Assembly: GCF_015223355.1 (NCBI RefSeq)
Contig: NZ_JADFFK010000003.1
Span: 124,001-188,000 of the forward strand
Source: Salipiger mangrovisoli
Lineage (GTDB): Bacteria; Pseudomonadota; Alphaproteobacteria; Rhodobacterales; Rhodobacteraceae
Length of the DNA: 64,000 bases
Direction of reading: 5' to 3'
Each line of letters begins with the position of its first letter. Within the stretch, counting starts at the first letter, position 1. Position numbers and translations under genes: made by a program. The notes beneath the pieces are model-generated. The model was not told the origin of the DNA, did not search any database, and saw nothing but the letters and a program-made list of their open reading frames with translations. This document shows positions 1-64,000 of this stretch, piece by piece.

Positions 1-3000
1 TCGAGCTGTTTCCGGTCAACGACATCTACCTGCGGGTCACGCTTGCCCTGTCGGATCCGCAAGTCCTGTTGCCGCGCGACGGAGAGCAGGCGCGTTGGAG
101 CCAGGGACCCTCCGCAGAGATCGCCGCGCGGGTGCTTGAGGTGCGGCTGTTCCGCAGGCCGCGGACACGGCATGACGAGCCGCAGGCGCCGGAGACGCTG
201 TTGGCGACCTGGCGGCGTGACACGGCGGCTGCGATGCCCGAGGCCGGGAACCTGGGCGCGCTTGACGTCTTCGCCGCGACCTATGCCGCAGGGGTCGAGG
301 ACGGGCGGCTCTTGAACCTGTCGGGCTGGCACTTCGACGCCTCTGGAGGCCCGCGCACGGTTGGCCAGATGGGGCTGAGCCCGGACGTCGCGGCGCAACA
401 AGCCGACCTGCTGATCCGGGCGAATGCGGTGCTCGAGCGCACCCCGGAGCGAGAGTTCGCGCCTGACCTGCTGCTGCGTCTGCTGGAGCAGCTGGTCGAC
501 CCGATCTCGCGCGATGGCATGATCCCTCCGGGCTTTTTCGGAGAAGCCGCCGCGCTGAACGAGATCGCGCGGGCAAAAATTCTGCGCGACGCCGGACCCA
601 AGCTCGCCGCGTACATCCGCGCCCGCGCGCCGGTGCTGCCGCTGCCCGTCCGCTCGCGCGGGATGGCGGAGCTGGGAGCGTATGATATCAGCGCGCAGGT
701 GTTTGCCCTGGCCCTACGCGGCGGACAGCTTGCCTATCTTCCGACGCCTTCGCGCAATCGCAGTCTCGATGGCATGCTCGACGGCATAGGCGACGCACTG
801 CCGGTTCCGCTCGACACCGCCGAGGCGCTTCTGACTCGGTTGGAGACGGATACCCTGCCCGGACGCAGCGTCCCGGTGGTTCTCGATATGCGTCTGGTTT
901 CTGCGCGTGCCGTGCCGCAGACGATGGGGCCGATCACCCTGGACGAGCTGCAACGGGTCGTGCTCACCTGGCAGCCAGAGAGGCTTCGGATCACCGCCGA
1001 TATTGCCGGCACGCAGGAGTTGCTGACGCGTGAATTCGATCCCGCCGCCTTCGGGGCAGGAGAGGGGGCAGCGGTGCCGGACGACGTCTATGAAACAACC
1101 GCCGAGACGATCCTCGGAGCCTGGGCGTCCCGCAACAGCACCGTGGAAGACCTTGCCAGCGACATCCTCGCGGACCGTGATTTCCGCGCCCGCATGGGGC
1201 AGGCGCCGCAGAGCGCCATCGAGGCCCGCGCGCGCGAGCAGGCCGAGCGTTTGATCGCATCGGCACCGGACACGTTCTGGATTGGCCTTTCGGTACAAAT
1301 GGGCAGCTATGATGCGGCAGCTCAGCGCATTCCGATCACCAATGTTGCGATCTTTCCACTCCCCGGCCGCCTGGATGAAGGGATCAACGGGCTGCCTGGC
1401 CTGCATTTTCCGAGGCGCGCCGCCTTTGACCACCTGCCCGCCGCGCCCGCGGACTACGATCTGATTGCCGGGCTCGATGGCGGGCGCCATGCGCTTCTCT
1501 TTGCGCATGTCGCCATCGCCGAAGAGCAGGACCGCCGCGATTCTCTGGCCCTGGCGCGACCCGACCGGCTGCTGTTCCTGCGAGAGACCGGCAACGGGGA
1601 CGTGACGGTCGCCTTGTCCAAATCGCTCGAAGCCGCGCCGCGGCTGGGGCTCGCGCCGCCCGCCGCCGCGAGCCCCGCGGGCGCGCCGGGCGTGAGGACG
1701 CCGGCACACCCTTCTGGCGCGGACGGTCTTGACGAGGCGGTGCCGGCGTCCTCGCGCCCGCTCCCAACTTTCACCGCGCCCGAGGTTTTGCGGCTGGATG
1801 CCGAGGGGCTCGATCTTCTGGCGCTGTCGCTGCAACCTGAACTTTACGACGCCCGCGCCTTCCGCAGGATGTTTATCGAGCGGGTCGCGCGCGAGCGCGC
1901 GGACCTCGCGGCAGGCCGCACGCCGCAATGGGGCCGGTTCTTCGCCAACCCGGAACTCGAGCTTTTGCCGTCCCTGATCGAGGACCTGCTTCCCGATTTC
2001 GCCGCATGGAGCCAGGCTCGCGCGGCGGCGCTGCCGCAGCGGCTGCGCCTGTCCGTCGGGCTTTCCGGACCCCACCCCGAGACCGGCTGCCGTGCGGCGT
2101 GGGCCTTGCCGCAGCCGACTGTGGCTGACCGGGCGGCGGTTGCGCAGGCCGCGGCGATGCTGCCGGGGGTGATGCCCGCGGCCCGCGTGTCTCCGGTATC
2201 GGACGCCACGAAGCCGGGCGGTCCCCCGCTGCACGTGGTGCTGGGCCGGCCGAGCCACCCGTCGGGCTCGGGCGGGACCTGGGCGTGCGACGTCGTCGAC
2301 GTGCGCAAAACCTCCAGCGATTTGTCCGAGGCGCGCACCGGCCTACACGCCGGGGCCGCGCCCTATGTGGATGCGCTTGTGGCCGCGGAGGTGCCTTTGG
2401 TCGATCAGGTGACACCTTCGGGACCGCAGGCGATCGACTACCTTCTCACCGCCGAGGACATACGCCTCGAGAACCTGGCGCCGGGGGCGGGCGACCAGCC
2501 CGGATTGCGCGGGGTGCTCGTGATCCGCGCCAGCGTGTCGGCGGTCGAGACCTGGCAGTTTGACACGACCACGCGCAAGATTGTTCCCGCCGAGTCCTAC
2601 GCCGAGGACGCCTGGCAAAGCCTGCTGCCATCGCGGGATACATCGGCGTTCGACATTCTGGGGTTGCGCCTCGGCGCCTCCCTTGCCGATGTCGAGACCA
2701 CGGTGGCCGACCGCATGCCCGGCGCCTTGCGCCATGTCACGCCGCCCGCGGCGCAGGCGGGCATCTACGACCACGCGGAGGGCTTCAGCACGCCGGATGG
2801 CCGTGAGGTCATCCTGTCGATCTATGATCCCGGCGACGAGGCCAGACCCGCCGTTGCCCTCATGCGCTATCGCTACCTGCCGCCGGGGACCGCCACCGTG
2901 GAGGCGGTGCGCAAGGCGGTGACGGAGAAATACGGGCCACCGGACCGCGAGAGCGGCGACGCCATGGCCTGGGGCGTGCCATCGCAGGAACTCGATCCCG

Positions 3001-3347
3001 CCGAGGTCTGCGGCGGCCACAATACACTGCGCGGCAGCAATGCGCCGAGGCTGTCGGCAGAGAAGACGCGGGACGAGCTTCGCGCCGAGACGTCGGAGGG
3101 GAGCTACCAGCCGCCGGAATGGGGATACTACGGCTGGCCCGTTCCCTTGGGCGACGTCCCCGAGTATCAGCGCGCTCAGGCCGAGACCTACTGTGGACCG
3201 GTGGTTCTTGCCCGGATCCGCAGCGATGTCCACGAACCCGGATCGGTCGACCTGACGGTCTGGCTTCTGGACAAGCCGGAAGCCGAGCGCCGGGCCAAGG
3301 CGGCGGCAGGCACGGTGGTTGTGCCGGACCTCGACATGGACCTGTGA
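1..3347 (+). CDS. Large hypothetical protein, 5' end outside the window
   Basis: The reading frame is open from the first bases (first complete codon at position 3, protein beginning ELFPVND) to a TGA at 3345-3347, so at least 1,114 residues are present and the N-terminus is missing. A TTG at 69 could be called a start, but it has no ribosome binding site and the frame continues upstream, so I treat the gene as truncated by the window edge. No catalytic motif or membrane segment is evident in the visible part. The last ~230 residues contain a unit beginning GLRLGASLADVE and a segment AVRKAVTEKYGPPD, a pattern I associate with uncharacterised alphaproteobacterial proteins. Function unknown. 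It may belong with the secreted and membrane proteins that follow, but the next gene is on the other strand. Confidence 0.75.
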   Translation, partial: ELFPVNDIYLRVTLALSDPQVLLPRDGEQARWSQGPSAEIAARVLEVRLFRRPRTRHDEPQAPETLLATWRRDTAAAMPEAGNLGALDVFAATYAAGVEDGRLLNLSGWHFDASGGPRTVGQMGLSPDVAAQQADLLIRANAVLERTPEREFAPDLLLRLLEQLVDPISRDGMIPPGFFGEAAALNEIARAKILRDAGPKLAAYIRARAPVLPLPVRSRGMAELGAYDISAQVFALALRGGQLAYLPTPSRNRSLDGMLDGIGDALPVPLDTAEALLTRLETDTLPGRSVPVVLDMRLVSARAVPQTMGPITLDELQRVVLTWQPERLRITADIAGTQELLTREFDPAAFGAGEGAAVPDDVYETTAETILGAWASRNSTVEDLASDILADRDFRARMGQAPQSAIEARAREQAERLIASAPDTFWIGLSVQMGSYDAAAQRIPITNVAIFPLPGRLDEGINGLPGLHFPRRAAFDHLPAAPADYDLIAGLDGGRHALLFAHVAIAEEQDRRDSLALARPDRLLFLRETGNGDVTVALSKSLEAAPRLGLAPPAAASPAGAPGVRTPAHPSGADGLDEAVPASSRPLPTFTAPEVLRLDAEGLDLLALSLQPELYDARAFRRMFIERVARERADLAAGRTPQWGRFFANPELELLPSLIEDLLPDFAAWSQARAAALPQRLRLSVGLSGPHPETGCRAAWALPQPTVADRAAVAQAAAMLPGVMPAARVSPVSDATKPGGPPLHVVLGRPSHPSGSGGTWACDVVDVRKTSSDLSEARTGLHAGAAPYVDALVAAEVPLVDQVTPSGPQAIDYLLTAEDIRLENLAPGAGDQPGLRGVLVIRASVSAVETWQFDTTTRKIVPAESYAEDAWQSLLPSRDTSAFDILGLRLGASLADVETTVADRMPGALRHVTPPAAQAGIYDHAEGFSTPDGREVILSIYDPGDEARPAVALMRYRYLPPGTATVEAVRKAVTEKYGPPDRESGDAMAWGVPSQELDPAEVCGGHNTLRGSNAPRLSAEKTRDELRAETSEGSYQPPEWGYYGWPVPLGDVPEYQRAQAETYCGPVVLARIRSDVHEPGSVDLTVWLLDKPEAERRAKAAAGTVVVPDLDMDL

Positions 3348-3418
3348 CCGTGGTGAGGCGCGGCTTCCGGGATCGGCGCCAAGCGGGATAGGGGGCGGCG
3401 TGTGTCGCCTCGCGGAAC

Positions 3419-4375
3419 CTACCGGCCCCGGGGCCAGAGCCGTCGAAAGAACCCCAACGCTCTTGCGTAGATTTCGCGGTTCATCGGAATGTTTTTGCCC
3501 AGTTCAATCATCAGTGAAAGGATGCCAAGGAGCGCAGCTGCCGCAAGGATGACCGGGCTGGTCAGGATGGTGTCCAGAATGTCGGGTCTGACGACGGATT
3601 TTTGGCTCACCCCATAATATCTGAGGTGCATTTCGAGGCTGGTTGTTTCGGAGATGGCCGACAGGATCAATCCCGGCTCGTCCTGATCGAAAGAAGGCGT
3701 GATGTGGCCAAACATGTTCGCCGGCCTGCTGCTCTTGCCCAACCCAAAGAACCTGGGGCTGGTCCAGACTTCCGCCGTTGCGCCGCGCGAGAATTCGCCT
3801 TGTCTGACCAGTTCCAATGTCGCTCGGAACCATGAAGCCGCGAAACTCGATTGTCGCGCTTCCCAGTGGCCGGAAAGAAGGTAGTCGTTTGACCCCGATC
3901 CGATGTCGCTGCCGAAGACAATGGCGCCGTTGATCGACAGGGCCGGGTGTCGGCTCCAGATGTGGCCTGGGACAATCAGCCTGTCGCCGCGTTTGAACTC
4001 CGGCTCGGCGCCCGACAGGACTTCGATGACCATGCTGCCGTCCAGCTTGTAGCGAAGCGCGATCGTGGCTCCGGACGGCCACGCAACGACACGCGGCCCT
4101 GCCTCGGTCTCTTCGAAAATCACCGCTGGGCAGAATGGACCATCGACAGCCTTGAGGTCCGGCAGAGCCCGGGCCCGACACAGGACGACCTCTTCGAGCT
4201 CCCAGTTGTTGACGTCGCCCCGCAGCGCGACCGTCGCCCCGAAGGTCCGCGCCTCGATCACAAACGTGCGGCCCCAGGAGCCGTGGACCATTGCGATGCA
4301 GAGGAGAACAATGATCGCGACCGCAAGGCAGAAAAGCACTGTCTCGGCGACGGTCTTGTCGGTTTTCTTGCTCAC
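3419..4375 (-). CDS. Hypothetical membrane-anchored protein
   Basis: This gene encodes 318 residues with one hydrophobic segment near the N-terminus (about residues 10-32) and another near the C-terminus (about 271-292). About 235 mostly polar residues lie between them, and a short basic tail ends RRLWPRGR. The layout suggests a large loop outside the cytoplasm held by two membrane helices. I recognise no family. Its start overlaps the stop of the secreted-protein gene 4372-5112 by four bases (ATGA), so the two are translationally coupled and probably work together. It converges on the large hypothetical protein ending at 3347, with about 70 bases between them. Confidence 0.7.
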   Translation of the reverse strand: MSKKTDKTVAETVLFCLAVAIIVLLCIAMVHGSWGRTFVIEARTFGATVALRGDVNNWELEEVVLCRARALPDLKAVDGPFCPAVIFEETEAGPRVVAWPSGATIALRYKLDGSMVIEVLSGAEPEFKRGDRLIVPGHIWSRHPALSINGAIVFGSDIGSGSNDYLLSGHWEARQSSFAASWFRATLELVRQGEFSRGATAEVWTSPRFFGLGKSSRPANMFGHITPSFDQDEPGLILSAISETTSLEMHLRYYGVSQKSVVRPDILDTILTSPVILAAAALLGILSLMIELGKNIPMNREIYARALGFFRRLWPRGR

Positions 4376-5112
4376 TGTCCGCGCTCGCCCGGAGATGCGA
4401 GCGTGATGACATCGCTGGATGAGCTGCCATTGTCGCGAACGCGAAATACGGTGAGCTGGAGCAGGTCCTCGGCGGGCAAATCGGGAAGGACGCAGAGCGT
4501 GTCATAGGCAGTCCGAGCCGGCACATCGACCGGAGTGCAGGCGATCGGGGGCTTGGCGTCGTCGCCGATGTAGACAAAGACACGGCTCGCACGAAAGGAA
4601 TTGATCAACAGCTCGATCCCGGCTGCGGCGGGATCGTTCAGAAAGGCCACCGTGATGATGTCGGTCTGTCCAGAGGAGCAGGCGCCGAGCGAAATCCTGA
4701 CGGCAAGACTGTCCTTGGAAACTTGCGACAGCTTTGCCGGGTGCTGCGTCTGGAACGGAACGTCGGCAATGGTTGGCCCCGACGTGGTGTCGGCAGGGAC
4801 GATCCTGTAGGTATTGACGGCCTCGTACAGGCCATCCGCGGAGAGGACGCGCACGCAAATCTCTTCGCCGCGCCAATTTTCCGGAACATACGCCTTGAGA
4901 TTCAATAGGCCCGAGTCCGGCTGGTGCACCTGGGCACCGGCGAACACCGCGCCTGATATCCGTGCGGCCTCGAGAAGTTCCTCGTTGAATGGCACGGCGC
5001 CATTCACCGCTTCGTTCGCAAGCACAATAATATTGCCCGCATCCACCGATTGTGCTGCAACTGGGGAGGCGAGAATGGCCAACATGAGGAATGCGATTGT
5101 GACGCGCATCAT
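4372..5112 (-). CDS. Hypothetical secreted protein
   Basis: The 246-residue product starts MMRVTIAFLMLAILASPVAAQ, a clear Sec signal peptide with a likely cut after VAA. The mature part has four cysteines (in EEICVRV, LGACSSG, IACTPV and DTLCVLP), which could form two disulfides, and looks beta-rich. No named family is recognised. It is the first gene of a two-gene leftward unit with 3419-4375 (four-base overlap). Its start lies inside the first codons of the rightward peptidase-like gene: the two coding regions overlap head to head by 38 bases if the ATG at 5075 is used there. A second ATG at 5109 or an internal Met at residue 10 are alternative starts. Confidence 0.7.
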   Translation of the reverse strand: MMRVTIAFLMLAILASPVAAQSVDAGNIIVLANEAVNGAVPFNEELLEAARISGAVFAGAQVHQPDSGLLNLKAYVPENWRGEEICVRVLSADGLYEAVNTYRIVPADTTSGPTIADVPFQTQHPAKLSQVSKDSLAVRISLGACSSGQTDIITVAFLNDPAAAGIELLINSFRASRVFVYIGDDAKPPIACTPVDVPARTAYDTLCVLPDLPAEDLLQLTVFRVRDNGSSSSDVITLASPGERGQ

Positions 5113-6178
5113 GAGTTTCGTGGCTGCGATGTTTATCGGAACCCTAGCCTACCCGACTCTCGCGGTTTCGCAAATGGTCAGTGTCCTGAACGGAGAGGGC
5201 GAGCACGGCTATGGTTTCATGTTCGCGCATAACGGGAATTGCTACGTGGCATTGCCGCGACACGTTGCCGGACCGGAGTATTTGCCAAGGATCAACCTGT
5301 CCACGGCGGCACCGGTCGTCTCGGGGACGGGCAGCGTACTTCGTCCGTTCTGGGAGGGCATCGACCTTGCATTGGCCGTCGCCTCCGAAGCGCTGCACCC
5401 GCAGTGCACGGCCAGCCTCGCAGACTTCAGCCCGTCGCGCTCGGCTCTGACGGCCGCCACCGCACAGCTCTTGCGATTGCAGCCAGATGGGTCTGAGGAC
5501 CGTGTCCAGATCGTCATCGAGAATCGAGGATACCTGTCCTTCGTCGGACGTGTCGCCCCCGGCGAGCCGAGGGAAATCGCACAGGGAACCTCGGGAGCCT
5601 TTGCCTTTTCGCGCGGCGAGCCGATCGGCATGGCTCTGACATCGGATGACCCGACGCGCGCGACCTTCATGCGGGTCGAGGAGATCGGCATCAATCTGGA
5701 GCGCTATCTTTCGCAAAGCGGTGGGGCACCGCTTCAGCCGCCGAAAATCGACGCCGGACCCACGGCAGAGAGCCCGGAGGGACGGCTGCCGCTGGTGCTT
5801 GTGTCCTCCAGCGTTCCGGCGGTGAACCCGACGCTCGCGCCCGAAAACATGCTGGGCGACGGGATGTTCGTTTTCGAGCCCGCGCGGCGCATGATCTTCG
5901 ATTTCCGGTTCGAGCCAGACGAGGCGAAGCCGCTGAAGCGGCTGCGCCTGACCGCCCCGGCGGGAGGCAGTTACGCGGTGCCGAAGAACGTGTTGATTCA
6001 AGCCTCCATCGACGTCGAGGGTGCCGGATTCAGCACCCTCTTTCGCACTCAGTTCAGCCCCGACGGTGTCCTCGACACAGGTGACGTCGCGCCGCGCTTC
6101 GTCCGTCGCCTCAGGGTGATCGTGCTGGATACCTGGGCAGACGGACAGGTGGCGATAGATCGCGTCTCGGCCTGGTAG
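5075..6178 (+). CDS. Secreted trypsin-fold peptidase-like protein with C-terminal beta-sandwich
   Basis: The chosen ATG at 5075 follows GGGGAGG with five bases between; further starts at 5084 and 5111 are in frame. The 367-residue product has an N-terminal signal peptide (about residues 1-32). Residues 35-215 look like a chymotrypsin-fold protease: His63 in VALPRHVAG, Asp97 in EGIDLALAVA and Ser173 in QGTSGAFAFSRGEPIGM stand where the catalytic triad belongs. GTSGA replaces the usual GDSGG, so activity is uncertain. Residues ~225-367 resemble a discoidin/F5-8C-like binding domain (ends LRVIVLDTWADGQVAIDRVSAW). Its 5' end overlaps the divergent secreted-protein gene. The fold call is inference from motif spacing; the targets are unknown. 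Confidence 0.65.
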   Translation: MANMRNAIVTRIMSFVAAMFIGTLAYPTLAVSQMVSVLNGEGEHGYGFMFAHNGNCYVALPRHVAGPEYLPRINLSTAAPVVSGTGSVLRPFWEGIDLALAVASEALHPQCTASLADFSPSRSALTAATAQLLRLQPDGSEDRVQIVIENRGYLSFVGRVAPGEPREIAQGTSGAFAFSRGEPIGMALTSDDPTRATFMRVEEIGINLERYLSQSGGAPLQPPKIDAGPTAESPEGRLPLVLVSSSVPAVNPTLAPENMLGDGMFVFEPARRMIFDFRFEPDEAKPLKRLRLTAPAGGSYAVPKNVLIQASIDVEGAGFSTLFRTQFSPDGVLDTGDVAPRFVRRLRVIVLDTWADGQVAIDRVSAW

Positions 6179-6180
6179 CG

Positions 6181-6711
6181 TCAGTCGATGATGCGGATCG
6201 TGAAGGCGACGGGTTCGGTGACGTTATTTAGCGATGCGACTCCCGTGACCGACCCCGTGTCCGAGATCGTGGCCCGCGCGTTCATGCCGTAAGGGGTCAG
6301 GAAAATCCCGTCGCTATTGACCGTGACAAAGCAGTCGTTCGGCCGGTAGCTGGCCTCTCCAAAGCAGCGGTTCTTTTCATGGTACTCTCCGACGGGTATG
6401 CGCCAATAGCCAATGCCATCCGCGTCGAGCGTGCCATTCCAGTCCCGCATTCTGGTGACATATTGGGCGCTTTCGATATTTGCCCCGTCGAACCTGATGC
6501 TGAAGATCGGCTTTGTCTTGAGAAACGTCTCGAACGCGATGCGCTTCACGGTCGAAATGGGGGACAGAAGGCCATATTCCAGCGCCATGCGCTTCAAGTT
6601 CTCGTCGCCCGATTCCAGCATGATCTCCATCGCGGCGAGGCTCCGAGCCGGGTCTGGGTCGCTCAGAAGTTCTTGGTAAGGATTGAGATCGCTCATCCTT
6701 TTGTCGATCAT
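6181..6711 (-). CDS. Hypothetical protein with HEAT-like N-terminal part
   Basis: This gene encodes up to 176 residues. Translation may begin at Met1 (6711, MIDKRMSDLN) or at the internal Met (6696, MSDLNPYQ), which has AAAAGG directly before it; neither start has an ideal ribosome binding site. The first ~70 residues are helical and resemble a pair of HEAT-like repeats (LLSDPDPARSLAAMEIML). The remainder is beta-rich (FSIRFDGANIES to AFTIRIID). There is no signal peptide, so the protein is probably cytoplasmic. The gene converges tail to tail with the peptidase-like gene, with two bases between stops. Function is unknown; it may be a partner of the surrounding uncharacterised genes. Confidence 0.6.
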   Translation of the reverse strand: MIDKRMSDLNPYQELLSDPDPARSLAAMEIMLESGDENLKRMALEYGLLSPISTVKRIAFETFLKTKPIFSIRFDGANIESAQYVTRMRDWNGTLDADGIGYWRIPVGEYHEKNRCFGEASYRPNDCFVTVNSDGIFLTPYGMNARATISDTGSVTGVASLNNVTEPVAFTIRIID

Positions 6712-7085
6712 TGCCGAGATCTGTTCCGGTGTCAGACTTTACGCTGATGCGTAGGTCGGCAAGGAGACTGCCAATGCCAGAATACAACGATAGATCAAAT
6801 TCCCTCTCCCGTAATGGCGATATGACGCGAATAAAAAAATGGGTCAAATGTCCGTCGGTCGCTTCCGTGGTGCCGAAAGCTATCGAAAGGCTACGTCAAT
6901 GAGGAACGTCAGAAAAGGGCTGCTTTCAAGGCGCGTGATAGGGAACTGGCCGGCCACCCGGCTGGCCCTGGCCGAGCGGAAGCTCGACCGGGGACAGCCT
7001 GGCGGTCAGGTTTTTCGGGTTTTTTCGCCTGGCAGTGCCTCAACCGTGTCGCGATGCGCCACCATCGTGACGGGGGCAGGGTGGG
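6712..7085. other. Intergenic region, no gene seen
   Basis: These 374 bases lie between two leftward genes. Short frames here lack ribosome binding sites and family resemblance. The stretch from 6770 to 6850 is AT-richer than its surroundings (it includes an ATAAAAAAAT run near 6830) and probably holds the promoter for the gene starting at 6711. No clear hairpin plus T-run was found. Confidence 0.4.
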
Positions 7086-8570
7086 TCAGCCGGATGTGTT
7101 CATCTGGGCAAAGTACAGTGTGGTATCTCTGTAGCTGCCCACTGCGTGCACTTCGGATATCTCCGGGAGGTCTGCCATGAAACGCCACAAAGAGCTGGAC
7201 TCGAAGGAAATCCCGGTGCGTTGCTCTGCCTCGCTATGGGCCGAGAACAGGATGCCCTTGCGCGCGACGCGGACCAGGTGGGTCGCCAAGGCGCGAGCCG
7301 CGTCGAGCGACGGCTGGTGGATCAGCACATCTATGCAGCTGCAATAGTCGTAGCTGGACCCGTCGATGCGATCGATTGTGCCGGCGATATAGGTCCAATC
7401 CGGGCGCTTGCCGCGGGCAATCTCCAGCGCCTTCTCAGACAGGTCGAGGCCCGTGTAGTTCTTGATGTCCATGAGGTGGTAGACCTCAAGATCGCCACAG
7501 CCGACATCCAGCAGGCTGTGATCTCCCATCATGGCCAGATAGGGACGCATGAGCGATTGCTTCCACATCAGAACCTCACCGCGCGATCCGAGCCCGGATC
7601 CAAGCTCGGGGAACATCTGGTAGCGGAAATCCCAGAAAATCTCGTTCAGGAATCCGGCGCGGCGTTGTTCGGTAAGAATGCTGCGGGCCGTGCCGATCTG
7701 CTGATCGATCCACGGCAGATTGCCGACCGCGACGGGCAGGCCGTGATTGTCGCTATGCGCGTGATAGTGCAGCGCGCTCACCGGCTGGGCTTCCAGGCGC
7801 GACAGTCGCGGCAAGCCCAGGTGCGTGGGAAGGTTTGCGCCATCGGGCAATGGCGAGATCTCGGCACCGGCTTCCAGCAGGGCGAGCCCCATGCCAACCT
7901 GATCGGCATTGTGAAGGTTGTTGGGCAACAGCTCGACCTGCTCAAGCACGAAGCGCGCATGCTTGGCCCAAAGCGGGGCGAGGGTCTGGGCCACGCTGGC
8001 GGGCATGACGTAGAGACCCCCGTTGAAGTTCACGTCTGAAGTCTGCGATCCGGGTTCCATTGTCACCGGGACGGGGCGCAGGTCATCGCCGAAACCGGCC
8101 CTGTGGAAGAGCTCACGAAGGGCGGGCAACGGGGGATGGGGCAGATCGACCGGTTTGGCGCGGAACTTGCCGTCTTCGACGAGCTTGGCGGGGTCATCCA
8201 GGAAGACGATATCGGCGTCGGACAGGATGACGAAATCTGCGTCCAGAAACTCTGGGCTTTCCAGTTGATTGATCTTGTTTGAGAACCTTGCCGCCCCGTC
8301 TCCGAAGGCGGGCACTTCTATCAAATGGGCCCCCAAGGCGCGAAATGCGTCCTGAAGATTTTCATTCACAGCGCCAGGCAGGTGGTGCACGAAGATCTTG
8401 CAGGTCGTCTCCAGAGCGCGCAGCGACAACAGCCAGTTCCAAGCTTGCATCCGGAATCTGGGCTCGTTGTCGATCAGACAGGAAATGTGGATCCGAGGCG
8501 CTTGCGCGCCCTCTTGCGACGGTGTCGATGCCGCGACGGGCTGCGACGTGGAGGAGCCATCTGATGCCAT
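7086..8570 (-). CDS. Glycosyltransferase-like / SAM methyltransferase fusion protein
   Basis: Starting at the ATG at 8570 (MASDGSS), this gene encodes 494 residues; an upstream in-frame TTG at 8636 has no ribosome binding site. The N-terminal ~300 residues look like a GT-A type glycosyltransferase: DADFVILSDADIVFLDDP holds a DxD-like motif (Asp118-Ala-Asp120), followed by DVNFNGGLYVMP and NADQVGMGLALLEAG, typical of nucleotide-sugar transferases. The C-terminal ~150 residues are a class I methyltransferase with motif I LLDVGCGD (residues 353-360) and NYTGLDLSEKALEIA as motif II. A plausible role is sugar transfer plus methylation on a surface glycan. Substrates cannot be told from sequence. 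The gene stands alone between two large intergenic regions. Confidence 0.75.
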   Translation of the reverse strand: MASDGSSTSQPVAASTPSQEGAQAPRIHISCLIDNEPRFRMQAWNWLLSLRALETTCKIFVHHLPGAVNENLQDAFRALGAHLIEVPAFGDGAARFSNKINQLESPEFLDADFVILSDADIVFLDDPAKLVEDGKFRAKPVDLPHPPLPALRELFHRAGFGDDLRPVPVTMEPGSQTSDVNFNGGLYVMPASVAQTLAPLWAKHARFVLEQVELLPNNLHNADQVGMGLALLEAGAEISPLPDGANLPTHLGLPRLSRLEAQPVSALHYHAHSDNHGLPVAVGNLPWIDQQIGTARSILTEQRRAGFLNEIFWDFRYQMFPELGSGLGSRGEVLMWKQSLMRPYLAMMGDHSLLDVGCGDLEVYHLMDIKNYTGLDLSEKALEIARGKRPDWTYIAGTIDRIDGSSYDYCSCIDVLIHQPSLDAARALATHLVRVARKGILFSAHSEAEQRTGISFESSSLWRFMADLPEISEVHAVGSYRDTTLYFAQMNTSG

Positions 8571-8960
8571 ATGACGTATCTGCCTTTGGTGTTTTTGCTT
8601 TTCGCGGACGCTAGTCCAAGGGGTCTGCCGGGGCAAAGTGTTTTAGCCCGTTCTCTGTTGTCGGTTTGATGGCTGTTGCTCAGGGGCCTGAAGAGAGCCG
8701 CGTGCCTCGCAGACAGCGCCGTAGGTAGGGTGGGCTTTCGCGGCTTTGCTCCCCTGTCCGTCAAGAAACTTCAGGACGCCGACAGGAGGTCAGCTCAAAC
8801 ATGTAGGCTCTCCGGTGCTATGGAAACAATCGGCGCCGAAGATATGCACGTCGTTTTCGTGGCTTTTCTCGACTCGCGGTATGTGCTGAATATTACATAT
8901 TAAGACTCGAATTTTTGCTGTGCCTCGGATCCACCTTTATGGGCGCGGAGCGCGAATTCC
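8571..8960. other. Divergent intergenic region with AT-rich palindrome
   Basis: These 390 bases separate the divergent fusion enzyme and RTX protein genes, so promoters for both should be here. No credible gene is seen. At 8889-8901 lies a perfect palindrome (AATAT, spacer TAC, ATATT) inside the most AT-rich stretch, 60 bases before the RTX start. It could be a promoter element or an operator. Confidence 0.4.
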
Positions 8961-10916
8961 ATGCAGGATATTTCGGAAACAGAACTGATCTTCGGCATCT
9001 CGGAACCATATCGCCCGGTACCAGGCGTGGCGATAACGCCAGGAAAAACCGAGGCCGAGACGCTCGTTCGGCTGGAGGGGTTCCAGGTCAGGACGAACCC
9101 ACATGCATCGGGCGCGGCATATCTTGAAGCAACCGCAAGCGCGTCGCGGGTCAGTGGCATCTTCACGGGGCCGATGGGCCTATACGACCTGAAGCTGGGC
9201 TACATGGACGAGTCCGACGGCGTCTCGCGCATGGAAATTTTCGTCAACGGCACGCTGGTTGCCGCGTTCAACTGGTCAAAGTGGCCGAGCAGCGACACGG
9301 TGACCCGCACTGCGAAGACCGAGTATCTACTGGCGGGCCTGGCGCTTGCTCCGGGGGACGAGATCACCCTGCGGGGCGCGCGGGACGGCGGCGAGCCTTT
9401 GCGAACCGATTACCTTGTGCTGACGGACAGGCTGACCACGGTCACCGGCAGCAACGGTGCCGACCTGCTGAGAGGCAGCGCTGCCGACGAAAGGGTGCTG
9501 GGCCTGGGCGGCGCGGATCGGATCTTTGCCCTCGGTGGCGAGGACCTGATCTTCGCGGGGGCGGGCGACGATACGGTTCGGAGCGGAGAGGGGGATGACA
9601 CGATTGTCGGCGGTGCCGGACGTGACGTGATCTACACCGGCGCTGGGCGAGACATGGTAGTACTCACCGACCTGGCCGCTTTTGACAAGCTCTATGATTT
9701 CGAGGTCGGGGTAGACAGCCTGCGGGTGCAGATCAAGGGAATCACGAGCGATGACCTTTATCTGCACAAATGGCGTCTCATGGCGCGGACCGATGTCGGC
9801 GACATGCGGCTCGCGATCATTCCCGATGCCTGTGCCAAGCAGGCCACGGTTGCCGATCTGCTGCAACCCGAGGTGCCTGCGGATGCCTCGACGCTGCATT
9901 CTCTCGTCTTCGGGGAGGAGGTGAAGAGCGAGATTTCCTTCGCTGAGGATACCGACTGGTTTCGCTTCGAGGCCGAGGCGGGAAAGTTCTACGCCTTTAC
10001 CCTGGCCGGAGACCCCGAGGCCGCGGCGGCGCTCGGCATGCCGGCGATCGCGCTGCGAGCTGGCGATGGGACGGTGCTTGGCAGCAGCAACGACAGCGGC
10101 GTGCCGGTGGCGCAGTTGCCCTACCTTGCGAGCGCCTCAGGAACTTTCTTCGTCGAGGCCTCAGACCTCTACGGCGGCGGGATGGGCAGCTATACCCTAT
10201 CAGTCGTGCTCGCCGAAGATCTCGACAGCATTCCGGGGGACGCAAGCACCCCGGCCGACCTCGGTGCGGGCGGCGAGCTTCAGAGCGACCTGGGGTATCC
10301 CGGCGACGTCGACTGGATCCGGGCCGAGCTGAAGGCCGGAAGCCTCTACCGCGCCGACCTCTACAGCGAGGCGGGGACCAATCCCTACCTTTCGCTGCTC
10401 GATGCTTCGGGCGAGGTGCTGGCCCGCGACTACGGGGGCCAATGGGCGACGCTCTATCATCGTGCCGCCACCGACATTGAGGTCTTTCTGCAAGTGACTG
10501 CCGATTTCGGTCATGAGGCGGGGACCGGGGTCGGCCCCTATCGCCTGACCCTGGCGCTGGCAGATGATATCGATCCCATCGCCGAGGACGCCACGACATC
10601 GACCACGCTCCTTCCGGGTGAGCCACTGCGCAGCGATATCGGGTATGCGGGCGATGAGGATTGGCTGCGGGTCGAGCTGAAGGGCGGACAGAGCTACCGT
10701 TTCGACTTGGTAGGTGTCGCTGATCGCGACGATCCGCTCGCCTATCCCGAGCTTGGTCTCTACGGCACCGATGGCATGCAGATCGCGGCTGCGCAGGGAG
10801 AGGCGGACGGCGCAGCGCAGCTGTGGTACACGCCCGAGACCGATGAACTGGTCTTCGCCGCGGTGCGCAGTGAATATTCCATTTTCACCGGCGACTACCT
10901 GCTCAGCGTCGCATGA
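8961..10916 (+). CDS. RTX calcium-binding secreted protein with three PPC-like domains
   Basis: The 651-residue protein has no Sec signal, as expected for type I secretion. Residues ~20-155 look like a carbohydrate-binding-module-type beta-sandwich (LVRLEGFQVRTNPHASG to TDYLVLTD). Residues ~163-236 carry hemolysin-type calcium repeats of the GGxGxDxxx kind (GLGGADRIFALGGEDLIF, GAGDDTVRSGEGDDTIVGG). Residues ~305-651 hold three related PPC-like units, each with a DxDW(F/I/L)R core: DTDWFRF, DVDWIRA, DEDWLRV. Unusually, the RTX block is central rather than C-terminal. No type I secretion genes are in the window. A role in surface adhesion, glycan binding or matrix formation is likely; no protease or toxin domain is visible. 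Confidence 0.85.
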   Translation: MQDISETELIFGISEPYRPVPGVAITPGKTEAETLVRLEGFQVRTNPHASGAAYLEATASASRVSGIFTGPMGLYDLKLGYMDESDGVSRMEIFVNGTLVAAFNWSKWPSSDTVTRTAKTEYLLAGLALAPGDEITLRGARDGGEPLRTDYLVLTDRLTTVTGSNGADLLRGSAADERVLGLGGADRIFALGGEDLIFAGAGDDTVRSGEGDDTIVGGAGRDVIYTGAGRDMVVLTDLAAFDKLYDFEVGVDSLRVQIKGITSDDLYLHKWRLMARTDVGDMRLAIIPDACAKQATVADLLQPEVPADASTLHSLVFGEEVKSEISFAEDTDWFRFEAEAGKFYAFTLAGDPEAAAALGMPAIALRAGDGTVLGSSNDSGVPVAQLPYLASASGTFFVEASDLYGGGMGSYTLSVVLAEDLDSIPGDASTPADLGAGGELQSDLGYPGDVDWIRAELKAGSLYRADLYSEAGTNPYLSLLDASGEVLARDYGGQWATLYHRAATDIEVFLQVTADFGHEAGTGVGPYRLTLALADDIDPIAEDATTSTTLLPGEPLRSDIGYAGDEDWLRVELKGGQSYRFDLVGVADRDDPLAYPELGLYGTDGMQIAAAQGEADGAAQLWYTPETDELVFAAVRSEYSIFTGDYLLSVA

Positions 10917-11050
10917 AGGCTCTGCCTGCAAGCGCTCCAAGGCTTCACGGATGCCCCTTCGCGCGCGGCAACCGCCTCCGTGTCGCAGCGGCTTTGTATG
11001 AAATGCATGTTCTGTCCTGAACCTGATGCCGGCGCGGGGGCGGGTCGGAT

Positions 11051-11476
11051 CTATCCCCCAGCTCTTGTGTTACGGGTGGCGGCAATCATGATCTCGGCAA
11101 TGGCGGCGTAGGCCTTTGACCAGGCGGCCTCGCTCCTGGCATCGAAGCGGGTGCCGCAGATTTCGCGCAGGGTGTCCAGCAACGCTGCGCCGACGATCCC
11201 GAAATGCTCGGACCGCGCGCCAAAGTCCACATGACGGCGACCCAGTTCTTCCACCACCGGCACGATCAGCTCGATCCGGTCGACGGAGTCGACCACCGTC
11301 GCCAGTGTATCCATCAGCTTGCGCCCCTGAACCTGCGGGCCTTCGCGAAAGAGGGGTCGCAGGGATGGCGCCCTGCGAAACAATATCTGGTAGAACAGCG
11401 CTCCAGCCTGCTCGCGGTTCGCGGCCATCAGGATCCAACTGCTGCGAATGGCCGCGATTTCCTCATTGGTGAACAT
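11051..11476 (-). CDS. Single-domain globin
   Basis: The 141-residue protein matches the bacterial haemoglobin / flavohaemoglobin globin fold. The proximal haem ligand is His in ELGRRHVDFG, followed by SEHFGIVGAALL as in Vitreoscilla-type globins. The B10 tyrosine lies in LFYQILFRRAP, and a glutamine stands at the distal E7 position (QVQGRKLM). There is no reductase domain, so it binds O2 or NO but would need a separate reductase for catalysis. It begins 18 bases after the stop of the coiled-coil gene 11495-13177 on the same strand, so the two are very likely co-transcribed and share the divergent promoter region with the che operon. A sensory role in taxis is inference; NO detoxification or oxygen binding are alternatives. 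Confidence 0.88.
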   Translation of the reverse strand: MFTNEEIAAIRSSWILMAANREQAGALFYQILFRRAPSLRPLFREGPQVQGRKLMDTLATVVDSVDRIELIVPVVEELGRRHVDFGARSEHFGIVGAALLDTLREICGTRFDARSEAAWSKAYAAIAEIMIAATRNTRAGG

Positions 11477-11494
11477 GACCGTGTTTCCCTTCTC

Positions 11495-13177
11495 TCAGAA
11501 CCACTCAAAATCCTCCTCGTCTTCGCTGGCAGAGCCGCTCGGGGCGGCAAGGTGACCCTCTGGGCAAATGCTGTCGTGGATCTCGCGCTCCTCGGGCACG
11601 GAATAGAGCGCCCGGAGCGCGGCAGCCGCGGCGCGAGCATCGGCGCTTGGCTCGGTGGCGGGGCTTTGCGGAGGATTGTCGTGCAGCCGTGCCGCCAGCG
11701 CCGCGATCTGCCGTGCGACCGCGCGCTGCTCTTTCATCTCCTCGGCGCAGCGGATGAAATCGTCCACGGCTCGCGGCCCGCGATGCAGCAGCCCGTCGAG
11801 TTCGCGCCGCAGATCGCTCCACAGGAAGAGAACGCCACCAAGTCCGGCGAGGCTGTCGCCGATGCGCTGCAACTCCTCGCCGACGCGGTCCTGCCGTGCC
11901 CCAACAGAGCCTGCGGTGATCTCCTGGATGGTCCTCAGCTCGGTCACGATGCTGGCCTGCGCGCTCGAGCAGGTGTCGGTCAACTCGCCGAACTGGCGTG
12001 CGACGAACATCATCGCAGGGCCGTTCCGGCGGGCCCGCTGGCTGCGAAGGAAAACGTTCAGACTGCCGCGCCGCATGTCGCCATCGATCTGCGCGAGGCC
12101 GCTGATGACCCCCTGCATCTGTGCGATGCTTTTGCGCAGGCCGCGCATCTGCCGCTCGATCGAGCGCTGTTGCGCCTGGCTTGAATAGAGCGCAGCCAGC
12201 CCCGCGCCGCAGCGGTCCCGCAGGTCTTCCAGCAGCGGGGCGACCTCTGACTTGCCGGACAGGGCGTCGCCCCACTCGGCGAATTGGCTACCGAGCTTGG
12301 ATGCTGCCCGAAGCACCGCCGCGAGCCGCGTCAGGTCGGCATCGAGCGCGCGGCCCGCGCCGGCGAGCTGCGCGGCGGCAATCCGCAACACGAGCGCATG
12401 GGCATCGGGCGAGGTCGCGGCATCGGGCAGGCAGGGTCCAAGTGCGGCCCCCACATGTTCGAGCCGCTGGCGGAAGCTGTCGCCGACCTGTAGCGCCGAA
12501 ATGCCGTCCGACATGTTCCCTGACACCCCGGTGACCGCCTCCACCACGCGCGAAGAGGCCCGCGCGGCGTCGCGCAACCGCGGCCCGAGTCCCGCCGCGA
12601 GCCCTTGCAGGGCGCTGCCGAGCCCAGCCAGGTGTGATAGATTTGCATGGGTGAAGGTCGCCTGGCGGGTCCGGATCGCCATGGTCTGGTCGAGAAGAGC
12701 GTCGCGCTGGGCGATCAGCCCGATATAGGCCTCGCGGCTCCGAAGGGACAGCGATTTGATTTCGGAGGAGAAACTCAGTTCGCCGTCAATGTCGGTTTCG
12801 GATTCGACCACGCTCGCCGTGCTGGAGAACAAGTCGATCATGCGCACCGTCTCGTGCAGCTTGGCCAGCGGCCGGGCGGTTCGCTCCAGCGTTGCGATCA
12901 GCCGATCGATGGTCTGGGCTTCCTGCGCATGGGCGGTCTCTGCCTCGCTGAACCGGCTGGCCAGCAGCGTGATCGTCTGCGCCACGTCGGTGTCGGCGAA
13001 GTCCAGAAGACCCTGGCAGTATCGGCCAAGGGTGTCCGACAGGGGGCCGATGTTCTCGCGCCCCGACAACAGAGCGTCGGCAGCCCGCGTGAAGGTGCCC
13101 TCGACGGCCTGGGTCATTGCCTCGAGGTCTTGCCGCACGGCCGCGGCGCGCAATGTCTGCGACGTGCGATCGCCCAT
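11495..13177 (-). CDS. Long coiled-coil chemotaxis-associated protein
   Basis: This gene encodes 560 residues, almost entirely helical and rich in Ala, Leu, Arg, Glu and Gln, with no membrane segment. Segments such as RPLAKLHETVRMIDLFSSTA and ALQVGDSFRQRLEHVGAAL resemble the helical bundles of soluble chemoreceptor-like proteins, but the canonical receptor hairpin motif is absent. The acidic, aromatic C-terminus (SEDEEDFEWF) follows a flexible linker and looks like a docking tail, comparable in style to the CheR-tethering tail of receptors or the CheY-binding tail of CheZ, without matching either exactly. It is transcribed divergently from STAS-cheY-cheA and sits just upstream of the globin gene. 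No cheZ, cheC or cheD is nearby, so it could be a phosphatase, scaffold or receptor partner. Confidence 0.7.
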   Translation of the reverse strand: MGDRTSQTLRAAAVRQDLEAMTQAVEGTFTRAADALLSGRENIGPLSDTLGRYCQGLLDFADTDVAQTITLLASRFSEAETAHAQEAQTIDRLIATLERTARPLAKLHETVRMIDLFSSTASVVESETDIDGELSFSSEIKSLSLRSREAYIGLIAQRDALLDQTMAIRTRQATFTHANLSHLAGLGSALQGLAAGLGPRLRDAARASSRVVEAVTGVSGNMSDGISALQVGDSFRQRLEHVGAALGPCLPDAATSPDAHALVLRIAAAQLAGAGRALDADLTRLAAVLRAASKLGSQFAEWGDALSGKSEVAPLLEDLRDRCGAGLAALYSSQAQQRSIERQMRGLRKSIAQMQGVISGLAQIDGDMRRGSLNVFLRSQRARRNGPAMMFVARQFGELTDTCSSAQASIVTELRTIQEITAGSVGARQDRVGEELQRIGDSLAGLGGVLFLWSDLRRELDGLLHRGPRAVDDFIRCAEEMKEQRAVARQIAALAARLHDNPPQSPATEPSADARAAAAALRALYSVPEEREIHDSICPEGHLAAPSGSASEDEEDFEWF

Positions 13178-13274
13178 ACGCTGTTCTTGGTTCCGTGTTT
13201 CTTTCGGTTTCCGGCTCCGGGTCCTGCGTCGCGCAGGCGATGCAACGGACAGGGTCCCATTCCTCCCGCCGTTC

Positions 13275-13290
13275 TAGCTTCAGAAAGCTA
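13275..13290. promoter_or_regulatory. Palindrome in the divergent che promoter region
   Basis: Perfect inverted repeat TAGCTT, four-base spacer CAGA, AAGCTA. It lies in the 281-base gap between the leftward coiled-coil/globin unit (start 13177) and the rightward che operon (first start 13459). A site here could control both units together. No matching regulator gene is adjacent, so the call rests on symmetry and position only. Confidence 0.4.
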
Positions 13291-13458
13291 ATGTTTCCTT
13301 CGTGCAAGTGTGGCCCGGCGGCGGCACGCGCGGCGAAGCGGCTTAACGGTGCCGAAAGACTCTTGCTTCAAGAAGTCCCAAGGCAGGTCTTGCGGATCCC
13401 GGCATTCGGGACGGGCGGGCTGCCCCCGACCGGAGCGAGGCGCGAGAGGAGCGTGAGG

Positions 13459-13731
13459 ATGTCGGCATATGTCGTTTCGATGATTTCCGAGACGCGCGCG
13501 TCGTTGGCCGCAGCGCTGGACAGCGGGGTGAGCGTGGTGCGACTTCATCCGCAGGACGAGATCGACACAGCTGGCGCGCAACTTCTGGTCGCCGCGGTGC
13601 TCGAGGCACGGGCGGCGGGTCGCCGCCTGTCAATCGAACTCTGCAGGGAGGAAGCCGCGGGACGGCTCTGGTGCGGGCTCGCTTTCGACCTGCTGCCGGA
13701 AACCGTGTGGCTGGAAGAGGACGCAACATGA
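13459..13731 (+). CDS. STAS-domain protein of the che operon
   Basis: The ATG at 13459 is preceded by GAGAGGAG. The 90-residue product has the STAS fold signature EIDTAGAQLLVAAVLEARAAG. At the position where SpoIIAA-type anti-anti-sigma factors carry the phosphorylated serine (DxSG) this protein has alanine (DTAG), so a kinase-controlled switch at that site is unlikely. STAS proteins of this type commonly lead alphaproteobacterial chemotaxis operons, but their role is not well defined. Its stop overlaps the cheY start (ATGA at 13728-13731), which indicates translational coupling. Confidence 0.82.
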   Translation: MSAYVVSMISETRASLAAALDSGVSVVRLHPQDEIDTAGAQLLVAAVLEARAAGRRLSIELCREEAAGRLWCGLAFDLLPETVWLEEDAT

Positions 13732-14096
13732 AACGAACGGTTCTTGTCGTCGATGATTCCGCCTCGGTCCGGCGGCTGATCTCGTCCACTTTGCGCGCGG
13801 CCGGGTATGACACCATCGAGGCGACAGATGGCCAGGACGCATTGTCGATCGCTCGGACCGCGCGCCCTGCCGCGGTGATCACCGATCAGAATATGCCCAA
13901 TCTTGACGGTCTCGGGTTCATCCGCGCGTTCCGGGCGCTGCCCGGCACGGCGGGTGTGCCGGTGATCTTCCTGTCGACCGAGAATGCGGAAACCCTCAAG
14001 CAGAAGGCCCGTGCCGCCGGTGCGCTCGGCTGGATGACCAAACCCTTTGACGACCGCAAGCTTCTGAATGTCGTCTCGAAGGTACTGGGCGCATGA
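13728..14096 (+). CDS. cheY: Chemotaxis response regulator CheY
   Basis: A single receiver domain of 122 residues. The acidic pocket is Asp9-Asp10, the phosphorylation site Asp53 is in VITDQNMPNLDG, the switch residues are Ser in IFLSTEN, and the conserved lysine is in MTKPFDD. With no output domain it would act by binding a motor switch or another protein after phosphorylation by CheA. ATGA overlaps couple it to the STAS gene before it and to cheA after it. No flagellar genes are in the window, so whether it controls swimming or another process cannot be decided here. Confidence 0.95.
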   Translation: MKRTVLVVDDSASVRRLISSTLRAAGYDTIEATDGQDALSIARTARPAAVITDQNMPNLDGLGFIRAFRALPGTAGVPVIFLSTENAETLKQKARAAGALGWMTKPFDDRKLLNVVSKVLGA

Positions 14097-16093
14097 CCGA
14101 AGACGCAGAGCAGCTCTTCCCCATCGAGGCGCGCGCGCTTGCCGAGAGCCTGGAAGCCGGGCTTCTTGACCTGAAGTCGCATCCCGAGGATCGGGCATTG
14201 ATCGACGGGGTGTTTCGCGACCTGCACACGCTGAAAGGCTCGGGCGCCATGTTCGGCCACACCCGGCTGGCGCAATTCCTGCATGACTTCGAAACGGCCT
14301 TCGAGGCCGTGCGCGACGGGCGCCTGCGCGTGTCGCCGGCGCTGGTGGAGCTGGGGCTGCGTGCCTGCGACCATGCGATGGCGCTGCTCGACGGCGGCTC
14401 CGCCGAGCCGGGCGAGGTTCTGTTGTCGGCCCTTGCCGCCCTGACCCTGGAGCCTGGCGCGGCACAGGCTGCCGCACAACCGGACGATCTGGCCGCCGGA
14501 ACGGGTGTGGGCGATAGCCTGGCCTTGGGGCGGGAGGCGGCAGCCGTGCCTGATCAGGATGGGCCGCCCCCATGGTCGCTGAGCGTCTACTTGGCCGGAG
14601 ACACGCTCACACTCGGTGGACGCCCGCTCGGTGTGCTCGATGAGTTGCGGGCGCTCGGCGCTCAGCGCCTGCACCCGCTCCTCGATCGGTTGCCGCCGCT
14701 CTCGGAGCTCACCCCTGACCGGCTCTACGTCGGCTGGCGGATGGAGCTTCCGGGCGAGCTTTCGGAAGAGGTGATCCGAGAGGCTTTCCTCTTTCACGAC
14801 GAGGGGCTCGATCTGGAACTGGAACGGCGTGCAGCCGGTCCGGCCGAGGCAGCTGCGGCACGTGGCGCCACGGCGGCCGCCGATCCCGAACAGCCGGATG
14901 CAGAACGGCGGCCCAAAGGGTCGGCCGGCGCGATGATGCGGGTTCCGGCCGAACGGCTGGATGAGATGATGGACAGGGTGGGCGAACTTGTGATCGCCGA
15001 GGCGCGTCTTGCCGAATTGGCGGCCCGCTCGGGCGATACGCTGCTGATCACCGTCGCCGAGGAGATACAGCGCCTCGCGACCAGCATGCGCGAGACCACG
15101 ATGTCGATCCGCATGACACCGATCGGATCGATCTCGGGAAGGTTCCGGCGCCTGGTTCATGACCTCGACGCGACGCTTGGAAAGCCGATCGACCTGGTGA
15201 TCGAAGGGCAGGACACGGAGCTCGACAAGACGGTGATCGAAATGCTTGCCGATCCCCTGATGCATCTGATCCGGAATTCCGCCGATCATGGACTCGAGAC
15301 GCCGGAGGAAAGGCGGTCGATGGGCAAGCCCGACGTCGGCACGATCCGGATGGGAGCCCGTTACTCCGGTGCCGAGGTGGTCATCACGCTTGCCGATGAC
15401 GGTCGCGGGCTCGACCTTGGCAAGCTGCGCGCACATGCGGAAAAGCGTGGCCTGATCGGCCCCGAAGACGATCTCGACGACGCCGAGATCAGGGCGTTGA
15501 TCCTGCAACCCGGTTTCTCGACCGCGCAAAGCGTCACCGAACTCTCTGGGCGCGGTGTCGGCATGGACGTCGTGCGCCGCACCATCGAGCAGCTGCGCGG
15601 CACGCTCGAGGTCGAGAGCGAACCTGGACATGGCACGCAGATCAGCATGCGTCTGCCGCTCACTTTGGCGATCATTGACGGTCTCTTGGTGGAAGTTGCC
15701 GGCGAGCGCTACACGATCCCGCTGGCCGCGGTTGAACATATCATCGAGCTTCCCGAAGACCGCGCACAGGAGACCGGCCACACCCGATTGCTGACCATCC
15801 GAGACAAGCTTGTGCCGTTTCTCAGGCTCCGGCAGTTGCTCGACAGCCCCGGCGCGCCGGGACCCCATCAGAAGGTCGTGGTCGTCACCGCGGGCGAGCT
15901 GCGGGTCGGCCTTACGGTCGATCGCATAATCGGCTCGAGCCAGACGGTCATCAAGCAGCTTTCGCCCCTGCATGCCGCGCTGAAGTCCTTTTCCGGCGCC
16001 ACGGTCCTCGGGGACGGTACGGTGGCGTTGATCCTCGACGTGCCGCAGCTTGTTGCCTTCGGCCAGGCACTCGACGCGGTGGAGGCTGCATGA
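14093..16093 (+). CDS. cheA: Chemotaxis histidine kinase CheA
   Basis: The 666-residue protein has the usual order. The P1 Hpt domain carries the phospho-accepting His45 (LHTLKGSGAMFG). A variable middle part contains a small domain at ~residues 155-245 and an Ala-rich linker. The P3 dimerisation helices (MMRVPAERLDEMMDRVGELV) come next. The P4 ATPase has N-box HLIRNSADHGLE, G1 ADDGRGLD and G2 GRGVGMDVVR. The P5 CheW-like domain ends the protein. It phosphorylates CheY (13728) and CheB (19628) in response to receptor arrays containing the MCP encoded two genes downstream. It overlaps cheY at its start and cheW at its end by four bases each, typical of a tightly coupled operon. Confidence 0.96.
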   Translation: MTEDAEQLFPIEARALAESLEAGLLDLKSHPEDRALIDGVFRDLHTLKGSGAMFGHTRLAQFLHDFETAFEAVRDGRLRVSPALVELGLRACDHAMALLDGGSAEPGEVLLSALAALTLEPGAAQAAAQPDDLAAGTGVGDSLALGREAAAVPDQDGPPPWSLSVYLAGDTLTLGGRPLGVLDELRALGAQRLHPLLDRLPPLSELTPDRLYVGWRMELPGELSEEVIREAFLFHDEGLDLELERRAAGPAEAAAARGATAAADPEQPDAERRPKGSAGAMMRVPAERLDEMMDRVGELVIAEARLAELAARSGDTLLITVAEEIQRLATSMRETTMSIRMTPIGSISGRFRRLVHDLDATLGKPIDLVIEGQDTELDKTVIEMLADPLMHLIRNSADHGLETPEERRSMGKPDVGTIRMGARYSGAEVVITLADDGRGLDLGKLRAHAEKRGLIGPEDDLDDAEIRALILQPGFSTAQSVTELSGRGVGMDVVRRTIEQLRGTLEVESEPGHGTQISMRLPLTLAIIDGLLVEVAGERYTIPLAAVEHIIELPEDRAQETGHTRLLTIRDKLVPFLRLRQLLDSPGAPGPHQKVVVVTAGELRVGLTVDRIIGSSQTVIKQLSPLHAALKSFSGATVLGDGTVALILDVPQLVAFGQALDAVEAA

Positions 16094-16608
16094 TGCCGCG
16101 CGCGTTTCGATCGGCACAGCCCTCGCGAGAATTTCGGCCCGCGCAGGATGTCGTGACGCTGCGCCTTGGTGGCGAGCTTCTGGCGATCGAGAGCGGGCTC
16201 GTGCGCGAGGTGCTGGAGCCCGGTGCCATCACCCGCGTTCCGAATGCCCCGGCATTTGCCGCCGGCCTTCTGAACGTGCGCGGCACGGTCGTGCCGCTCA
16301 CCGATCTGCGCATTCCCCTGCGGATGCCGAGATGTCCCCGCGATGCCGACACGCGGATCCTCGTGCTCGACCTGAAACTTGCCGGCGCGGCCTCGGTGGT
16401 CGGCATCCTTGCCGAGAAGGTTCATGAGGTCACGCAGATCTCCTCCGCCGCGATCGAGGACGTGCCGGACGTGGGGGCGCGCTGGCCGGCACAGTTCGTT
16501 CGCGCCATCGGCCGCAAGGACACGCAGTATTTCATCATCCCCGACCTCGACGCCATTTTCGCAGCCTTTCTCGCGGTGCCGCTCGGCGCCGCGCTCCAAA
16601 TCGCCTGA
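16090..16608 (+). CDS. cheW: Chemotaxis coupling protein CheW (first copy)
   Basis: A 172-residue CheW-like domain with the core LLAIESGLVREVLEPGAITRVPNAP and GLLNVRGTVVPLTDLR. It couples the receptor to CheA. An N-terminal extension of about 20 residues precedes the domain. It is followed after nine bases by the receptor gene; a second CheW copy lies after the receptor. Two divergent copies could fill different positions in the array (CheA-bound versus receptor-bound), though that is inference. Confidence 0.93.
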   Translation: MMPRAFRSAQPSREFRPAQDVVTLRLGGELLAIESGLVREVLEPGAITRVPNAPAFAAGLLNVRGTVVPLTDLRIPLRMPRCPRDADTRILVLDLKLAGAASVVGILAEKVHEVTQISSAAIEDVPDVGARWPAQFVRAIGRKDTQYFIIPDLDAIFAAFLAVPLGAALQIA

Positions 16609-16617
16609 GGAAGCCCC

Positions 16618-18279
16618 ATGCGTCTCACGCTCAAGCTCAAGCTCTCCGCAACCCTGATCCTGCTCGTCGTCGCCTCGTTCAGCGCCAGTTTGCTCGCCCT
16701 GGACAAGCTCGCAGGGATGCAAAGCAGGATGGACGACGTTGTCCACACGCAGGCCGAGCGGGTGCGCCTTGCCGAGGAGTTGGGGCGCGACCAGCTTCGC
16801 GTGCAGCGCGATGTGCGCGAGTACATTCTGGCCGAAACCCCCGCGGTGAAGCGCGAGGTGTCGGCCGCGATGGACGCCGCCCGCAGCCGCCATGACGAAA
16901 CCCTGCGGGTGATCCGAGCCATCGCCTCCGATGCGGGGCGCGAGAGGCTTGTCACCTATGAAGGGCTCGTTGACCGCATCCAGGCGATCAATGACGATGC
17001 GATGGCCCTGGCGGATGGCGGTCAGACCTTGCAGGCCTTCCGAAAGGTTAGCGGAGATGGAAAGCTGGCCTGGCGTGCCATGGAGGACGAGATCGATGGC
17101 ATCTTGGACCTCAATCGTGAGGGGCTTTCACAGGCGGCGATCGCAGCGTCCGAAAACCATGCATCCGCGCGGGTCCTGACGATTTCCCTGATGATCGGCA
17201 TCGCACTGGGCAGCACGCTTGCCGGCGTCTGGATCGTGGTATCGATTTCCCGCGGCCTGTCGCGGGCGATTGATCTGGCGCGCAAGGTTGCGCGGGGGGA
17301 CCTCACCGAAACCGTGGTGATCGCGTCGAACGACGAGATTTCCGATCTTCTGGGCGCGATGAACGAAATGACGGGAAACCTGCGACGGGTGGTCGGCGAG
17401 GTGACGGGAGGCGCTGGACAGGTGGCCTCCGGCTCCGCGGAAATGGCATCGACCGCCGAGCAATTGAGCCAAGGCGCGACAGAGCAGGCCTCCTCCACCG
17501 AAGAGGCTTCGAGCTCCGTCGAGCAGATGACGGCAAACATCCGGCAGACCGCCGACAATGCCACCCAAACCGAGGAAATGGCCCGCAAATCTGCCGAGGA
17601 TGCCCGCGATTCCGGACGCGCGGTGGCCGAGGCAGTGGAGGCGATGAAGACGATCGCCGAACGGATTCTGGTCGTCCAGGAGATCGCGCGCCAGACCGAT
17701 CTTCTGGCTCTCAATGCGGCCGTGGAGGCGGCGCGCGCCGGGGAGCACGGTCGCGGTTTTGCCGTGGTTGCCTCGGAGGTGCGCAAGCTGGCCGAGCGCA
17801 GCCAGACCGCCGCGGGCGAAATCTCCTCGCTTTCGGGCAACACGGTGCGCGCGGCCGAAGCGGCGGGAAAGATGCTCGAAGGGCTGGTTCCTGACATCGA
17901 GCGCACGTCGGAACTCGTTAGCCAGATCAGTTCGGCCAGCCGCGAGTTGGCGTCGGGCGCGACGCAGGTGAACCTCGCGATACAGCAGCTCGACAAGGTC
18001 ACGCAGGAAAACACTTCAGCCTCGGAAGAGATGTCGGCGACCGCCGAACAGCTCTCGGCGCAGGCGGAAAGCCTGCGGTCCGCCATCGCCTATTTCCGGA
18101 CCGATGCGCAAAGCCAGCCCGGCACCGGTGTGGCCGCGGCGCCGCGGCGGAAGGGCAAGCCCAGGTCCAGAACAACCAAGACGCTCGACGCTGGCGGGTT
18201 CGACTTCGACCTGAGCAACGCCGAGGATGATCTCGACGCAGCCTTCGCGCGGCCGCCTCGCGGCAGCGCGGTCGCCTGA
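16618..18279 (+). CDS. Methyl-accepting chemotaxis protein
   Basis: This is a 553-residue classical receptor. TM1 spans about residues 10-28. A ~155-residue periplasmic four-helix-bundle type sensor follows, then TM2 at about 186-210, a HAMP domain and a cytoplasmic signalling helix pair. The hairpin tip is canonical ([19 protein letters not shown] then [19 protein letters not shown]). The tail after ~520 is basic and then acidic ([16 protein letters not shown]) and lacks a classical NWETF-type CheR-binding pentapeptide. The periplasmic ligand is unknown. It is the only receptor in the cluster, set between two cheW genes. Confidence 0.95.
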
Positions 18280-18291
18280 GGGACAAGGCCG

Positions 18292-18792
18292 ATGCGTGCC
18301 GAGACCGTGGTGACCTTCGCCGTTGCCGACTCGCTGTTCGCGGTCGAGGTCCGGAGCGTGCAGGAAATCCTGTCGGCGCGCGTGCCGACCCGGCTTCCGA
18401 ACGCCCCGTCCCATCTGCTTGGCCTGATCGACGTGCGCGGCACATCGGTCGCGCTGGTCGATCTTCGGAGCCTGCTCGGCGAGGCAGCGCGGGGGGATGA
18501 CGAGAACACGCGCATTCTCATGCTGACGATCGACCGTGGCAGCCGCACCAACCGAGTCGCGCTGCGTGTCGATCGGGTGATCGAGGTCGCGGCCCTGGAC
18601 CACGATGGCGCCATCGCCGCGCTCGAAGAGGCCGAGATGGTGGATTGGGATCAGCGCATCCTCAAGGGCGTCGGCCGTCGCAACGACGAGATCGTCGTGC
18701 TGCTCGACATCGGTGCCGTGTTCGATCCGCAGCTCATGGGTGTCCTGCGGACCCGTGGACGGCCCGCGGACATGCTTCCATGTCCGTCCTGA
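18292..18792 (+). CDS. cheW: Chemotaxis coupling protein CheW (second copy)
   Basis: A 166-residue CheW domain: VTFAVADSLFAVEVRSVQEIL, then RLPNAPSHLLGLIDVRGTSVALVDLRSLLG. It begins 12 bases after the receptor gene and overlaps the cheR start by 13 bases. It differs clearly from the first copy (for example in the loop after the RGT motif), so it is not a recent duplication. It probably couples receptor and CheA in the same array. Confidence 0.93.
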   Translation: MRAETVVTFAVADSLFAVEVRSVQEILSARVPTRLPNAPSHLLGLIDVRGTSVALVDLRSLLGEAARGDDENTRILMLTIDRGSRTNRVALRVDRVIEVAALDHDGAIAALEEAEMVDWDQRILKGVGRRNDEIVVLLDIGAVFDPQLMGVLRTRGRPADMLPCPS

Positions 18793-19643
18793 CCCAAGGC
18801 AGCCACCACCGCCGGTTCCGAGAGCTCATCTTCCGCGAGACGGGCATAAGAATGCCCGACAGCAAGAACCATCTGGTCGCATCCAGGCTTCGAAAGCGGC
18901 TTATCCACCACAGGTTTCAAACGCTTGATGAGTATCTCGGCCTGCTGTTCGACTCCGGTGGGCTTCAGGAGGAATGGCCGGAGATCATCGACCTGATCAC
19001 CACCAACAAGACCGATTTCTTCCGTGAGAAAGCCCATTTCGACCTGCTGGTCCGCAGGGTGATCCCCGAGGCCTTTGCCCGCGCAGGTCCCGGCAGATCG
19101 ATCCGCTTCAGGCTTTGGAGTGCGGCCTCCTCCACCGGCGCCGAAGCCTATACCGCGGCGATGTTGCTGGCCGAGGCGGCGCGCGCCGATGCCCGTCTGG
19201 ACTGGGCGATCCTTGGAACCGATATTTCAACCGGCGTTCTGGCCGAGGCGACACGCGCCATCTACCCACGACGCGACGTGGCACCGGTGCCGCCGGAACT
19301 GCTTGCGCGCTACCTGATGACCGGCCGGGGCGGGGAGGGGTCGGGCCAGGTCCGGATCGTACCCGAACTGCGCCGCCGTGTCCGCTTTGCGGAGCTGAAC
19401 TTGATCGAACCGCCTTATCCGGTCAGTCACGGGCTCGACGCGATTTTCCTGCGCAATGTGCTTATCTACTTCGACGGGGACCGTCAGCAGCAGGTGATTT
19501 CGGATGTGATCGCGCATTTGCGGGCCGGTGGCTGGCTGTTCGTGGGGCACGCGGAATCGATGATCGTTCAGGACCGGCGGCTCGAACAGATTGCGCCTGC
19601 CGCCTTTCGTCGGAAGGAGGCTTCGCCATGCCGATCAGGGTGA
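18780..19643 (+). CDS. cheR: Chemoreceptor methyltransferase CheR
   Basis: The chosen ATG at 18780 gives 287 residues beginning MSVLTQGSHHRRFRELIFRETG, matching the CheR N-terminal helical domain. LITTNKTDFFREKAHF is the conserved substrate-side motif, SAASSTGAEAYTAAMLL stands at the SAM-binding loop, and AIFLRNVLIYFD is the conserved C-terminal motif. CheR adds methyl groups to receptor glutamates for adaptation. The gene overlaps cheW by 13 bases and cheB by 16 bases. Confidence 0.94.
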   Translation: MSVLTQGSHHRRFRELIFRETGIRMPDSKNHLVASRLRKRLIHHRFQTLDEYLGLLFDSGGLQEEWPEIIDLITTNKTDFFREKAHFDLLVRRVIPEAFARAGPGRSIRFRLWSAASSTGAEAYTAAMLLAEAARADARLDWAILGTDISTGVLAEATRAIYPRRDVAPVPPELLARYLMTGRGGEGSGQVRIVPELRRRVRFAELNLIEPPYPVSHGLDAIFLRNVLIYFDGDRQQQVISDVIAHLRAGGWLFVGHAESMIVQDRRLEQIAPAAFRRKEASPCRSG

Positions 19644-20746
19644 TGATCGTCGATGACAGTTCTTCGGCACGCACCGCCTTGAGCCGGCTGTTGAGCGCCG
19701 ATCCGGGTATCCTTGTCTGTGGGCTTGCCGGCGACCCTTTCGAGGCGGCCGCGCAGATGCGCGGCGACCTGCCGGATGTCTTGCTGCTTGACCTCGCGCT
19801 CCCGAGGATGGACGGGCTGACGTTTCTTCGCCGGATCATGGCACAGCATCCCCTTCCGGTGGTGATCTGTTCCAGCTTCACCGCCGCCGGTTCGGCCAAT
19901 GCATTGCGGGCACTGGAGTCCGGTGCGGCCGAGGTGATCGCCAAGCCCACGCTGGGAAATGCCGAGGAATGGGCGGAAGCGCAGGTGTTGCTGTGCGACG
20001 CGGTCCATGCCGCGGCCTCGACAAACCCGCGGCGCAAGACCAGGCCTCCGCGCCAGGGGACCGAGCCCGGACCCAAGCTGTCAGCCGACGTCATCCTGCC
20101 GCATCTGCCGCCAAACCCGAAAGCCGGGCCTCCGCAAGGGCAGGTCATCGCCATCGGTGCCTCCACCGGCGGCACCGAGGCGCTCGTGCAAGTGCTCTCA
20201 GGGCTGCCTGCCGGCTTGCCGCCCATTCTCGTGGTGCAGCACATGCCAGAGCATTTCACCCGCACCTTTGCGCAGCGCCTTGATGGTCTCACCCCGATCG
20301 CGGTGGCCGAGGCACAGAGCGGTGACCGTCCGAGACCTGGGCAGGCTTTCATCGCGCCGGGCAACAACCATCTGCTTCTGCGTCGCTCCGGCGCAGGCTA
20401 TGTGCTTGACGTTGTGCGTGGACCGCAGGTCGCGCGGCATCGTCCTTCGGTGGACGTGCTGTTTCGCTCCGTCGCCCAGGCATCGGGCAACAAGGCGCTG
20501 GGGATCGTGCTCACCGGCATGGGGGACGACGGGGCGCGCGGCCTGATGGAAATGCGCGCGGCCGGTGCCCGCACGTTCGTACAGGACGAGGCGAGCAGCG
20601 TGGTCTTCGGGATGCCGAAAGAGGCGTTGGCCTGCGGCGGGGCAGATTCAGCGGTCCCGATCAAGCGCGTCGCGACCGAAATTCGCAGATGGGTGGACGA
20701 GATCGCCTGGCATCCGGCCGGAAAGGGGCGGGTCCGCCCGGCCTGA
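19628..20746 (+). CDS. cheB: Chemotaxis methylesterase/deamidase CheB
   Basis: The ATG at 19628 follows GGAGG with seven bases between and gives 372 residues. The N-terminal receiver domain has phospho-Asp55 (LLLDLALPRMDG). A Pro-rich linker (~residues 135-175) leads to the esterase domain with the catalytic triad motifs GASTGGTEAL (Ser), QHMPEHF (His) and TGMGDDGARG (Asp). It removes methyl groups from receptors and is activated by CheA. It closes the che operon; no cheD follows. Confidence 0.95.
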   Translation: MPIRVMIVDDSSSARTALSRLLSADPGILVCGLAGDPFEAAAQMRGDLPDVLLLDLALPRMDGLTFLRRIMAQHPLPVVICSSFTAAGSANALRALESGAAEVIAKPTLGNAEEWAEAQVLLCDAVHAAASTNPRRKTRPPRQGTEPGPKLSADVILPHLPPNPKAGPPQGQVIAIGASTGGTEALVQVLSGLPAGLPPILVVQHMPEHFTRTFAQRLDGLTPIAVAEAQSGDRPRPGQAFIAPGNNHLLLRRSGAGYVLDVVRGPQVARHRPSVDVLFRSVAQASGNKALGIVLTGMGDDGARGLMEMRAAGARTFVQDEASSVVFGMPKEALACGGADSAVPIKRVATEIRRWVDEIAWHPAGKGRVRPA

Positions 20747-21101
20747 CGGCGATGCTGCCCGGAGCCATGTCTTCGCCGCGTTGCCGAAGGGTCTCGGGGC
20801 GGGTGTCGGGGCGATGCGGTCCCGCCTGCTCGGGCGCAACATGACCACGAGATCACGCTTGCCCGGGGTCGCTCGGCTTGGCACCGGTCCACCCCGCAGC
20901 TCGATCCGGCGCGCCATGATCCAAGGCGTGGTGCCGCGCGCAGAACGCAGGGCGGAGCGGTCTGCGCCAGGACCTTCTTTCGGCGGAGGTCTTGTTGAAA
21001 GCGGCGGGTCAGTCAAAGAAGGCTGACGCCGCGCCCCGCTCTCTGATATGCCGTGATCACGATATGCAGCCTCGTTTTCGGAGCGCTCCTGGTCAGGGCA
21101 C
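20747..21101. other. Intergenic region with palindrome near 21045-21067
   Basis: These 355 bases follow cheB and precede the DUF4010 gene. Short frames in it have no family signature. At 21052-21061 there is a perfect ten-base palindrome, CGTGATCACG, flanked on both sides by the direct repeat GATATGC (21045-21051 and 21061-21067), 35 bases before the next start. A second palindrome, GGAGCGCTCC, lies near 21079-21088. These may be regulatory sites. I saw no hairpin with a T-run after cheB. Confidence 0.35.
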
Positions 21102-22385
21102 ATGACGGACATCGAGATCTTCCAGCGCCTGGGCCTCGCCCTGGCCATCGGGTTGCTTGTCGGCCTCGAACGGGGCTGGCACGAGCGGCAGGCCCGCGAG
21201 GGTGAGCGGCTTGCGGGGGTGCGGACCTTTGCCATCGTTGGGCTGCTGGGAGGGGTGGCGGCTTGGCTGGTGCCGCTGGCCGGCGGAATGCTCCTCGCGG
21301 CGGTGCTGCTGGCGCTGGCCGCGCTGCTGGTCGCAGGCTACTGGGTCGGGCTTCAGCGCGGCGGCGATATCGGCATCACCACGGAAATCGCACTCCTGTT
21401 GGTTTTCGTGCTGGGCGCGGCCTCGGTGCTGGGCGAGATGGCTCCGGCCGCGGCGGCCGCAGTGGTTCTCGCGCTGCTCTTGTCGATGAAGGCGCGGCTG
21501 CACGGCTGGGTGGCGCGCATCGAGAAGATCGAACTCTCGGCGGTGCTGAAGCTCGCACTCATCTCGGTGGTGGTCCTGCCGATCATGCCCGACAGGGACC
21601 TCGGGCCGGGAGGCGTGCTGAACCCTTACGAGCTCTGGTGGGCGGTGGTGCTGGTCGCGGGGCTGTCCTTTGTCGGCTACGCGGCGATCCGGCTCGGCGG
21701 GGCCGAGCGCGGCATGCTGCTGTCGGGAGCGTTCGGCGGGCTCGCCTCTTCGACTTCGACGACACTGGCGCTGGCGCGGGTGGTGCGCGTTCAGCCGGCG
21801 TTGGCCCCGCAGGCGGCGGCGGGCGCGGTGATCGCCGGATCGGTCACCTTCCTGCGCATCCTCGCGCTGACCCGCGTCTTCCAGCCGGCGCTCTTTGCCG
21901 AGCTCCTGCTGCCAATGGCCGCCATGGCCGGCGTCGGGCTGCTCGGCGCGGCGGTGCTTCATCGGCGCAACGCCGGGCGGCAAGACGCGGGACGTGGTAT
22001 CGCAGGTATCGCCAACCCGCTGGAGCTGGGGGCCGCGCTGAGTTTTGGCGCGGTTCTGGCGGTGATCCTGCTCGGCGTACATTACCTGAAGCTCTGGCTC
22101 GGGTCGGAAGGCGTGTTCGCCGCCGCTGCGCTTTCCGGGGTGACCGACGTCGACGCCCTGACGATCTCGGTCTCGAGACTGGTGGGCGCGGATCTTTCGG
22201 TCTTCCATGGCGCGGTGGCGATCTTCATCGCGGTCTCGGTCAACTCGGTGGTGAAGGGCGGCATCAGCTGGTTTGCCGGGACGCGGGGGATGGGGCTGCG
22301 GGTGCTGCCGATCTATCTGGCCGCGATCCTGTGCGGGGGGCTGGTGCTGGCCCTCGCGGGCGGCGGTGCGGCGGCGCTGATCTAA
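21102..22385 (+). CDS. MgtC/SapB-like DUF4010 family membrane protein
   Basis: The 427-residue protein is strongly hydrophobic with about 11-12 predicted helices. The N-terminus (LGLALAIGLLVGLERGWHERQAREGERLAGVRTFAIVGLLGG) is the MgtC/SapB signature. The C-terminal half matches DUF4010 (LLSGAFGGLASSTSTTLALAR, AAALSGVTDVDALTISVSRL). The biochemical role of the family is not settled; Mg2+ or phosphate homeostasis has been suggested for MgtC proteins. It converges with the P-type ATPase gene, their stops overlapping by four bases. Shared function in divalent-cation handling is possible but not shown. Confidence 0.85.
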   Translation: MTDIEIFQRLGLALAIGLLVGLERGWHERQAREGERLAGVRTFAIVGLLGGVAAWLVPLAGGMLLAAVLLALAALLVAGYWVGLQRGGDIGITTEIALLLVFVLGAASVLGEMAPAAAAAVVLALLLSMKARLHGWVARIEKIELSAVLKLALISVVVLPIMPDRDLGPGGVLNPYELWWAVVLVAGLSFVGYAAIRLGGAERGMLLSGAFGGLASSTSTTLALARVVRVQPALAPQAAAGAVIAGSVTFLRILALTRVFQPALFAELLLPMAAMAGVGLLGAAVLHRRNAGRQDAGRGIAGIANPLELGAALSFGAVLAVILLGVHYLKLWLGSEGVFAAAALSGVTDVDALTISVSRLVGADLSVFHGAVAIFIAVSVNSVVKGGISWFAGTRGMGLRVLPIYLAAILCGGLVLALAGGGAAALI

Positions 22386-25093
22386 CCGCCGGGGCGCCGA
22401 CGGCGCAGCGACAGGCGGATGCGCTTCTCGGTTTCGATGAGCACAAGGAAGACCGCGCCGATGGCGAGCGCCAGCAGCCCGTCGCGGAACGGCACCGGCG
22501 CGGTGTGAAAGATTTGCTGGAGCGCGGGGACATAGGTGATCGCCAGCTGCGCTGCCGTCACGATCCCGATACACACCCAGATCACCGGCGTGCCGCGCGC
22601 CGCCCTCAGCGTCAGCGAGGTGCCGTAGATGTTGCGGATGAAGAACAGGTGGCAGATCTCGAGGAGCACCATCGTGTTCATCGCGATGGTCTGCGCAAGC
22701 GCCACCGAAGCGCCACGGGCGATGGCGTGGGAATAGATGCCGAAGACCGCGACGAGAAACAGCGCCGAGACAAGCACGATGTGCCAGACCAAGGTGCCCG
22801 TGAGCAGCGGCTCGTCGCGCGGTCTGGGCGGCCGCTGCATGGAGCCGGGCTCGGGTGGCTCGAAGGCCAACGCCAGACCGAGCGTGCCGGCGGTGATGAG
22901 GTTGACCCAGAGGATCTGCACCGGGGTGATCGGCAGCGCCATGCCCGCGAAGAGCGCGACGACGACGGTCATCGCCTCGCCGGTGCTGGTCGGAAGCGTC
23001 CAGCTGATCACCTTCTTGATGTTGTCGTAGACCGTCCGGCCTTCGCGCACCGCGGCGACGATCGAGGCGAAATTGTCATCCGCCAGCACCACCGCCGCGG
23101 CCTGTTTGGCCGCCTCGCTTCCCTTGAGGCCCATGGCGATCCCGGCGTCGGCGCGTTTCAGCGCCGGGGCATCGTTCACCCCGTCACCGGTCATCGCGAC
23201 GGTCAGGCCATGCGCCTGCAGGGCGCTGACGAGGCGCAGCTTGTGCGCGGGAGCCGTGCGCGCGAAGATGTCGGTCGCAAGGACCGACCGGGCCAGCGCG
23301 GCATCGTCCTGCGCCTCGATCTCGGCTCCGGAGAGCACCCGCTCGACGTTCCGGAGCCCGATCGCGCGGCCGATGGCGCGCGCGGTGGCGGCGTGATCGC
23401 CGGTGATCATCTTCACCCGGATCCCGGCGGACTGGCATTCGGCGACAGCGGCGAACGCCTCGGGGCGGGGCGGATCGATGATGCCGATCAGGCCGATCAG
23501 CGTCAGCTTACCGGCCAGATCCTCTGTGCTGAGGCGCCTCCGTCCCGCTGTCACGGCGCGCAGGGCCAGCGCGATCACCCTCTGGCCGTCCCCCGCGAGC
23601 CGCTCGACCGTTTCGTGCCAATGCCCGATATCGAGCGGGGCGGTGCCGCCATCCGCGCGGCGCTGGTCCCGGCACAGCGTCAGGATTGCCTCGGGCGCGC
23701 CCTTGACGTGGATGACGGCCTCGCCCTCTGGCCCGTGGTGCAGAACCGCCATGTAGCGGTGCGCCGCGTCGAACGGGATGGTGTCGATGCGTTGCCATGT
23801 GCCGCAGGGGGCAGGCCCGTCTCCGGTGATCCGCCCCGCCAAGGCCATGAGCGCGCCTTCCATCGGGTCGCCCTCGACCTGCCAGCCGGTCGGGCCGGGG
23901 TGCAGCAGCGCGTCGTTGCAGAGCGCCGAGACGCGCGCCACTTCGGCCAGCAGCGCGGGCCCGCCCGGCAAGGCCTCAGGCCCCTCGGCGCGGATCCTGC
24001 CCTCGGGGGCATAGCCAAGCCCTTCGACCGTGAAGACCTGCCCCGCGCCGACGATCCGGTTGGCCATCATCGTGTTCTGCGTCAGCGTGCCGGTCTTGTC
24101 CGAGCAAATCACTGAAACCGAGCCCAGCGTCTCTATCGCCGGCAGGTGCCGCACGATGGCGTTGCGCCGGGCCATGGCTCTGACCCCGACCGCCAGCGTG
24201 ATGGTGAGCACGGCTGGCAGCCCCTCGGGGATCGCCGCAACGGACAGGCCGACAACCGCCATGAAGAGATCGGAGAAGGGCATCTGCCTGACAAGGGAGC
24301 CGTAGACGAGAAGCGCGGCCGCGACGACGAGGATGACCAGCGTGAGCCAGCGGGCGAAACGGTCCATCTGGGTCAGCAGCGGCGTCGCAACGGTCTCGAC
24401 GCGGGACAGCAGCCCGCTGATCTGGCCGATCTGGGTTGTGCTTCCCGTCGCGGCAACGACGCCGATCCCGGTACCTGCCGCGACCATCGTGCCGGAAAAC
24501 AGCATGGAGCTTCTATCGCCGAGCGCGCTTTCTGCAGGCACCGCCGCGATGCCCTTCCCGACCGGGACGGATTCCCCGGTCAGCACGGCCTCTTCGACCC
24601 GCAGCCGATGCGCCTCGATCAGCCTCAGGTCCGCCGGGACCAGCCCGCCTGCCTCGACGATGACGATATCTCCGGGCACCAGCTCGGCGACGTCGAGGCT
24701 TTTCCGGCGCCCGTCCCGCAGCACCAAGGCGCGCGGGGCAAGCATCCGGCGGATCGCGGCCATCGCGTCTTCGGCCCGGCCCTCCTGCACGAAGCCGATG
24801 ACGCCGTTGATCAGCACCACGGCAAGGATGACGCCGGTGTCCACCCAGTGTTGCAGCGCCGCGGTGACCGCCGCGGAGCCGATCAGCACATAGATCAGCA
24901 CATTTTTGAACTGGCGCATGAGGCGTTGCAGCGGGGGCCGTGCCGGTGGCTCGGGCAATTGGTTCGCGCCGTGTTCGGCCAGCCGCCGTGCCGCCTCGTG
25001 TTCGGTCAGCCCGCCGGGTGACCCGCGCAGCGCGTCCAGCGCCGCCTGCGGCGGCAGCGCATGAAGCGGGGGCGTGACCTTGCGGGGCTGCAT
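22382..25093 (-). CDS. P-type cation-transporting ATPase (P2-like)
   Basis: From the ATG at 25093 (MQPRKVTPP) the product is 903 residues; an upstream TTG at 25126 has no ribosome binding site. Landmarks are a cation-ATPase N-terminal domain, LTGES (171-175), the M4 motif IPEGLP (~288-293), the phosphorylated Asp332 in SDKTGTLTQN, the hinge TGDGVNDAPALKRAD, and six C-terminal helices. Compared with SERCA, the M4 Glu and M5 Glu (TGEAM) are kept, but the M6 VNLVTDG motif reads VNLITAG here, so the Asp ligand is Ala, and the M5 Asn is Ser. Ca2+ is therefore possible but not assured; other cations cannot be excluded. The gene is divergent from the ferric-reductase-like gene. Confidence 0.9.
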   Translation of the reverse strand: MQPRKVTPPLHALPPQAALDALRGSPGGLTEHEAARRLAEHGANQLPEPPARPPLQRLMRQFKNVLIYVLIGSAAVTAALQHWVDTGVILAVVLINGVIGFVQEGRAEDAMAAIRRMLAPRALVLRDGRRKSLDVAELVPGDIVIVEAGGLVPADLRLIEAHRLRVEEAVLTGESVPVGKGIAAVPAESALGDRSSMLFSGTMVAAGTGIGVVAATGSTTQIGQISGLLSRVETVATPLLTQMDRFARWLTLVILVVAAALLVYGSLVRQMPFSDLFMAVVGLSVAAIPEGLPAVLTITLAVGVRAMARRNAIVRHLPAIETLGSVSVICSDKTGTLTQNTMMANRIVGAGQVFTVEGLGYAPEGRIRAEGPEALPGGPALLAEVARVSALCNDALLHPGPTGWQVEGDPMEGALMALAGRITGDGPAPCGTWQRIDTIPFDAAHRYMAVLHHGPEGEAVIHVKGAPEAILTLCRDQRRADGGTAPLDIGHWHETVERLAGDGQRVIALALRAVTAGRRRLSTEDLAGKLTLIGLIGIIDPPRPEAFAAVAECQSAGIRVKMITGDHAATARAIGRAIGLRNVERVLSGAEIEAQDDAALARSVLATDIFARTAPAHKLRLVSALQAHGLTVAMTGDGVNDAPALKRADAGIAMGLKGSEAAKQAAAVVLADDNFASIVAAVREGRTVYDNIKKVISWTLPTSTGEAMTVVVALFAGMALPITPVQILWVNLITAGTLGLALAFEPPEPGSMQRPPRPRDEPLLTGTLVWHIVLVSALFLVAVFGIYSHAIARGASVALAQTIAMNTMVLLEICHLFFIRNIYGTSLTLRAARGTPVIWVCIGIVTAAQLAITYVPALQQIFHTAPVPFRDGLLALAIGAVFLVLIETEKRIRLSLRRRRPGG

Positions 25094-25282
25094 CTGTCTG
25101 CGGTCCTTTCCGGCTCGGGCGCGCAAAGGCTGCCCTATTGCGCGGCGGCCTCAGCCCGCCGAACAGCCACAGTGTCGCCGGATGCGCGTGGGCTGGCATC
25201 AGGTGATTTTGGATTGCGAAGAAAAGTCGCAGGATTTCGCGCGGATGATCTGTCTCGACCAATGCGGGCGCGGTGCCGTGAT

Positions 25283-25296
25283 CTGATCCGGATCAA
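25283..25296. promoter_or_regulatory. FNR/CRP-type box upstream of the ferric-reductase-like gene
   Basis: CTGATCCGGATCAA matches the FNR consensus TTGAT-N4-ATCAA at nine of ten positions. Its centre is about 77 bases before the ATG at 25367. It lies between divergent genes, so it could also act on the P-type ATPase at 25093. An FNR or FnrL regulator would make expression respond to oxygen. Confidence 0.55.
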
Positions 25297-25366
25297 GGTC
25301 ACAGGATGCGGCCGGGGACAGTCTGGGGGCTGGATACGCGCTGAGGCCGCAAAAGGAGACGCCACG

Positions 25367-26809
25367 ATGCCCGTCCCCCGCAAAGCCCGAGGCCTGCCGG
25401 CCTCCGTACTGGCGACGCTCTATCTCGGGCTCGTGGCGCTGCCCCTGCTGCTCGGGATGCTGACCGGCGCGGGACATGCGTTGGGCGCGATGCGCCTTGC
25501 CAGTGCATCCGGGAGCGCGGCGGCGGTCATGGTCCTGCTGCAGCTGGTCACCAGCGGCAGGTTCGAGAGCATCTCTGGCCGCATCGGGATCGACATCACC
25601 ATGGCCTTTCACAAATGGGCCGCCCCCGTCGCGTTGGCCTTCGCGGTGCTGCACGTGCTGGCGGTGATCGGTCCGCCCGCGGCCGACCGGCCGGGCCGGC
25701 TCGCGCGGCGGATCGACGTCGTGCTGTCCGGCGAAGGACTCTGGCCGGCCCGCGCCGCGCTGCTGCTGCTGGTGGTGCTGGTCGTGCTGGCGCTGCTGCG
25801 CGACCGGCTGCCGATGCGCTATCAGGTCTGGCGGGCGGGTCATGTGCTGGCGGCGCTGGCACTGGTGGCGACGTTGCTCTGGCACGTCATCGCCGACGGC
25901 CGCGGCGGCGCGGTTTCGGACGGGATGTGGATCGGGCTGGCACTGGCGGTGACCGTGCCGGCGGCCTCGGTCTATTGCGGCCGTCTGCTGCGGCCGCACG
26001 CGCAGCGCTGGTGTCTCGCCGAGGTCCGCCGCGTCGCCGAACGGCTCTGGTTGCTCGACGTCCTGCCACCGGAAGGCGCGGGGCTGCGCTTCGAGCCCGG
26101 CCAATTTGCCTGGATCGCCTTCGGTGACAAGCGGCTGCCGCTGCATGACCACCCGTTCTCGATCGCCTCGGCTCCCGGCGCATCCGGGTTGCGGTTCCTG
26201 GTGCAGGAGGCCGGAGATTTCACGGCGACAGTCGGCCAGCTTGCCCCCGGCACGGCCGTCTCGATCGACGCGCCGCACGGAAGCTTCGTGCCGCGCGGCG
26301 CGGGGCCGCTGATCCTCGTGGCGGGTGGGGTCGGCATCGCCCCGATCCTGTCGATCCTGTCGCATCTCGCCCGCACGCGGAGCCGCCGCCCGGTGCGGCT
26401 GCTCTACGCGGTGCGCCGCCGCGCTGCGATGGTGCCTTTCGAGCTTTTCGCGGCGGAGTGTGCTGCCCTCGGCGTCACGCCGATGCTGATCGTCGACGAC
26501 GCGGCCGCAGAGCAGGGGGAAATGCCCGCTGGCCTGCGCCGCGGCCCGTTGAACCGCGATCTGCTGGACGAGGCCTTCGAAGGGCTGGACCCGGCGGCCT
26601 GCGAGGTCATGACCTGCGGCCCCGGCCCGATGATGACCTTCGTCGCGGACCGGTCGTCGCAACTGGGCGTGCCGCAGGCGCAGATCGCCTACGAGCGGTT
26701 CAGCTACGCCGCGGGCCGGGCATCGGCCAAGGATCGGCGCAGGCTCGCGGGCTTCGGGGTGCTCTGGGGCGGGATCGTGGCAATGGTGCTGCTCTACTGG
26801 CGCCTCTGA
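25367..26809 (+). CDS. Ferric-reductase-like transmembrane flavocytochrome
   Basis: The ATG at 25367 follows AAAAGGAG with about eight bases between, giving 480 residues. The N-terminal half has about six helices with paired histidines suited to haem b (AFHKWAAP, VLHVLA, RAGHVLA, LLWHVIAD). The C-terminal half is a ferredoxin-reductase-type module: FAD motif HDHPFSIASAP, NAD(P) motif VAGGVGIAPIL and the C-terminal MTCGPGPMM. A last helix closes the protein. It would pass electrons from NAD(P)H through FAD and haem across the membrane to ferric iron, oxygen or another acceptor. It converges on, and overlaps by 16 bases, a small cytochrome c gene. Confidence 0.87.
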   Translation: MPVPRKARGLPASVLATLYLGLVALPLLLGMLTGAGHALGAMRLASASGSAAAVMVLLQLVTSGRFESISGRIGIDITMAFHKWAAPVALAFAVLHVLAVIGPPAADRPGRLARRIDVVLSGEGLWPARAALLLLVVLVVLALLRDRLPMRYQVWRAGHVLAALALVATLLWHVIADGRGGAVSDGMWIGLALAVTVPAASVYCGRLLRPHAQRWCLAEVRRVAERLWLLDVLPPEGAGLRFEPGQFAWIAFGDKRLPLHDHPFSIASAPGASGLRFLVQEAGDFTATVGQLAPGTAVSIDAPHGSFVPRGAGPLILVAGGVGIAPILSILSHLARTRSRRPVRLLYAVRRRAAMVPFELFAAECAALGVTPMLIVDDAAAEQGEMPAGLRRGPLNRDLLDEAFEGLDPAACEVMTCGPGPMMTFVADRSSQLGVPQAQIAYERFSYAAGRASAKDRRRLAGFGVLWGGIVAMVLLYWRL

Positions 26810-27102
26810 GCCGCCAGCCACGCGACCAGCGCGGCCCGTGCCTCTGCGTCGCGCAGATGATGCCCGGCGAGAAAGCGGTCGAGCCGGACCATGCCGACCG
26901 CGTCATCCGGCGCGGGCAGGGCATCGCCGAGCCGCGCGGGCTCGCGGTGACAGCGCGCGCAGCTCGCCTCCCATGTCTCAACCGGAGTTTCGGCATCGAC
27001 GGCGACGGTCCCGGCCAGAACGGCGAGTGCCAGCAGCGGGACGCGGCGCAGGGCGGGGAGGGATCGGGGGGGCAGGCGGTGGGGCCGCATGAGAAATGGC
27101 AT
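26794..27102 (-). CDS. Small c-type cytochrome-like protein
   Basis: From the ATG at 27102 (MPFLMRPHRL), 102 residues are encoded, with GAGGAG about 11 bases upstream. A basic N-region and hydrophobic stretch (LLALAVLAGTVAVDAE) form a signal peptide. CARCH is a CxxCH haem c attachment motif, and MVRLDRFLAGHH supplies a candidate distal Met. The haem domain is short (~70 residues), so this is a minimal cytochrome c, probably a periplasmic electron carrier. It lies downstream of the LOG-like gene on the same strand and may be co-transcribed with the ATPase operon. Confidence 0.75.
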   Translation of the reverse strand: MPFLMRPHRLPPRSLPALRRVPLLALAVLAGTVAVDAETPVETWEASCARCHREPARLGDALPAPDDAVGMVRLDRFLAGHHLRDAEARAALVAWLAAQRRQ

Positions 27103-27196
27103 TGGCAAGGTTCTCCTCAATCACCGGGTCGAGACCGGCGGGTCATCGGGGCTGCCGCCGGCCGCGACCGGCGCCTTTGGTTGGGCGCGGTGGTCA

Positions 27197-28162
27197 TCAC
27201 CGATCGCGCAGGACCTCGGGGGCCGTGCAGGTGATCTCGCGGCCCGCGCGTTTGTACCATGCCTGAATGCCCTGCCAGATCTCCCCGGCCTCCTCGGCAT
27301 ACCAGAAAAGCTCGCGATCTTCGGGATCGATCACGCCTTCCTCGACAAGGAAGTCCACGTCGAAGGCCCGGCGCCAGAAGGCCGCGCCGACAAGCACCAC
27401 GGGAACGGGCAGGATCTTGCGGGTCTGGATCAGCGTCAGCGTCTCGAAGAGTTCGTCCATCGTGCCATAGCCGCCGGGAAAGACCACCAGCGCGCGGGCG
27501 CGCTTGAGGAAATGCAGCTTGCGCAGTGCGAAGTAGTGGAAGCGGAAGCACAGGTCGGGCGTTAGGTAGGGATTGGGATATTGCTCGTGCGGAAGCGTGA
27601 TGTTGAGACCGACGCTCCGTGCCCCGGCCTCGTGGCTGCCGCGGTTCGCGGCCTCCATCATCCCCGGACCACCGCCGGTGACCACGACGAGCCGGTTGCC
27701 GTGCTGCCCTTCCTGCGCGCCGACGATGCGCCCGAAGGCGCGGGCGACCTCGTAGTAGCGGCTCTTGTCGGCCACCCGCCGCGCCACCGCGAGGGCACGG
27801 GCGAGGGCGCCGTCCTGCGGTGCCGCGGCCAGCGCCGCGGCGCGCTCCGCGACGGCTTCGGCCGCGCGTGCCGGTTCCGGAATGCGCGTTGCGCCGAAGA
27901 CGACGATGGCATGGGCGATGCCATGCGCCTGCAGCAGCGTTTCGGCCTTCTGGTAGTCGAGCATCAGCCGCACGCCGCGCATGTCGTCGCGGTCGAGGAA
28001 ATCGACATCCCGGTCGCCTTCTCGGTAGCTCGGGCTGGCCATGATCCGGCGCACCAGCTCCGGGGCCCGGACGTCCTCGGTTGCCGGCTTTGGCGTGCAC
28101 CAGGGCAGCTCTACGTCCCGGTCGGGGGCAGGCGGTGGCGCCTCCAGGCTGTCTTTGGTCAT
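27197..28162 (-). CDS. TIGR00730/LOG-family Rossmann-fold protein
   Basis: The 321-residue product carries the LOG signature PGGYGTMDELFE and the nucleotide-binding VTGGGPGMMEAANRG. Family members include cytokinin-riboside 5'-monophosphate phosphoribohydrolases and nucleotide-monophosphate hydrolases often mislabelled lysine decarboxylase. The N-terminal ~100-residue extension makes it longer than plain LOG proteins. It starts 18 bases after atpG with a good AGGAGG site, so it is very probably part of the N-ATPase transcript. Its role there is unknown. Confidence 0.85.
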   Translation of the reverse strand: MTKDSLEAPPPAPDRDVELPWCTPKPATEDVRAPELVRRIMASPSYREGDRDVDFLDRDDMRGVRLMLDYQKAETLLQAHGIAHAIVVFGATRIPEPARAAEAVAERAAALAAAPQDGALARALAVARRVADKSRYYEVARAFGRIVGAQEGQHGNRLVVVTGGGPGMMEAANRGSHEAGARSVGLNITLPHEQYPNPYLTPDLCFRFHYFALRKLHFLKRARALVVFPGGYGTMDELFETLTLIQTRKILPVPVVLVGAAFWRRAFDVDFLVEEGVIDPEDRELFWYAEEAGEIWQGIQAWYKRAGREITCTAPEVLRDR

Positions 28163-28180
28163 GACTTGCTCCTCCTTCCG

Positions 28181-29038
28181 TCACCGCGCGCGCAGGCTGC
28201 CGGTGGCCAGTTCCATGATGTCCTCGGTGATCGCCTCCTGCCGCAGCCGCCGCGCCTGACCGACCAGCCTTTCAAGCGAGCCTTCCACATTGTCGTGGGC
28301 GGCGATCATCGCCCGCATCCGGGCCTCGTTCTCGGCGGCGAAGGACAGCATCAGCGCCTCGCTGATCTCGGCAAAGACATATTCCTCGACAAGCCGGGCC
28401 AGCAGGTCCTCGGGGGGCAGGGTGATCCGCGGCGGCAGGAAGGTCCGGGGCGGGGGGAAACGTGAATAGTCGAAGGGGACCAACCTTTTGTGCAGCACGG
28501 CATAGCCCTCTGTCCCGCCCGGCGCGGCGTGCAGAACGGTGACCGCGCTGGCGCGGCCGTCCGAGACGCGGTCGAAGACGGCATCGGAAATCCGTCCGGC
28601 AAGCTGCGCCATGCGCGCGGGATGGGCGATCATCGGGGCGCTCCAACTCGGGGCGATGCCGTAGTCGGGCGCGACAAGAAGCCCGCGGTCGCCGATCAAC
28701 ATCAGGTCGGTCGGACCGTCGGCCCGGCGCAGCGCGGCCTGCGTTGCCTCGAGCACCCGCGCTGAGAAACTGCCGGCAAAGCCCTGTTCGGCGCAGAGCA
28801 CGATGAACAGCGCGCCGCCCGCAGCAGGATCAGGGGGCGGGTCGCGGTCCCGGCCCGCGAAAGTCAGCGCGTGCCCTATGGCCTCGCCGATGGTGTCGGC
28901 ATAGAGGCGGATCGCGCCGAGATGGCCATGGGCGTCCTGCAGCCGCGAGGCGGCGATGCCGCGCATCGCGGCGATCACCGCCGAGAGCTGGTGGACAGTG
29001 CCGATGCGCGCTTCGATACCGGGAAGGGTGCCGCTCAT
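28181..29038 (-). CDS. atpG: N-ATPase gamma subunit
   Basis: The 285-residue central-stalk subunit begins [29 protein letters not shown] after Met-Ser-Gly-Thr-Leu and ends with the helix [23 protein letters not shown], the coiled-coil ends that turn inside the alpha3beta3 head. The middle Rossmann-like part is more diverged than in housekeeping F-ATPases, as usual for N-ATPases. Last atp gene of the operon, overlapping atpA by four bases. Confidence 0.9.
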
Positions 29039-30561
29039 TCTCCAGCCTCCGCTGTGCCGAGTTCGCGCGCGAGGCCGGCCACGACCGCCACCAGCGCTGC
29101 GCGTTCGGCCTCGCTCATGCCGCCGCTGCGCGCGATGCCCAACCTCGCCGTCTCGTCCGCCGCGTCGATCCGCGACGGCAGCCGCCGCCGCAGCTCGGCC
29201 AGATGCTCCGAGCTCATGCCGTCGAGCGTGCCCTCGGCCAGCGCCGCCAGCAGCGCCACCTGATCGACCAGCCTCAGCCCGGCGTAGCGGGGTTGCTTCA
29301 GCAGCGCGCGGATGCTTTCGCCGCGCGCGATCTGCGCCCCGACGCGGGTGCTGGAGATGCCGCCGAAGCGGGTGAACATCTCGAGCTCCTGGAACTGCGC
29401 GTAGTCGAGCCGGACCCGGCCCGACACCGCCCGCAGGGCGGGAGCCTGCGCCTTGCCGCCAACACGGCTGACCGAGAGGCCCACATCCACCGCCGGTCGC
29501 TGGTCCGCGGCGAAAAGATGCGAGTCGAGCACGATCTGCCCGTCGGTGATCGAGATGAGATTGGTGGGAATATAGGCCGAAAGGTTGCCCGCGTCTGTCT
29601 CGGCGATGGGCAGCGCGGTGATGGAGCCGCCCACCTCGCGCGGCAGCTTGGCGGCGCGTTCCAGCAATCGGGCGTGGAGGTAGAAGATGTCGCCCGGATA
29701 GGCCTCGCGGCCCGGCGGCTCGCGGGTGAGCAGCGCCAGCTCGCGGTGGGTGGCGGCATGGCGGGTCAGATCGTCGATGACGATCAGTACGTCATGCCCG
29801 GCGTCGCGGAACTGTTCGGCCATGCTCATCCCGGCGAAGGGCGCAATCCACTGCAGGCCCGGCGCACTGCCGGCGTTGCCGACGACGAAGACGCAGCGCT
29901 CGGGCGCGCCGTGCTCGCGCACCGCCGCGACCACCCGTTCCACCGCCGTCGCGCGCTGGCCGACGGCGACGTAGATGCAGATGACGTCGGTGTGCTTCTG
30001 GGTAACGATGGCCTCGACCGCGAGCGCAGTCTTGCCGGTGGCCCGATCCCCGACGATCAGCTCGCGCTGCCCGCGTCCGAGCGCGAAGAGGCTGTCGAGC
30101 ACCAGCACGCCGGTCATCATCGGCTCCGAGACCAGCGCGCGGTCGACAATGCCGGGGGCGGGGCGCTCGATGGGAAGCGTCGCGGTGCCGTCCAGCGCCG
30201 GGCCGCCGTCGATGGGCCGGCCCAGAGGGTCGACGATCCGCCCCAGCAGCGCATCGCCCACGGGCACGCGCACCACGTCGCCCGTGTCGGTCACCCGGTC
30301 GCCTGCCCGGATGCCGGTGACCTCGTCGAACAGCACCGCGTCGATCTGCTCGGCATCCAGCGTCTGCGCAAAGCCCGTCTGCCCGCCCTCGAAGCGCAGG
30401 AGCGCCCCCAGCGACGCGTCGGGCAGCCCCGAGACCGTCGCGATGCCATCCGCCACCGTGATCACCCGGCCGATCGCCTCGGCCCGGGGAGCAAGCGTGG
30501 CGCGGGCGATCGCGGCGCGGCCCTGTTGCAGCCAGTCGGCAGGGGAACCGGTGTCAGTCAT
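29035..30561 (-). CDS. atpA: N-ATPase alpha subunit
   Basis: The 508-residue F1 alpha-type subunit has a P-loop at [11 protein letters not shown] and the alpha signature [17 protein letters not shown]. It forms the catalytic head with AtpD; its sites are regulatory rather than catalytic. It overlaps atpF by eight bases and atpG by four. Together with the other genes it completes the order atpDCQRBEFAG, which is diagnostic for the N-type ATPase that many bacteria carry in addition to the housekeeping F-type enzyme. Confidence 0.94.
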
Positions 30562-31288
30562 GCTTCAAGAGCTCCTGCCGGATGTGGTCGAGATCGGCGC
30601 GAAGATGGTTGCGCACCACCGCGTGCGGCGCGTCGAGTTCGAGCCCGGCGATCAGCGTGGGGTCGCTGCGGACCGAGAGCGTGACCGGGTGGCCCAGTAC
30701 CTCTGAGAGCCGTGCGGCCAGCGACCCTGTCTCTGCCGCGCTCATCTCTGCCGCCGCCCGCACCGGCAGCGGCGCGTCGGCCCCAAGCCCGGCTCGGGTG
30801 TGCTCGGGCAACTCCGAAATTGCCGCGACCAGCCCATCGATGAAGCCCTCCGTGCGCGCGGTCTCGGGCAGGCGCGACAGCAGGCGCTGCGCGATGTCGG
30901 CAGCCAGTTCCGCGGCCTCGTCCTGCAAGGCGTGCACGGCGGCGATGCGGTGCTGCGCGGCCTTGGCCTGCGCGTCGGCCCGCAGTGTCTCGACCTCCTG
31001 CCGGGCCTCTTCGAGCAGGCTGCGCCGGGTGGTCTCGGCCTCTTGGCGGGCGGATGAGAGAAGGTCTGCGCGCCGCGCCGCAACGGCGGCTTCCTGCGCC
31101 TGCGCGTCCGCCCGCGCCGCCTCGGCGTCGGCGCGGGCTGCACGGGCATGGGCCAGGTCATCGGTCGCTGCCGCTTGCCGTCTTGCCAGCATCTCCGAGA
31201 TCGGGCGGAACAGGAAATGCGACAGGATCCAGAGCAGGACGAGGACGTTGACCGTCTGCAGACCCAATGTCCACCAGTCGAAACTCAT
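30554..31288 (-). CDS. atpF: N-ATPase subunit b with delta-like C-terminal part
   Basis: The 244-residue protein has one N-terminal membrane helix ([23 protein letters not shown]), then ~110 residues of charged Ala-rich coiled coil, the peripheral stalk. The C-terminal ~90 residues ([30 protein letters not shown]) resemble the end of a delta subunit. N-ATPase operons lack a separate atpH, and this fusion is thought to supply it. The gene begins 13 bases after atpE. Confidence 0.9.
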
Positions 31289-31301
31289 GGCCGGGCGCGC
31301 C

Positions 31302-31550
31302 TCAGGCGAAGGGGTTGGCGAAAAGCAGCAGCAGCGCGATCACCAACGTGTAGATCGCCATGGTCTCGATCATCGCGAGGCCGACGAAAAGCGTGCGACT
31401 GAGCGTGCCCGCCGCCTCGGGCTGGCGGGCGATGGCATCCATGGCGGCAGCGACGGCACGGCCTTCGGCCAGCGCCGGGCCGATGGCGCCGAAGGACACG
31501 GCGAGCGCGGCGGCAAGGATGCTGACGATCTCGACAAGGTTTGCGGTCAT
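31302..31550 (-). CDS. atpE: N-ATPase subunit c (rotor ring)
   Basis: The 82-residue hairpin has helix 1 SFGAIGPALAEGRAVAAAMDAIARQPE and helix 2 LFVGLAMIETMAIYTLVIALLLLF. The ion-binding carboxylate is Glu in MIETMAIY. Aligned with Na+-type c subunits, Thr follows the Glu and Tyr stands five residues on, as in Na+-binding rings, while helix 1 has a second Glu (ALAEG) where those rings have Gln. This two-carboxylate pattern occurs in N-ATPases, whose ion may be H+ or Na+, so specificity cannot be read with confidence here. Confidence 0.93.
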   Translation of the reverse strand: MTANLVEIVSILAAALAVSFGAIGPALAEGRAVAAAMDAIARQPEAAGTLSRTLFVGLAMIETMAIYTLVIALLLLFANPFA

Positions 31551-32239
31551 GGGCGGGTCTCCTGTGTGGATGCGGCGGGGGGCTGATCGCCGATGGCGGC
31601 CCCGATGAAGACCGTGGCGAGCACGGCGAAGATGTAGGCCTGCACGGCGCCGGTCAGCAGGTCGAGCGCCATCAGCGGGATCGGCACCAGGAGCCCGGCC
31701 AGCGACAGCAGGATGCCGATGACGAAGACGCCGCTCATGACATTGCCGAACAGCCGCACGATCAGCGAGAAGGTGCGGGTGATCTGCTCGATCACGTTGA
31801 GCGGGATCATCACCCAGGACGGCTCGGCGAAGGTGGCGAGATAGCCCTTCAGCCCCTGCGCCGAGATGCCGTGCCAGAGGGTGGCGGCGAAGACGATCAA
31901 CGCCAGCGCGGCGTCGGTTTCCAGCCGCGCGGTGGGCGGTTCGACGCCCGGCACCAGCGAGGACCAGTTGGCCACCAGCAGGAAGAGGAAGATCGTGCCG
32001 ATCAGCGCGCGGAAACGGGCCGGGTCGCGTTGCAGCGTGTCGCGGAGTTGCGTGTCAACGGCGGTGACGAAGAGTTCCAGCACGGTTTGCAGCCTGCCGG
32101 GAGTGAGCGACAGGTGTCGCGTGGCGTGCCACGAGCCAAGGCCGAGCAGCGCGAGGATCGCCCAGGTAACCAGCACCGGCGCGGTGATCGGCACCGGCCC
32201 GAGATGAAAGAGCGGCTCGAGGGTAAGGGGATTGTCCAT
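31547..32239 (-). CDS. atpB: N-ATPase subunit a
   Basis: From the ATG at 32239 the product is 230 residues with about five or six helices. The essential stator arginine is in TFSLIVRLFGNVMSG, next to the ion path against the c ring. The N-terminus MDNPLTLEPLFHLGPVPIT and the C-terminal YIFAVLATVFIGAAIGD are typical of subunit a. Its start codon shares one base with the atpR stop (TGATG). Confidence 0.92.
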   Translation of the reverse strand: MDNPLTLEPLFHLGPVPITAPVLVTWAILALLGLGSWHATRHLSLTPGRLQTVLELFVTAVDTQLRDTLQRDPARFRALIGTIFLFLLVANWSSLVPGVEPPTARLETDAALALIVFAATLWHGISAQGLKGYLATFAEPSWVMIPLNVIEQITRTFSLIVRLFGNVMSGVFVIGILLSLAGLLVPIPLMALDLLTGAVQAYIFAVLATVFIGAAIGDQPPAASTQETRP

Positions 32240-32529
32240 CACGGCTCCTTGCGGGAGTGGCGCAGCACCGCTTGCCTGGCCAGCAGCAGCCCGAGCGTGC
32301 CCGCCAGAAGGGGCAGGGCCCCGAGCCGAGCCAGGCCGGCCAGAGCCGCGGTGAGCAGCGTGAGCCGGGCCAGTTGCAGCCCTAGCGCGCGCCAGGCCGG
32401 GTTGCCTCCGAGGAAAAGCGACGTGACCCTCCGCAGGCTGGCGAAATGCAACAGCCCGAGCGCGAAGCCCAGGCAAAGCGCAAGGGTGGCGAGCGTGTAG
32501 GGCGCGTTGAAAAGGGCAGGAAGGCTCAT
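32239..32529 (-). CDS. atpR: N-ATPase subunit AtpR
   Basis: This small hydrophobic protein (96 residues) has about three helices (LATLALCLGFALGLLHFASL, LARLTLLTAALAGLARLG, LAGTLGLLLARQAVL). AtpR is found only in N-ATPase operons, always beside atpQ, and is thought to help assemble the membrane part; an arginine near the helices has been proposed to interact with the c ring. It overlaps atpQ by four bases and atpB by one. Confidence 0.87.
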   Translation of the reverse strand: MSLPALFNAPYTLATLALCLGFALGLLHFASLRRVTSLFLGGNPAWRALGLQLARLTLLTAALAGLARLGALPLLAGTLGLLLARQAVLRHSRKEP

Positions 32530-32800
32530 TGCTTGTGCATCCATTTCCAGGCGGCGTAAAAGCCGATCGCGGCACCGATCATGATGCCCGGCGCGGTGAA
32601 GAAGACCCCGGTTCCGAAGGCGCGGTCCGCCATGCGCCCCAGCACCACCCCCATCAGCGTCGGCACCACCACGGCCCATCCGAGGATGCCGATCTGCCCC
32701 AGCCGCGCGCCGAGCGAGGGTTCCGGCGTCTCCTGCCCGAGCTTCTCGCGTTCGGACGAGAGGCGGGCCGCCTCGGCGATGTGGTTGCGCTCTTTCTCGG

Positions 32801-32804
<4 letters not shown>
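32526..32804 (-). CDS. atpQ: N-ATPase subunit AtpQ (AtpI/AtpZ-like)
   Basis: This 92-residue protein has a charged N-terminus and two helices (ILGWAVVVPTLMGVVLG and FFTAPGIMIGAAIGFYAAWKW), the AtpI/AtpZ-like arrangement. AtpQ is the N-ATPase form, probably an assembly or cation-related accessory subunit. Four-base overlaps on both sides tie it to atpC and atpR. Confidence 0.87.
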
Positions 32805-34791
<1,987 letters not shown>

Positions 34792-34805
34792 TCAACTTCC
34801 GTTGA
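34792..34805. promoter_or_regulatory. Perfect palindrome between atpD and the SpoIIAA-like gene
   Basis: TCAAC, four-base spacer TTCC, GTTGA: an exact 14-base inverted repeat with the same half-site length and spacing as FNR/CRP-family sites but a different sequence. It sits midway in the divergent gap, 125 bases before the gene at 34930. Regulator unknown. Confidence 0.35.
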
Positions 34806-34929
34806 TCCTTGCGACGGCAAGGGCGCGGCCGGGCTCTGCGGCAGGCCGTTCAGGAAAGCGTGTCCGCGCCGTGTCGGGCTTGGCCGGGGCGGGTGCACTG
34901 CGGCATACTCCCGATGGGAGGATCCAGCC

Positions 34930-35655
34930 ATGATAGACGTTCAAGACATCGGGGAGCACGGCATCATCGAACTGCGGATGACCCCGCCGGTCACCGACGC
35001 CGACTATCGCGATACGCTGATGCCCGCGCTCGACGCGGCCCTGACAAAAGGTGACCGGCTGCGGCTGCTGGCCATCGTCGAGGCCCGCCCGTCGGAGTTC
35101 ACCCTGGGTGCGATGATCCAGGACGCCCGCACCGGACTCAAGCATTGGCGCGGCTTCGACCGCATCGCGCTGGTCTCGGACGACACGATCCTGCGCAAGG
35201 CGGTGGGGGGCTTTTCGGTCTTCATGCCGTGTCCGGTCGCCACCTTCGCGATAAAGGACGCCGACGATGCGCGGCGCTGGCTGCGCGAAAGCCTCGGCAG
35301 CATCCAGCAGGACGACCTGGGCAACGGCGTGCTTCAGGTCCGGTTGCGCGGCAAGGTCGATGGCGCGGCCTATGACGCGGCAATCGGTGATCTCGACACG
35401 TTCTTCGCGGCGCATGAAACGGTGCGGCTGCTCATCGATCTGCGGGATTTCGACGGCTGGCAGGGGCTGGATGCGCTGCGCGACCACTTCTATCTCGTGC
35501 GGGGCCACGCCGACCGGGTGAAGCGCGCGGCCATCGTCGGGGATGCGGGCTGGCAGGACATGGCGGTGCAGGTCGGCAAACGCGCCTTCGGCCTTGACGC
35601 CAGGTATTTCGCGGCCGCCGACTTCGCCAGGGCCGAGGCATGGCTGGCGGGGTGA
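34930..35655 (+). CDS. Tandem SpoIIAA-like (STAS-related) domain protein
   Basis: The ATG at 34930 is preceded by GGGAGGA. The 241 residues contain two SpoIIAA-like domains in a row, about 1-120 and 125-241. Their C-terminal halves align: GFDRIALVSDDTILRKAVGGF...DADDARRWL with RVKRAAIVGDAGWQDMAVQVG...DFARAEAWL. The family (PF11964 type) is cytosolic and its function is poorly known; some members bind hydrophobic ligands. It lies between the N-ATPase operon (divergent) and PEP synthase (same direction, 109 bases on), suggesting a role in the same physiology. Confidence 0.82.
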   Translation: MIDVQDIGEHGIIELRMTPPVTDADYRDTLMPALDAALTKGDRLRLLAIVEARPSEFTLGAMIQDARTGLKHWRGFDRIALVSDDTILRKAVGGFSVFMPCPVATFAIKDADDARRWLRESLGSIQQDDLGNGVLQVRLRGKVDGAAYDAAIGDLDTFFAAHETVRLLIDLRDFDGWQGLDALRDHFYLVRGHADRVKRAAIVGDAGWQDMAVQVGKRAFGLDARYFAAADFARAEAWLAG

Positions 35656-35697
35656 GCCGCTGACCCGCTGACCCGGTCCGGCGCGTCGCCGCGCGCG

Positions 35698-35711
35698 TTG
35701 AGGTCGATCAA
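35698..35711. promoter_or_regulatory. FNR/CRP-type box upstream of ppsA
   Basis: TTGAGGTCGATCAA matches TTGAT-N4-ATCAA at nine of ten positions. Its centre is about 60 bases before the ppsA ATG, which fits activation from about -41 with a ~20-base leader. Confidence 0.55.
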
Positions 35712-35764
35712 GGCGCGCCCGCGCCCGTCGTCCTATCCTTGGCACCGTCAAGGGAGGATGGCGG

Positions 35765-38179
35765 ATGGAAGCTCTGGGGCGCAACGGCGAGGCCGTGTTG
35801 AAATGGTTCGAGGACCTGCGGCGCGAGGACGTGCCGGAGGTCGGCGGCAAGAACGCCTCGCTCGGCGAGATGGTGGCGCGGCTGGCAGCCGAGGGCATCC
35901 GCGTGCCGCCGGGGTTCGCCACCACCGCCGCCGCCTATCGCCGCTACATCGCCGCGAACCGGCTCGACCGGGTGCTGACCGAAACGCTCGGCCAGCTTGC
36001 CGAAGGGCGGCTCGCGCTGACCGAGGCCGGGCAGCGCATCCGCGCGGCGGTGGCCTCTGGCAATTGGCCCGAGGACATCGAACAGGCGATCCGTGCGGCC
36101 TATCGCGCGCTTGCAGAGCGCGCGGGGGAAACCGATCCCGCCGTGGCTGTGCGATCCTCTGCCACAGCCGAGGATCTGCCCGACGCCAGCTTCGCGGGCC
36201 AGCAGGAGACCTTTCTGAACATCCGCGGCGAGGCGGCGCTGCTTGCGGCCTGCCGCCGCTGCTTTGCCTCGCTCTTCACCGACCGGGCGATCGCCTACCG
36301 GCGGCTCAAGGGCTACGACGATCCCGCGGTGGCGCTGTCGGTCGGCGTGCAGCTCATGGTCCGCGCTGACGAGGGCGGATCGGGCGTGATGTTCAGCCTC
36401 GACACCGAAAGCGGCTTCGACAAGCTGGTGCTGATCAACGCCGCCTGGGGGCTCGGCGAGACCGTCGTGCAGGGCGCGGTGAGCCCGGACGAGTACCAGG
36501 TCTACAAGCCTTTCCTTGACCGGGCGGACTGCGTGCCGATCCTGCACAAGGCGCTCGGAGCCAAAGAAATCAAGATGATCTATGGCGCGGGCGAGGGGAC
36601 GCCGACCCGCACGGTGCCGACCGCCAGGGCCGAACGCGAGAGCTTCGTGCTGTCCGACGACGAGATCCTCGAACTGTCGCGCATGGCGGTGAAGATCGAG
36701 CGCCACTACGGTCAGCCGATGGATATGGAATGGGCACGCGACGGGCGGGCAGGGCCGCTCTACATCCTGCAGGCCCGGCCCGAAACGGTGCAGTCGCGCC
36801 AGGAAAGCCACGCCTTCCGCCGCTACCGGCTCGGCGCGACCGGCCCGGCGCTGCTCACCGGGCTCAGCGTCGGCACCGCAGTGGCGACGGGCGAGGTCTG
36901 CCTGATCGACAGCGCCGCGGACATCGGGCGCTTCCGAGACGGCGCGGTGCTGGTCACCTCGACCACCGATCCCGACTGGGTGCCGATCATGAAGCGCGCC
37001 GCCGCCATCGTCACCGACCACGGCGGCCGCACCTCGCATGCCGCGATCATCAGCCGCGAACTCGGCGTGCCGGCCATCGTCGGCACCGGGAGAGCCACGC
37101 ACCTGCTGCACGACGGCCAGATGGTCACGATCTCTTGTGCGGGGGGCGACGAGGGGGTGATCTACGCCGGGGCGGCCGAGTTCAAGGTCGAAGAGACGCG
37201 GCTCGACGAGATCCCCGCGACCCGCACGAAGGTGATGCTCAACATGGCCAACCCGGCCGCCGCGACGCGCTGGTGGCGGCTGCCGGCGGACGGGGTCGGG
37301 CTGGCGCGCATGGAGTTCGTGATCTCGAACGAGGTGAAGCTGCACCCGCTGGCGCTGACTCGCTTCGATCGCTTGCCCGCGGGTCCGGAGCGCGACGCCA
37401 TCGACCGGCTCACCGGCGGCTATGCCGATCGCACGGAGTATTTCGTCGAGACGCTGGCCCGCGGCCTGTCGCGCATCGCGGCGACCTGGTACCCCAACCC
37501 GGCGATCATCCGGATGAGCGATTTCAAGACCAATGAATACGCCGGGCTGCTGGGCGGCGCGGCTTTCGAGCCGCAGGAGGCGAACCCGATGATCGGCTTT
37601 CGCGGCGCCTCGCGCTACTACTCCGAGGCCTACCGCGACGGCTTCGCGCTGGAATGCCGCGCCATCCGCCGCCTGCGCGAGACCATGGGCTTTCGCAATG
37701 CCGTTGTGATGATCCCCTTCTGCCGCACCGTGACCGAGGCCGACCGGGTGCTCGAGGTGATGGCCGAGAACGGGCTCCGGCGCGGCGAGGACGGACTCGA
37801 GGTCTACGTGATGTGCGAGATTCCGGCCAATGTGATCGAGGCCGAGGCCTTCGCCGAGCGTTTCGACGGCTTCTCCATCGGCTCCAACGATCTCACCCAG
37901 TTGACGCTCGGGGTCGACCGCGACTCCGAGGCGCTGTCCGGCCTCTTCTCCGAGCGCGATCCGGCGGTGCTGTGGATGATCGAGACGGTCATCGCCAAGG
38001 CCCGCAGGGCGGGGCGCAAGATCGGTCTCTGCGGGCAGGCGCCCAGCAATCACCCCGATTTCGCCCGGCTGCTGGTGCGCGCCGGCATCGACAGCATTTC
38101 GGTCACGCCGGACAGCTTCCTTGCGGTGAAGCGGCACGTGGCCGAGGCAGAGGCGGCAGAGCAGGCCCCGCTGTCCTGA
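35765..38179 (+). CDS. ppsA: Phosphoenolpyruvate synthase
   Basis: The ATG at 35765 follows GGGAGGATGGCGG. The 804 residues have the full order: an ATP-grasp PEP/pyruvate-binding domain (VGGKNASLGEM near the start, VAVRSSATAEDLPDASFAGQ), the swivelling phosphohistidine domain with TSHAAIISRELGVPAIVG, and a C-terminal TIM barrel ending in the catalytic-Cys motif GLCGQAPSNH. It converts pyruvate, ATP and water to PEP, AMP and phosphate, the entry to gluconeogenesis. That suits growth on the aromatic acids degraded by the genes to the right. A likely FNR-type box lies upstream, and ppsA ends before a repeat and hairpin region. Confidence 0.95.
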   Translation: MEALGRNGEAVLKWFEDLRREDVPEVGGKNASLGEMVARLAAEGIRVPPGFATTAAAYRRYIAANRLDRVLTETLGQLAEGRLALTEAGQRIRAAVASGNWPEDIEQAIRAAYRALAERAGETDPAVAVRSSATAEDLPDASFAGQQETFLNIRGEAALLAACRRCFASLFTDRAIAYRRLKGYDDPAVALSVGVQLMVRADEGGSGVMFSLDTESGFDKLVLINAAWGLGETVVQGAVSPDEYQVYKPFLDRADCVPILHKALGAKEIKMIYGAGEGTPTRTVPTARAERESFVLSDDEILELSRMAVKIERHYGQPMDMEWARDGRAGPLYILQARPETVQSRQESHAFRRYRLGATGPALLTGLSVGTAVATGEVCLIDSAADIGRFRDGAVLVTSTTDPDWVPIMKRAAAIVTDHGGRTSHAAIISRELGVPAIVGTGRATHLLHDGQMVTISCAGGDEGVIYAGAAEFKVEETRLDEIPATRTKVMLNMANPAAATRWWRLPADGVGLARMEFVISNEVKLHPLALTRFDRLPAGPERDAIDRLTGGYADRTEYFVETLARGLSRIAATWYPNPAIIRMSDFKTNEYAGLLGGAAFEPQEANPMIGFRGASRYYSEAYRDGFALECRAIRRLRETMGFRNAVVMIPFCRTVTEADRVLEVMAENGLRRGEDGLEVYVMCEIPANVIEAEAFAERFDGFSIGSNDLTQLTLGVDRDSEALSGLFSERDPAVLWMIETVIAKARRAGRKIGLCGQAPSNHPDFARLLVRAGIDSISVTPDSFLAVKRHVAEAEAAEQAPLS

Positions 38180-38237
38180 GACCGGCCAGGGCCGCCGAAT
38201 CCCGCGACGGGCCGCGCGACGGCGCGGGCTGAGAGCT

Positions 38238-38259
38238 GCGTATTTGGAAAGAGAAGAAG
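38238..38259 (+). repeat. Intergenic 22-base repeat, copy 1
   Basis: One of three identical 22-base copies in the window (also 40310-40331 and, inverted, 51809-51830). It begins GCGTATTTGG and ends GAGAAGAAG. This copy lies after ppsA. Its end AGAAGAAG (38252-38259) pairs with CTTCTTCT at 38274-38281, and a TAAATATCCCTGGGGG stretch follows, resembling short intergenic elements I recall as common in Rhodobacteraceae. Confidence 0.75.
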
Positions 38260-38314
38260 CGGCGGGTCGCGTTCTTCTTCTAGGTCTAAATATCCCTGGG
38301 GGAGCCCGGAGGGC

Positions 38315-38329
38315 GGGGGCGGAGCCCCC
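38315..38329. terminator. GC-rich hairpin between ppsA and marR
   Basis: GGGGGC, loop GGA, GCCCCC: a perfect six-pair stem 135 bases after the ppsA stop and 18 bases from the marR stop, both genes converging here. There is no T-run, so it may act as a weak bidirectional terminator or an RNA-stabilising hairpin. Confidence 0.4.
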
Positions 38330-38346
38330 GTGCCTCGGCGGCAGGT

Positions 38347-38799
38347 TCAGCGCAGCCTGTCGAGCAGCACCCGGAGCTTGCGGGCGTCGCGCTGGCCAAG
38401 CCGGCGCTCGAGGGCGGCCTCGTAGTCCTGCGCGGCGCGGCAGAGGTGGCGAAAGGCCTCCTGGCCCGGAGCGCGCAGCGACAGGCGCTCGCTGCGCCGG
38501 TCCTCGGGGCTGGTGACGCGGGTCAGGAATCGCTTCTCCTCCAGCGCGCGGACAGCGCGCGACACCTTTGTCTTGTGGATCGAGGCGCTGTCCGAGATCT
38601 CCTTGGCGCTCATGTCGCCGTGGCGGCCGAGGTGGAACAGCACGCGCCACTCGGTGCGGAGCATCCCGTAGCGGTCGCGATAGTTCTTTGAAAACACGTC
38701 GCTCTGCGCCTCGGCGGCCTGATTGAGCAAGTAGGGCGTGAAGCTGGAAAGCTCGAAGAAATCATCGGTTTCTCCGGCGTCTGCCAATTTCCTGACCAC
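38347..38799 (-). CDS. MarR-family regulator of the homogentisate operon
   Basis: The 150-residue winged-helix protein has the recognition region MSAKEISDSASIHKTKVSRAVRALEEKRFLTR followed by the wing SPEDRRSERLSL. It is divergent from hmgA, and the 74 bases between start codons contain an ideal operator (38814-38839), so it very probably represses hmgA and the following genes and itself. The effector is likely a pathway intermediate, but this cannot be read from sequence. Confidence 0.9.
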   Translation of the reverse strand: MVRKLADAGETDDFFELSSFTPYLLNQAAEAQSDVFSKNYRDRYGMLRTEWRVLFHLGRHGDMSAKEISDSASIHKTKVSRAVRALEEKRFLTRVTSPEDRRSERLSLRAPGQEAFRHLCRAAQDYEAALERRLGQRDARKLRVLLDRLR

Positions 38800-38813
38800 G
38801 GTGAGAATCCCCC

Positions 38814-38839
38814 TTGTTAGTTACAAAAGTAACTAACAA
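38814..38839. promoter_or_regulatory. MarR-type operator, perfect 11-base inverted repeat
   Basis: TTGTTAGTTAC, four-base spacer AAAA, GTAACTAACAA. A perfect 26-base dyad, 15 bases upstream of the marR start and 35 bases before hmgA. Symmetry, AT-richness and position between divergent genes make it a strong candidate for the binding site of the adjacent MarR repressor. Confidence 0.85.
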
Positions 38840-38873
38840 CATGTCATCAATACGTCGAGGGAGGACTTCGGAG

Positions 38874-40241
38874 ATGAACGACCTGAGCAAGATCTCGGGC
38901 CTGACGCGCGCCGCGGGCATCAGTGCGCTGCACGAGGGCTACATGCCCGGCTTCGGCAATGATTTCGAAACCGAGGCGCTGCCGGGCGCGCTGCCCGACG
39001 GGATGAACTCGCCGCAACGCTGCGCCTACGGGCTCTACGGCGAGCAGCTCTCGGGCACCGCCTTCACCGCGCCGAGCCATCAGAACGAGCGCACCTGGTG
39101 CTACCGCATCCGCCCGGCGGTGAAGCACGTTGGGCGCTTTGCGAAGATCGACGTGCCCTACTGGCAGAGCGCGCCCAACGTCGATCCCGATGTGATCAGC
39201 CTTGGCCAGTACCGCTGGGATCCCGTGCCGCATTCGCAGGAGAGCCTGACCTGGCTCAGCGGAATGCGCACGATGACCACCGCGGGCGACGTCTACACGC
39301 AGGTCGGCATGGCGAGCCATATCTACCTCGTCACCGCCTCGATGCAGGACGAGTATTTCTATTCCGCCGACAGCGAACTCCTCGTGGTGCCGCAGGAGGG
39401 GCGCCTGCGCTTCTGCACCGAGCTCGGGGTGATCGACCTCGAGCCCAAAGAGATCGCCATCCTGCCGCGCGGGTTGGTCTACCGCGTCGAGCTGATCGAC
39501 GGTCCGGCGCGCGGCTTCGTCTGCGAGAATTACGGCCAGAAGTTCGACCTGCCGGGCCGCGGCCCGATCGGCGCCAATTGCATGGCCAACCGCCGCGACT
39601 TCAAGACACCGGTTGCCGCCTTCGAGGACCGCGAGGTGAAGAGCCGCGTGGTGATCAAGTGGCAGGGGCAGTTCCACGAGACCTGGATCGGGCATTCGCC
39701 GCTCGACGTGGTGGCCTGGCATGGCAATTACGCGCCGGTGAAATACGATCTGCGCACCTACTGCCCTGTCGGCGCGGTGCTCTTCGATCACCCGGACCCG
39801 TCGATCTTCACCGTGCTGACCGCCCCCTCGGGCGTCGAGGGCACCGCCAACATCGACTTCGTGCTGTTCCGCGAGCGCTGGATGGTGGCCGAGAACACCT
39901 TCCGCCCGCCGTGGTACCACAAGAACGTCATGTCCGAGCTGATGGGCAACATCTACGGCGAGTATGACGCCAAGCCGCAGGGCTTCGTGCCGGGCGGCAT
40001 GAGCCTGCACAACATGATGCTGCCGCACGGGCCGGACAACGAGGCCTTCGAGAAGGCCAGCTTCGGCGAGCTGAAGCCGGGCAAGCTCGACAACACGATG
40101 AGCTTCATGTTCGAGACCCGCTTCCCGCAGCACCTTACGCGCTTCGCCGCGCAGGAGGCGCCGCTGCAGGACGACTACATCGATTGCTGGGACAGCCTGA
40201 AGAAGCGCTTCGACGGCACGCCCGAGGGCAACTGCGACTGA
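38874..40241 (+). CDS. hmgA: Homogentisate 1,2-dioxygenase
   Basis: The ATG at 38874 has GGGAGGA ten bases upstream; 455 residues result. The start [20 protein letters not shown] and the central [16 protein letters not shown] are family hallmarks. The iron-site region contains [24 protein letters not shown] and [15 protein letters not shown], supplying the His and Glu ligands. It opens the ring of homogentisate to 4-maleylacetoacetate, the central step of Tyr/Phe and hydroxyphenylacetate breakdown. First gene of the catabolic operon that continues with fah, a hydroxylase and maiA, controlled by the divergent MarR. Confidence 0.97.
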
Positions 40242-40251
40242 GCCGGAAGGG

Positions 40252-40285
40252 GAGGGGGCGCTGCCCCCTCTTGGCCTGCGGCCAA
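40252..40285. terminator. Two back-to-back perfect hairpins after hmgA
   Basis: GAGGGGGC, loop GCT, GCCCCCTC (40252-40270) is followed at once by TTGGCC, loop TGC, GGCCAA (40271-40285). Both stems are perfect. There is no T-run, so complete termination is doubtful; they may lower read-through or protect the hmgA mRNA end, changing the ratio of hmgA to downstream products. Confidence 0.55.
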
Positions 40286-40309
40286 TTCACCCCCGGCGTA
40301 TTTGGCCCG

Positions 40310-40331
40310 GCGTATTTGGAAAGAGAAGAAG
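40310..40331 (+). repeat. Intergenic 22-base repeat, copy 2
   Basis: Identical to the copies at 38238 and 51809. A partial copy (CCGGCGTATTTGG) immediately precedes it. It lies in the leader of the fumarylacetoacetase gene, ending 26 bases before its ATG and upstream of the ribosome binding site. Confidence 0.75.
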
Positions 40332-40357
40332 GGGCCCCGGGTCCCGGAAGGACGAGA

Positions 40358-41599
40358 ATGAGCTTGATGCAGAGCTGGGTTGGCGGAGCCAATGAGCCCG
40401 GCTGCGACTTTCCGCTGAACAATCTGCCCTACGGGGTTTTCGACGCCGGCCGCGGCGCGCGCATGGGCGTGGCGATCGGGGGTTTCGTGCTCGACGTGGG
40501 CGCGGTGGATCACGGGCTGGATGCGGCGCTTTTCGCCGCGCCGTCGTGGAACGCGGTGATGGCCGCCGGCCCGGAGGTCTGGGCGGCGCTGCGCGCGCGG
40601 CTGACGGAGCTTCTGGGCGATGAGGCGCATCGCGCCGCCGTCGAGCCGCATCTGGTGCCGCTGGAGCGCGTGTCTTTGCACATGCCTTTCACGGTCAGCG
40701 AATTCACCGATTTCTACGCCTCGAAAAACCACGCGGTCAACGTCGGCACCATGTTCCGCGGCGCGGAGAACGCGCTGCCGCCGAACTGGCTGTCGATCCC
40801 CATCGGCTACAATGGCCGGGCCTCCTCGGTGGTGGTCTCGGGCACCGAAGTCTCTCGCCCCTGGGGCCAGCTGAAAGGGCCGCAGGACGAACTGCCGCGC
40901 TTCGCGCCCTGCGCGCGCTTCGACCTCGAGCTGGAGATGGGCGCGATCGTCGGCACGCCGTCGCGGGGCATGGTCTCGGTCGCCGAGGCGGATGCGATGA
41001 TCTTCGGCTACGTGCTGCTCAACGACTGGTCGGCGCGCGACATCCAAGCCTGGGAGTACCAGCCGCTCGGGCCGTTCCAGGCCAAGGCGACGGCAACCAG
41101 CATCAGCCCGTGGATCGTCACCGCCGCGGCGCTGGCGCCGTTCCGCACCGGCACGCCGGAGCGCGAGCGGGAGCTGTTGCCCTATCTGCGCGAACCCGGC
41201 CCGATGCTCTACGACATCGACCTCGAGGTGGCGCTGGCACCGGAGGGGAGCGAGGAGACGGTGATCGCCCGCACCAACTACGCCGAGATGTACTACTCGG
41301 CAGCGCAGCAGCTCTGCCATCACACCACCAGCGGCTGCGCCATGCGCACCGGCGACCTGCTGGGATCGGGCACGATCTCGGGCAGCACGCCCGGCAGCCG
41401 CGGCTCGCTGCTGGAGATGAGCTGGGGTGGCAAGGAGCCGCTGGAACTGCCCGGCGGCGCGACCCGCAGCTTCCTCGAGGATGGCGACACTCTGACCCTG
41501 CGCGGTGCGGCGCAGGGCGACGGCTACCGCATCGGCTTCGGTGCCTGCGCGGGCAAGGTTCTGCCCGCCGTGCCGCAGCCCGACTGGACCGAGGAATGA
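40358..41599 (+). CDS. fahA: Fumarylacetoacetase
   Basis: The ATG at 40358 follows GGAAGGACGAG, giving 413 residues. Family motifs are FTVSEFTDFYASKNHAVNVG near the metal site, RFDLELEMGAIVGTPSRG, LLNDWSARDIQAWEYQPLGPFQAK, and the C-terminal GDLLGSGTISGSTPGSRGS. The enzyme hydrolyses fumarylacetoacetate to fumarate and acetoacetate, the last step of the homogentisate pathway. It follows hmgA after 116 bases containing hairpins and a repeat, and is 11 bases before the metallo-beta-lactamase-fold gene. Confidence 0.95.
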   Translation: MSLMQSWVGGANEPGCDFPLNNLPYGVFDAGRGARMGVAIGGFVLDVGAVDHGLDAALFAAPSWNAVMAAGPEVWAALRARLTELLGDEAHRAAVEPHLVPLERVSLHMPFTVSEFTDFYASKNHAVNVGTMFRGAENALPPNWLSIPIGYNGRASSVVVSGTEVSRPWGQLKGPQDELPRFAPCARFDLELEMGAIVGTPSRGMVSVAEADAMIFGYVLLNDWSARDIQAWEYQPLGPFQAKATATSISPWIVTAAALAPFRTGTPERERELLPYLREPGPMLYDIDLEVALAPEGSEETVIARTNYAEMYYSAAQQLCHHTTSGCAMRTGDLLGSGTISGSTPGSRGSLLEMSWGGKEPLELPGGATRSFLEDGDTLTLRGAAQGDGYRIGFGACAGKVLPAVPQPDWTEE

Positions 41600-41610
41600 A
41601 GGAGGCCCCA

Positions 41611-42561
41611 ATGGCAAAGGCATTCGCGTCGCAAGGCGACATGGAAGAGAAGAAGATCAGCTTCACCGAGGTCGGCGAGGGGCTTTATGCCTTCACCGCC
41701 GAGGGCGATCCCAACACCGGCGTCATCATCGGCGACGAGAGCGTGATGATCGTCGAGGCGCAGGCCACGCCGCGGCTGGCGCGCAAGGTCATCGACTGCG
41801 TGCGCTCGGTCACCGACAAGCCGATCAGCCACCTCGTGCTGACGCATTACCATGCCGTGCGGGTGCTTGGCGCCTCGGCCTATGGCGCGCGCGAGATCAT
41901 CATGTCGGACGAGGCCGCCGCCATGGTGGAAGAACGCGGGCAGGAGGACTGGGACAGCGAGTTCGGCCGTTTCCCGCGGCTCTTCCAGGGGCATGAGGAA
42001 ATCCCCGGGCTGACCCGCCCCACGACCACCTTCAGCGACCGGATGACCGTCTACCTCGGCAAGCGCCGGGTCGACATCATGCATCTCGGCCGCGCCCATA
42101 CCGCCGGCGACGCGGTGATCTGGGTGCCCGACCAGGAGGTAATGTTCACCGGCGACATCGTCGAGTTCCACTCGGCCTGCTACTGCGGCGACGGCCATTT
42201 CGCCGACTGGCCCGAAACGCTTGCCAACATCGCCAGCTTCGAGCCCAAGGCCATCGCGCCGGGCCGCGGTGACGCGCTGGTGGGCGAGGCAAAGGTGATG
42301 CAGGCACTGGAGAACACCGCCGATTTCGTGCGCTCGACCTACAAGCCCGTGGCCCGCGTCGTGGCCCGCGGCGGCACGCTCAAGGAGGCCTGGGACGCGG
42401 TGCGCGCCGAGTGCGATCCGAAGTTCGCCGACTATGCGATCTACGAGCATTGCCTGCCGTTCAACGTCGGCCGCGCCTACGACGAGGCCCGCGGCATCGA
42501 CACCCCCCGCGTCTGGACCGCCGAGCGCGATCAGCAGATGTGGGCCGACCTGCAAGGCTGA
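41611..42561 (+). CDS. Metallo-beta-lactamase-fold protein with degraded metal site
   Basis: The ATG at 41611 follows AAGGAGG; 316 residues. The fold is clear, but the metal motif HxHxDH reads H79-Y-H81-A-V83-R84, losing Asp and the last His. His163 (GRAHTAGD) and Asp182 (FTGD) are kept, and the usual later His (PGHG) is Arg219 (APGRGD). A standard binuclear zinc hydrolase is therefore unlikely; a mononuclear or non-metal function is possible. It sits between fah and the flavin hydroxylase, so it should serve homogentisate or a related aromatic route, but its reaction is unknown. Confidence 0.85.
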   Translation: MAKAFASQGDMEEKKISFTEVGEGLYAFTAEGDPNTGVIIGDESVMIVEAQATPRLARKVIDCVRSVTDKPISHLVLTHYHAVRVLGASAYGAREIIMSDEAAAMVEERGQEDWDSEFGRFPRLFQGHEEIPGLTRPTTTFSDRMTVYLGKRRVDIMHLGRAHTAGDAVIWVPDQEVMFTGDIVEFHSACYCGDGHFADWPETLANIASFEPKAIAPGRGDALVGEAKVMQALENTADFVRSTYKPVARVVARGGTLKEAWDAVRAECDPKFADYAIYEHCLPFNVGRAYDEARGIDTPRVWTAERDQQMWADLQG

Positions 42562-42627
42562 CGCACAACAAGATGCGCGCGCGGGCCGGTCGAGGAGCCG
42601 GACCGCGCGCACAAGGGAGGAGAGACC

Positions 42628-44241
42628 ATGCCCGCATATAGCTACGCCCCGCAGCCCTTCGTGCGCCCGCCCGAGCTGGACGGCGGCGCCACCGGCGCGC
42701 CGGTCGCCATCGTCGGCGCCGGACCGATCGGGCTTGCCATGGCGATCGATCTAGCGCTTCAGGGCATCCGCTCGGTGGTGCTCGACGACAACAACGTCGT
42801 CTCGGTGGGCAGCCGGGCGATCTGCTGGGCCAAGCGCACGCTCGAGATCTTCGACCGGCTGGGCGTCGGCGAGCGCATGCTGGAGAAGGGCGTGACCTGG
42901 AAAGTCGGGCGGCTCTTCCATGGCGACGAGGAGGTCTACAGCTTCGACCTGCTGCCCGAGGACGGCCATAAGTACCCGGCCTTCATCAATCTTCAGCAAT
43001 ATTACGTCGAGCAGTACCTTCTCGACCGCGCCCGCGAGTTCCCTGGTCTTATCGACATCCGCTTCCTGTCAAAGGTGGTGGACCATGCGGCTCGGGCGGA
43101 CGGCGTGTCGCTGACCGTCGAGACCCCCGAGGGCAGCTACGAGCTGGCAGCGGAGTGGCTGCTGGCCTGCGACGGGGCGAAGTCTGCGACGCGCGCGCGC
43201 ATGGGGCTCGATTTCACCGGCCAGACCTTCGAGGAACAGTTCCTCATCGCCGACATCGAGATGGACGAGAGCCCCTTTGGCGATCACGGCATCGCCGAGC
43301 GCTGGTTCTGGTTCGACCCGACCTTCCACCCCGGCAAGTCGGCGCTGCTGCACGCGCAGCCCGACAATATCTACCGCATCGATCTGCAACTCGACCTTGG
43401 CGCCGACGCCAAGGTGGAAGCCAGCGAGGCGAAGGTGATCCCGCGCATCAAGGCGATCGTCGGCGACAAGCCGTTCCGGCTCGACTGGCTGTCGGTCTAC
43501 AAGTTCCGCTGCATCAAGCTGGATCGCTTCGTGCATGGCCGCGTGGTCTTTGTCGGCGACAGCGCCCATGTGGTCAGCCCCTTCGGCGCGCGCGGCGGCA
43601 ACGGCGGCATCCAGGACGTGGACAACCTCGGCTGGAAGCTGGCGGCGGTGCTGAAGGGCGAGGCCGACGAGGCGCTGATCGAGAGCTACCACGAGGAGCG
43701 TTCGCACGGGTCGGCGGAGAACATCCTCAACTCCTCGCGCTCGACCAACTTCATGACGCCGAAGACCGGGATCGAGGCGCTGTTCCGCCGCGAGACGCTG
43801 CGCATGGCGCATGACCAGCCCTTCGCGCGGCGGCTGATCAACTCGGGACGGCTGTCGCTGCCCTGCTCGCTGGAAGGCTTCGCGCTGCAGACGCCGGGCG
43901 AAGGCCTCGTGCGTCCGGGCCAGCCGATGGTGGATGCGCCGGTGGGCAACGGCTGGCTGCTGCCGCTGGTGCAGGGGGCGTTCTCGCTGGTCGGCTTCGG
44001 GGAAATCGACTTGCCCGACGTGGGGATCCGCCGGATCGGGATAGGCCAGAGCGACATGGGCTACGAAACCCGTGACGACCGGGGCGGCTACGCGCTTCAG
44101 CGCTATGGCACGGGCGTGGCCTATCTCGTCCGTCCGGATGGCCATGCCGCCGCAGTGTTCCACGGCGAGGTGCCGGAGGCGGGTCTGAAAGAGGCGCTGG
44201 CCCGCGCCATGGGCCGCAGCTGTGAAAGGGAGATGGCGTGA
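42628..44241 (+). CDS. FAD-dependent aromatic-ring hydroxylase
   Basis: The 537-residue flavoprotein monooxygenase is of the PheA/TfdB/MhpA type. The FAD-binding GxGxxG is VAIVGAGPIGLAMAIDLAL, the second motif is WLLACDGAKSATR, and the third FAD motif is GRVVFVGDSAHVVSPFGARGGNGGIQD. The C-terminal thioredoxin-like tail is present. It would use NAD(P)H and O2 to hydroxylate a phenolic acid. In this operon it probably makes homogentisate, for instance from a hydroxyphenylacetate, or prepares a related diphenol; the substrate is inference. It is coupled to the next small gene by TGATG. Confidence 0.9.
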   Translation: MPAYSYAPQPFVRPPELDGGATGAPVAIVGAGPIGLAMAIDLALQGIRSVVLDDNNVVSVGSRAICWAKRTLEIFDRLGVGERMLEKGVTWKVGRLFHGDEEVYSFDLLPEDGHKYPAFINLQQYYVEQYLLDRAREFPGLIDIRFLSKVVDHAARADGVSLTVETPEGSYELAAEWLLACDGAKSATRARMGLDFTGQTFEEQFLIADIEMDESPFGDHGIAERWFWFDPTFHPGKSALLHAQPDNIYRIDLQLDLGADAKVEASEAKVIPRIKAIVGDKPFRLDWLSVYKFRCIKLDRFVHGRVVFVGDSAHVVSPFGARGGNGGIQDVDNLGWKLAAVLKGEADEALIESYHEERSHGSAENILNSSRSTNFMTPKTGIEALFRRETLRMAHDQPFARRLINSGRLSLPCSLEGFALQTPGEGLVRPGQPMVDAPVGNGWLLPLVQGAFSLVGFGEIDLPDVGIRRIGIGQSDMGYETRDDRGGYALQRYGTGVAYLVRPDGHAAAVFHGEVPEAGLKEALARAMGRSCEREMA

Positions 44242-44435
44242 TGCGCGAGACCTACGAGATGGGACTTGGCGCCCGTGGCGACGAAGCCTACGAGGCGCTG
44301 ATGGCGGCGCACGAGGGGCTGACCGAGGCGCAGAGCCATGCGCTCAACGTGCGGATCGTGCTGCTGCTGGCCAACCGCTTCGGCGACGTGGATGCGCTGA
44401 AGACGATCCTCGAGACGGCACGCTCCTATGCCTGA
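44241..44435 (+). CDS. DUF2783 family small protein
   Basis: A 64-residue protein from the ATG at 44241 (a GTG at 44238 is possible). The pattern ALMAAHEGLTEAQSHALNVRIVLLLANRFGD matches DUF2783, small helical proteins often found next to flavin aromatic hydroxylases. It overlaps the hydroxylase stop by one base and maiA by eight. It may be a stabilising or regulatory partner of the hydroxylase; no activity is known. Confidence 0.8.
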   Translation: MRETYEMGLGARGDEAYEALMAAHEGLTEAQSHALNVRIVLLLANRFGDVDALKTILETARSYA

Positions 44436-45063
44436 GGCGGTGCTGCACGACTATTGGCGCTCGACCGCGAGCTGGCGGGTGCGGATCGCGCTCAACCTCG
44501 CCGGGCTCGACTGGCAGAGCCGACCGGTCGACCTGCTCGCCGGGGATCAGCGCGGCGCGGACCATCTGGCGCTGAACCCGCAGGGGCTCGTGCCGGTGCT
44601 CGAGATCGACGGGCTGCGGCTGACCCAGAGCCTTGCCATCCTCGACTACCTCGAGGAGACCGGGCGCGTCTCGCTGCGCCCGGAAGGCCCGGCACAGGCC
44701 GCGCGGATGCGGGCCATCGCGCAGGCCATCGCCTGCGACCTGCACCCGGTGTGCAACCTGCGCGTCGCGGCCCATGCCGCCGCGCTGACGGGGCTGGAAG
44801 ACACCCGCGCCGCGTGGATGCGCCACTTCATCCGCCCCGGACTGGAGGCGGTGGAGGCGCTGCTCGACGAGTCCGGCCCCTACTGCACCGGCGCAACGCT
44901 GACGCAGGCCGACCTGTGCCTGATCCCCCAACTCTACAACGCCGCGCGCTGGGGCGTGGAGACGGCCGACCTGCCGCGTATCACTCGCGTCGCGCGGGCC
45001 TGCGCGGAGCTCGACGCCTTCCGCCGCGCCGAACCCGACGCGATGCAGCCCGCAGCCATCTGA
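44428..45063 (+). CDS. maiA: Maleylacetoacetate isomerase (zeta-class GST)
   Basis: The 211-residue GST-fold protein has the zeta-class N-terminal motif RSTASWRVRIALNLAGL, where glutathione is bound, and NPQGLVPVLEIDGLRLTQSLAILDYLEE. It isomerises maleylacetoacetate, the hmgA product, to fumarylacetoacetate for FahA, using glutathione. A maleylpyruvate isomerase role (gentisate pathway) is the main alternative, but hmgA and fah in the same operon favour maleylacetoacetate. Confidence 0.92.
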   Translation: MPEAVLHDYWRSTASWRVRIALNLAGLDWQSRPVDLLAGDQRGADHLALNPQGLVPVLEIDGLRLTQSLAILDYLEETGRVSLRPEGPAQAARMRAIAQAIACDLHPVCNLRVAAHAAALTGLEDTRAAWMRHFIRPGLEAVEALLDESGPYCTGATLTQADLCLIPQLYNAARWGVETADLPRITRVARACAELDAFRRAEPDAMQPAAI

Positions 45064-45118
45064 GATTTCACCGGGTCCGGGCGGAGGAGCCCGCGGCCCC
45101 GCAAGGGAGGATCCCCCC

Positions 45119-46171
45119 ATGACGTTCCAAACGACGTTCCACACCACGATCAAGAAAACGGGTCTCGCGACCCTCGCGCTGCTGGCACTGTCCGGCGTGG
45201 CGCAGGCCAAGGACATCGAGCTCGCCCTGTCGAGCTGGCTGCCGCCGCGCCACCCGATCGTGGTCAACGCGATCAAGCCCTGGGCCGAGAAGGTCGAGGA
45301 GGTGACCGAGGGCCGCGTCTCGGTGCGCGTGCTGGGCAAGCCGCTGGGCAGCCCTCCGGCGCATTTCGACATGGCGCGCGACGGCGTTGCCGACATCACC
45401 TACGGGCTGCACAGCTTCACGCAGGACGACCGTTTCGCCGGCTCGCAACTGGGGCAGTTCTCGTTCCTCGGCGATGACGCGGTTGCCGCCTCCAAGGCGT
45501 TCTGGACCGTCTACACCGAGGATCTGAACGCGCGCGAGGAGCACGCCGGCACCCATCTGCTCGGCCTCTTCATGCACGGGCCGGGGCTGCTGCACAACAA
45601 CCTGCGCAAGATCGAGACCCCCGCCGACCTGCAAGGCATGAAGATCCGCGTTCCCGGCGGTTACGTCGCGGGGCTGACCGAAGACTTGGGCGCGACGCCA
45701 CTCTTCATGTCCTCGCCCGAGGTCTACGAGAAGCTCTCGCGCGGGGTCATCGACGGGGTGGCCTTCACCTACGAGGCGCTGACCGCCTTCAAGCTGACCG
45801 ACGATCTGAAATACGCGATGACCGTGCCGGGCGGGCTCTACAACACCAGCTGGTTCCTGGTGATGGACGAGGACAAGTGGGCCGAGATCTCGCCCGAGGA
45901 CCAGAAGGCGATCGACGCGATCTCGGGCGAGGCTTTCGCCGAGCTCGTCGGCAAGGCGTGGAACGACGCCGATGACGCCGCGAAGGAGAAGATCGACGCG
46001 GCGGGCATCGAGCTTTACGCCGCGCCCGCGCCGGTGCTCGAGGCGGTGAAGACCGCCGCCGCGCAGCATGAAAAGGCCTGGGCGGAAAGCCTTCCCGAGG
46101 GCGAGGACGGCACTGCGGCACTCGCGCGCTTCCGCGAGATGACCGGCGTCGACATGTCGGCGGCGCAATGA
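45119..46171 (+). CDS. TRAP transporter solute-binding protein (DctP family)
   Basis: The 350-residue periplasmic protein has a signal peptide (TGLATLALLALSGVAQAK). DctP features are the segments DLQGMKIRVPGGYVAGLTEDLGATPLFMSSPEVYEKLSRGVIDGV in two parts, with the conserved arginine (KIRVP) that binds substrate carboxylate. A good AAGGGAGGAT site precedes the ATG. It feeds the DctQ/DctM pair that follows with overlaps. Because it lies in the homogentisate operon, a likely ligand is an aromatic carboxylate. Confidence 0.92.
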   Translation: MTFQTTFHTTIKKTGLATLALLALSGVAQAKDIELALSSWLPPRHPIVVNAIKPWAEKVEEVTEGRVSVRVLGKPLGSPPAHFDMARDGVADITYGLHSFTQDDRFAGSQLGQFSFLGDDAVAASKAFWTVYTEDLNAREEHAGTHLLGLFMHGPGLLHNNLRKIETPADLQGMKIRVPGGYVAGLTEDLGATPLFMSSPEVYEKLSRGVIDGVAFTYEALTAFKLTDDLKYAMTVPGGLYNTSWFLVMDEDKWAEISPEDQKAIDAISGEAFAELVGKAWNDADDAAKEKIDAAGIELYAAPAPVLEAVKTAAAQHEKAWAESLPEGEDGTAALARFREMTGVDMSAAQ

Positions 46172-46623
46172 TCGCAAGGCGTCTCGAGACCGTGCTCCTG
46201 GGGCTGGCAGCATTGCTGCTGCTGGCCCTGATGGCGGTGACCGGGATCGACGTGGTGGGCCGCTACCTGCTCAACGCGCCGCTTTCGGGGGCCTTCGAGC
46301 TGACCGAGCTGATGCTCGGCGCGCTGGTCTTCGTGGCGCTGCCCCTGGTCAGCCGCGCCGGAGGCCACGTCGAGGTCGATCTGCTGGTCGGCGCGCTGCC
46401 GCGCCCGGTGCAGAAGGCGCTCGGGGTCTTTGCCGCCGCCGTCTCGGCGGTTGTGCTGTGTTGGTTTGCCTGGACCCTCTTTGGCATGATGATCGACCAG
46501 AGCCACGAAGGCGCGCGCTCGGTCTCGCTGGGCGTGCCGCTGGCCCCCTTTGCTGCGCTGGGGGCACTCGCCTGCCTTGCTTCGGCGCTCTTCGGCCTGC
46601 TGCGGGAACTGAGCCATGATTGA
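46168..46623 (+). CDS. TRAP transporter small membrane subunit (DctQ family)
   Basis: 151 residues with four helices, including LLGLAALLLLALMAVTGIDVVGRYLLN and LSGAFELTELMLGALVFVALPLVSRAGGHVEVDLL, the DctQ pattern. It associates with DctM to form the Na+-driven permease. It overlaps the binding-protein gene by four bases and dctM by eight. Confidence 0.92.
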   Translation: MIARRLETVLLGLAALLLLALMAVTGIDVVGRYLLNAPLSGAFELTELMLGALVFVALPLVSRAGGHVEVDLLVGALPRPVQKALGVFAAAVSAVVLCWFAWTLFGMMIDQSHEGARSVSLGVPLAPFAALGALACLASALFGLLRELSHD

Positions 46624-47923
46624 ATCCCTCGTCGCCATCGCCATCCTTCTGGCGCTGGTCTTCGCCCGCGTGCCCATCGCCTTCGCCATGGCGCTGGTCG
46701 GCGGCGTCGGCTTTGCCTGGCTGCGCGGCTGGGAGCCTGCCAGTGCCATGGTCGGCGCGGCGGTCTTCGAGACCGGTCTCAGCTATTCGCTCTCGGTGGT
46801 GCCGCTGTTCATCTTCATGGGCAACGTGCTGGCGGGATCGGGCATCGCGCAGGGGCTTTTCGCCGGTGCCGACCGGGTGTTCGGCCGGATGCGCGGCGGG
46901 CTGGCGCTTGCGGCCGTGCTCTCCTGCGGCGGCTTCTCGGCGGTCTCGGGATCGTCGTTGGCCACCGCCGCCACCATGAGCCGCGTCGCCATGCCGCCCA
47001 TGCGCCGCTTCGGCTACGCCGACAGCCTTGCCGCCGGGTCGATCGCCGCGGGCGGCACGCTGGGCATCCTCATCCCGCCCTCGGTGATCATGATCATCTA
47101 CGGGCTGCTGACCGAGAGCGACATCGGCAAGCTCTTCATCGCGGGGCTGCTGCCCGGCGCCATCGGCATCGTCTTCTATCTGATCGCGGTGATGGTCGCG
47201 GTGCGCCTCGACCCCTCGCTCGCGCCCGAGGCCGGGGCCTCGCAGCCGATGACCCGGCGCGACAGGATGGGCGTCGCGGGCACGCTGGGGCTGTTCCTCT
47301 TCATCATGGTCGGCATCTACGGCGGCTTCTTCACCCCGATCGAGGCCGCGGGCATGGGCGCCATCGCCTCTTTGGCCCTGGCGCTTGCCATGCGGGCGCT
47401 CGACTGGGCGGGCTTCGTCTCGGCCTGCCGCGAGACCGTGCTGGCCTCGGCGATGATCTTCGCGATCATCATCGGCGCCGAGATCTTCTCGGCCTTCGTC
47501 AATTTCGCGGGGCTGCCGGACGCGCTGGTCGACCTCATCTACGACGCCGAGGTGAACCCCTGGACGGTGGTCTGGATCATGGTGGGCATCTACCTGCTGA
47601 TGGGCTGTGTCTTCGAGAGCTTGTCGATGATCCTGCTGACGGTGCCGGTGTTCTATCCGATCATCGCTCAGCTCGATTTCGGCACCGGCCCGCTGGCCGA
47701 CCCCGAGGCCGTGCTGATCTGGTTCGCCGTGGTCGTGGTGGTGGTGACCGAGGTCAGCCTGATCACCCCGCCGGTGGGGATGAACGTCTTCGTGCTGCGG
47801 TCGGTGATGCCCGACATCGCGCTCTCGACCATCTTCCGGGGCATCATCCCGTTCTGGCTTGCGGACCTGCTGCGGCTCGCGCTGCTGGTGCTCGTGCCGT
47901 GGATCTCGCTATGTCTGCTCTGA
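46616..47923 (+). CDS. TRAP transporter large membrane subunit (DctM family)
   Basis: 435 residues with about 12 helices. Typical DctM segments are VPLFIFMGNVLAGSGIAQGLF, GGTLGILIPPSVIMIIYGLLTE and TPIEAAGMGAIASL. It is the transport pore of the TRAP system and uses a sodium gradient. It is followed, after 23 bases, by the HpaR-like regulator. Confidence 0.95.
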   Translation: MIESLVAIAILLALVFARVPIAFAMALVGGVGFAWLRGWEPASAMVGAAVFETGLSYSLSVVPLFIFMGNVLAGSGIAQGLFAGADRVFGRMRGGLALAAVLSCGGFSAVSGSSLATAATMSRVAMPPMRRFGYADSLAAGSIAAGGTLGILIPPSVIMIIYGLLTESDIGKLFIAGLLPGAIGIVFYLIAVMVAVRLDPSLAPEAGASQPMTRRDRMGVAGTLGLFLFIMVGIYGGFFTPIEAAGMGAIASLALALAMRALDWAGFVSACRETVLASAMIFAIIIGAEIFSAFVNFAGLPDALVDLIYDAEVNPWTVVWIMVGIYLLMGCVFESLSMILLTVPVFYPIIAQLDFGTGPLADPEAVLIWFAVVVVVVTEVSLITPPVGMNVFVLRSVMPDIALSTIFRGIIPFWLADLLRLALLVLVPWISLCLL

Positions 47924-47946
47924 CACCACGGCAGGAGGCGGACGCC

Positions 47947-47982
47947 ATGGCCGACAGCATGGCCGACAGCATGGCCGACAGC
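47947..47982 (+). repeat. Three tandem 12-base repeats at the hpaR start
   Basis: ATGGCCGACAGC occurs three times head to tail, placing in-frame ATGs at 47947, 47959 and 47971. A change in copy number would lengthen or shorten the protein by four residues without a frameshift and would move alternative starts relative to the AGGAGG site. Confidence 0.8.
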
Positions 47983-48435
47983 AAGACGGGCGCGTCGGCG
48001 CTGGCGCCGACGACCCATTCGCTGCCCATCGCGCTCATCCGCGCGCGCGAGACGCTGCTACGCGAACTGCGCCCGATGCTGGCCGAGGCCGGGGTGAGCG
48101 AGCCGCAGTGGCGCATCCTGCGCGTGCTGATCGAAAGCGGCCCCTGCTCGGTGCAGGGGCTGGCCGAGGCGGCCTGCCTGCAACCGGCCTCGGTCTCGCG
48201 CATCCTGCAATCCATGGTCGAAAGGGCGCTGGTCGAACGGGTACAGGACCGCGAGAACCGCCGCCGACAGGTGGTCTCGGTGACCGCCGAGGGCCGGGCG
48301 CTGGTGACGCGCTTCACCCCCGCCTCGCGGGAGATCACCGACGGGTTTGCCGAGCGCTTCGGTGCCGAGCGCTACGCGAGCCTGATCGCACTCCTGGATG
48401 CCTTCATCTCGGACTGTGGCCCGACCGAGGGCTGA
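47947..48435 (+). CDS. hpaR: HpaR-like MarR-family regulator
   Basis: AGGAGG at 47933-47938 selects the ATG at 47947 (162 residues); an upstream ATG at 47911 lacks a site. The winged-helix body (RARETLLRELRPMLAEAGVSEPQWRILRVL, QPASVSRILQSMVERALVERVQD) matches the homoprotocatechuate/hydroxyphenylacetate operon repressor HpaR. It lies at the end of the TRAP unit, same strand. The N-terminus is three repeats of Met-Ala-Asp-Ser, each with its own ATG. It probably controls uptake or breakdown of hydroxyphenylacetates; the assignment is by family. Confidence 0.82.
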   Translation: MADSMADSMADSKTGASALAPTTHSLPIALIRARETLLRELRPMLAEAGVSEPQWRILRVLIESGPCSVQGLAEAACLQPASVSRILQSMVERALVERVQDRENRRRQVVSVTAEGRALVTRFTPASREITDGFAERFGAERYASLIALLDAFISDCGPTEG

Positions 48436-48465
48436 CCGCCGCCCTATCGCACCGCTTCGGGACGC

Positions 48466-49356
48466 TCATCGATCCCTCAGCGCCTCGCGCAGCACCGCGC
48501 GCAGCGCCTCGGCGCGGCGTGGAAGAGCACGCCCGCGCCGCTGCACCAGCCATTGCGGATGGCGCACGTCCGTGGGGAGCCGGGCCAGCGTCAGTCGCTG
48601 CCGTCCGGGATAGGCATCGATCCCGCTGCGCGGCAGCACGGTGAAGCCGATGCCCTGCGCCACCGGCTCGAGGATCTGACCGATCTGGTTGACGAAGCTG
48701 CGCAGGTTCAGGTGCTCGGCACCTGGATAGTCCTCTGGGTAGTTGGCCGAAAGCAGTTCGTCGGCATAGGCCGATCCGTCGGGATGCCCGATGAAGCCCA
48801 GCTCTTGCAGGTCGGCGATACCGGGTCGCGGCGTGCTGCCCGGCGGCAGGGCAAGGCAGAGCGAGTCGGCGCCGATCTCGACGCCCTCGAGCCGGGCCTG
48901 TCCGGGCGGGTGCCCGATGACGCCAAGGTCGAAGACGCCCGCCGCGACACCCTCGGCGATGCGCGCCTGCGGCGCCGCCTCGAGCCGCACCACCAGTTTC
49001 GGCGCCGCCCGCATCAGCGCGATGAGCCGCGGGTAGACCAGCAGCGCGATCGCACCCGAACAGGCCAGCGACACCTCGCCCGCCTGCGGATCGTCATGCC
49101 GCAGCGCGTCGCGCAGCGCCGCTTCCTCGACGCGTCGGCGCTGCCCCAACTCCAGCACCGCCTCTCCGGCCGGCGTGGGGATGAAGCTCTTGCCATCGCG
49201 CGACAGCAGCGGCTGACCGACCTGCTCCTCGAGCTTTTTCAGATGCTGCGAGATGCCGGGCTGGGTCATGTTCAGCCGGGCGGCAGCGCGGGTGAAATGG
49301 CCGGTCTCGCAGAGGGTGACGAAGCTGTTGAGCCAGACGGAATTCAGCATGATCAT
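48466..49356 (-). CDS. LysR-family regulator
   Basis: 296 residues. The N-terminal HTH (FVTLCETGHFTRAAARLNMTQPGISQHLKKLEEQVGQPLLSR) and a periplasmic-binding-like effector domain give the standard LysR structure. The start may be Met1 (49356) or Met3 (49350). It is divergent from the VOC-family gene at 49451, with a LysR-style site in the 94 bases between them, so it probably activates that gene. It converges with hpaR. Confidence 0.92.
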   Translation of the reverse strand: MIMLNSVWLNSFVTLCETGHFTRAAARLNMTQPGISQHLKKLEEQVGQPLLSRDGKSFIPTPAGEAVLELGQRRRVEEAALRDALRHDDPQAGEVSLACSGAIALLVYPRLIALMRAAPKLVVRLEAAPQARIAEGVAAGVFDLGVIGHPPGQARLEGVEIGADSLCLALPPGSTPRPGIADLQELGFIGHPDGSAYADELLSANYPEDYPGAEHLNLRSFVNQIGQILEPVAQGIGFTVLPRSGIDAYPGRQRLTLARLPTDVRHPQWLVQRRGRALPRRAEALRAVLREALRDR

Positions 49357-49365
49357 CTCAAAACG

Positions 49366-49390
49366 TTATGATTTTCAATCCATATGATAA
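49366..49390. promoter_or_regulatory. Candidate LysR site
   Basis: TTATGAT, 11 bases, ATGATAA: an inverted repeat with one mismatch, outer ends TTAT and ATAA. It lies 10 bases from the LysR start and 61 bases before the VOC gene. Spacing fits a LysR recognition site, but LysR sites are degenerate. Confidence 0.45.
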
Positions 49391-49450
49391 TTTTACAGCA
49401 TGACCTGCCAAGCCCATATGTGCTGCAACAGCAAGACATGAGGCACAGAC

Positions 49451-49951
49451 ATGACCCAGACCACTCCCCGCAGTTTCTCCCACATCGGCCTTTCGGTCCC
49501 GGACCTCGATCGGGCCGTCGCCTTCTACCGCGACGTGATGGGCTTTTACGTGATCATGGAGCCGACCGAGATCGCCGAGGATGACAGCGACATCGGCGTG
49601 ATGTGCAACGATGTCTTCGGCCCCGGCTGGGGCAAGTTCCGCATTGCACATCTGTCCACCGCCGACCGGATCGGTTTCGAGCTCTTCGAATTCCCCGAGA
49701 ATTACCGGCCCGAAGACAACCTGCCGCACCGCCAGGTCGGGCTGTTTCACTTTGCCATCCAGGACCCGGACCTCGAAGGGCTGCTGGCGCGTATCGTCGC
49801 CGCGGGGGGCAAGCAGCGGATGCCGGTTCGCGCGTATTATCCGGGCGAGAAACCCTATCGCATGGTCTACGTCGAGGATCCGTTCGGCATTGTCTTCGAA
49901 CTCTACTCGCACGGCTACGAGCTGACCTACTCGGCGGGGGCCTACAACTGA
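49451..49951 (+). CDS. VOC-family (glyoxalase/dioxygenase) protein
   Basis: 166 residues with a vicinal-oxygen-chelate fold: His in FSHIGLSVPDLDRAVAFYRDVMG, His in GLFHFAIQDPDLEGLL, and Glu in FGIVFELYSHG are candidate metal ligands. It is a single two-module unit, shorter than ring-cleaving dioxygenases of ~300 residues. It is under likely LysR control and lies tail to tail with galD. It could be an isomerase, lyase or small dioxygenase of the neighbouring aromatic route; the reaction is unknown. Confidence 0.82.
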   Translation: MTQTTPRSFSHIGLSVPDLDRAVAFYRDVMGFYVIMEPTEIAEDDSDIGVMCNDVFGPGWGKFRIAHLSTADRIGFELFEFPENYRPEDNLPHRQVGLFHFAIQDPDLEGLLARIVAAGGKQRMPVRAYYPGEKPYRMVYVEDPFGIVFELYSHGYELTYSAGAYN

Positions 49952-50011
49952 CGCGCCCCGGCGCCCCGGCACGGCGTCCGAAGCCCCTTGTCCCTGCCGA
50001 CGCAAGCGCGC

Positions 50012-51088
50012 TCAGGCCCGCGGGAAGACCCGGCCGTCGAACAGCTTGCGGGCGGTGCGCAGCGATCCGGCGCGCCGCACCGACCCCGCGCCGTCCCGTT
50101 CCAGCAGCACCTCGGCCGCGCCGGTCGGGTGCTCGATGGCGAAGGTCTCGCCGTCCGGCAGCACGGCCACCCCGGCGGCGGGTGTACCGGGCAGGGTGCA
50201 GGCGGTGGCGACGCTGACCGCGGCGAAGACACCGATGGTGGCATGGCAGCGGTGCGGGATGAAGCTGCGGGTGCTCACCACGCCGCCGGCCCGCGGCGCA
50301 GAGACCAGCGTCATCTTGGGCACGGACTTGCCCGAGACATCGCCGAGGTTCATCAGCGGACCGGCCTTCAGGCGGATCGACTCCAGCTTCGCCTTCAGCG
50401 CCGTGTCACCGTCGAGCGCCTCGCGGCTCTCGCGGCCCTCGATCCCCATGTCCGAGGCGCGCAGGATCACGCAGGGCATGCCGTTGTCGATCAGCGTGCA
50501 GGCGACGCCGTCAATCAGGTCCACCGCGTTGCCGCTCGGCAGCAGCCTGCCGCACATCGAGCCCGCCAGCCCCTCGAACATCAGCGGCACCGGCGCGTGG
50601 TGGCCGGGCACACCGTCGATGCGCGCCGCGCCTTGGTAGCTGACCCGGCCCTCCGGGGTCTGCACGAGGGCGACGGCGATCTCGCCGGTGTTGCGCATGT
50701 GGATGCGCACCGGGGTCTCGCCCTCCGAGGCCGCGACCAGCCCGCGCTCGATGGCGGCGGGGCCGACCCCGGCAAGGATATTTCCGCAGCCCTGCGCGTC
50801 CGAGACCAGCGCCTGATCGGTGAAGACCTGCAGAAAGAGGTAGTCCACATCCGCATCCGGGTGCGAGGGCGGCGCCAGCACGGCGACCTTCGAGGTCAGC
50901 GGGTCGGCCCCGCCGATGCCGTCGATCTGCGCCGGATCGGGCGAGCCCATGATCCGCAACAGCAGCGCGTCGCGCGCGTCCGCGTCGCGCGGCAGGTCGG
51001 AGGCAAGGAAATACGCCCCCTTCGAGGTGCCGCCGCGCATCCAGAGGCAGGGGATGCCCGCTGTCTCGAAATCCTCGGTCTGTCCCAT
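50012..51088 (-). CDS. galD: 4-oxalomesaconate tautomerase (PrpF/GalD family)
   Basis: The ATG at 51088 follows GGGGAG with five bases between (a GTG at 51106 is an alternative), giving 358 residues. The start GIPCLWMRGGTSKGAYFLASDLP and SDAQGCGNILAGVGPAAIERG are signatures of the PrpF/GalD two-domain fold related to diaminopimelate epimerase. GalD converts the keto and enol forms of 4-oxalomesaconate. With galC and galB homologues in the same leftward unit this assignment is better supported than a methylcitrate-pathway PrpF role. Confidence 0.85.
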   Translation of the reverse strand: MGQTEDFETAGIPCLWMRGGTSKGAYFLASDLPRDADARDALLLRIMGSPDPAQIDGIGGADPLTSKVAVLAPPSHPDADVDYLFLQVFTDQALVSDAQGCGNILAGVGPAAIERGLVAASEGETPVRIHMRNTGEIAVALVQTPEGRVSYQGAARIDGVPGHHAPVPLMFEGLAGSMCGRLLPSGNAVDLIDGVACTLIDNGMPCVILRASDMGIEGRESREALDGDTALKAKLESIRLKAGPLMNLGDVSGKSVPKMTLVSAPRAGGVVSTRSFIPHRCHATIGVFAAVSVATACTLPGTPAAGVAVLPDGETFAIEHPTGAAEVLLERDGAGSVRRAGSLRTARKLFDGRVFPRA

Positions 51089-51121
51089 CTCGCTCCCCTT
51101 GCTCACTCGCGCAGGCGCGCC

Positions 51122-51793
51122 TCAGACGTATTTCAGGCCCTTTGCGGCCAGCCGCCCGCGCATGTCGTAGATGTCGAGCCCGAGCTCGCCCGCCGCGAGG
51201 CGCGCGCGCTTGGCCTCCTCGGCGGCCAGCCGCGCCTCGGCCTTGGCCAGCACGGCCTCGGCTTCGGCCCGCTTGACCACCACGACGCCGTCGTCATCGG
51301 CGACGATCACGTCACCCGCCTCGATGGCCTGACCGGCGCAGACGATCGGCACGTTGACCGAGCCCAGCGTCTCCTTGACCGTGCCCTGGGCGCTGATCGC
51401 CTTGGACCAGACCGGGAAACCCATCTGGGTCAGGTCTTTCACGTCGCGGCAGCCCGCGTCGATGATCAGCCCGCGGCAGCCGCGGGCCTGCGCCGAGGTG
51501 GCCAGCAGGTCGCCGAAATAGCCGTTGTCGCAGGGCGAGGTCGGCGCCAGCACCAGGATGTCGCCGGGCTGCAGCTGCTCGATCGCCACATGCACCATCC
51601 AGTTGTCGCCCGGCGGTGCCGAGATGGTCACCGCCGAGCCGGCGATCTGCGCGCCGGAGTAGATCGGCCGCATGTAGCTCTGCAGGCAGCCCTTGCGGCC
51701 TTGCGCCTCATGCACGGTCGCGACGCCCGCGCGCCCCAGCGCGTCGATGACATCCCTGCCTGCGCGCGCCACGTTCTGAACCACGACTGCCAT
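51122..51793 (-). CDS. galC: 4-carboxy-4-hydroxy-2-oxoadipate aldolase (RraA-like)
   Basis: The ATG at 51793 is preceded by GGAAGGAG; 223 residues. It is an RraA-fold class II aldolase: [41 protein letters not shown] includes the Arg-Asp of the active site. Such enzymes split 4-carboxy-4-hydroxy-2-oxoadipate to pyruvate and oxaloacetate and also decarboxylate oxaloacetate. It comes directly before galD in transcription and after the extradiol dioxygenase. A 22-base repeat lies in its leader, at 51809-51830. Confidence 0.87.
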
Positions 51794-51808
51794 GGCAATC
51801 TCCTTCCG

Positions 51809-51830
51809 CTTCTTCTCTTTCCAAATACGC
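51809..51830 (-). repeat. Intergenic 22-base repeat, copy 3 (inverted)
   Basis: Exact reverse complement of the copies at 38238 and 40310. Read in the direction of the galC gene it lies 16 bases before its ATG, just ahead of the ribosome binding site, the same arrangement as copy 2 before fahA. Confidence 0.75.
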
Positions 51831-51872
51831 AAATCCCGGCGGTGTCCTCCGCGGCACCGCCGGGCAGGGGCC

Positions 51873-52835
51873 TCAGCCCTTGACCGGCGGCGTGCCGTGG
51901 GTGTGGAAACTCTCGATGGTCTTCAGCCCCCAGGCCTGGCCCTTCTTGCGGTCCGCCTCGGTCCAGCACACCGGCTGCCAGTCCGGCGCGAGGATCAGCC
52001 GCGCGCCGGCATTGGCCAGCTCCACCCGGTTGCCCGCGGGCTCCCAGACGTAGAGGAAGAACGTGCCCTGGATGGCATGCTTGTGCGGCCCGGTCTCGAT
52101 GTGCACGCCGTTCTGCAGGAAGATGTCCGCCGCGCGGAGGATGTCCTCGCGCTGGTCGGTGGCGTAGGTGACGTGGTGCAGGCGCGCGGTGCCGCCGCCG
52201 TGCTCCTCGGTGCAGGCTAGGTCGTAGGTCTTGTTGTTGACGGTGAACCAGCAGCCGCCGATCCGGCCGTTGTCGAGCTGGATGTATTCGGTCACGCGGC
52301 TGCCGAGGCAGGTCTCCATGAAGCGCCGGAACTCGGTCACGTCCGAGGCGAGCAGGTTGAGGTGGTCGAGCCGGCGCGGCGCGGCGCCCTCGAAGGCGCT
52401 GGCGGTGTTCTTCAGCGCGGCGCGGTCCTTCCCGTCCTGGGCCTCGTACCAGCGCGTGTCGTAGTAGATTTCGAACACATGGCCGAAGGGATCCTCGAAG
52501 CGGAAGGCGCGGCCGTGGCCGAGATCGCCCTCGGTCCAGCCATGCAGCTTGTATCCGGAGGCTTCGATGATTGCGACGCGGCGCTCCAGCGCTTCGGGCG
52601 AGGCGGCACGGTAGCCGATGTGGGCGACGCCCGTGGTGGCCGAGCGTGTCAGTTTCAGCGTGCAGAACTCATAGTCGTCCCAGGCGCGCAGGTAGGCGCT
52701 GGTCTCGTCCTGCGCAGAGAGCTTGAGCCCGTAGACGCGGGTGAAGAAGTCGAGGCTCTCGTCGAACTTGTCGGTGAGCATTTCGACATGGCCAAGGTGG
52801 GCGATGTCGAAGCTGGGGGTGGTCGGCTGGATCAT
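51873..52835 (-). CDS. Type I (VOC) extradiol ring-cleavage dioxygenase
   Basis: The ATG at 52835 follows GGAGG, giving 320 residues in two VOC domains. The Fe(II) ligands expected in the second domain are visible: His158 (RLDHLNLLA), His221 (RLHHVTYA) and Glu272 (GNRVEL), as in catechol 2,3-dioxygenases. It lies between galB and galC. It probably performs ring opening in this pathway. That is unusual, because known gallate and protocatechuate 4,5-dioxygenases (GalA, LigAB) belong to an unrelated type II fold. The substrate is inference. Confidence 0.88.
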
Positions 52836-52855
52836 GGTCTTTTCCTCCCTCGGGC

Positions 52856-53587
52856 TCAAAGCTCGTCGACGGTGCGCGGGAAGACCGACTGGAAGCCCTC
52901 GGCATATCTGCAATCGCGGCCGCCGGCCATGCCACCGGAGTTGCGCTTGAAGTGATTGGCGCGCTGCTGCGCGACGCGGGTGTAATAGTCCCAGAGGTGA
53001 ATCTGGCCCTCGTTGCATTCCATTGCCGTCTTCTTCTTCTCCCACACCGGGGTGATGTCGAGGAACGTGTCGGGTTTCCAGCCCATCTGCTCGGTCTGAT
53101 GCGGCTCGAAGAGGTAGAGCTGCGGCGCGCCAAGAACCTTCTCGCCGGGATTGTGGCCCCAGGCCTGGGCGATCATCCGGCACTCGAGCGCGACCTGAGA
53201 CATGTACATGTGGTCGGTGTTGTAAGGGTCGTATTGAGAATGGCTCATCATGAACTTCGGCTGAACCTTGCGGATCAGGTCCACCAGCTCGTCCTTGTCG
53301 CTCCGGTCGAGTTGCAGCGGGTAGTCGCCCTTGTCGAAGCACACAAGCTCGTGCACGCCGAGCGCCTCGGCGGCCTTCTCGGCCTCGCCGCGGCGGATGG
53401 CCTTGACCTGCTGAAGCGACTTGCCCTCCTTCCACAGGCGGGCACTCTCACCGCGTTCGCCGAAGGAGAGGCAGGCCACGGTCACCCGGTAGCCCAGCTC
53501 GGTGTGCAGCGCGATGGCACCGCCGCAGCGCCAGACGAAGTCGGCGGCATGAGCGGAAATGATGAGCGCGGTCTTCGTCTCGGACAT
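52856..53587 (-). CDS. galB: 4-oxalomesaconate hydratase (PIG-L fold)
   Basis: The ATG at 53587 follows GGAGGAGACATC; 243 residues. The sequence agrees along its length with what I recall of the gallate-pathway hydratase GalB: SAHAADFVWRCGGAIALH (His13 and Asp16 at the zinc site of the PIG-L fold), CLSFGERGESARLW, GAPQLYLFEPHQTEQ and YYTRVAQQR. It hydrates 4-oxalomesaconate to 4-carboxy-4-hydroxy-2-oxoadipate, the substrate of galC. It is the first gene of the leftward unit galB-dioxygenase-galC-galD. Confidence 0.9.
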   Translation of the reverse strand: MSETKTALIISAHAADFVWRCGGAIALHTELGYRVTVACLSFGERGESARLWKEGKSLQQVKAIRRGEAEKAAEALGVHELVCFDKGDYPLQLDRSDKDELVDLIRKVQPKFMMSHSQYDPYNTDHMYMSQVALECRMIAQAWGHNPGEKVLGAPQLYLFEPHQTEQMGWKPDTFLDITPVWEKKKTAMECNEGQIHLWDYYTRVAQQRANHFKRNSGGMAGGRDCRYAEGFQSVFPRTVDEL

Positions 53588-53907
53588 GATGTCTCCTCCG
53601 GGTGTCTTGCCTCGGGCATGTCACGCACCGCCTGTCGCCGGCAATTCAGAAACGCGTCGCACAGGATAAGTTTTGGCTAGAGTTGGTAGTGATCAAAAAG
53701 CATTTGTGCCAAGCATTCGCGATGAGCTGCATGAGGGGGAACACGGGTGCGACGATGCGAGGAACGGTGGAGGGAATTCCGGGACGCTGCTCGGGCGGAC
53801 GCCGCGGTCGGGCCGGGCGACCTGCGGCGGCACAGATATTCCCTGAATAAGAATGGGCTCGCGGATGTGGCGCGCATCTGGCGGCGCGCCAGGTTGCGGG
53901 GCAGGCG
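53588..53907. other. Divergent promoter region between galB and lysR
   Basis: 320 bases without a credible gene. It is AT-richer near 53660-53720, where TTTTG at 53671 and CAAAA at 53694 form separated inverted half-sites; the galB promoter is expected here. The palindrome at 53837-53849 is listed separately. Confidence 0.45.
53837..53849. promoter_or_regulatory. LysR-type T-N11-A palindrome
   Basis: TATTC, spacer CCT, GAATA: a perfect inverted repeat with exactly the T-N11-A form of LysR recognition sites. It is centred 65 bases before the start of the double-HTH LysR gene and is a candidate autoregulatory or divergent control site. Confidence 0.5.
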
Positions 53908-55089
53908 ATGATCTCGCGGAACCTGCGGCATCTGAGGGTCTTCCTCGCCGTGCTCGAGCTGCGGTCGCTGACGCTGGCCTCGGCGCGCATGCGCATCTCG
54001 CAGCCCGCGGTGACGCAGGCGCTTGCCAAGCTCGAGTCCCAGACGCGCGGGCCGCTGTTCGACCGCACCCGGCAGGGCGTCTTCGCGACCGAGCGCGGGC
54101 AATTGCTTGGCGCGCGGGTGACGCGGGCCTTCGGGCGGCTCGACCCGGCGCTGGCGGCGCTTTCGCCGCGGCTTTGCCTGACCGCCTCGAGCTCGCAGCT
54201 CGCAGCGCTCATCGCGGTGGTCGACACCGAGAATTTCACACTGGCGGCGCGCAGCCTCGGGCAGGCGCAGCCCACCGTGCACCGGGCGATCAGCCAGCTG
54301 GAGACCGAGGCCGGTCAGCGGCTGTTCGAACGCCGGCGCAACGGGCTTGTCGCCAGCCGTGCGGCGGAGAGGCTCGCGCAGGCCGCACGGCTGGCCTTTG
54401 CCGAGCTGGGGCAGGCCGAGGCCGACATGGCCGAGATCGATGGCCGCGAGGTGGGGCAGATCGTCATCGGAGCGCTGCCGATGGCCCGTTCGGTGCTGCT
54501 GCCCCAGGCGGTGGCGGAGTTTCGTGCCCAGCGTCCGCATCAGCCGATCCGCATCGTTGACGGGCTCTACGACGATCTGCTCGTCGGGCTGAGGCGCGGC
54601 GCGATCGACCTCATCCTCGGGGCGCTGCGCGACCCTGCGCCGATCGGAGACGTGGTGCAGGAACGGCTGTTCGACGACCAACTGGTCATCGTCGCGCGGC
54701 CGGGGCATCCGCTGGCGCAGGCCGGTCCGCTGAGCGCGGCGACGCTGGCGCAACAAAGCTGGGTCGTCCCGCGCGAGGGCACGCCGTCGCGGGTGCAGTT
54801 CGACGGCTATTTCGCGCGGCTGCCCGAGGGCGGGCCGCGCGGCGTGATCGAAGCGGGATCGATCCTCTTCATGCGCGAGTTGCTGGCGCGCGGCGATTTC
54901 CTCGGGTGCATTTCCGAGGCGCAGGCGGTGGCCGAGATTTCCAACGGAACGCTGCATCGGCTCGAGGTGGATGGCGGCTGGAAAGACCGGCCCATCGGGC
55001 TGACCCTGCGCAGCGGCTGGATGCCGACACAGGCGCAGAGACTGCTGCTCGAGCGGCTGCGCTCGGCGGCCGCCGGGATCGGTCGCTAG
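53908..55089 (+). CDS. LysR-family regulator with two N-terminal HTH domains
   Basis: 393 residues, about 90 longer than usual LysR proteins. The extra length is a second HTH: residues ~6-65 (LRHLRVFLAVLELRSLTLASARMRISQPAVTQALAKLE) and ~96-155 (SQLAALIAVVDTENFTLAARSLGQAQPTVHRAISQLE) are both LysR-type winged helices. A normal effector-binding domain follows. It is divergent from galB and so probably activates the gal-like unit. A tetramer would present up to eight HTH units, which predicts an unusually long or strong binding region. Confidence 0.88.
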   Translation: MISRNLRHLRVFLAVLELRSLTLASARMRISQPAVTQALAKLESQTRGPLFDRTRQGVFATERGQLLGARVTRAFGRLDPALAALSPRLCLTASSSQLAALIAVVDTENFTLAARSLGQAQPTVHRAISQLETEAGQRLFERRRNGLVASRAAERLAQAARLAFAELGQAEADMAEIDGREVGQIVIGALPMARSVLLPQAVAEFRAQRPHQPIRIVDGLYDDLLVGLRRGAIDLILGALRDPAPIGDVVQERLFDDQLVIVARPGHPLAQAGPLSAATLAQQSWVVPREGTPSRVQFDGYFARLPEGGPRGVIEAGSILFMRELLARGDFLGCISEAQAVAEISNGTLHRLEVDGGWKDRPIGLTLRSGWMPTQAQRLLLERLRSAAAGIGR

Positions 55090-55280
55090 GTGCGCCGTCT
55101 CGGAAAGGGGGGCATCCGCTGCGGCATCAGCCTGCGCTCGCCAAGCTCCGGCTCGGAACCTGCAAGGATGAGCGGCACGCATCAGACTGCCCGTGGCACC
55201 GTCGCGGGCCACGATGCGCTCATCCCCCGCCTCGCCGGCGGACGGACCGCGAGCGGGTCCCGGCGCGCCTGGGGCGGTGT

Positions 55281-56036
55281 TCAGCCCAGCAGCGCGCTCA
55301 GCCCGGCATATATCAGGCGCAGCGCCAGCAGGATCAGGATGTTGTCGAGCGCCAGGCGGAAGCGCCGGTCGTCAATGCGGTTGAGGACGAGCCTGCCGGT
55401 CATGGTGCCGAGGAACCCGGCTGCGATCATGGCAAGGATAAAGGCCCACCAATGCGCGAAGGCAAAGCCCAGAAGCCCGAAGGCAATGGTCTTGACCCCG
55501 TGCTGCACGGTCATCAGCGCGGCATGGGTCGCGACGTGCGAATGGCGCGGCAATTGGTGCGACTTGGTGAACGTGGCGACGAAGAGTCCCGTCGCGCCGA
55601 AGAACATGGTCAGGAAACTTGAGACCACGCCCACGAGGGCGGGCCAGTCGCGCAGCCCTCTCGGCGGCTTTGCAAACACCGTGTAGATGACGAAGGCCCC
55701 GATGCCGATCTGCATGATCGCCGGCGGCAGGGTCACCGCGATGGCCCCGCCCGCCGCGGCTCCGATCGCCGATCCCAGGGCGAATGCCGGGAGTGCTGGC
55801 CAGTAGATATGGCGGAAGGTCAGCGCGGCTCGCCCGATGTTCGAGCCGATCTGGATCACCCCGTGGGTCGGGATGAGCGCCGCCGGGGGCACCAAAGTCG
55901 CCATGACCGCCAGCAGGATGCCGCCACCGCCGATGCCGAAGGCCACGGTGATGAAGGAGGCGGCGAAGCTCGTACCGATGAGCAGGGCAAAGACCGCGTC
56001 GGCCATGCCATCGGGCAGCAACAGGGGTGGGATCAT
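55281..56036 (-). CDS. TauE/SafE-family membrane permease
   Basis: From the Met at 56036 the product is 251 residues (a Met at 56078 is an alternative; neither has a strong ribosome binding site). There are seven to eight helices, with FITVAFGIGGGGILLAVMATLVPPAALIPTHGVIQIGSN and FFGATGLFVATFTK, the TauE/SafE pattern. Family members move sulfite, sulfoacetate or organic anions. It converges with the LysR gene, 191 bases away. No sulfur genes lie nearby, so the substrate is open. Confidence 0.83.
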   Translation of the reverse strand: MIPPLLLPDGMADAVFALLIGTSFAASFITVAFGIGGGGILLAVMATLVPPAALIPTHGVIQIGSNIGRAALTFRHIYWPALPAFALGSAIGAAAGGAIAVTLPPAIMQIGIGAFVIYTVFAKPPRGLRDWPALVGVVSSFLTMFFGATGLFVATFTKSHQLPRHSHVATHAALMTVQHGVKTIAFGLLGFAFAHWWAFILAMIAAGFLGTMTGRLVLNRIDDRRFRLALDNILILLALRLIYAGLSALLG

Positions 56037-56229
56037 CGCGGGCTTGCTCTTGAGGGTTGGGGACAGGCTCTCACCCATCGCGGCGGAGGACAAGGGAGGC
56101 GGAACACTTGTCTGGCGCTGGCGGCAGGCGCGCCGACCGTCCCGCCGAAATACGCCAGCGGCAAGGCGCCTGCGGCGCGGCCCGAGCCCCCATGGGGCGT
56201 CGCGTCGGGCCGTCCGGCACATGACGGGT

Positions 56230-57219
56230 TCAGCTGTGATCCGCCGCCCAGACCTCGGGATTGATCATCTCGACCGGCGCGCCGGCAGCATAGGCGTTGA
56301 TGAGCGCGTAGATCTCGCCGAACTGCTTGTCGAGTTCCTCGGCGGTGACGAAGCCCACGTGTGGCGTGGGCATGACGCGTGGATGTGAGAGCAGCGGATC
56401 GGCGGGATCGGTGACCGGCTCGCCGGGGAAGACGTCCAGCGCGGCGCGGCCGATGCGGCCTGCCTCGAGCGCGGCGAGCAGCGCGCCCGGCGCGATGAGC
56501 CCCGCGCGCGACGTGTTCACCAGCACCGCGTTCGGCTGCATCGCCATGAGGTCGCTCGCGGTGATTTCGCCCCGCGTCTCCGGCAGCAGTCGCTTGTGGA
56601 TCGACACCACGTCCGAGCCGGCAAAGAAGGCCTCGCGGCTCTCGGGCACGCTCAGGCCGTCGGCATCGGCGCGCGCCCGGCTGTGTTCGGAGCCCCAGGC
56701 CTGCACGCGCATTCCGAACGCGCGGCCGAAGCCCGCCACGACCGTCGCGATGCCGCCATAGCCGTAGAGGCCCAGCGTCTTGCCCGCCACGTTGCGCCCG
56801 AGCGGCGCGTCACCCTGCCAGGCGCCGGCGCGCGCGGAGGCAATCTGCTCGGGCAGGTGGCGCAGCGCCGCGATGATCAGGCCGAAGGTCAGTTCGGCGG
56901 TCGAGGTGGAGGGGCCGTCCTTGCTCATCTTCGAGCAGAACAGCACGCCGGCGCGGCTCAATGCCTCGGCATCGACATGGGTGTGCTGCCCGCGCATGGC
57001 GATCAGCTTCACGCCTTCCAGCGCCCCGGCAAGCTCGGGAGTGATGGCAGTGCGGTCGCGGAACAGGACCACCGCCTCGGCCCCCTTCAGGCGCGCGGCC
57101 TGCGTGGCCGCATCCGGGGCACGGTCGGTCCAGACGGTGACCTCATGGTCGTTAAGCGAGGCGAAAGAGGGCAGACCGCGCAGGCAATCGTACCAATCGT
57201 CGAGAACATGAACCTTCAC
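56230..57219 (-). CDS. D-isomer-specific 2-hydroxyacid dehydrogenase
   Basis: Start GTG at 57219 with GGAGGG five bases before it; 329 residues. The NAD-binding fold has LGLYGYGGIATVVA (last Gly of GxGxxG replaced by Ala). The catalytic residues appear as Arg in NTSRAGL, Glu in DVFPGEPV and His in PTPHVGF. It reduces a 2-oxo acid or oxidises a D-2-hydroxy acid. It lies 250 bases after tctA on the same strand and may act on the imported tricarboxylate-like compound or on a keto acid from the aromatic routes. Confidence 0.88.
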   Translation of the reverse strand: MKVHVLDDWYDCLRGLPSFASLNDHEVTVWTDRAPDAATQAARLKGAEAVVLFRDRTAITPELAGALEGVKLIAMRGQHTHVDAEALSRAGVLFCSKMSKDGPSTSTAELTFGLIIAALRHLPEQIASARAGAWQGDAPLGRNVAGKTLGLYGYGGIATVVAGFGRAFGMRVQAWGSEHSRARADADGLSVPESREAFFAGSDVVSIHKRLLPETRGEITASDLMAMQPNAVLVNTSRAGLIAPGALLAALEAGRIGRAALDVFPGEPVTDPADPLLSHPRVMPTPHVGFVTAEELDKQFGEIYALINAYAAGAPVEMINPEVWAADHS

Positions 57220-57290
57220 AGCGGCCCTCCTATGAAACCGGGTGCTTGGTGCCGACGTGCCCGGTCGAAGGGCAGGCCGGTGACCGGCGA

Positions 57291-57317
57291 GATGCCCCGG
57301 TCCGAAACCGGGACATC
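57291..57317. terminator. Hairpin between tctA and the dehydrogenase gene
   Basis: CCCGGT, loop CCGAA, ACCGGG, with the stem extended by GATG and CATC across one mismatch. It lies in the 251-base gap downstream of tctA. There is no T-run, so it may be a partial terminator or mRNA-end hairpin for the tctCBA transcript. Confidence 0.45.
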
Positions 57318-57470
57318 CCAGATTGCCGCAGCCCCGCTCCGGGTGAAAGCCTCGACAGGCGTCGGGAGGGGGCACTCTCCCTCCGTCCGAAGACGGGGCC
57401 TGTCTGAGCACGCGCAAGGGTGCCCGCGTGCCCCGCGTCACCGAGGTGCGTGGCCCTTGCCGCGGCGGAA

Positions 57471-58973
57471 TCAGTCCTCCAGCGGCGCGGTCCGGCGGCG
57501 CATGGCGATGCCGAAGGAGAAGAGCAGCATCAACGCGGTGAATCCATAGATCACCAGCGCGATCGGGCTCTGCAGCAGGACGCCGAAGTCTCCGCCCGAG
57601 ATCGACAGCGCCCGGCGCAGGTTGTTCTCCATGTCGGCGCCAAGCAGCAGCCCCAGCACCACCGGCACCAGAGAGATTTCGAACTTGCGCAGCGCGTAGC
57701 CGAGCAGGCCGAAGCCGATCATCACGAAGAGGTCGAAGCTGGAATGGCTGATCGAGTAGATGCCGATGAAGCTGACCATGACGACGATCGGCATCAGCAG
57801 CCACTGCGGCAGCGACAGCAGGCGGGTGAAGATGCCGACCATCGGCACGTTGAGCAGCAGGAGCACGAGGTTGGCGAGGTAAAGCGCCGCGATCAGCCCC
57901 CAGACCAGATCCGGCTGGCGCTCGAACAGCAGCGGGCCGGGCTGGATGTTGAGCGAGACGAGCAGCGCCAGCATCACCGCCGTGGTGCCCGAGCCGGGCA
58001 CGCCAAGCGTCAGCATCGGGATCAGCGCGCCGCCAGAGGCGGCGTTGTTGCCCGCTTCCGGTGCGGCGATGCCGCGCGGATCGCCGGTGCCGAAGGTGCC
58101 CTTCTTGTCGCTGATCTGCTTTTCCGTGCTGTAGGAGACGAAGGCACCAAGAGAGGCGCCGGCCCCCGGCAGCACGCCGCAGACAAAGCCGATCACCGAG
58201 CCGCGCAGCGCCGCGGGGAAGCCCTCGAAGACCTCGCGCAACCGGGGCAGGGCGCGGCCAAGCTTGGCGGGCCCCGCGCCCGAGGTGGCGTGGCTCTCGA
58301 AATACATGATGATCTCGCTGACCGCGAACAGGCCGACGATGGCCACGATCGGGTCGAACCCGTCGTAGAGGTGGTAGGACCCGAAGGTGAAGCGCGCCGT
58401 GCCGGTGGCCGGATCAAGTCCGACGCTGGCCAGAAGCAGGCCGAGCACCGCCGCGAGCAGGGTCTTGAACGGGTTCACCCCGGTGACGCCGCCGATCGTG
58501 GCGAAGGCCATGACATAGAGCGCGAAATAGTCCGCCGGGCCGAAGTGGATCGCCGCCTTGGCGAGCAGCGGGGCGAAGAAGGTGAGGCCCAGCGTGGCCA
58601 GGGTCGCGCCGGTGAACGAGGCCACGGCCGAGATCCCGAGCGCCTTCGCGGCCTGCCCCTTGCGGGCCATCGGGTAGCCGTCGAGCGTGGTCATGATCGC
58701 GGGCTCGTCGCCGGGAATGTTGAGCATGATCGAGCTGATCCGCCCGCCGTACATGCAGCCGTAGTAGATGCACGACAGCATGATCAGCGCCGAGCCGGGC
58801 TCGAGCTTCATGGCGAAGGCGACGGGGATGAGGATCGCCACGCCGTTCACCGGCCCAAGGCCGGGCAGCGCGCCGATCAGCGTGCCGGCGAAGCAGCCGA
58901 AGACCGCGAGCGCGAGGTTGAGCGGCGTCACGGCAACGGCGAAGCCGCCGATGAGGGAGGTCAGGATATCCAT
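57471..58973 (-). CDS. tctA: Tripartite tricarboxylate transporter large membrane subunit (TctA)
   Basis: 500 residues with about 11-12 helices. The signature GALPGLGPVNGVAILIPVAF near the N-terminus and GVLPGAGASLGAFVSYSTEK in the middle form the two conserved TctA repeats. It is the main permease of a TTT system, taking up a carboxylate presented by TctC with the aid of TctB. Nine bases separate it from tctB. Confidence 0.95.
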   Translation of the reverse strand: MDILTSLIGGFAVAVTPLNLALAVFGCFAGTLIGALPGLGPVNGVAILIPVAFAMKLEPGSALIMLSCIYYGCMYGGRISSIMLNIPGDEPAIMTTLDGYPMARKGQAAKALGISAVASFTGATLATLGLTFFAPLLAKAAIHFGPADYFALYVMAFATIGGVTGVNPFKTLLAAVLGLLLASVGLDPATGTARFTFGSYHLYDGFDPIVAIVGLFAVSEIIMYFESHATSGAGPAKLGRALPRLREVFEGFPAALRGSVIGFVCGVLPGAGASLGAFVSYSTEKQISDKKGTFGTGDPRGIAAPEAGNNAASGGALIPMLTLGVPGSGTTAVMLALLVSLNIQPGPLLFERQPDLVWGLIAALYLANLVLLLLNVPMVGIFTRLLSLPQWLLMPIVVMVSFIGIYSISHSSFDLFVMIGFGLLGYALRKFEISLVPVVLGLLLGADMENNLRRALSISGGDFGVLLQSPIALVIYGFTALMLLFSFGIAMRRRTAPLED

Positions 58974-58982
58974 GAGGTCTCG

Positions 58983-59414
58983 TTAGCCGAAGAGCGCGGG
59001 AGCGAAGGGCAAGGGCAGCCCCAGCACCTTGTCGAAGATGACGAAGAGCGACACGCCCACGGCCGCCCCGGTCAGCCCCGCCTTGGCCGGGCCGGCACCG
59101 AAGAGCAGCGCGAGGCAGGCGGTGCCGAGCGTCGTGGAGAGCGGGAAGCCGAGCGGTTCGAGCAGCAGCACATAGCCCGCCAGCACCGCCAGCGTGGCGA
59201 TCTGCCGGGTCAGCGCCGGCCGCGACTGGGCCTTTGGGTTCGGGTCGGGGCGCAGGATCAGCCCGAGGCTGAGGATGGCCGCCAAAGCGGCGACCATCTG
59301 CGGAAAGACGGCGGGGCCCAGGGGATCCCCGAAACCCGCCTCGTAACCGCGTGCGACCCAGAAGGCCGAGACCGAGATCACAAAGACCACGGTCCCGACG
59401 ATGCGGTCGATCAT
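58983..59414 (-). CDS. tctB: Tripartite tricarboxylate transporter small subunit (TctB)
   Basis: From the ATG at 59414 the product is 143 residues with four helices (IVGTVVFVISVSAFWVA, FPQMVAALAAILSLGLIL, TLAVLAGYVLLLEPLGF, GAAVGVSLFVIFDKVLG), the TctB pattern. It overlaps tctC by four bases and pairs with TctA. Confidence 0.9.
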   Translation of the reverse strand: MIDRIVGTVVFVISVSAFWVARGYEAGFGDPLGPAVFPQMVAALAAILSLGLILRPDPNPKAQSRPALTRQIATLAVLAGYVLLLEPLGFPLSTTLGTACLALLFGAGPAKAGLTGAAVGVSLFVIFDKVLGLPLPFAPALFG

Positions 59415-60388
59415 TGGATGACCCCGATGCTGCGCGAGATCTCTTCCATCTGCTTGGCCTGATCGGCGACATAGGCCTCGAATTCCTCGCCGCCGCGCCA
59501 GACGGTGATCAGCCCGTTGCCCTCGGCCGCTTCCTTCCACTCGGGGGTGTCGAAGAGCGATTTCAGCTCGTCCACCCAGGCCTGGTAGTCCTCGTCCGAG
59601 ACGTCGCCGCCGGTGTAGAAGCCGCGCCAGTTGTAGCCGGTCACGTCATAGCCCTGATCCTTGGCGGTGGGGGCGTCGGGGAAGGCCGGGATCGGCTCGT
59701 CCGACAGCGCCGCGAGGATCTTGATGTCGCCCGATTCCACGAAGCCGGCGATCTCGCCGAGGTCGGTCGACACCGCGCCGACCTGGCCGCCGAGCATCTG
59801 CGTCACGGCGGGGCTGCCGCCGTCGAACTGCACCCAGCGGATGGCCTTGTAGTCGTCGCCGGGCATGCCCGCGGCATCGGCCAGCATCAGCAGGCGGATG
59901 TGGTCCCAGCCGCCGGCACCCGACGAGCCCGCCACCGGCACCGAGGTCGGATCGGCCTTCAATGCGTCGAGCAGGTCGCCGATGGTCTCGTATTCGGAAT
60001 CCGCCGGGACGGTGATCACGCCCACATCGGTGCCGAGCATGCCGACCCAGCGCATCACGTCGACGCCGCCCGGATATTTGCCCTGGGCGATCTGCGTGAC
60101 ACCCACGGTCGAGGTGGCGACCAGCAGATCCCCCTCGGAGGCGCGCTTGCCCGCCACGTTGGCGAAGGCCACGGCGCCGACGCCGCCGGGCATGTTGGTG
60201 ACCTGCACCGTGCTCTCCTCGAGCCCCAGTTCGGTCAACAGCCGGCCGACGGTGCGGCAGGTGAAGTCCCAGCCGCCGCCGGGATCGGCGGGTGCGATGC
60301 ATTCCGCGGCGCTGGCGGTGACGGCGCTGATCGCCGTCAGGCCGGTGGCGAGGATCGCCCCGGTGATGAGGCTGCGTGTATAGGACAT
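59411..60388 (-). CDS. tctC: Tripartite tricarboxylate transporter binding protein (TctC)
   Basis: 325 residues with a signal peptide (LITGAILATGLTAISAVTASAAE). Typical TctC features are the start ECIAPADPGGGWDFTCRTVGRLL, where the ligand carboxylate is bound, and NMPGGVGAVAFANVAGK. GGGAGG precedes the ATG. It binds its ligand in the periplasm. The gene is 70 bases after gntR on the same strand. The nearby CoA-transferase and lyase suggest a branched dicarboxylate as ligand; this is inference. Confidence 0.93.
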   Translation of the reverse strand: MSYTRSLITGAILATGLTAISAVTASAAECIAPADPGGGWDFTCRTVGRLLTELGLEESTVQVTNMPGGVGAVAFANVAGKRASEGDLLVATSTVGVTQIAQGKYPGGVDVMRWVGMLGTDVGVITVPADSEYETIGDLLDALKADPTSVPVAGSSGAGGWDHIRLLMLADAAGMPGDDYKAIRWVQFDGGSPAVTQMLGGQVGAVSTDLGEIAGFVESGDIKILAALSDEPIPAFPDAPTAKDQGYDVTGYNWRGFYTGGDVSDEDYQAWVDELKSLFDTPEWKEAAEGNGLITVWRGGEEFEAYVADQAKQMEEISRSIGVIQ

Positions 60389-60458
60389 GGTTCCTCCCTT
60401 TCGTCCTTTGGTCCATCGATGGGCCCGTGTCGCCGGGGTCTCCCGTCCCCGGATCGTC

Positions 60459-61187
60459 TCAAGGTGCGTCGTCGTGGTCTCGCTTGTGATCGACGACTCC
60501 CCGCGTGCCGAGAAACCGGCGCGCGCTTTCTACGGCTGCCAGGATCTGGTCGCGCACCTCGCGGGTGTGCAGCCGGACCTTGCGGGCCGCCTCGTCCGCG
60601 TCGCCGGCGGCGACGAGGTCGAGAATTTCGGTATGTTCCTTCCAGGCGGCATCGCGTTGCGCCGCGTCGCTGGCCAGCAGCCAGCGCAGCCGCAGCGCGC
60701 GCCCCACCACCGCGCGCACCGCGTCGCGCAGAAAGGGATTGCCGGACAGTGCCGCCAGTTCGACATGCACGTCGAGCCCCGAGGCCAACCAGTCCTCGAC
60801 GCGGAAATCGGTGCGGCCGCGGTCTATGGTCGTGCGCAGTGCCGCCAGATCCTCTGGCTTGGCGCGGCGGCAGGCGAGCCGTACGGCGGTGTCTTCCAGC
60901 TCTTCGCGGAATTCGAAGAGGTCGCGGATCTCCTGAAGGTCGATGGGCGCGATCACGTAGCCGCCGCGCGGGTCGCGGTCGACCAGCCCCTCGGCGATCA
61001 GCGACGCCAGCGCCGCGCGGATCGGCGTGCGCGACATGCCGTAGCGGTCTTGCAGGGCGCGTTCCGACACGGGTTCTCCGGGCGCGAAAGCCATCGACAG
61101 GATGTCCCTTCGGATATCCTGCAAGGCACGCTCTGCCTGCGGCAGTGCCGCATTCTCCGCCGTTTCCTCGGTGCTCATGGCCTGCAT
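60459..61187 (-). CDS. GntR-family regulator (FCD subgroup)
   Basis: The ATG at 61187 follows GGGAGG; 242 residues. The winged HTH (SERALQDRYGMSRTPIRAALASLIAEGLVDRDPRGGYVIAP) is followed by an FCD effector domain with metal-ligand-type His residues (DVHVELAALSGNPFL, LHTREV). It is divergent from the lyase/CoA-transferase pair and upstream of tctCBA, with paired operator-like sites in the 67-base gap, so it probably represses both units until the pathway substrate is present. Confidence 0.92.
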   Translation of the reverse strand: MQAMSTEETAENAALPQAERALQDIRRDILSMAFAPGEPVSERALQDRYGMSRTPIRAALASLIAEGLVDRDPRGGYVIAPIDLQEIRDLFEFREELEDTAVRLACRRAKPEDLAALRTTIDRGRTDFRVEDWLASGLDVHVELAALSGNPFLRDAVRAVVGRALRLRWLLASDAAQRDAAWKEHTEILDLVAAGDADEAARKVRLHTREVRDQILAAVESARRFLGTRGVVDHKRDHDDAP

Positions 61188-61204
61188 TGACCCTCCCTGC
61201 GTCC

Positions 61205-61227
61205 GTGGTATACCACCTCGGTAGACC
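61205..61227. promoter_or_regulatory. Paired GntR operators
   Basis: GTGGTATACCAC (61205-61216) is a perfect palindrome containing the TGGTnnACCA pattern common for FCD-type GntR proteins. A second GGTAGACC (61220-61227) follows with centres 13 bases apart. They lie 18 bases from the gntR start and 28 bases before the lyase start. Confidence 0.75.
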
Positions 61228-61254
61228 ACATCAACAGCTTTTGGAGGAGGGCTC

Positions 61255-62220
61255 ATGACTCAGGTCACGCTGGAGGGATTCCCCGAGAGAGTGCGCATTG
61301 TGGATGTCGGCCCCCGTGACGGGCTGCAGGCCTGGCCGGTGCCGGTGCCGACCGATGTGAAGATCGAGATGATCAACGGACTGATCGCCGCGGGCGTGCC
61401 GCAGCTCGAGGTCACCTCCTTCGTCGCGCCGCGCGCCGTGCCCAACATGGCCGATGCCGCCGAGGTGATGGCGGCCATCGACCGCAGCCGAGGCGCCGAG
61501 CTGACCGCTCTGGTGCCCAATGCCCGCGGGGCCGCCCGCGCCATCGAGGCCGGGGTCGATGCCATGGTGGTGTTCCTCTCGGCCTCCGAGAGCCACAACC
61601 AGGCCAACGTGAACTGCGCCCGCGACGTTTCGCTCGCCGCCGCCGCCGAGATCGCGCGGATGGGGCAGGAGGCCGGTGTCGCCGTCTACGGTGCCATCGC
61701 CACCGCCTTCGGCTGCCCCTTCGAGGGCGACGTGCCGGTGTCGGACATCCTGGACGTGGCCAGGGCCTACGCGGGCAGCGGCATCACCAAGATCACGCTT
61801 GGCGACACCACCGGCATGGCAACGCCGCGGCTGGTGCAGGAGCGCTGCCGCGCGCTGGCCGCCGAGGTGCCCGAGGCCGATGTCGCGCTGCATTTCCACA
61901 ACACTCGCGGCGTGGGGCTCGCCTGCGCCTATGCCGGGCTGCTCGAGGGCATCACCCGCTACGAGGCCAGCGTCGCCGGGATCGGCGGCTGCCCCTTCGC
62001 GCCCGGCGCGACCGGCAATGCCTGCACCGAGGATCTGGTCTACATGCTGCATGAAAGCGGGGTCGAGACCGGCATCGAACTTGATGCGCTGATCGGTGTC
62101 GCGCAGCGCACCGAGGCGGCGCTGGGGCAGAAGCTGCCAGGGCAGGTCATGAAGGCCGGTCCGCGCCTGCGCCAGTATCGCCGCGACGAGGTACGCTCTT
62201 CGAGCGGGAGCCGCGCATGA
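61255..62220 (+). CDS. Hydroxymethylglutaryl-CoA lyase-like enzyme (DRE-TIM)
   Basis: 321 residues of the HMG-CoA lyase family: VDVGPRDGLQAWP (catalytic Arg-Asp), LEVTSFVAPRAVPNMAD, LGDTTGMATP, HFHNTRGVGLACAY (metal His pair) and VAGIGGCPFAPGATGN with the active-site Cys. It splits a 3-hydroxy-3-methyl-acyl-CoA into acetyl-CoA or pyruvate plus a keto acid. The following CoA-transferase gene (four-base overlap) would make the CoA ester. Besides HMG-CoA, citramalyl-CoA-type substrates are possible. Confidence 0.9.
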   Translation: MTQVTLEGFPERVRIVDVGPRDGLQAWPVPVPTDVKIEMINGLIAAGVPQLEVTSFVAPRAVPNMADAAEVMAAIDRSRGAELTALVPNARGAARAIEAGVDAMVVFLSASESHNQANVNCARDVSLAAAAEIARMGQEAGVAVYGAIATAFGCPFEGDVPVSDILDVARAYAGSGITKITLGDTTGMATPRLVQERCRALAAEVPEADVALHFHNTRGVGLACAYAGLLEGITRYEASVAGIGGCPFAPGATGNACTEDLVYMLHESGVETGIELDALIGVAQRTEAALGQKLPGQVMKAGPRLRQYRRDEVRSSSGSRA

Positions 62221-63383
62221 GCCCTGCCGAGCTGAAGCCGCCGCTCGACGGCATCCGCGTCATCGACCTGACCCGTGTGCTGTCGGGGCCATTCTGTTCG
62301 ATGCTGCTTGGCGATATGGGCGCCGAGGTCATCAAGATCGAGAGCCCCGGCGGCGATCCGGTGCGCGGGCAGGGCCACCACAAGAATGGCTTCTCGTGGT
62401 ACTTCGCCGGTTTCAACCGCAACAAGAAGTCGGTGGTGCTCGACCTCTATTCTGACGCGGGGCGGGACGCGCTGGCCCGGCTCCTGGAAACCGCCGACGT
62501 GCTGGTCGAGAATTTCCGCCCCGGCGTGCTGGCGCGCATGGGCTTCCCGCCGGAGCGGCTTGACGAGATCAACCCCCGGCTGGTGGTGGCCAGTGTCAAC
62601 GGCTTCGGCTCGACAGGCCCCTACACCGACCGTCCGGCCTTCGATTTCATCGCGCAGGCGATGAGCGGTTTCATGAGCGTCAACGGCCCCGAAGGCGAGC
62701 CGCCGCTGCGCGCGGCACAGCCAGTGACCGATCTCGTGGCCGGGCTCTACACCGCTTTCGGCATCGTCTCGGCGCTGCACGGGCGCAACCGCGACGGGGT
62801 GGGACAGGCGGTCGAGACCTCGATGGTCAACGGCGTGCTGAGCATGATGGCCTATCTCGCCTCCGAGCATTTCGTCACCGGCGAGAACCCGCAGCGCACC
62901 GGCAACGATCACCCTCTGGTGGCGCCCTACGGGCTTTACAACGCGGCGGACGGGCAGATCGCCATCGCCGCCTCGAACGACCAGGTGCTGGGGCGCCTGC
63001 TGGCCGAGATCGGTCTGCCAGACCTGCTTTCTGACCCGCAGTTCGACAGCAATGACAAGCGCTTTGGCCAGCGCGAGGAGCTGCACGCGATCCTCGATGC
63101 GGCGCTGTCGCAGGACACGCGCGAGAATTGGATCCTGCGGCTCAACCGCGCCGGCGTGCCGACGGGCAAGATCCAGACCCTGAAGGAAGTCTTCGCCGAT
63201 CCGCAGATCCAGGCGCAGGAGATGGCGATCGACGTGCCGCATGGCGACGACCGGGGCACCGTGCGGATGCTCGGGTTCCCGGTGAAGCTCAGTCGCACCC
63301 CCTGCGAGGCCCGGTTGCCGGCGCCGCGGCTCGGGGAGCACACCGAAGAGGTTCTGGCCGCATTGCAGGTTTCGGAGGGCTGA
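62217..63383 (+). CDS. Family III CoA-transferase (CaiB/BaiF)
   Basis: 388 residues. The N-terminus GIRVIDLTRVLSGPFCSMLLGDMGAEVIKIESPGGDPVRG is the family hallmark, and the catalytic Asp lies in DRPAFDFIAQAMSG. It moves CoA between carboxylic acids, probably activating the acid imported by TctCBA for the lyase encoded just before it. A strong terminator follows the gene, so the two genes form a complete transcript under GntR. Confidence 0.93.
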   Translation: MSPAELKPPLDGIRVIDLTRVLSGPFCSMLLGDMGAEVIKIESPGGDPVRGQGHHKNGFSWYFAGFNRNKKSVVLDLYSDAGRDALARLLETADVLVENFRPGVLARMGFPPERLDEINPRLVVASVNGFGSTGPYTDRPAFDFIAQAMSGFMSVNGPEGEPPLRAAQPVTDLVAGLYTAFGIVSALHGRNRDGVGQAVETSMVNGVLSMMAYLASEHFVTGENPQRTGNDHPLVAPYGLYNAADGQIAIAASNDQVLGRLLAEIGLPDLLSDPQFDSNDKRFGQREELHAILDAALSQDTRENWILRLNRAGVPTGKIQTLKEVFADPQIQAQEMAIDVPHGDDRGTVRMLGFPVKLSRTPCEARLPAPRLGEHTEEVLAALQVSEG

Positions 63384-63390
63384 GGGTCGG

Positions 63391-63418
63391 GCCGAGCCCT
63401 CGAAAAGGCTCGGCTTTT
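63391..63418 (+). terminator. Intrinsic terminator after the CoA-transferase
   Basis: GCCGAGCC, eight-base loop CTCGAAAA, GGCTCGGC, then TTTT. A perfect eight-pair stem with a T-run beginning eight bases after the stop codon: the clearest Rho-independent terminator in the window. Confidence 0.85.
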
Positions 63419-63479
63419 GCCAGCGCGCCGTCCTAGATGGGCAGTGCGGAGCAGGTGCCAAAGCGGAGAGGGAGCCGGC

Positions 63480-64000
63480 ATGATCGATCTTTACACGTGG
63501 TCCACCCCGAACGGGCGCAAGGTGTCGATCCTGCTCGAAGAGCTTGGACTGGACTACCAGGTGCATCCGATCGACATCCAGACCGGCGCGCAGAAGGCGC
63601 CGGAGTTTCTGGCGATCAACCCAAATGGCCGGATCCCGGCGATTGTCGATCGGGAGACCGGGCTTGCGCTGATGGAATCCGGCGCCATCCTCTGGTACCT
63701 CGCCGAGAAACATGGTGCCTTCCTGCCCGAGGAGCCCGCTGCGCGCATGCAGGTGATGGGTTGGCTGATGTGGCAGATGGGCGGGTTTGGCCCGATGCTC
63801 GGGCAGGCGCATCATTTCCTGCACTTCAACCCCGGCACGTCGGCCTATGCCGAAAAGCGCTTCGGCGCAGAGGTGACGCGGCTCTACGCGGTGCTCGATG
63901 CGCAGCTTGAGGGGCGGACGCACATCGCGGGCGCCTATTCCATCGCCGACATGGCCTGCTGGCCCTGGGTGGCGCGCCACGAGTGGCATGGCGTGAACCT
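63480..64000 (+). CDS. Glutathione S-transferase-like protein, 3' end outside the window
   Basis: The ATG at 63480 follows GGAGAGGGAG and the frame stays open to the window edge (173 residues visible). The thioredoxin-fold start MIDLYTWSTPNGRKVSILLEEL, LAINPNGRIPAIVD and MESGAILWYLAEK match the YfcG/Nu-class GSTs, many of which act as disulfide reductases with glutathione. It has its own leader after the terminator, so it is probably transcribed separately. Confidence 0.9.
   Translation, partial: MIDLYTWSTPNGRKVSILLEELGLDYQVHPIDIQTGAQKAPEFLAINPNGRIPAIVDRETGLALMESGAILWYLAEKHGAFLPEEPAARMQVMGWLMWQMGGFGPMLGQAHHFLHFNPGTSAYAEKRFGAEVTRLYAVLDAQLEGRTHIAGAYSIADMACWPWVARHEWHGVN

Follow-up and report, generated by a model that had tools for sequence, protein, structure and literature searches.

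Gene Content of the Locus

The window analysed here is a 64,000-nt stretch of the Salipiger mangrovisoli genome (contig NZ_JADFFK010000003.1, positions 124,001 to 188,000, forward strand). An eight-gene che operon begins at position 13459 on its plus strand, divergent from two minus-strand genes that encode a 560-aa helical protein, here called CC, and a single-domain globin (Table 1). The coordinates and Pfam matches agree with the initial annotation, which had placed a globin 18 nt behind a 560-residue protein, divergent from a che operon. The DNA is GC-rich and opposite-strand ORFs are also present at the globin/CC locus; the minus-strand frames were accepted because homologues of both proteins occur in other genomes. 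No sigma-70-type promoter was detected between 10900 and 13750 by a simple consensus scan. Judged by spacing alone, CC and the globin are probably co-transcribed. The surrounding genome (6.35 Mb) carries two CheA genes and flagellins, and a search throughout it for CheZ (PF04344, at 0.001) gave no match.

Table 1. Genes and sequence features of the globin/CC locus and the adjoining che operon (positions in the window).
Feature	Position	Strand	Basis
Single-domain globin, 141 aa	11051..11476	−	Pfam Globin 5.8e-13; PDB HGbRL 2.9e-29
Haem-pocket stretch, Tyr29 (B10)–Gln50 (E7)–Lys53 (E10)–candidate proximal His82 (F8)	11231..11392	−	HGbRL alignment
Gap from CC stop to globin start, 18 nt	11477..11494	−	Same strand
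CC, 560-aa helical protein of an unnamed che-operon family	11495..13177	−	Homologues, AlphaFold2, hydropathy
LQVGDSFRQR motif, residues 229–238, with invariant D233 and Q237	12464..12493	−	31/31 family members
Degenerate chemoreceptor hairpin tip, residues 364–400; N374 = Tsr N381	11978..12088	−	hhalign, residue tables
YSVPEEREIHD motif (family consensus YTMxxERxIHD)	11573..11605	−	Alignment of 25 CCs
Acidic-aromatic C-terminal tail SASEDEEDFEWF, predicted disordered	11498..11533	−	pLDDT <50; such a tail in 29/31
STAS-like protein (weak)	13459..13731	+	Pfam STAS_2 0.00041, under cut-off
CheY	13728..14096	+	Pfam 6e-25
CheA	14093..16093	+	Hpt, H-kinase_dim, HATPase_c and CheW domains (Pfam)
CheW (first)	16090..16608	+	Pfam 7.8e-28
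Chemoreceptor MCP (4HB_MCP_1, HAMP, MCPsignal)	16618..18279	+	Pfam MCPsignal 3.8e-34
CheW (second)	18292..18792	+	Pfam 5.4e-26
CheR	18780..19643	+	Pfam 5.9e-54
CheB	19628..20746	+	Pfam 1.8e-62

Distribution and Gene Position of CC

A search with the single CC sequence found the protein in 4 of 61 genomes, its own included, all of one genus. The profile search at 1e-5 found it in at least 21 of 394 genomes of the family, again including its own, and a wider profile added at least three homologues of full length from other parts of the class; these distribution counts are lower bounds because three candidates per genome were scored in the profile searches. From the matches of the wider profile outside the family, the three full-length ones were kept, and most of the others cover only the receptor-like region (profile positions ~245–530). 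Weak or partial matches (G001, G079, G084, G240, G259 and contig C23 of G082) were left out. The plasmid search returned nothing with the window CC as query, one record with the homologue L049, and 18 records with the homologue L130, four of which were examined. Together, the profile genomes, further contigs and plasmids gave 31 distinct CC loci, the window included.

CC is linked to che genes in 30 of these 31 loci. It lies straight after cheB on the same strand in 17 of them, seven with a 4-nt overlap by mechanical ORFs, whose starts are set too far upstream at some loci (L046, L055, L128) and affect the gap figures there. As in the window, CC is divergent from the cheY end of the operon in 11/31. 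The other three loci differ from each other: CC precedes an MCP gene and cheY close to the end of a contig (L053), faces cheB across a ParA gene (L155), or sits at a contig edge (L056). Among the 31, L052 was placed from other layout data, its CC missing from the BLAST listing. The annotations at the three annotated plasmid loci are hypothetical protein, chemotaxis protein and type VII secretion target. CC is almost certainly a component of the che system, with or without the globin, and it is best explained as a standard though unnamed part of one type of chemosensory operon in alphaproteobacteria. In the open-licence literature searched, no description was found of the CC family or of a pair formed by a stand-alone globin and a che-operon protein.

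Receptor Ancestry of CC

CC showed no match under E 0.1 in Pfam, no convincing Pfam or PHROG family, and no solved relative up to E 1 in a single-sequence PDB search. The hydropathy profile showed no membrane span, with a Kyte-Doolittle maximum of 1.05 (19 residues) compared with 2.2 for the MCP of the window. The family profile was more informative, and it bears out the earlier description of CC as receptor-like. A profile of 18 CC sequences searched against the PDB found chemoreceptor cytoplasmic domains first (2ch7, 8.7e-15; best domain 4.6e-12), and unrelated coiled coils appeared from 3.8e-4 on, well behind the receptors. The hhalign comparison with an alignment of 11 receptors gave 95.8% (E 6.7e-9) and aligned the hairpin tip without gaps; the value against the MCP of the window alone was 75.5%. 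Four of the 18 CC members, the window CC not among them, matched Pfam MCPsignal at E up to 0.1, and a coiled-coil bias in such matches is real, as members also match the unrelated Baculo_PEP_C (6/18) and DUF1664 (4/18). The distant member L130 lies just above the MCPsignal cut-off (35.4 vs 34.6 bits).

AlphaFold2 predicted long antiparallel helices for CC (pLDDT 84.6 and 84.3, pTM 0.63 and 0.62). They turn at residues 382–385, where a receptor tip would fall. A chemoreceptor model took rank 1 in both Foldseek searches, though with weak values (5.7e-4 and 1.2e-3), and rank 2 already went to unrelated helical proteins (5.1e-3 and 2.4e-3). The TM-scores to receptors were low (best 0.33 of the query), and the soluble receptor 3g67 was matched with a Foldseek probability of 1.00 and a TM-score of 0.53 of the target. 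The alignments indicate that CC is remotely homologous to chemoreceptor signalling hairpins.

The receptor tip was compared at N381, E385, R388, E391 and E402 of Tsr, residues that contact CheA/CheW. The N381 equivalent (CC N374) is invariant (25/25). The E385 equivalent is Glu in none of the 25 sequences and the E402 equivalent in four; the R388 equivalent is Arg in 11/25, and the E391 equivalent is acidic in 10/25. By these alignments, the CC hairpin has lost most CheA/CheW-contact residues. For this reason, a CC that feeds CheA/CheW in the manner of a receptor is disfavoured.

DxxxQ Motif and C-Terminal Tail of CC

The pattern [LM]QxxDxxxQR was present in 31/31 CCs, in none of the 167 other Che proteins of the same loci, and in 3 of 2000 shuffled CCs; the first count is partly selected, as the alignment used to define the motif holds 18 of the 31, and L058, L061, L062, L064 and L065 were fetched by DNA patterns, one of which is part of the motif. 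The eight CCs retrieved in other ways (L050, L128, L129 and L130 by profile; L154–L157 by tblastn) all carry it. In the window CC, the motif is predicted to lie near the end of a 111-residue helix. Y525, E530 and R531 of the YTMxxERxIHD motif are likewise invariant (25/25). The invariant residues of CC cluster in the DxxxQ and YTMxxER motifs, and the hairpin has N374 alone.

Acidic tails that end in hydrophobic residues occur in 29/31 CCs and in 11/167 other Che proteins, by a criterion set after the tails were seen. The two tail-less CCs are L013, whose frame is apparently broken, and L044, which nonetheless has a globin behind CC. The C-terminal EFEWF was also considered as a CheR-binding pentapeptide; the pentapeptide pattern fits most tails of the close loci and not the LDDIFF-type tails of the wider family, and this candidate was rejected.

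In E. coli CheZ, the catalytic DxxxQ is formed by D143 and Q147, and the C-terminal tail that binds CheY ends in VDDLLDSLGF. The hhalign comparison of the CC profile with E. coli CheZ gave 0.2%, no homology, in what is a weak test with one CheZ sequence, and neither Foldseek search had a CheZ entry in its 50 listed fold matches. CC was rejected as a CheZ homologue on the hhalign value and the absence of a PF04344 match in the genome. Rhizobial CheT, as described in PMC12654446, carries DXXXQ without significant homology to known chemotaxis proteins, and is reported there to dephosphorylate one CheY and to bind CheR. DxxxQ is a short pattern, and its invariance need not mean catalysis; CC is perhaps a phosphatase. 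Because the contact residues are lost while DxxxQ and the acidic tail are kept, we read CC as a protein that would act on CheY, past the control of the kinase, and we consider the chances that it does so evenly balanced.

The Globin

The 141-aa globin scored 49.8 bits against Pfam Globin (PF00042; cut-off 22 bits). Its best solved relatives were the globin domain of HGbRL (3wfw, 2.9e-29) and 3s1i (3.3e-26), which we take to be HGbI. Tyr29, Gln50, Lys53 and His82 are all present in the window globin by the HGbRL alignment, Gln50 and His82 presumably being the E7 and F8 positions. In HGbRL, the E10 Lys closes on the haem, as described in PMC4476040, from which the B10/E10 naming is taken. Y29, F43, Q50 and H82 were found in 6/6 che-linked globins and 36/36 other globins, and K53 in 6/6 and 34/36. 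The candidate proximal haem ligand, H82, is thus aligned in all six CC-linked globins. In a tree of 42 globins, these six form one clade (97/92; 96% of 200 bootstrap trees), and the other five are 45–53% identical to the window globin.

Protoglobin (PF11563) gave 0.079 on the window globin, under the cut-off, and the sole NCBIfam match was a flavohaemoprotein model at 82.7 bits, far short of its cut-off of 432. The globin looks flavohaemoglobin-like and not of the sensor-globin (Protoglobin) type as in HemAT. The HemAT analogy drawn in the initial annotation does not hold on this point, and membership of HemAT was rejected on the globin type and the separate chains.

Such globins are widespread, with a match at 1e-10 in 96 of 394 genomes of the family, and none of 16 further globin contexts examined contained a che operon. 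A second globin of the same kind in the genome (L014) adjoins a histidine kinase and a response regulator. On Sphingomonas and Phaeobacter plasmids, globin genes adjoin small MCPsignal proteins; these are two of the three plasmid globin contexts examined, from 86 records. For a true 'split HemAT', such pairs make stronger candidates than the Salipiger locus does.

Pairing of the Globin with CC

The globin adjoins CC in 6/31 loci, all six among the nine close divergent relatives. They are the window, Salipiger mucosus, Mesobacterium pallidum, Marinibacterium profundimaris, a Pseudooceanicola MAG and G281. The globin lies 3′ of CC in the same order and on the same strand in 6/6, with gaps of 18, 40, 28, 59, 28 and 21 nt. 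No globin stands beside CC in the three remaining close loci (Salipiger bermudensis, Wenxinia saemankumensis and Salipiger G009) or at the two divergent loci that are less closely related, L050 (same family) and L156 (Shinella). In 25/31 loci, no globin was found near CC in the surrounding DNA (BLAST E 1e-4), a count that includes three loci with little flank to search, namely L045 (4.5-kb contig), L053 and L056 (contig edges). A search for remnants of a globin behind CC in L012, L013, L061 and L050 gave tblastn matches at chance level (best E 0.17), and such remnants were rejected.

A tree of the Che proteins of 16 loci (midpoint root, L050 and L156 left out, some inner branches weak at 0.46 and 0.72) placed the nine close loci in one group, with the globin-less G009 outermost. 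This placement favours a single gain of the globin followed by losses in two lines, which would be the simplest history. CC can do without the globin, since 25/31 loci have none nearby, including three of the nine close ones, L050 and L156. The co-occurrence implied by the original reading of the pair fails across the whole family, where the globin is missing from most loci, and not within the close subgroup, where six of nine have it. The best reading is that the globin is a lineage-specific gas-sensing add-on to CC.

Proposed Mechanism and Alternatives

We propose that CC is a soluble, receptor-derived helical protein that has lost its kinase-control contacts and would act on CheY. Most likely, its acidic C-terminal tail would bind CheY~P, and its DxxxQ residues (D233/Q237) would speed CheY~P dephosphorylation. 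The globin was added directly behind CC in one Roseobacter-group lineage; in the simplest mechanism, it would bind O2 or NO, dock on CC and adjust its action. The gas level would then tune chemotactic signalling at the shut-off step, which suggests that O2 or NO could tune the steering of some marine bacteria. The operon membership of CC, its remote receptor homology, its conserved DxxxQ and tail, the intact haem-site residues, and the single origin and conserved position of the globin are computed results. From these we infer CheY as the target, phosphatase activity, globin–CC contact, and O2 or NO as the signal. The explanation as a whole, with CC as a CheY-acting receptor derivative and the globin as an added haem sensor working through it, is tentative. 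That the globin works through CC is close to an even chance, leaning slightly to the doubtful side. The most specific form, a haem-gated terminator in which the globin (O2/NO) switches a receptor-derived CheY~P phosphatase and the gas input enters at dephosphorylation and not at the kinase, is speculative and unlikely to be correct in full.

The initial annotation had read the two genes as a two-protein sensor feeding CheA/CheW. In its explicit form, the globin senses gas and CC is the receptor partner that controls CheA via CheW, as in CetB/CetA. The remote receptor homology of CC, the invariant N381 equivalent and the passage of L130 over the MCPsignal cut-off agree with such a bipartite receptor, as do the recurrence of the pair in six of the nine close loci, closely spaced and with order and strand unchanged, the single clade of globins with their haem-pocket residues kept, and the globin genes beside small MCPsignal proteins on the Sphingomonas and Phaeobacter plasmids. 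However, the kinase contacts are mostly gone (the E385, E402, E391 and R388 equivalents), no globin lies near CC in 25/31 loci, CC has no Pfam sensor domain, and the conserved DxxxQ and acidic tail point to CheY. The conserved pairing and the receptor ancestry survive from that proposal; control of CheA through CheW by CC is unlikely.

The globin could instead be a protective or NO-detoxifying haem protein that shares the operon and has no signalling role. Globins of the F lineage are NO dioxygenases or O2 binders, the sole NCBIfam match is a flavohaemoprotein model, albeit far under its cut-off, and 25/31 CC loci lack a nearby globin. Yet 141 aa leaves no room for a reductase domain, and the globins lie strictly behind CC in 6/6, form one clade apart from 36 other globins, and have been retained with the operon despite drift to 45–53% identity. 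We regard a globin of this kind as rather improbable. CC might also serve a structural role, organising the chemosensory array or its place in the cell, with DxxxQ and the tail as docking motifs that have no part in catalysis. Long helical hairpins, receptor ancestry and che linkage in 30/31 loci would suit this role, and a ParA-family gene separates CC from cheB in Agrobacterium leguminum. However, of the three plasmid CC loci examined that are annotated (the fourth, L157, is without annotation), only one has the ParA gene, and the invariant residues concentrate in DxxxQ and YTMxxER instead of the hairpin; an organiser seems quite unlikely.

A CheY-acting CC would bear on a wider problem. To our knowledge, many alphaproteobacteria other than rhizobia are without CheZ. 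Rhizobia themselves are described as lacking CheZ (PMC8429497). The shut-off of the chemotaxis signal in CheZ-less alphaproteobacteria is a live question, and the CC family, with its receptor ancestry, invariant DxxxQ and CheZ-like tail, is a concrete and testable terminator candidate. The loci with a globin are a natural setting in which to test whether gas sensing can act at signal termination.

Comparison with Known Systems

HemAT and other globin-coupled chemoreceptors resemble this system in linking a haem globin to a receptor-like signalling module. They differ in that the globin and CC are separate ORFs, 18–59 nt apart in 6/6 loci, that the globin is of the Globin type and not the sensor type, and that the CC tip is without most kinase contacts. 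HGbRL (globin-Roadblock) and HGbI of Methylacidiphilum are the closest solved globins and share the B10 Tyr and E10 Lys; the HGbRL globin is joined to a Roadblock/LC7 domain, whereas the window globin stands alone beside a che gene.

CetA/CetB of Campylobacter, described as co-transcribed in PMC13401364, and CetA2/CetB2 of Magnetospirillum also consist of separate sensor and receptor proteins. There, a PAS/FAD sensor works with a membrane receptor that has a HAMP domain; here, a haem globin accompanies a degenerate receptor-like CC without a membrane segment. CheO of Campylobacter is likewise an oxygen-related chemotaxis accessory and interacts with CheA and CheZ (PMC9665402), but it is described in that source as confined to Campylobacterota, in an account that mentions no globin.

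CheZ, like CC, carries DxxxQ within a long helix and ends in an acidic-hydrophobic tail. No homology between them was detected, CC has a receptor-like hairpin, and its 560 aa compare with 214 in CheZ; CheT is also much smaller than CC. By its description in PMC12654446, rhizobial CheT resembles CC in being encoded in a che operon of alphaproteobacteria, in carrying DXXXQ and in lacking clear homology to known chemotaxis proteins, but its predicted fold is reported there to be CheZ-like. By the tests applied here, the sequences point to CC as a remote member of the receptor superfamily and to a system that is neither HemAT nor CheZ. By analogy, it may work like a bipartite sensor of the CetA/CetB type or like a terminator of the CheZ/CheT type.

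Individual members of the coiled-coil family

The Shinella homologue of the che-linked coiled-coil protein carries the annotation "type VII secretion target", which is probably a misannotation. The coiled-coil gene of Salipiger G009 showed an apparent frameshift near profile position 470, and the globin was not found at this locus (L013). In Mesobacterium pallidum the globin is present, yet the coiled-coil protein has no acidic-hydrophobic C-terminal tail.

Chemosensory and two-component neighborhoods

The S. mangrovisoli genome holds a second, divergent chemosensory cluster, whose CheA has about 32% identity to the CheA of the window. On S. mangrovisoli contig C77 and on a Rhizobium plasmid, PAS-type hybrid kinase and response regulator genes are followed directly by a globin gene. 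This gene order suggests that the globin is a detachable sensor subunit in two-component systems as well. A grouping of globin, kinase (916–920 aa), response regulator (204–208 aa) and RTX-type calcium-binding genes recurs in four Rhodobacteraceae genomes (loci L133, L137, L143 and L144).

Location of the features (window coordinates for the RTX protein, genome, contig and position for the second chemosensory cluster, those of each locus otherwise)
Feature	Locus	Coordinates	Orientation
RTX calcium-binding repeat and PPC domain protein	window	8961–10916	convergent with adjoining globin
Shinella coiled-coil homologue	L156	6365–8089	
Apparent frameshift, Salipiger	L013	around 9600–9981	
M. pallidum coiled-coil protein without acidic tail	L044	10400–10501	
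Kinase, regulator and globin, contig C77	L014	5942–9182	
Kinase, regulator and globin, Rhizobium	L015	5179–8432	
Globin and MCPsignal, Sphingomonas	L016	6001–7181	
Globin and MCPsignal, Phaeobacter	L017	6001–7138	
Second chemosensory cluster	L127	G000:C2:102436	

Globin and MCPsignal pairs

Plasmids of Sphingomonas parapaucimobilis and Phaeobacter inhibens encode a protein with the MCPsignal chemoreceptor domain (253 and 227 aa, respectively) directly behind a globin gene. These two pairs may be true split forms of HemAT, the receptor that joins globin and signalling domain in one chain.
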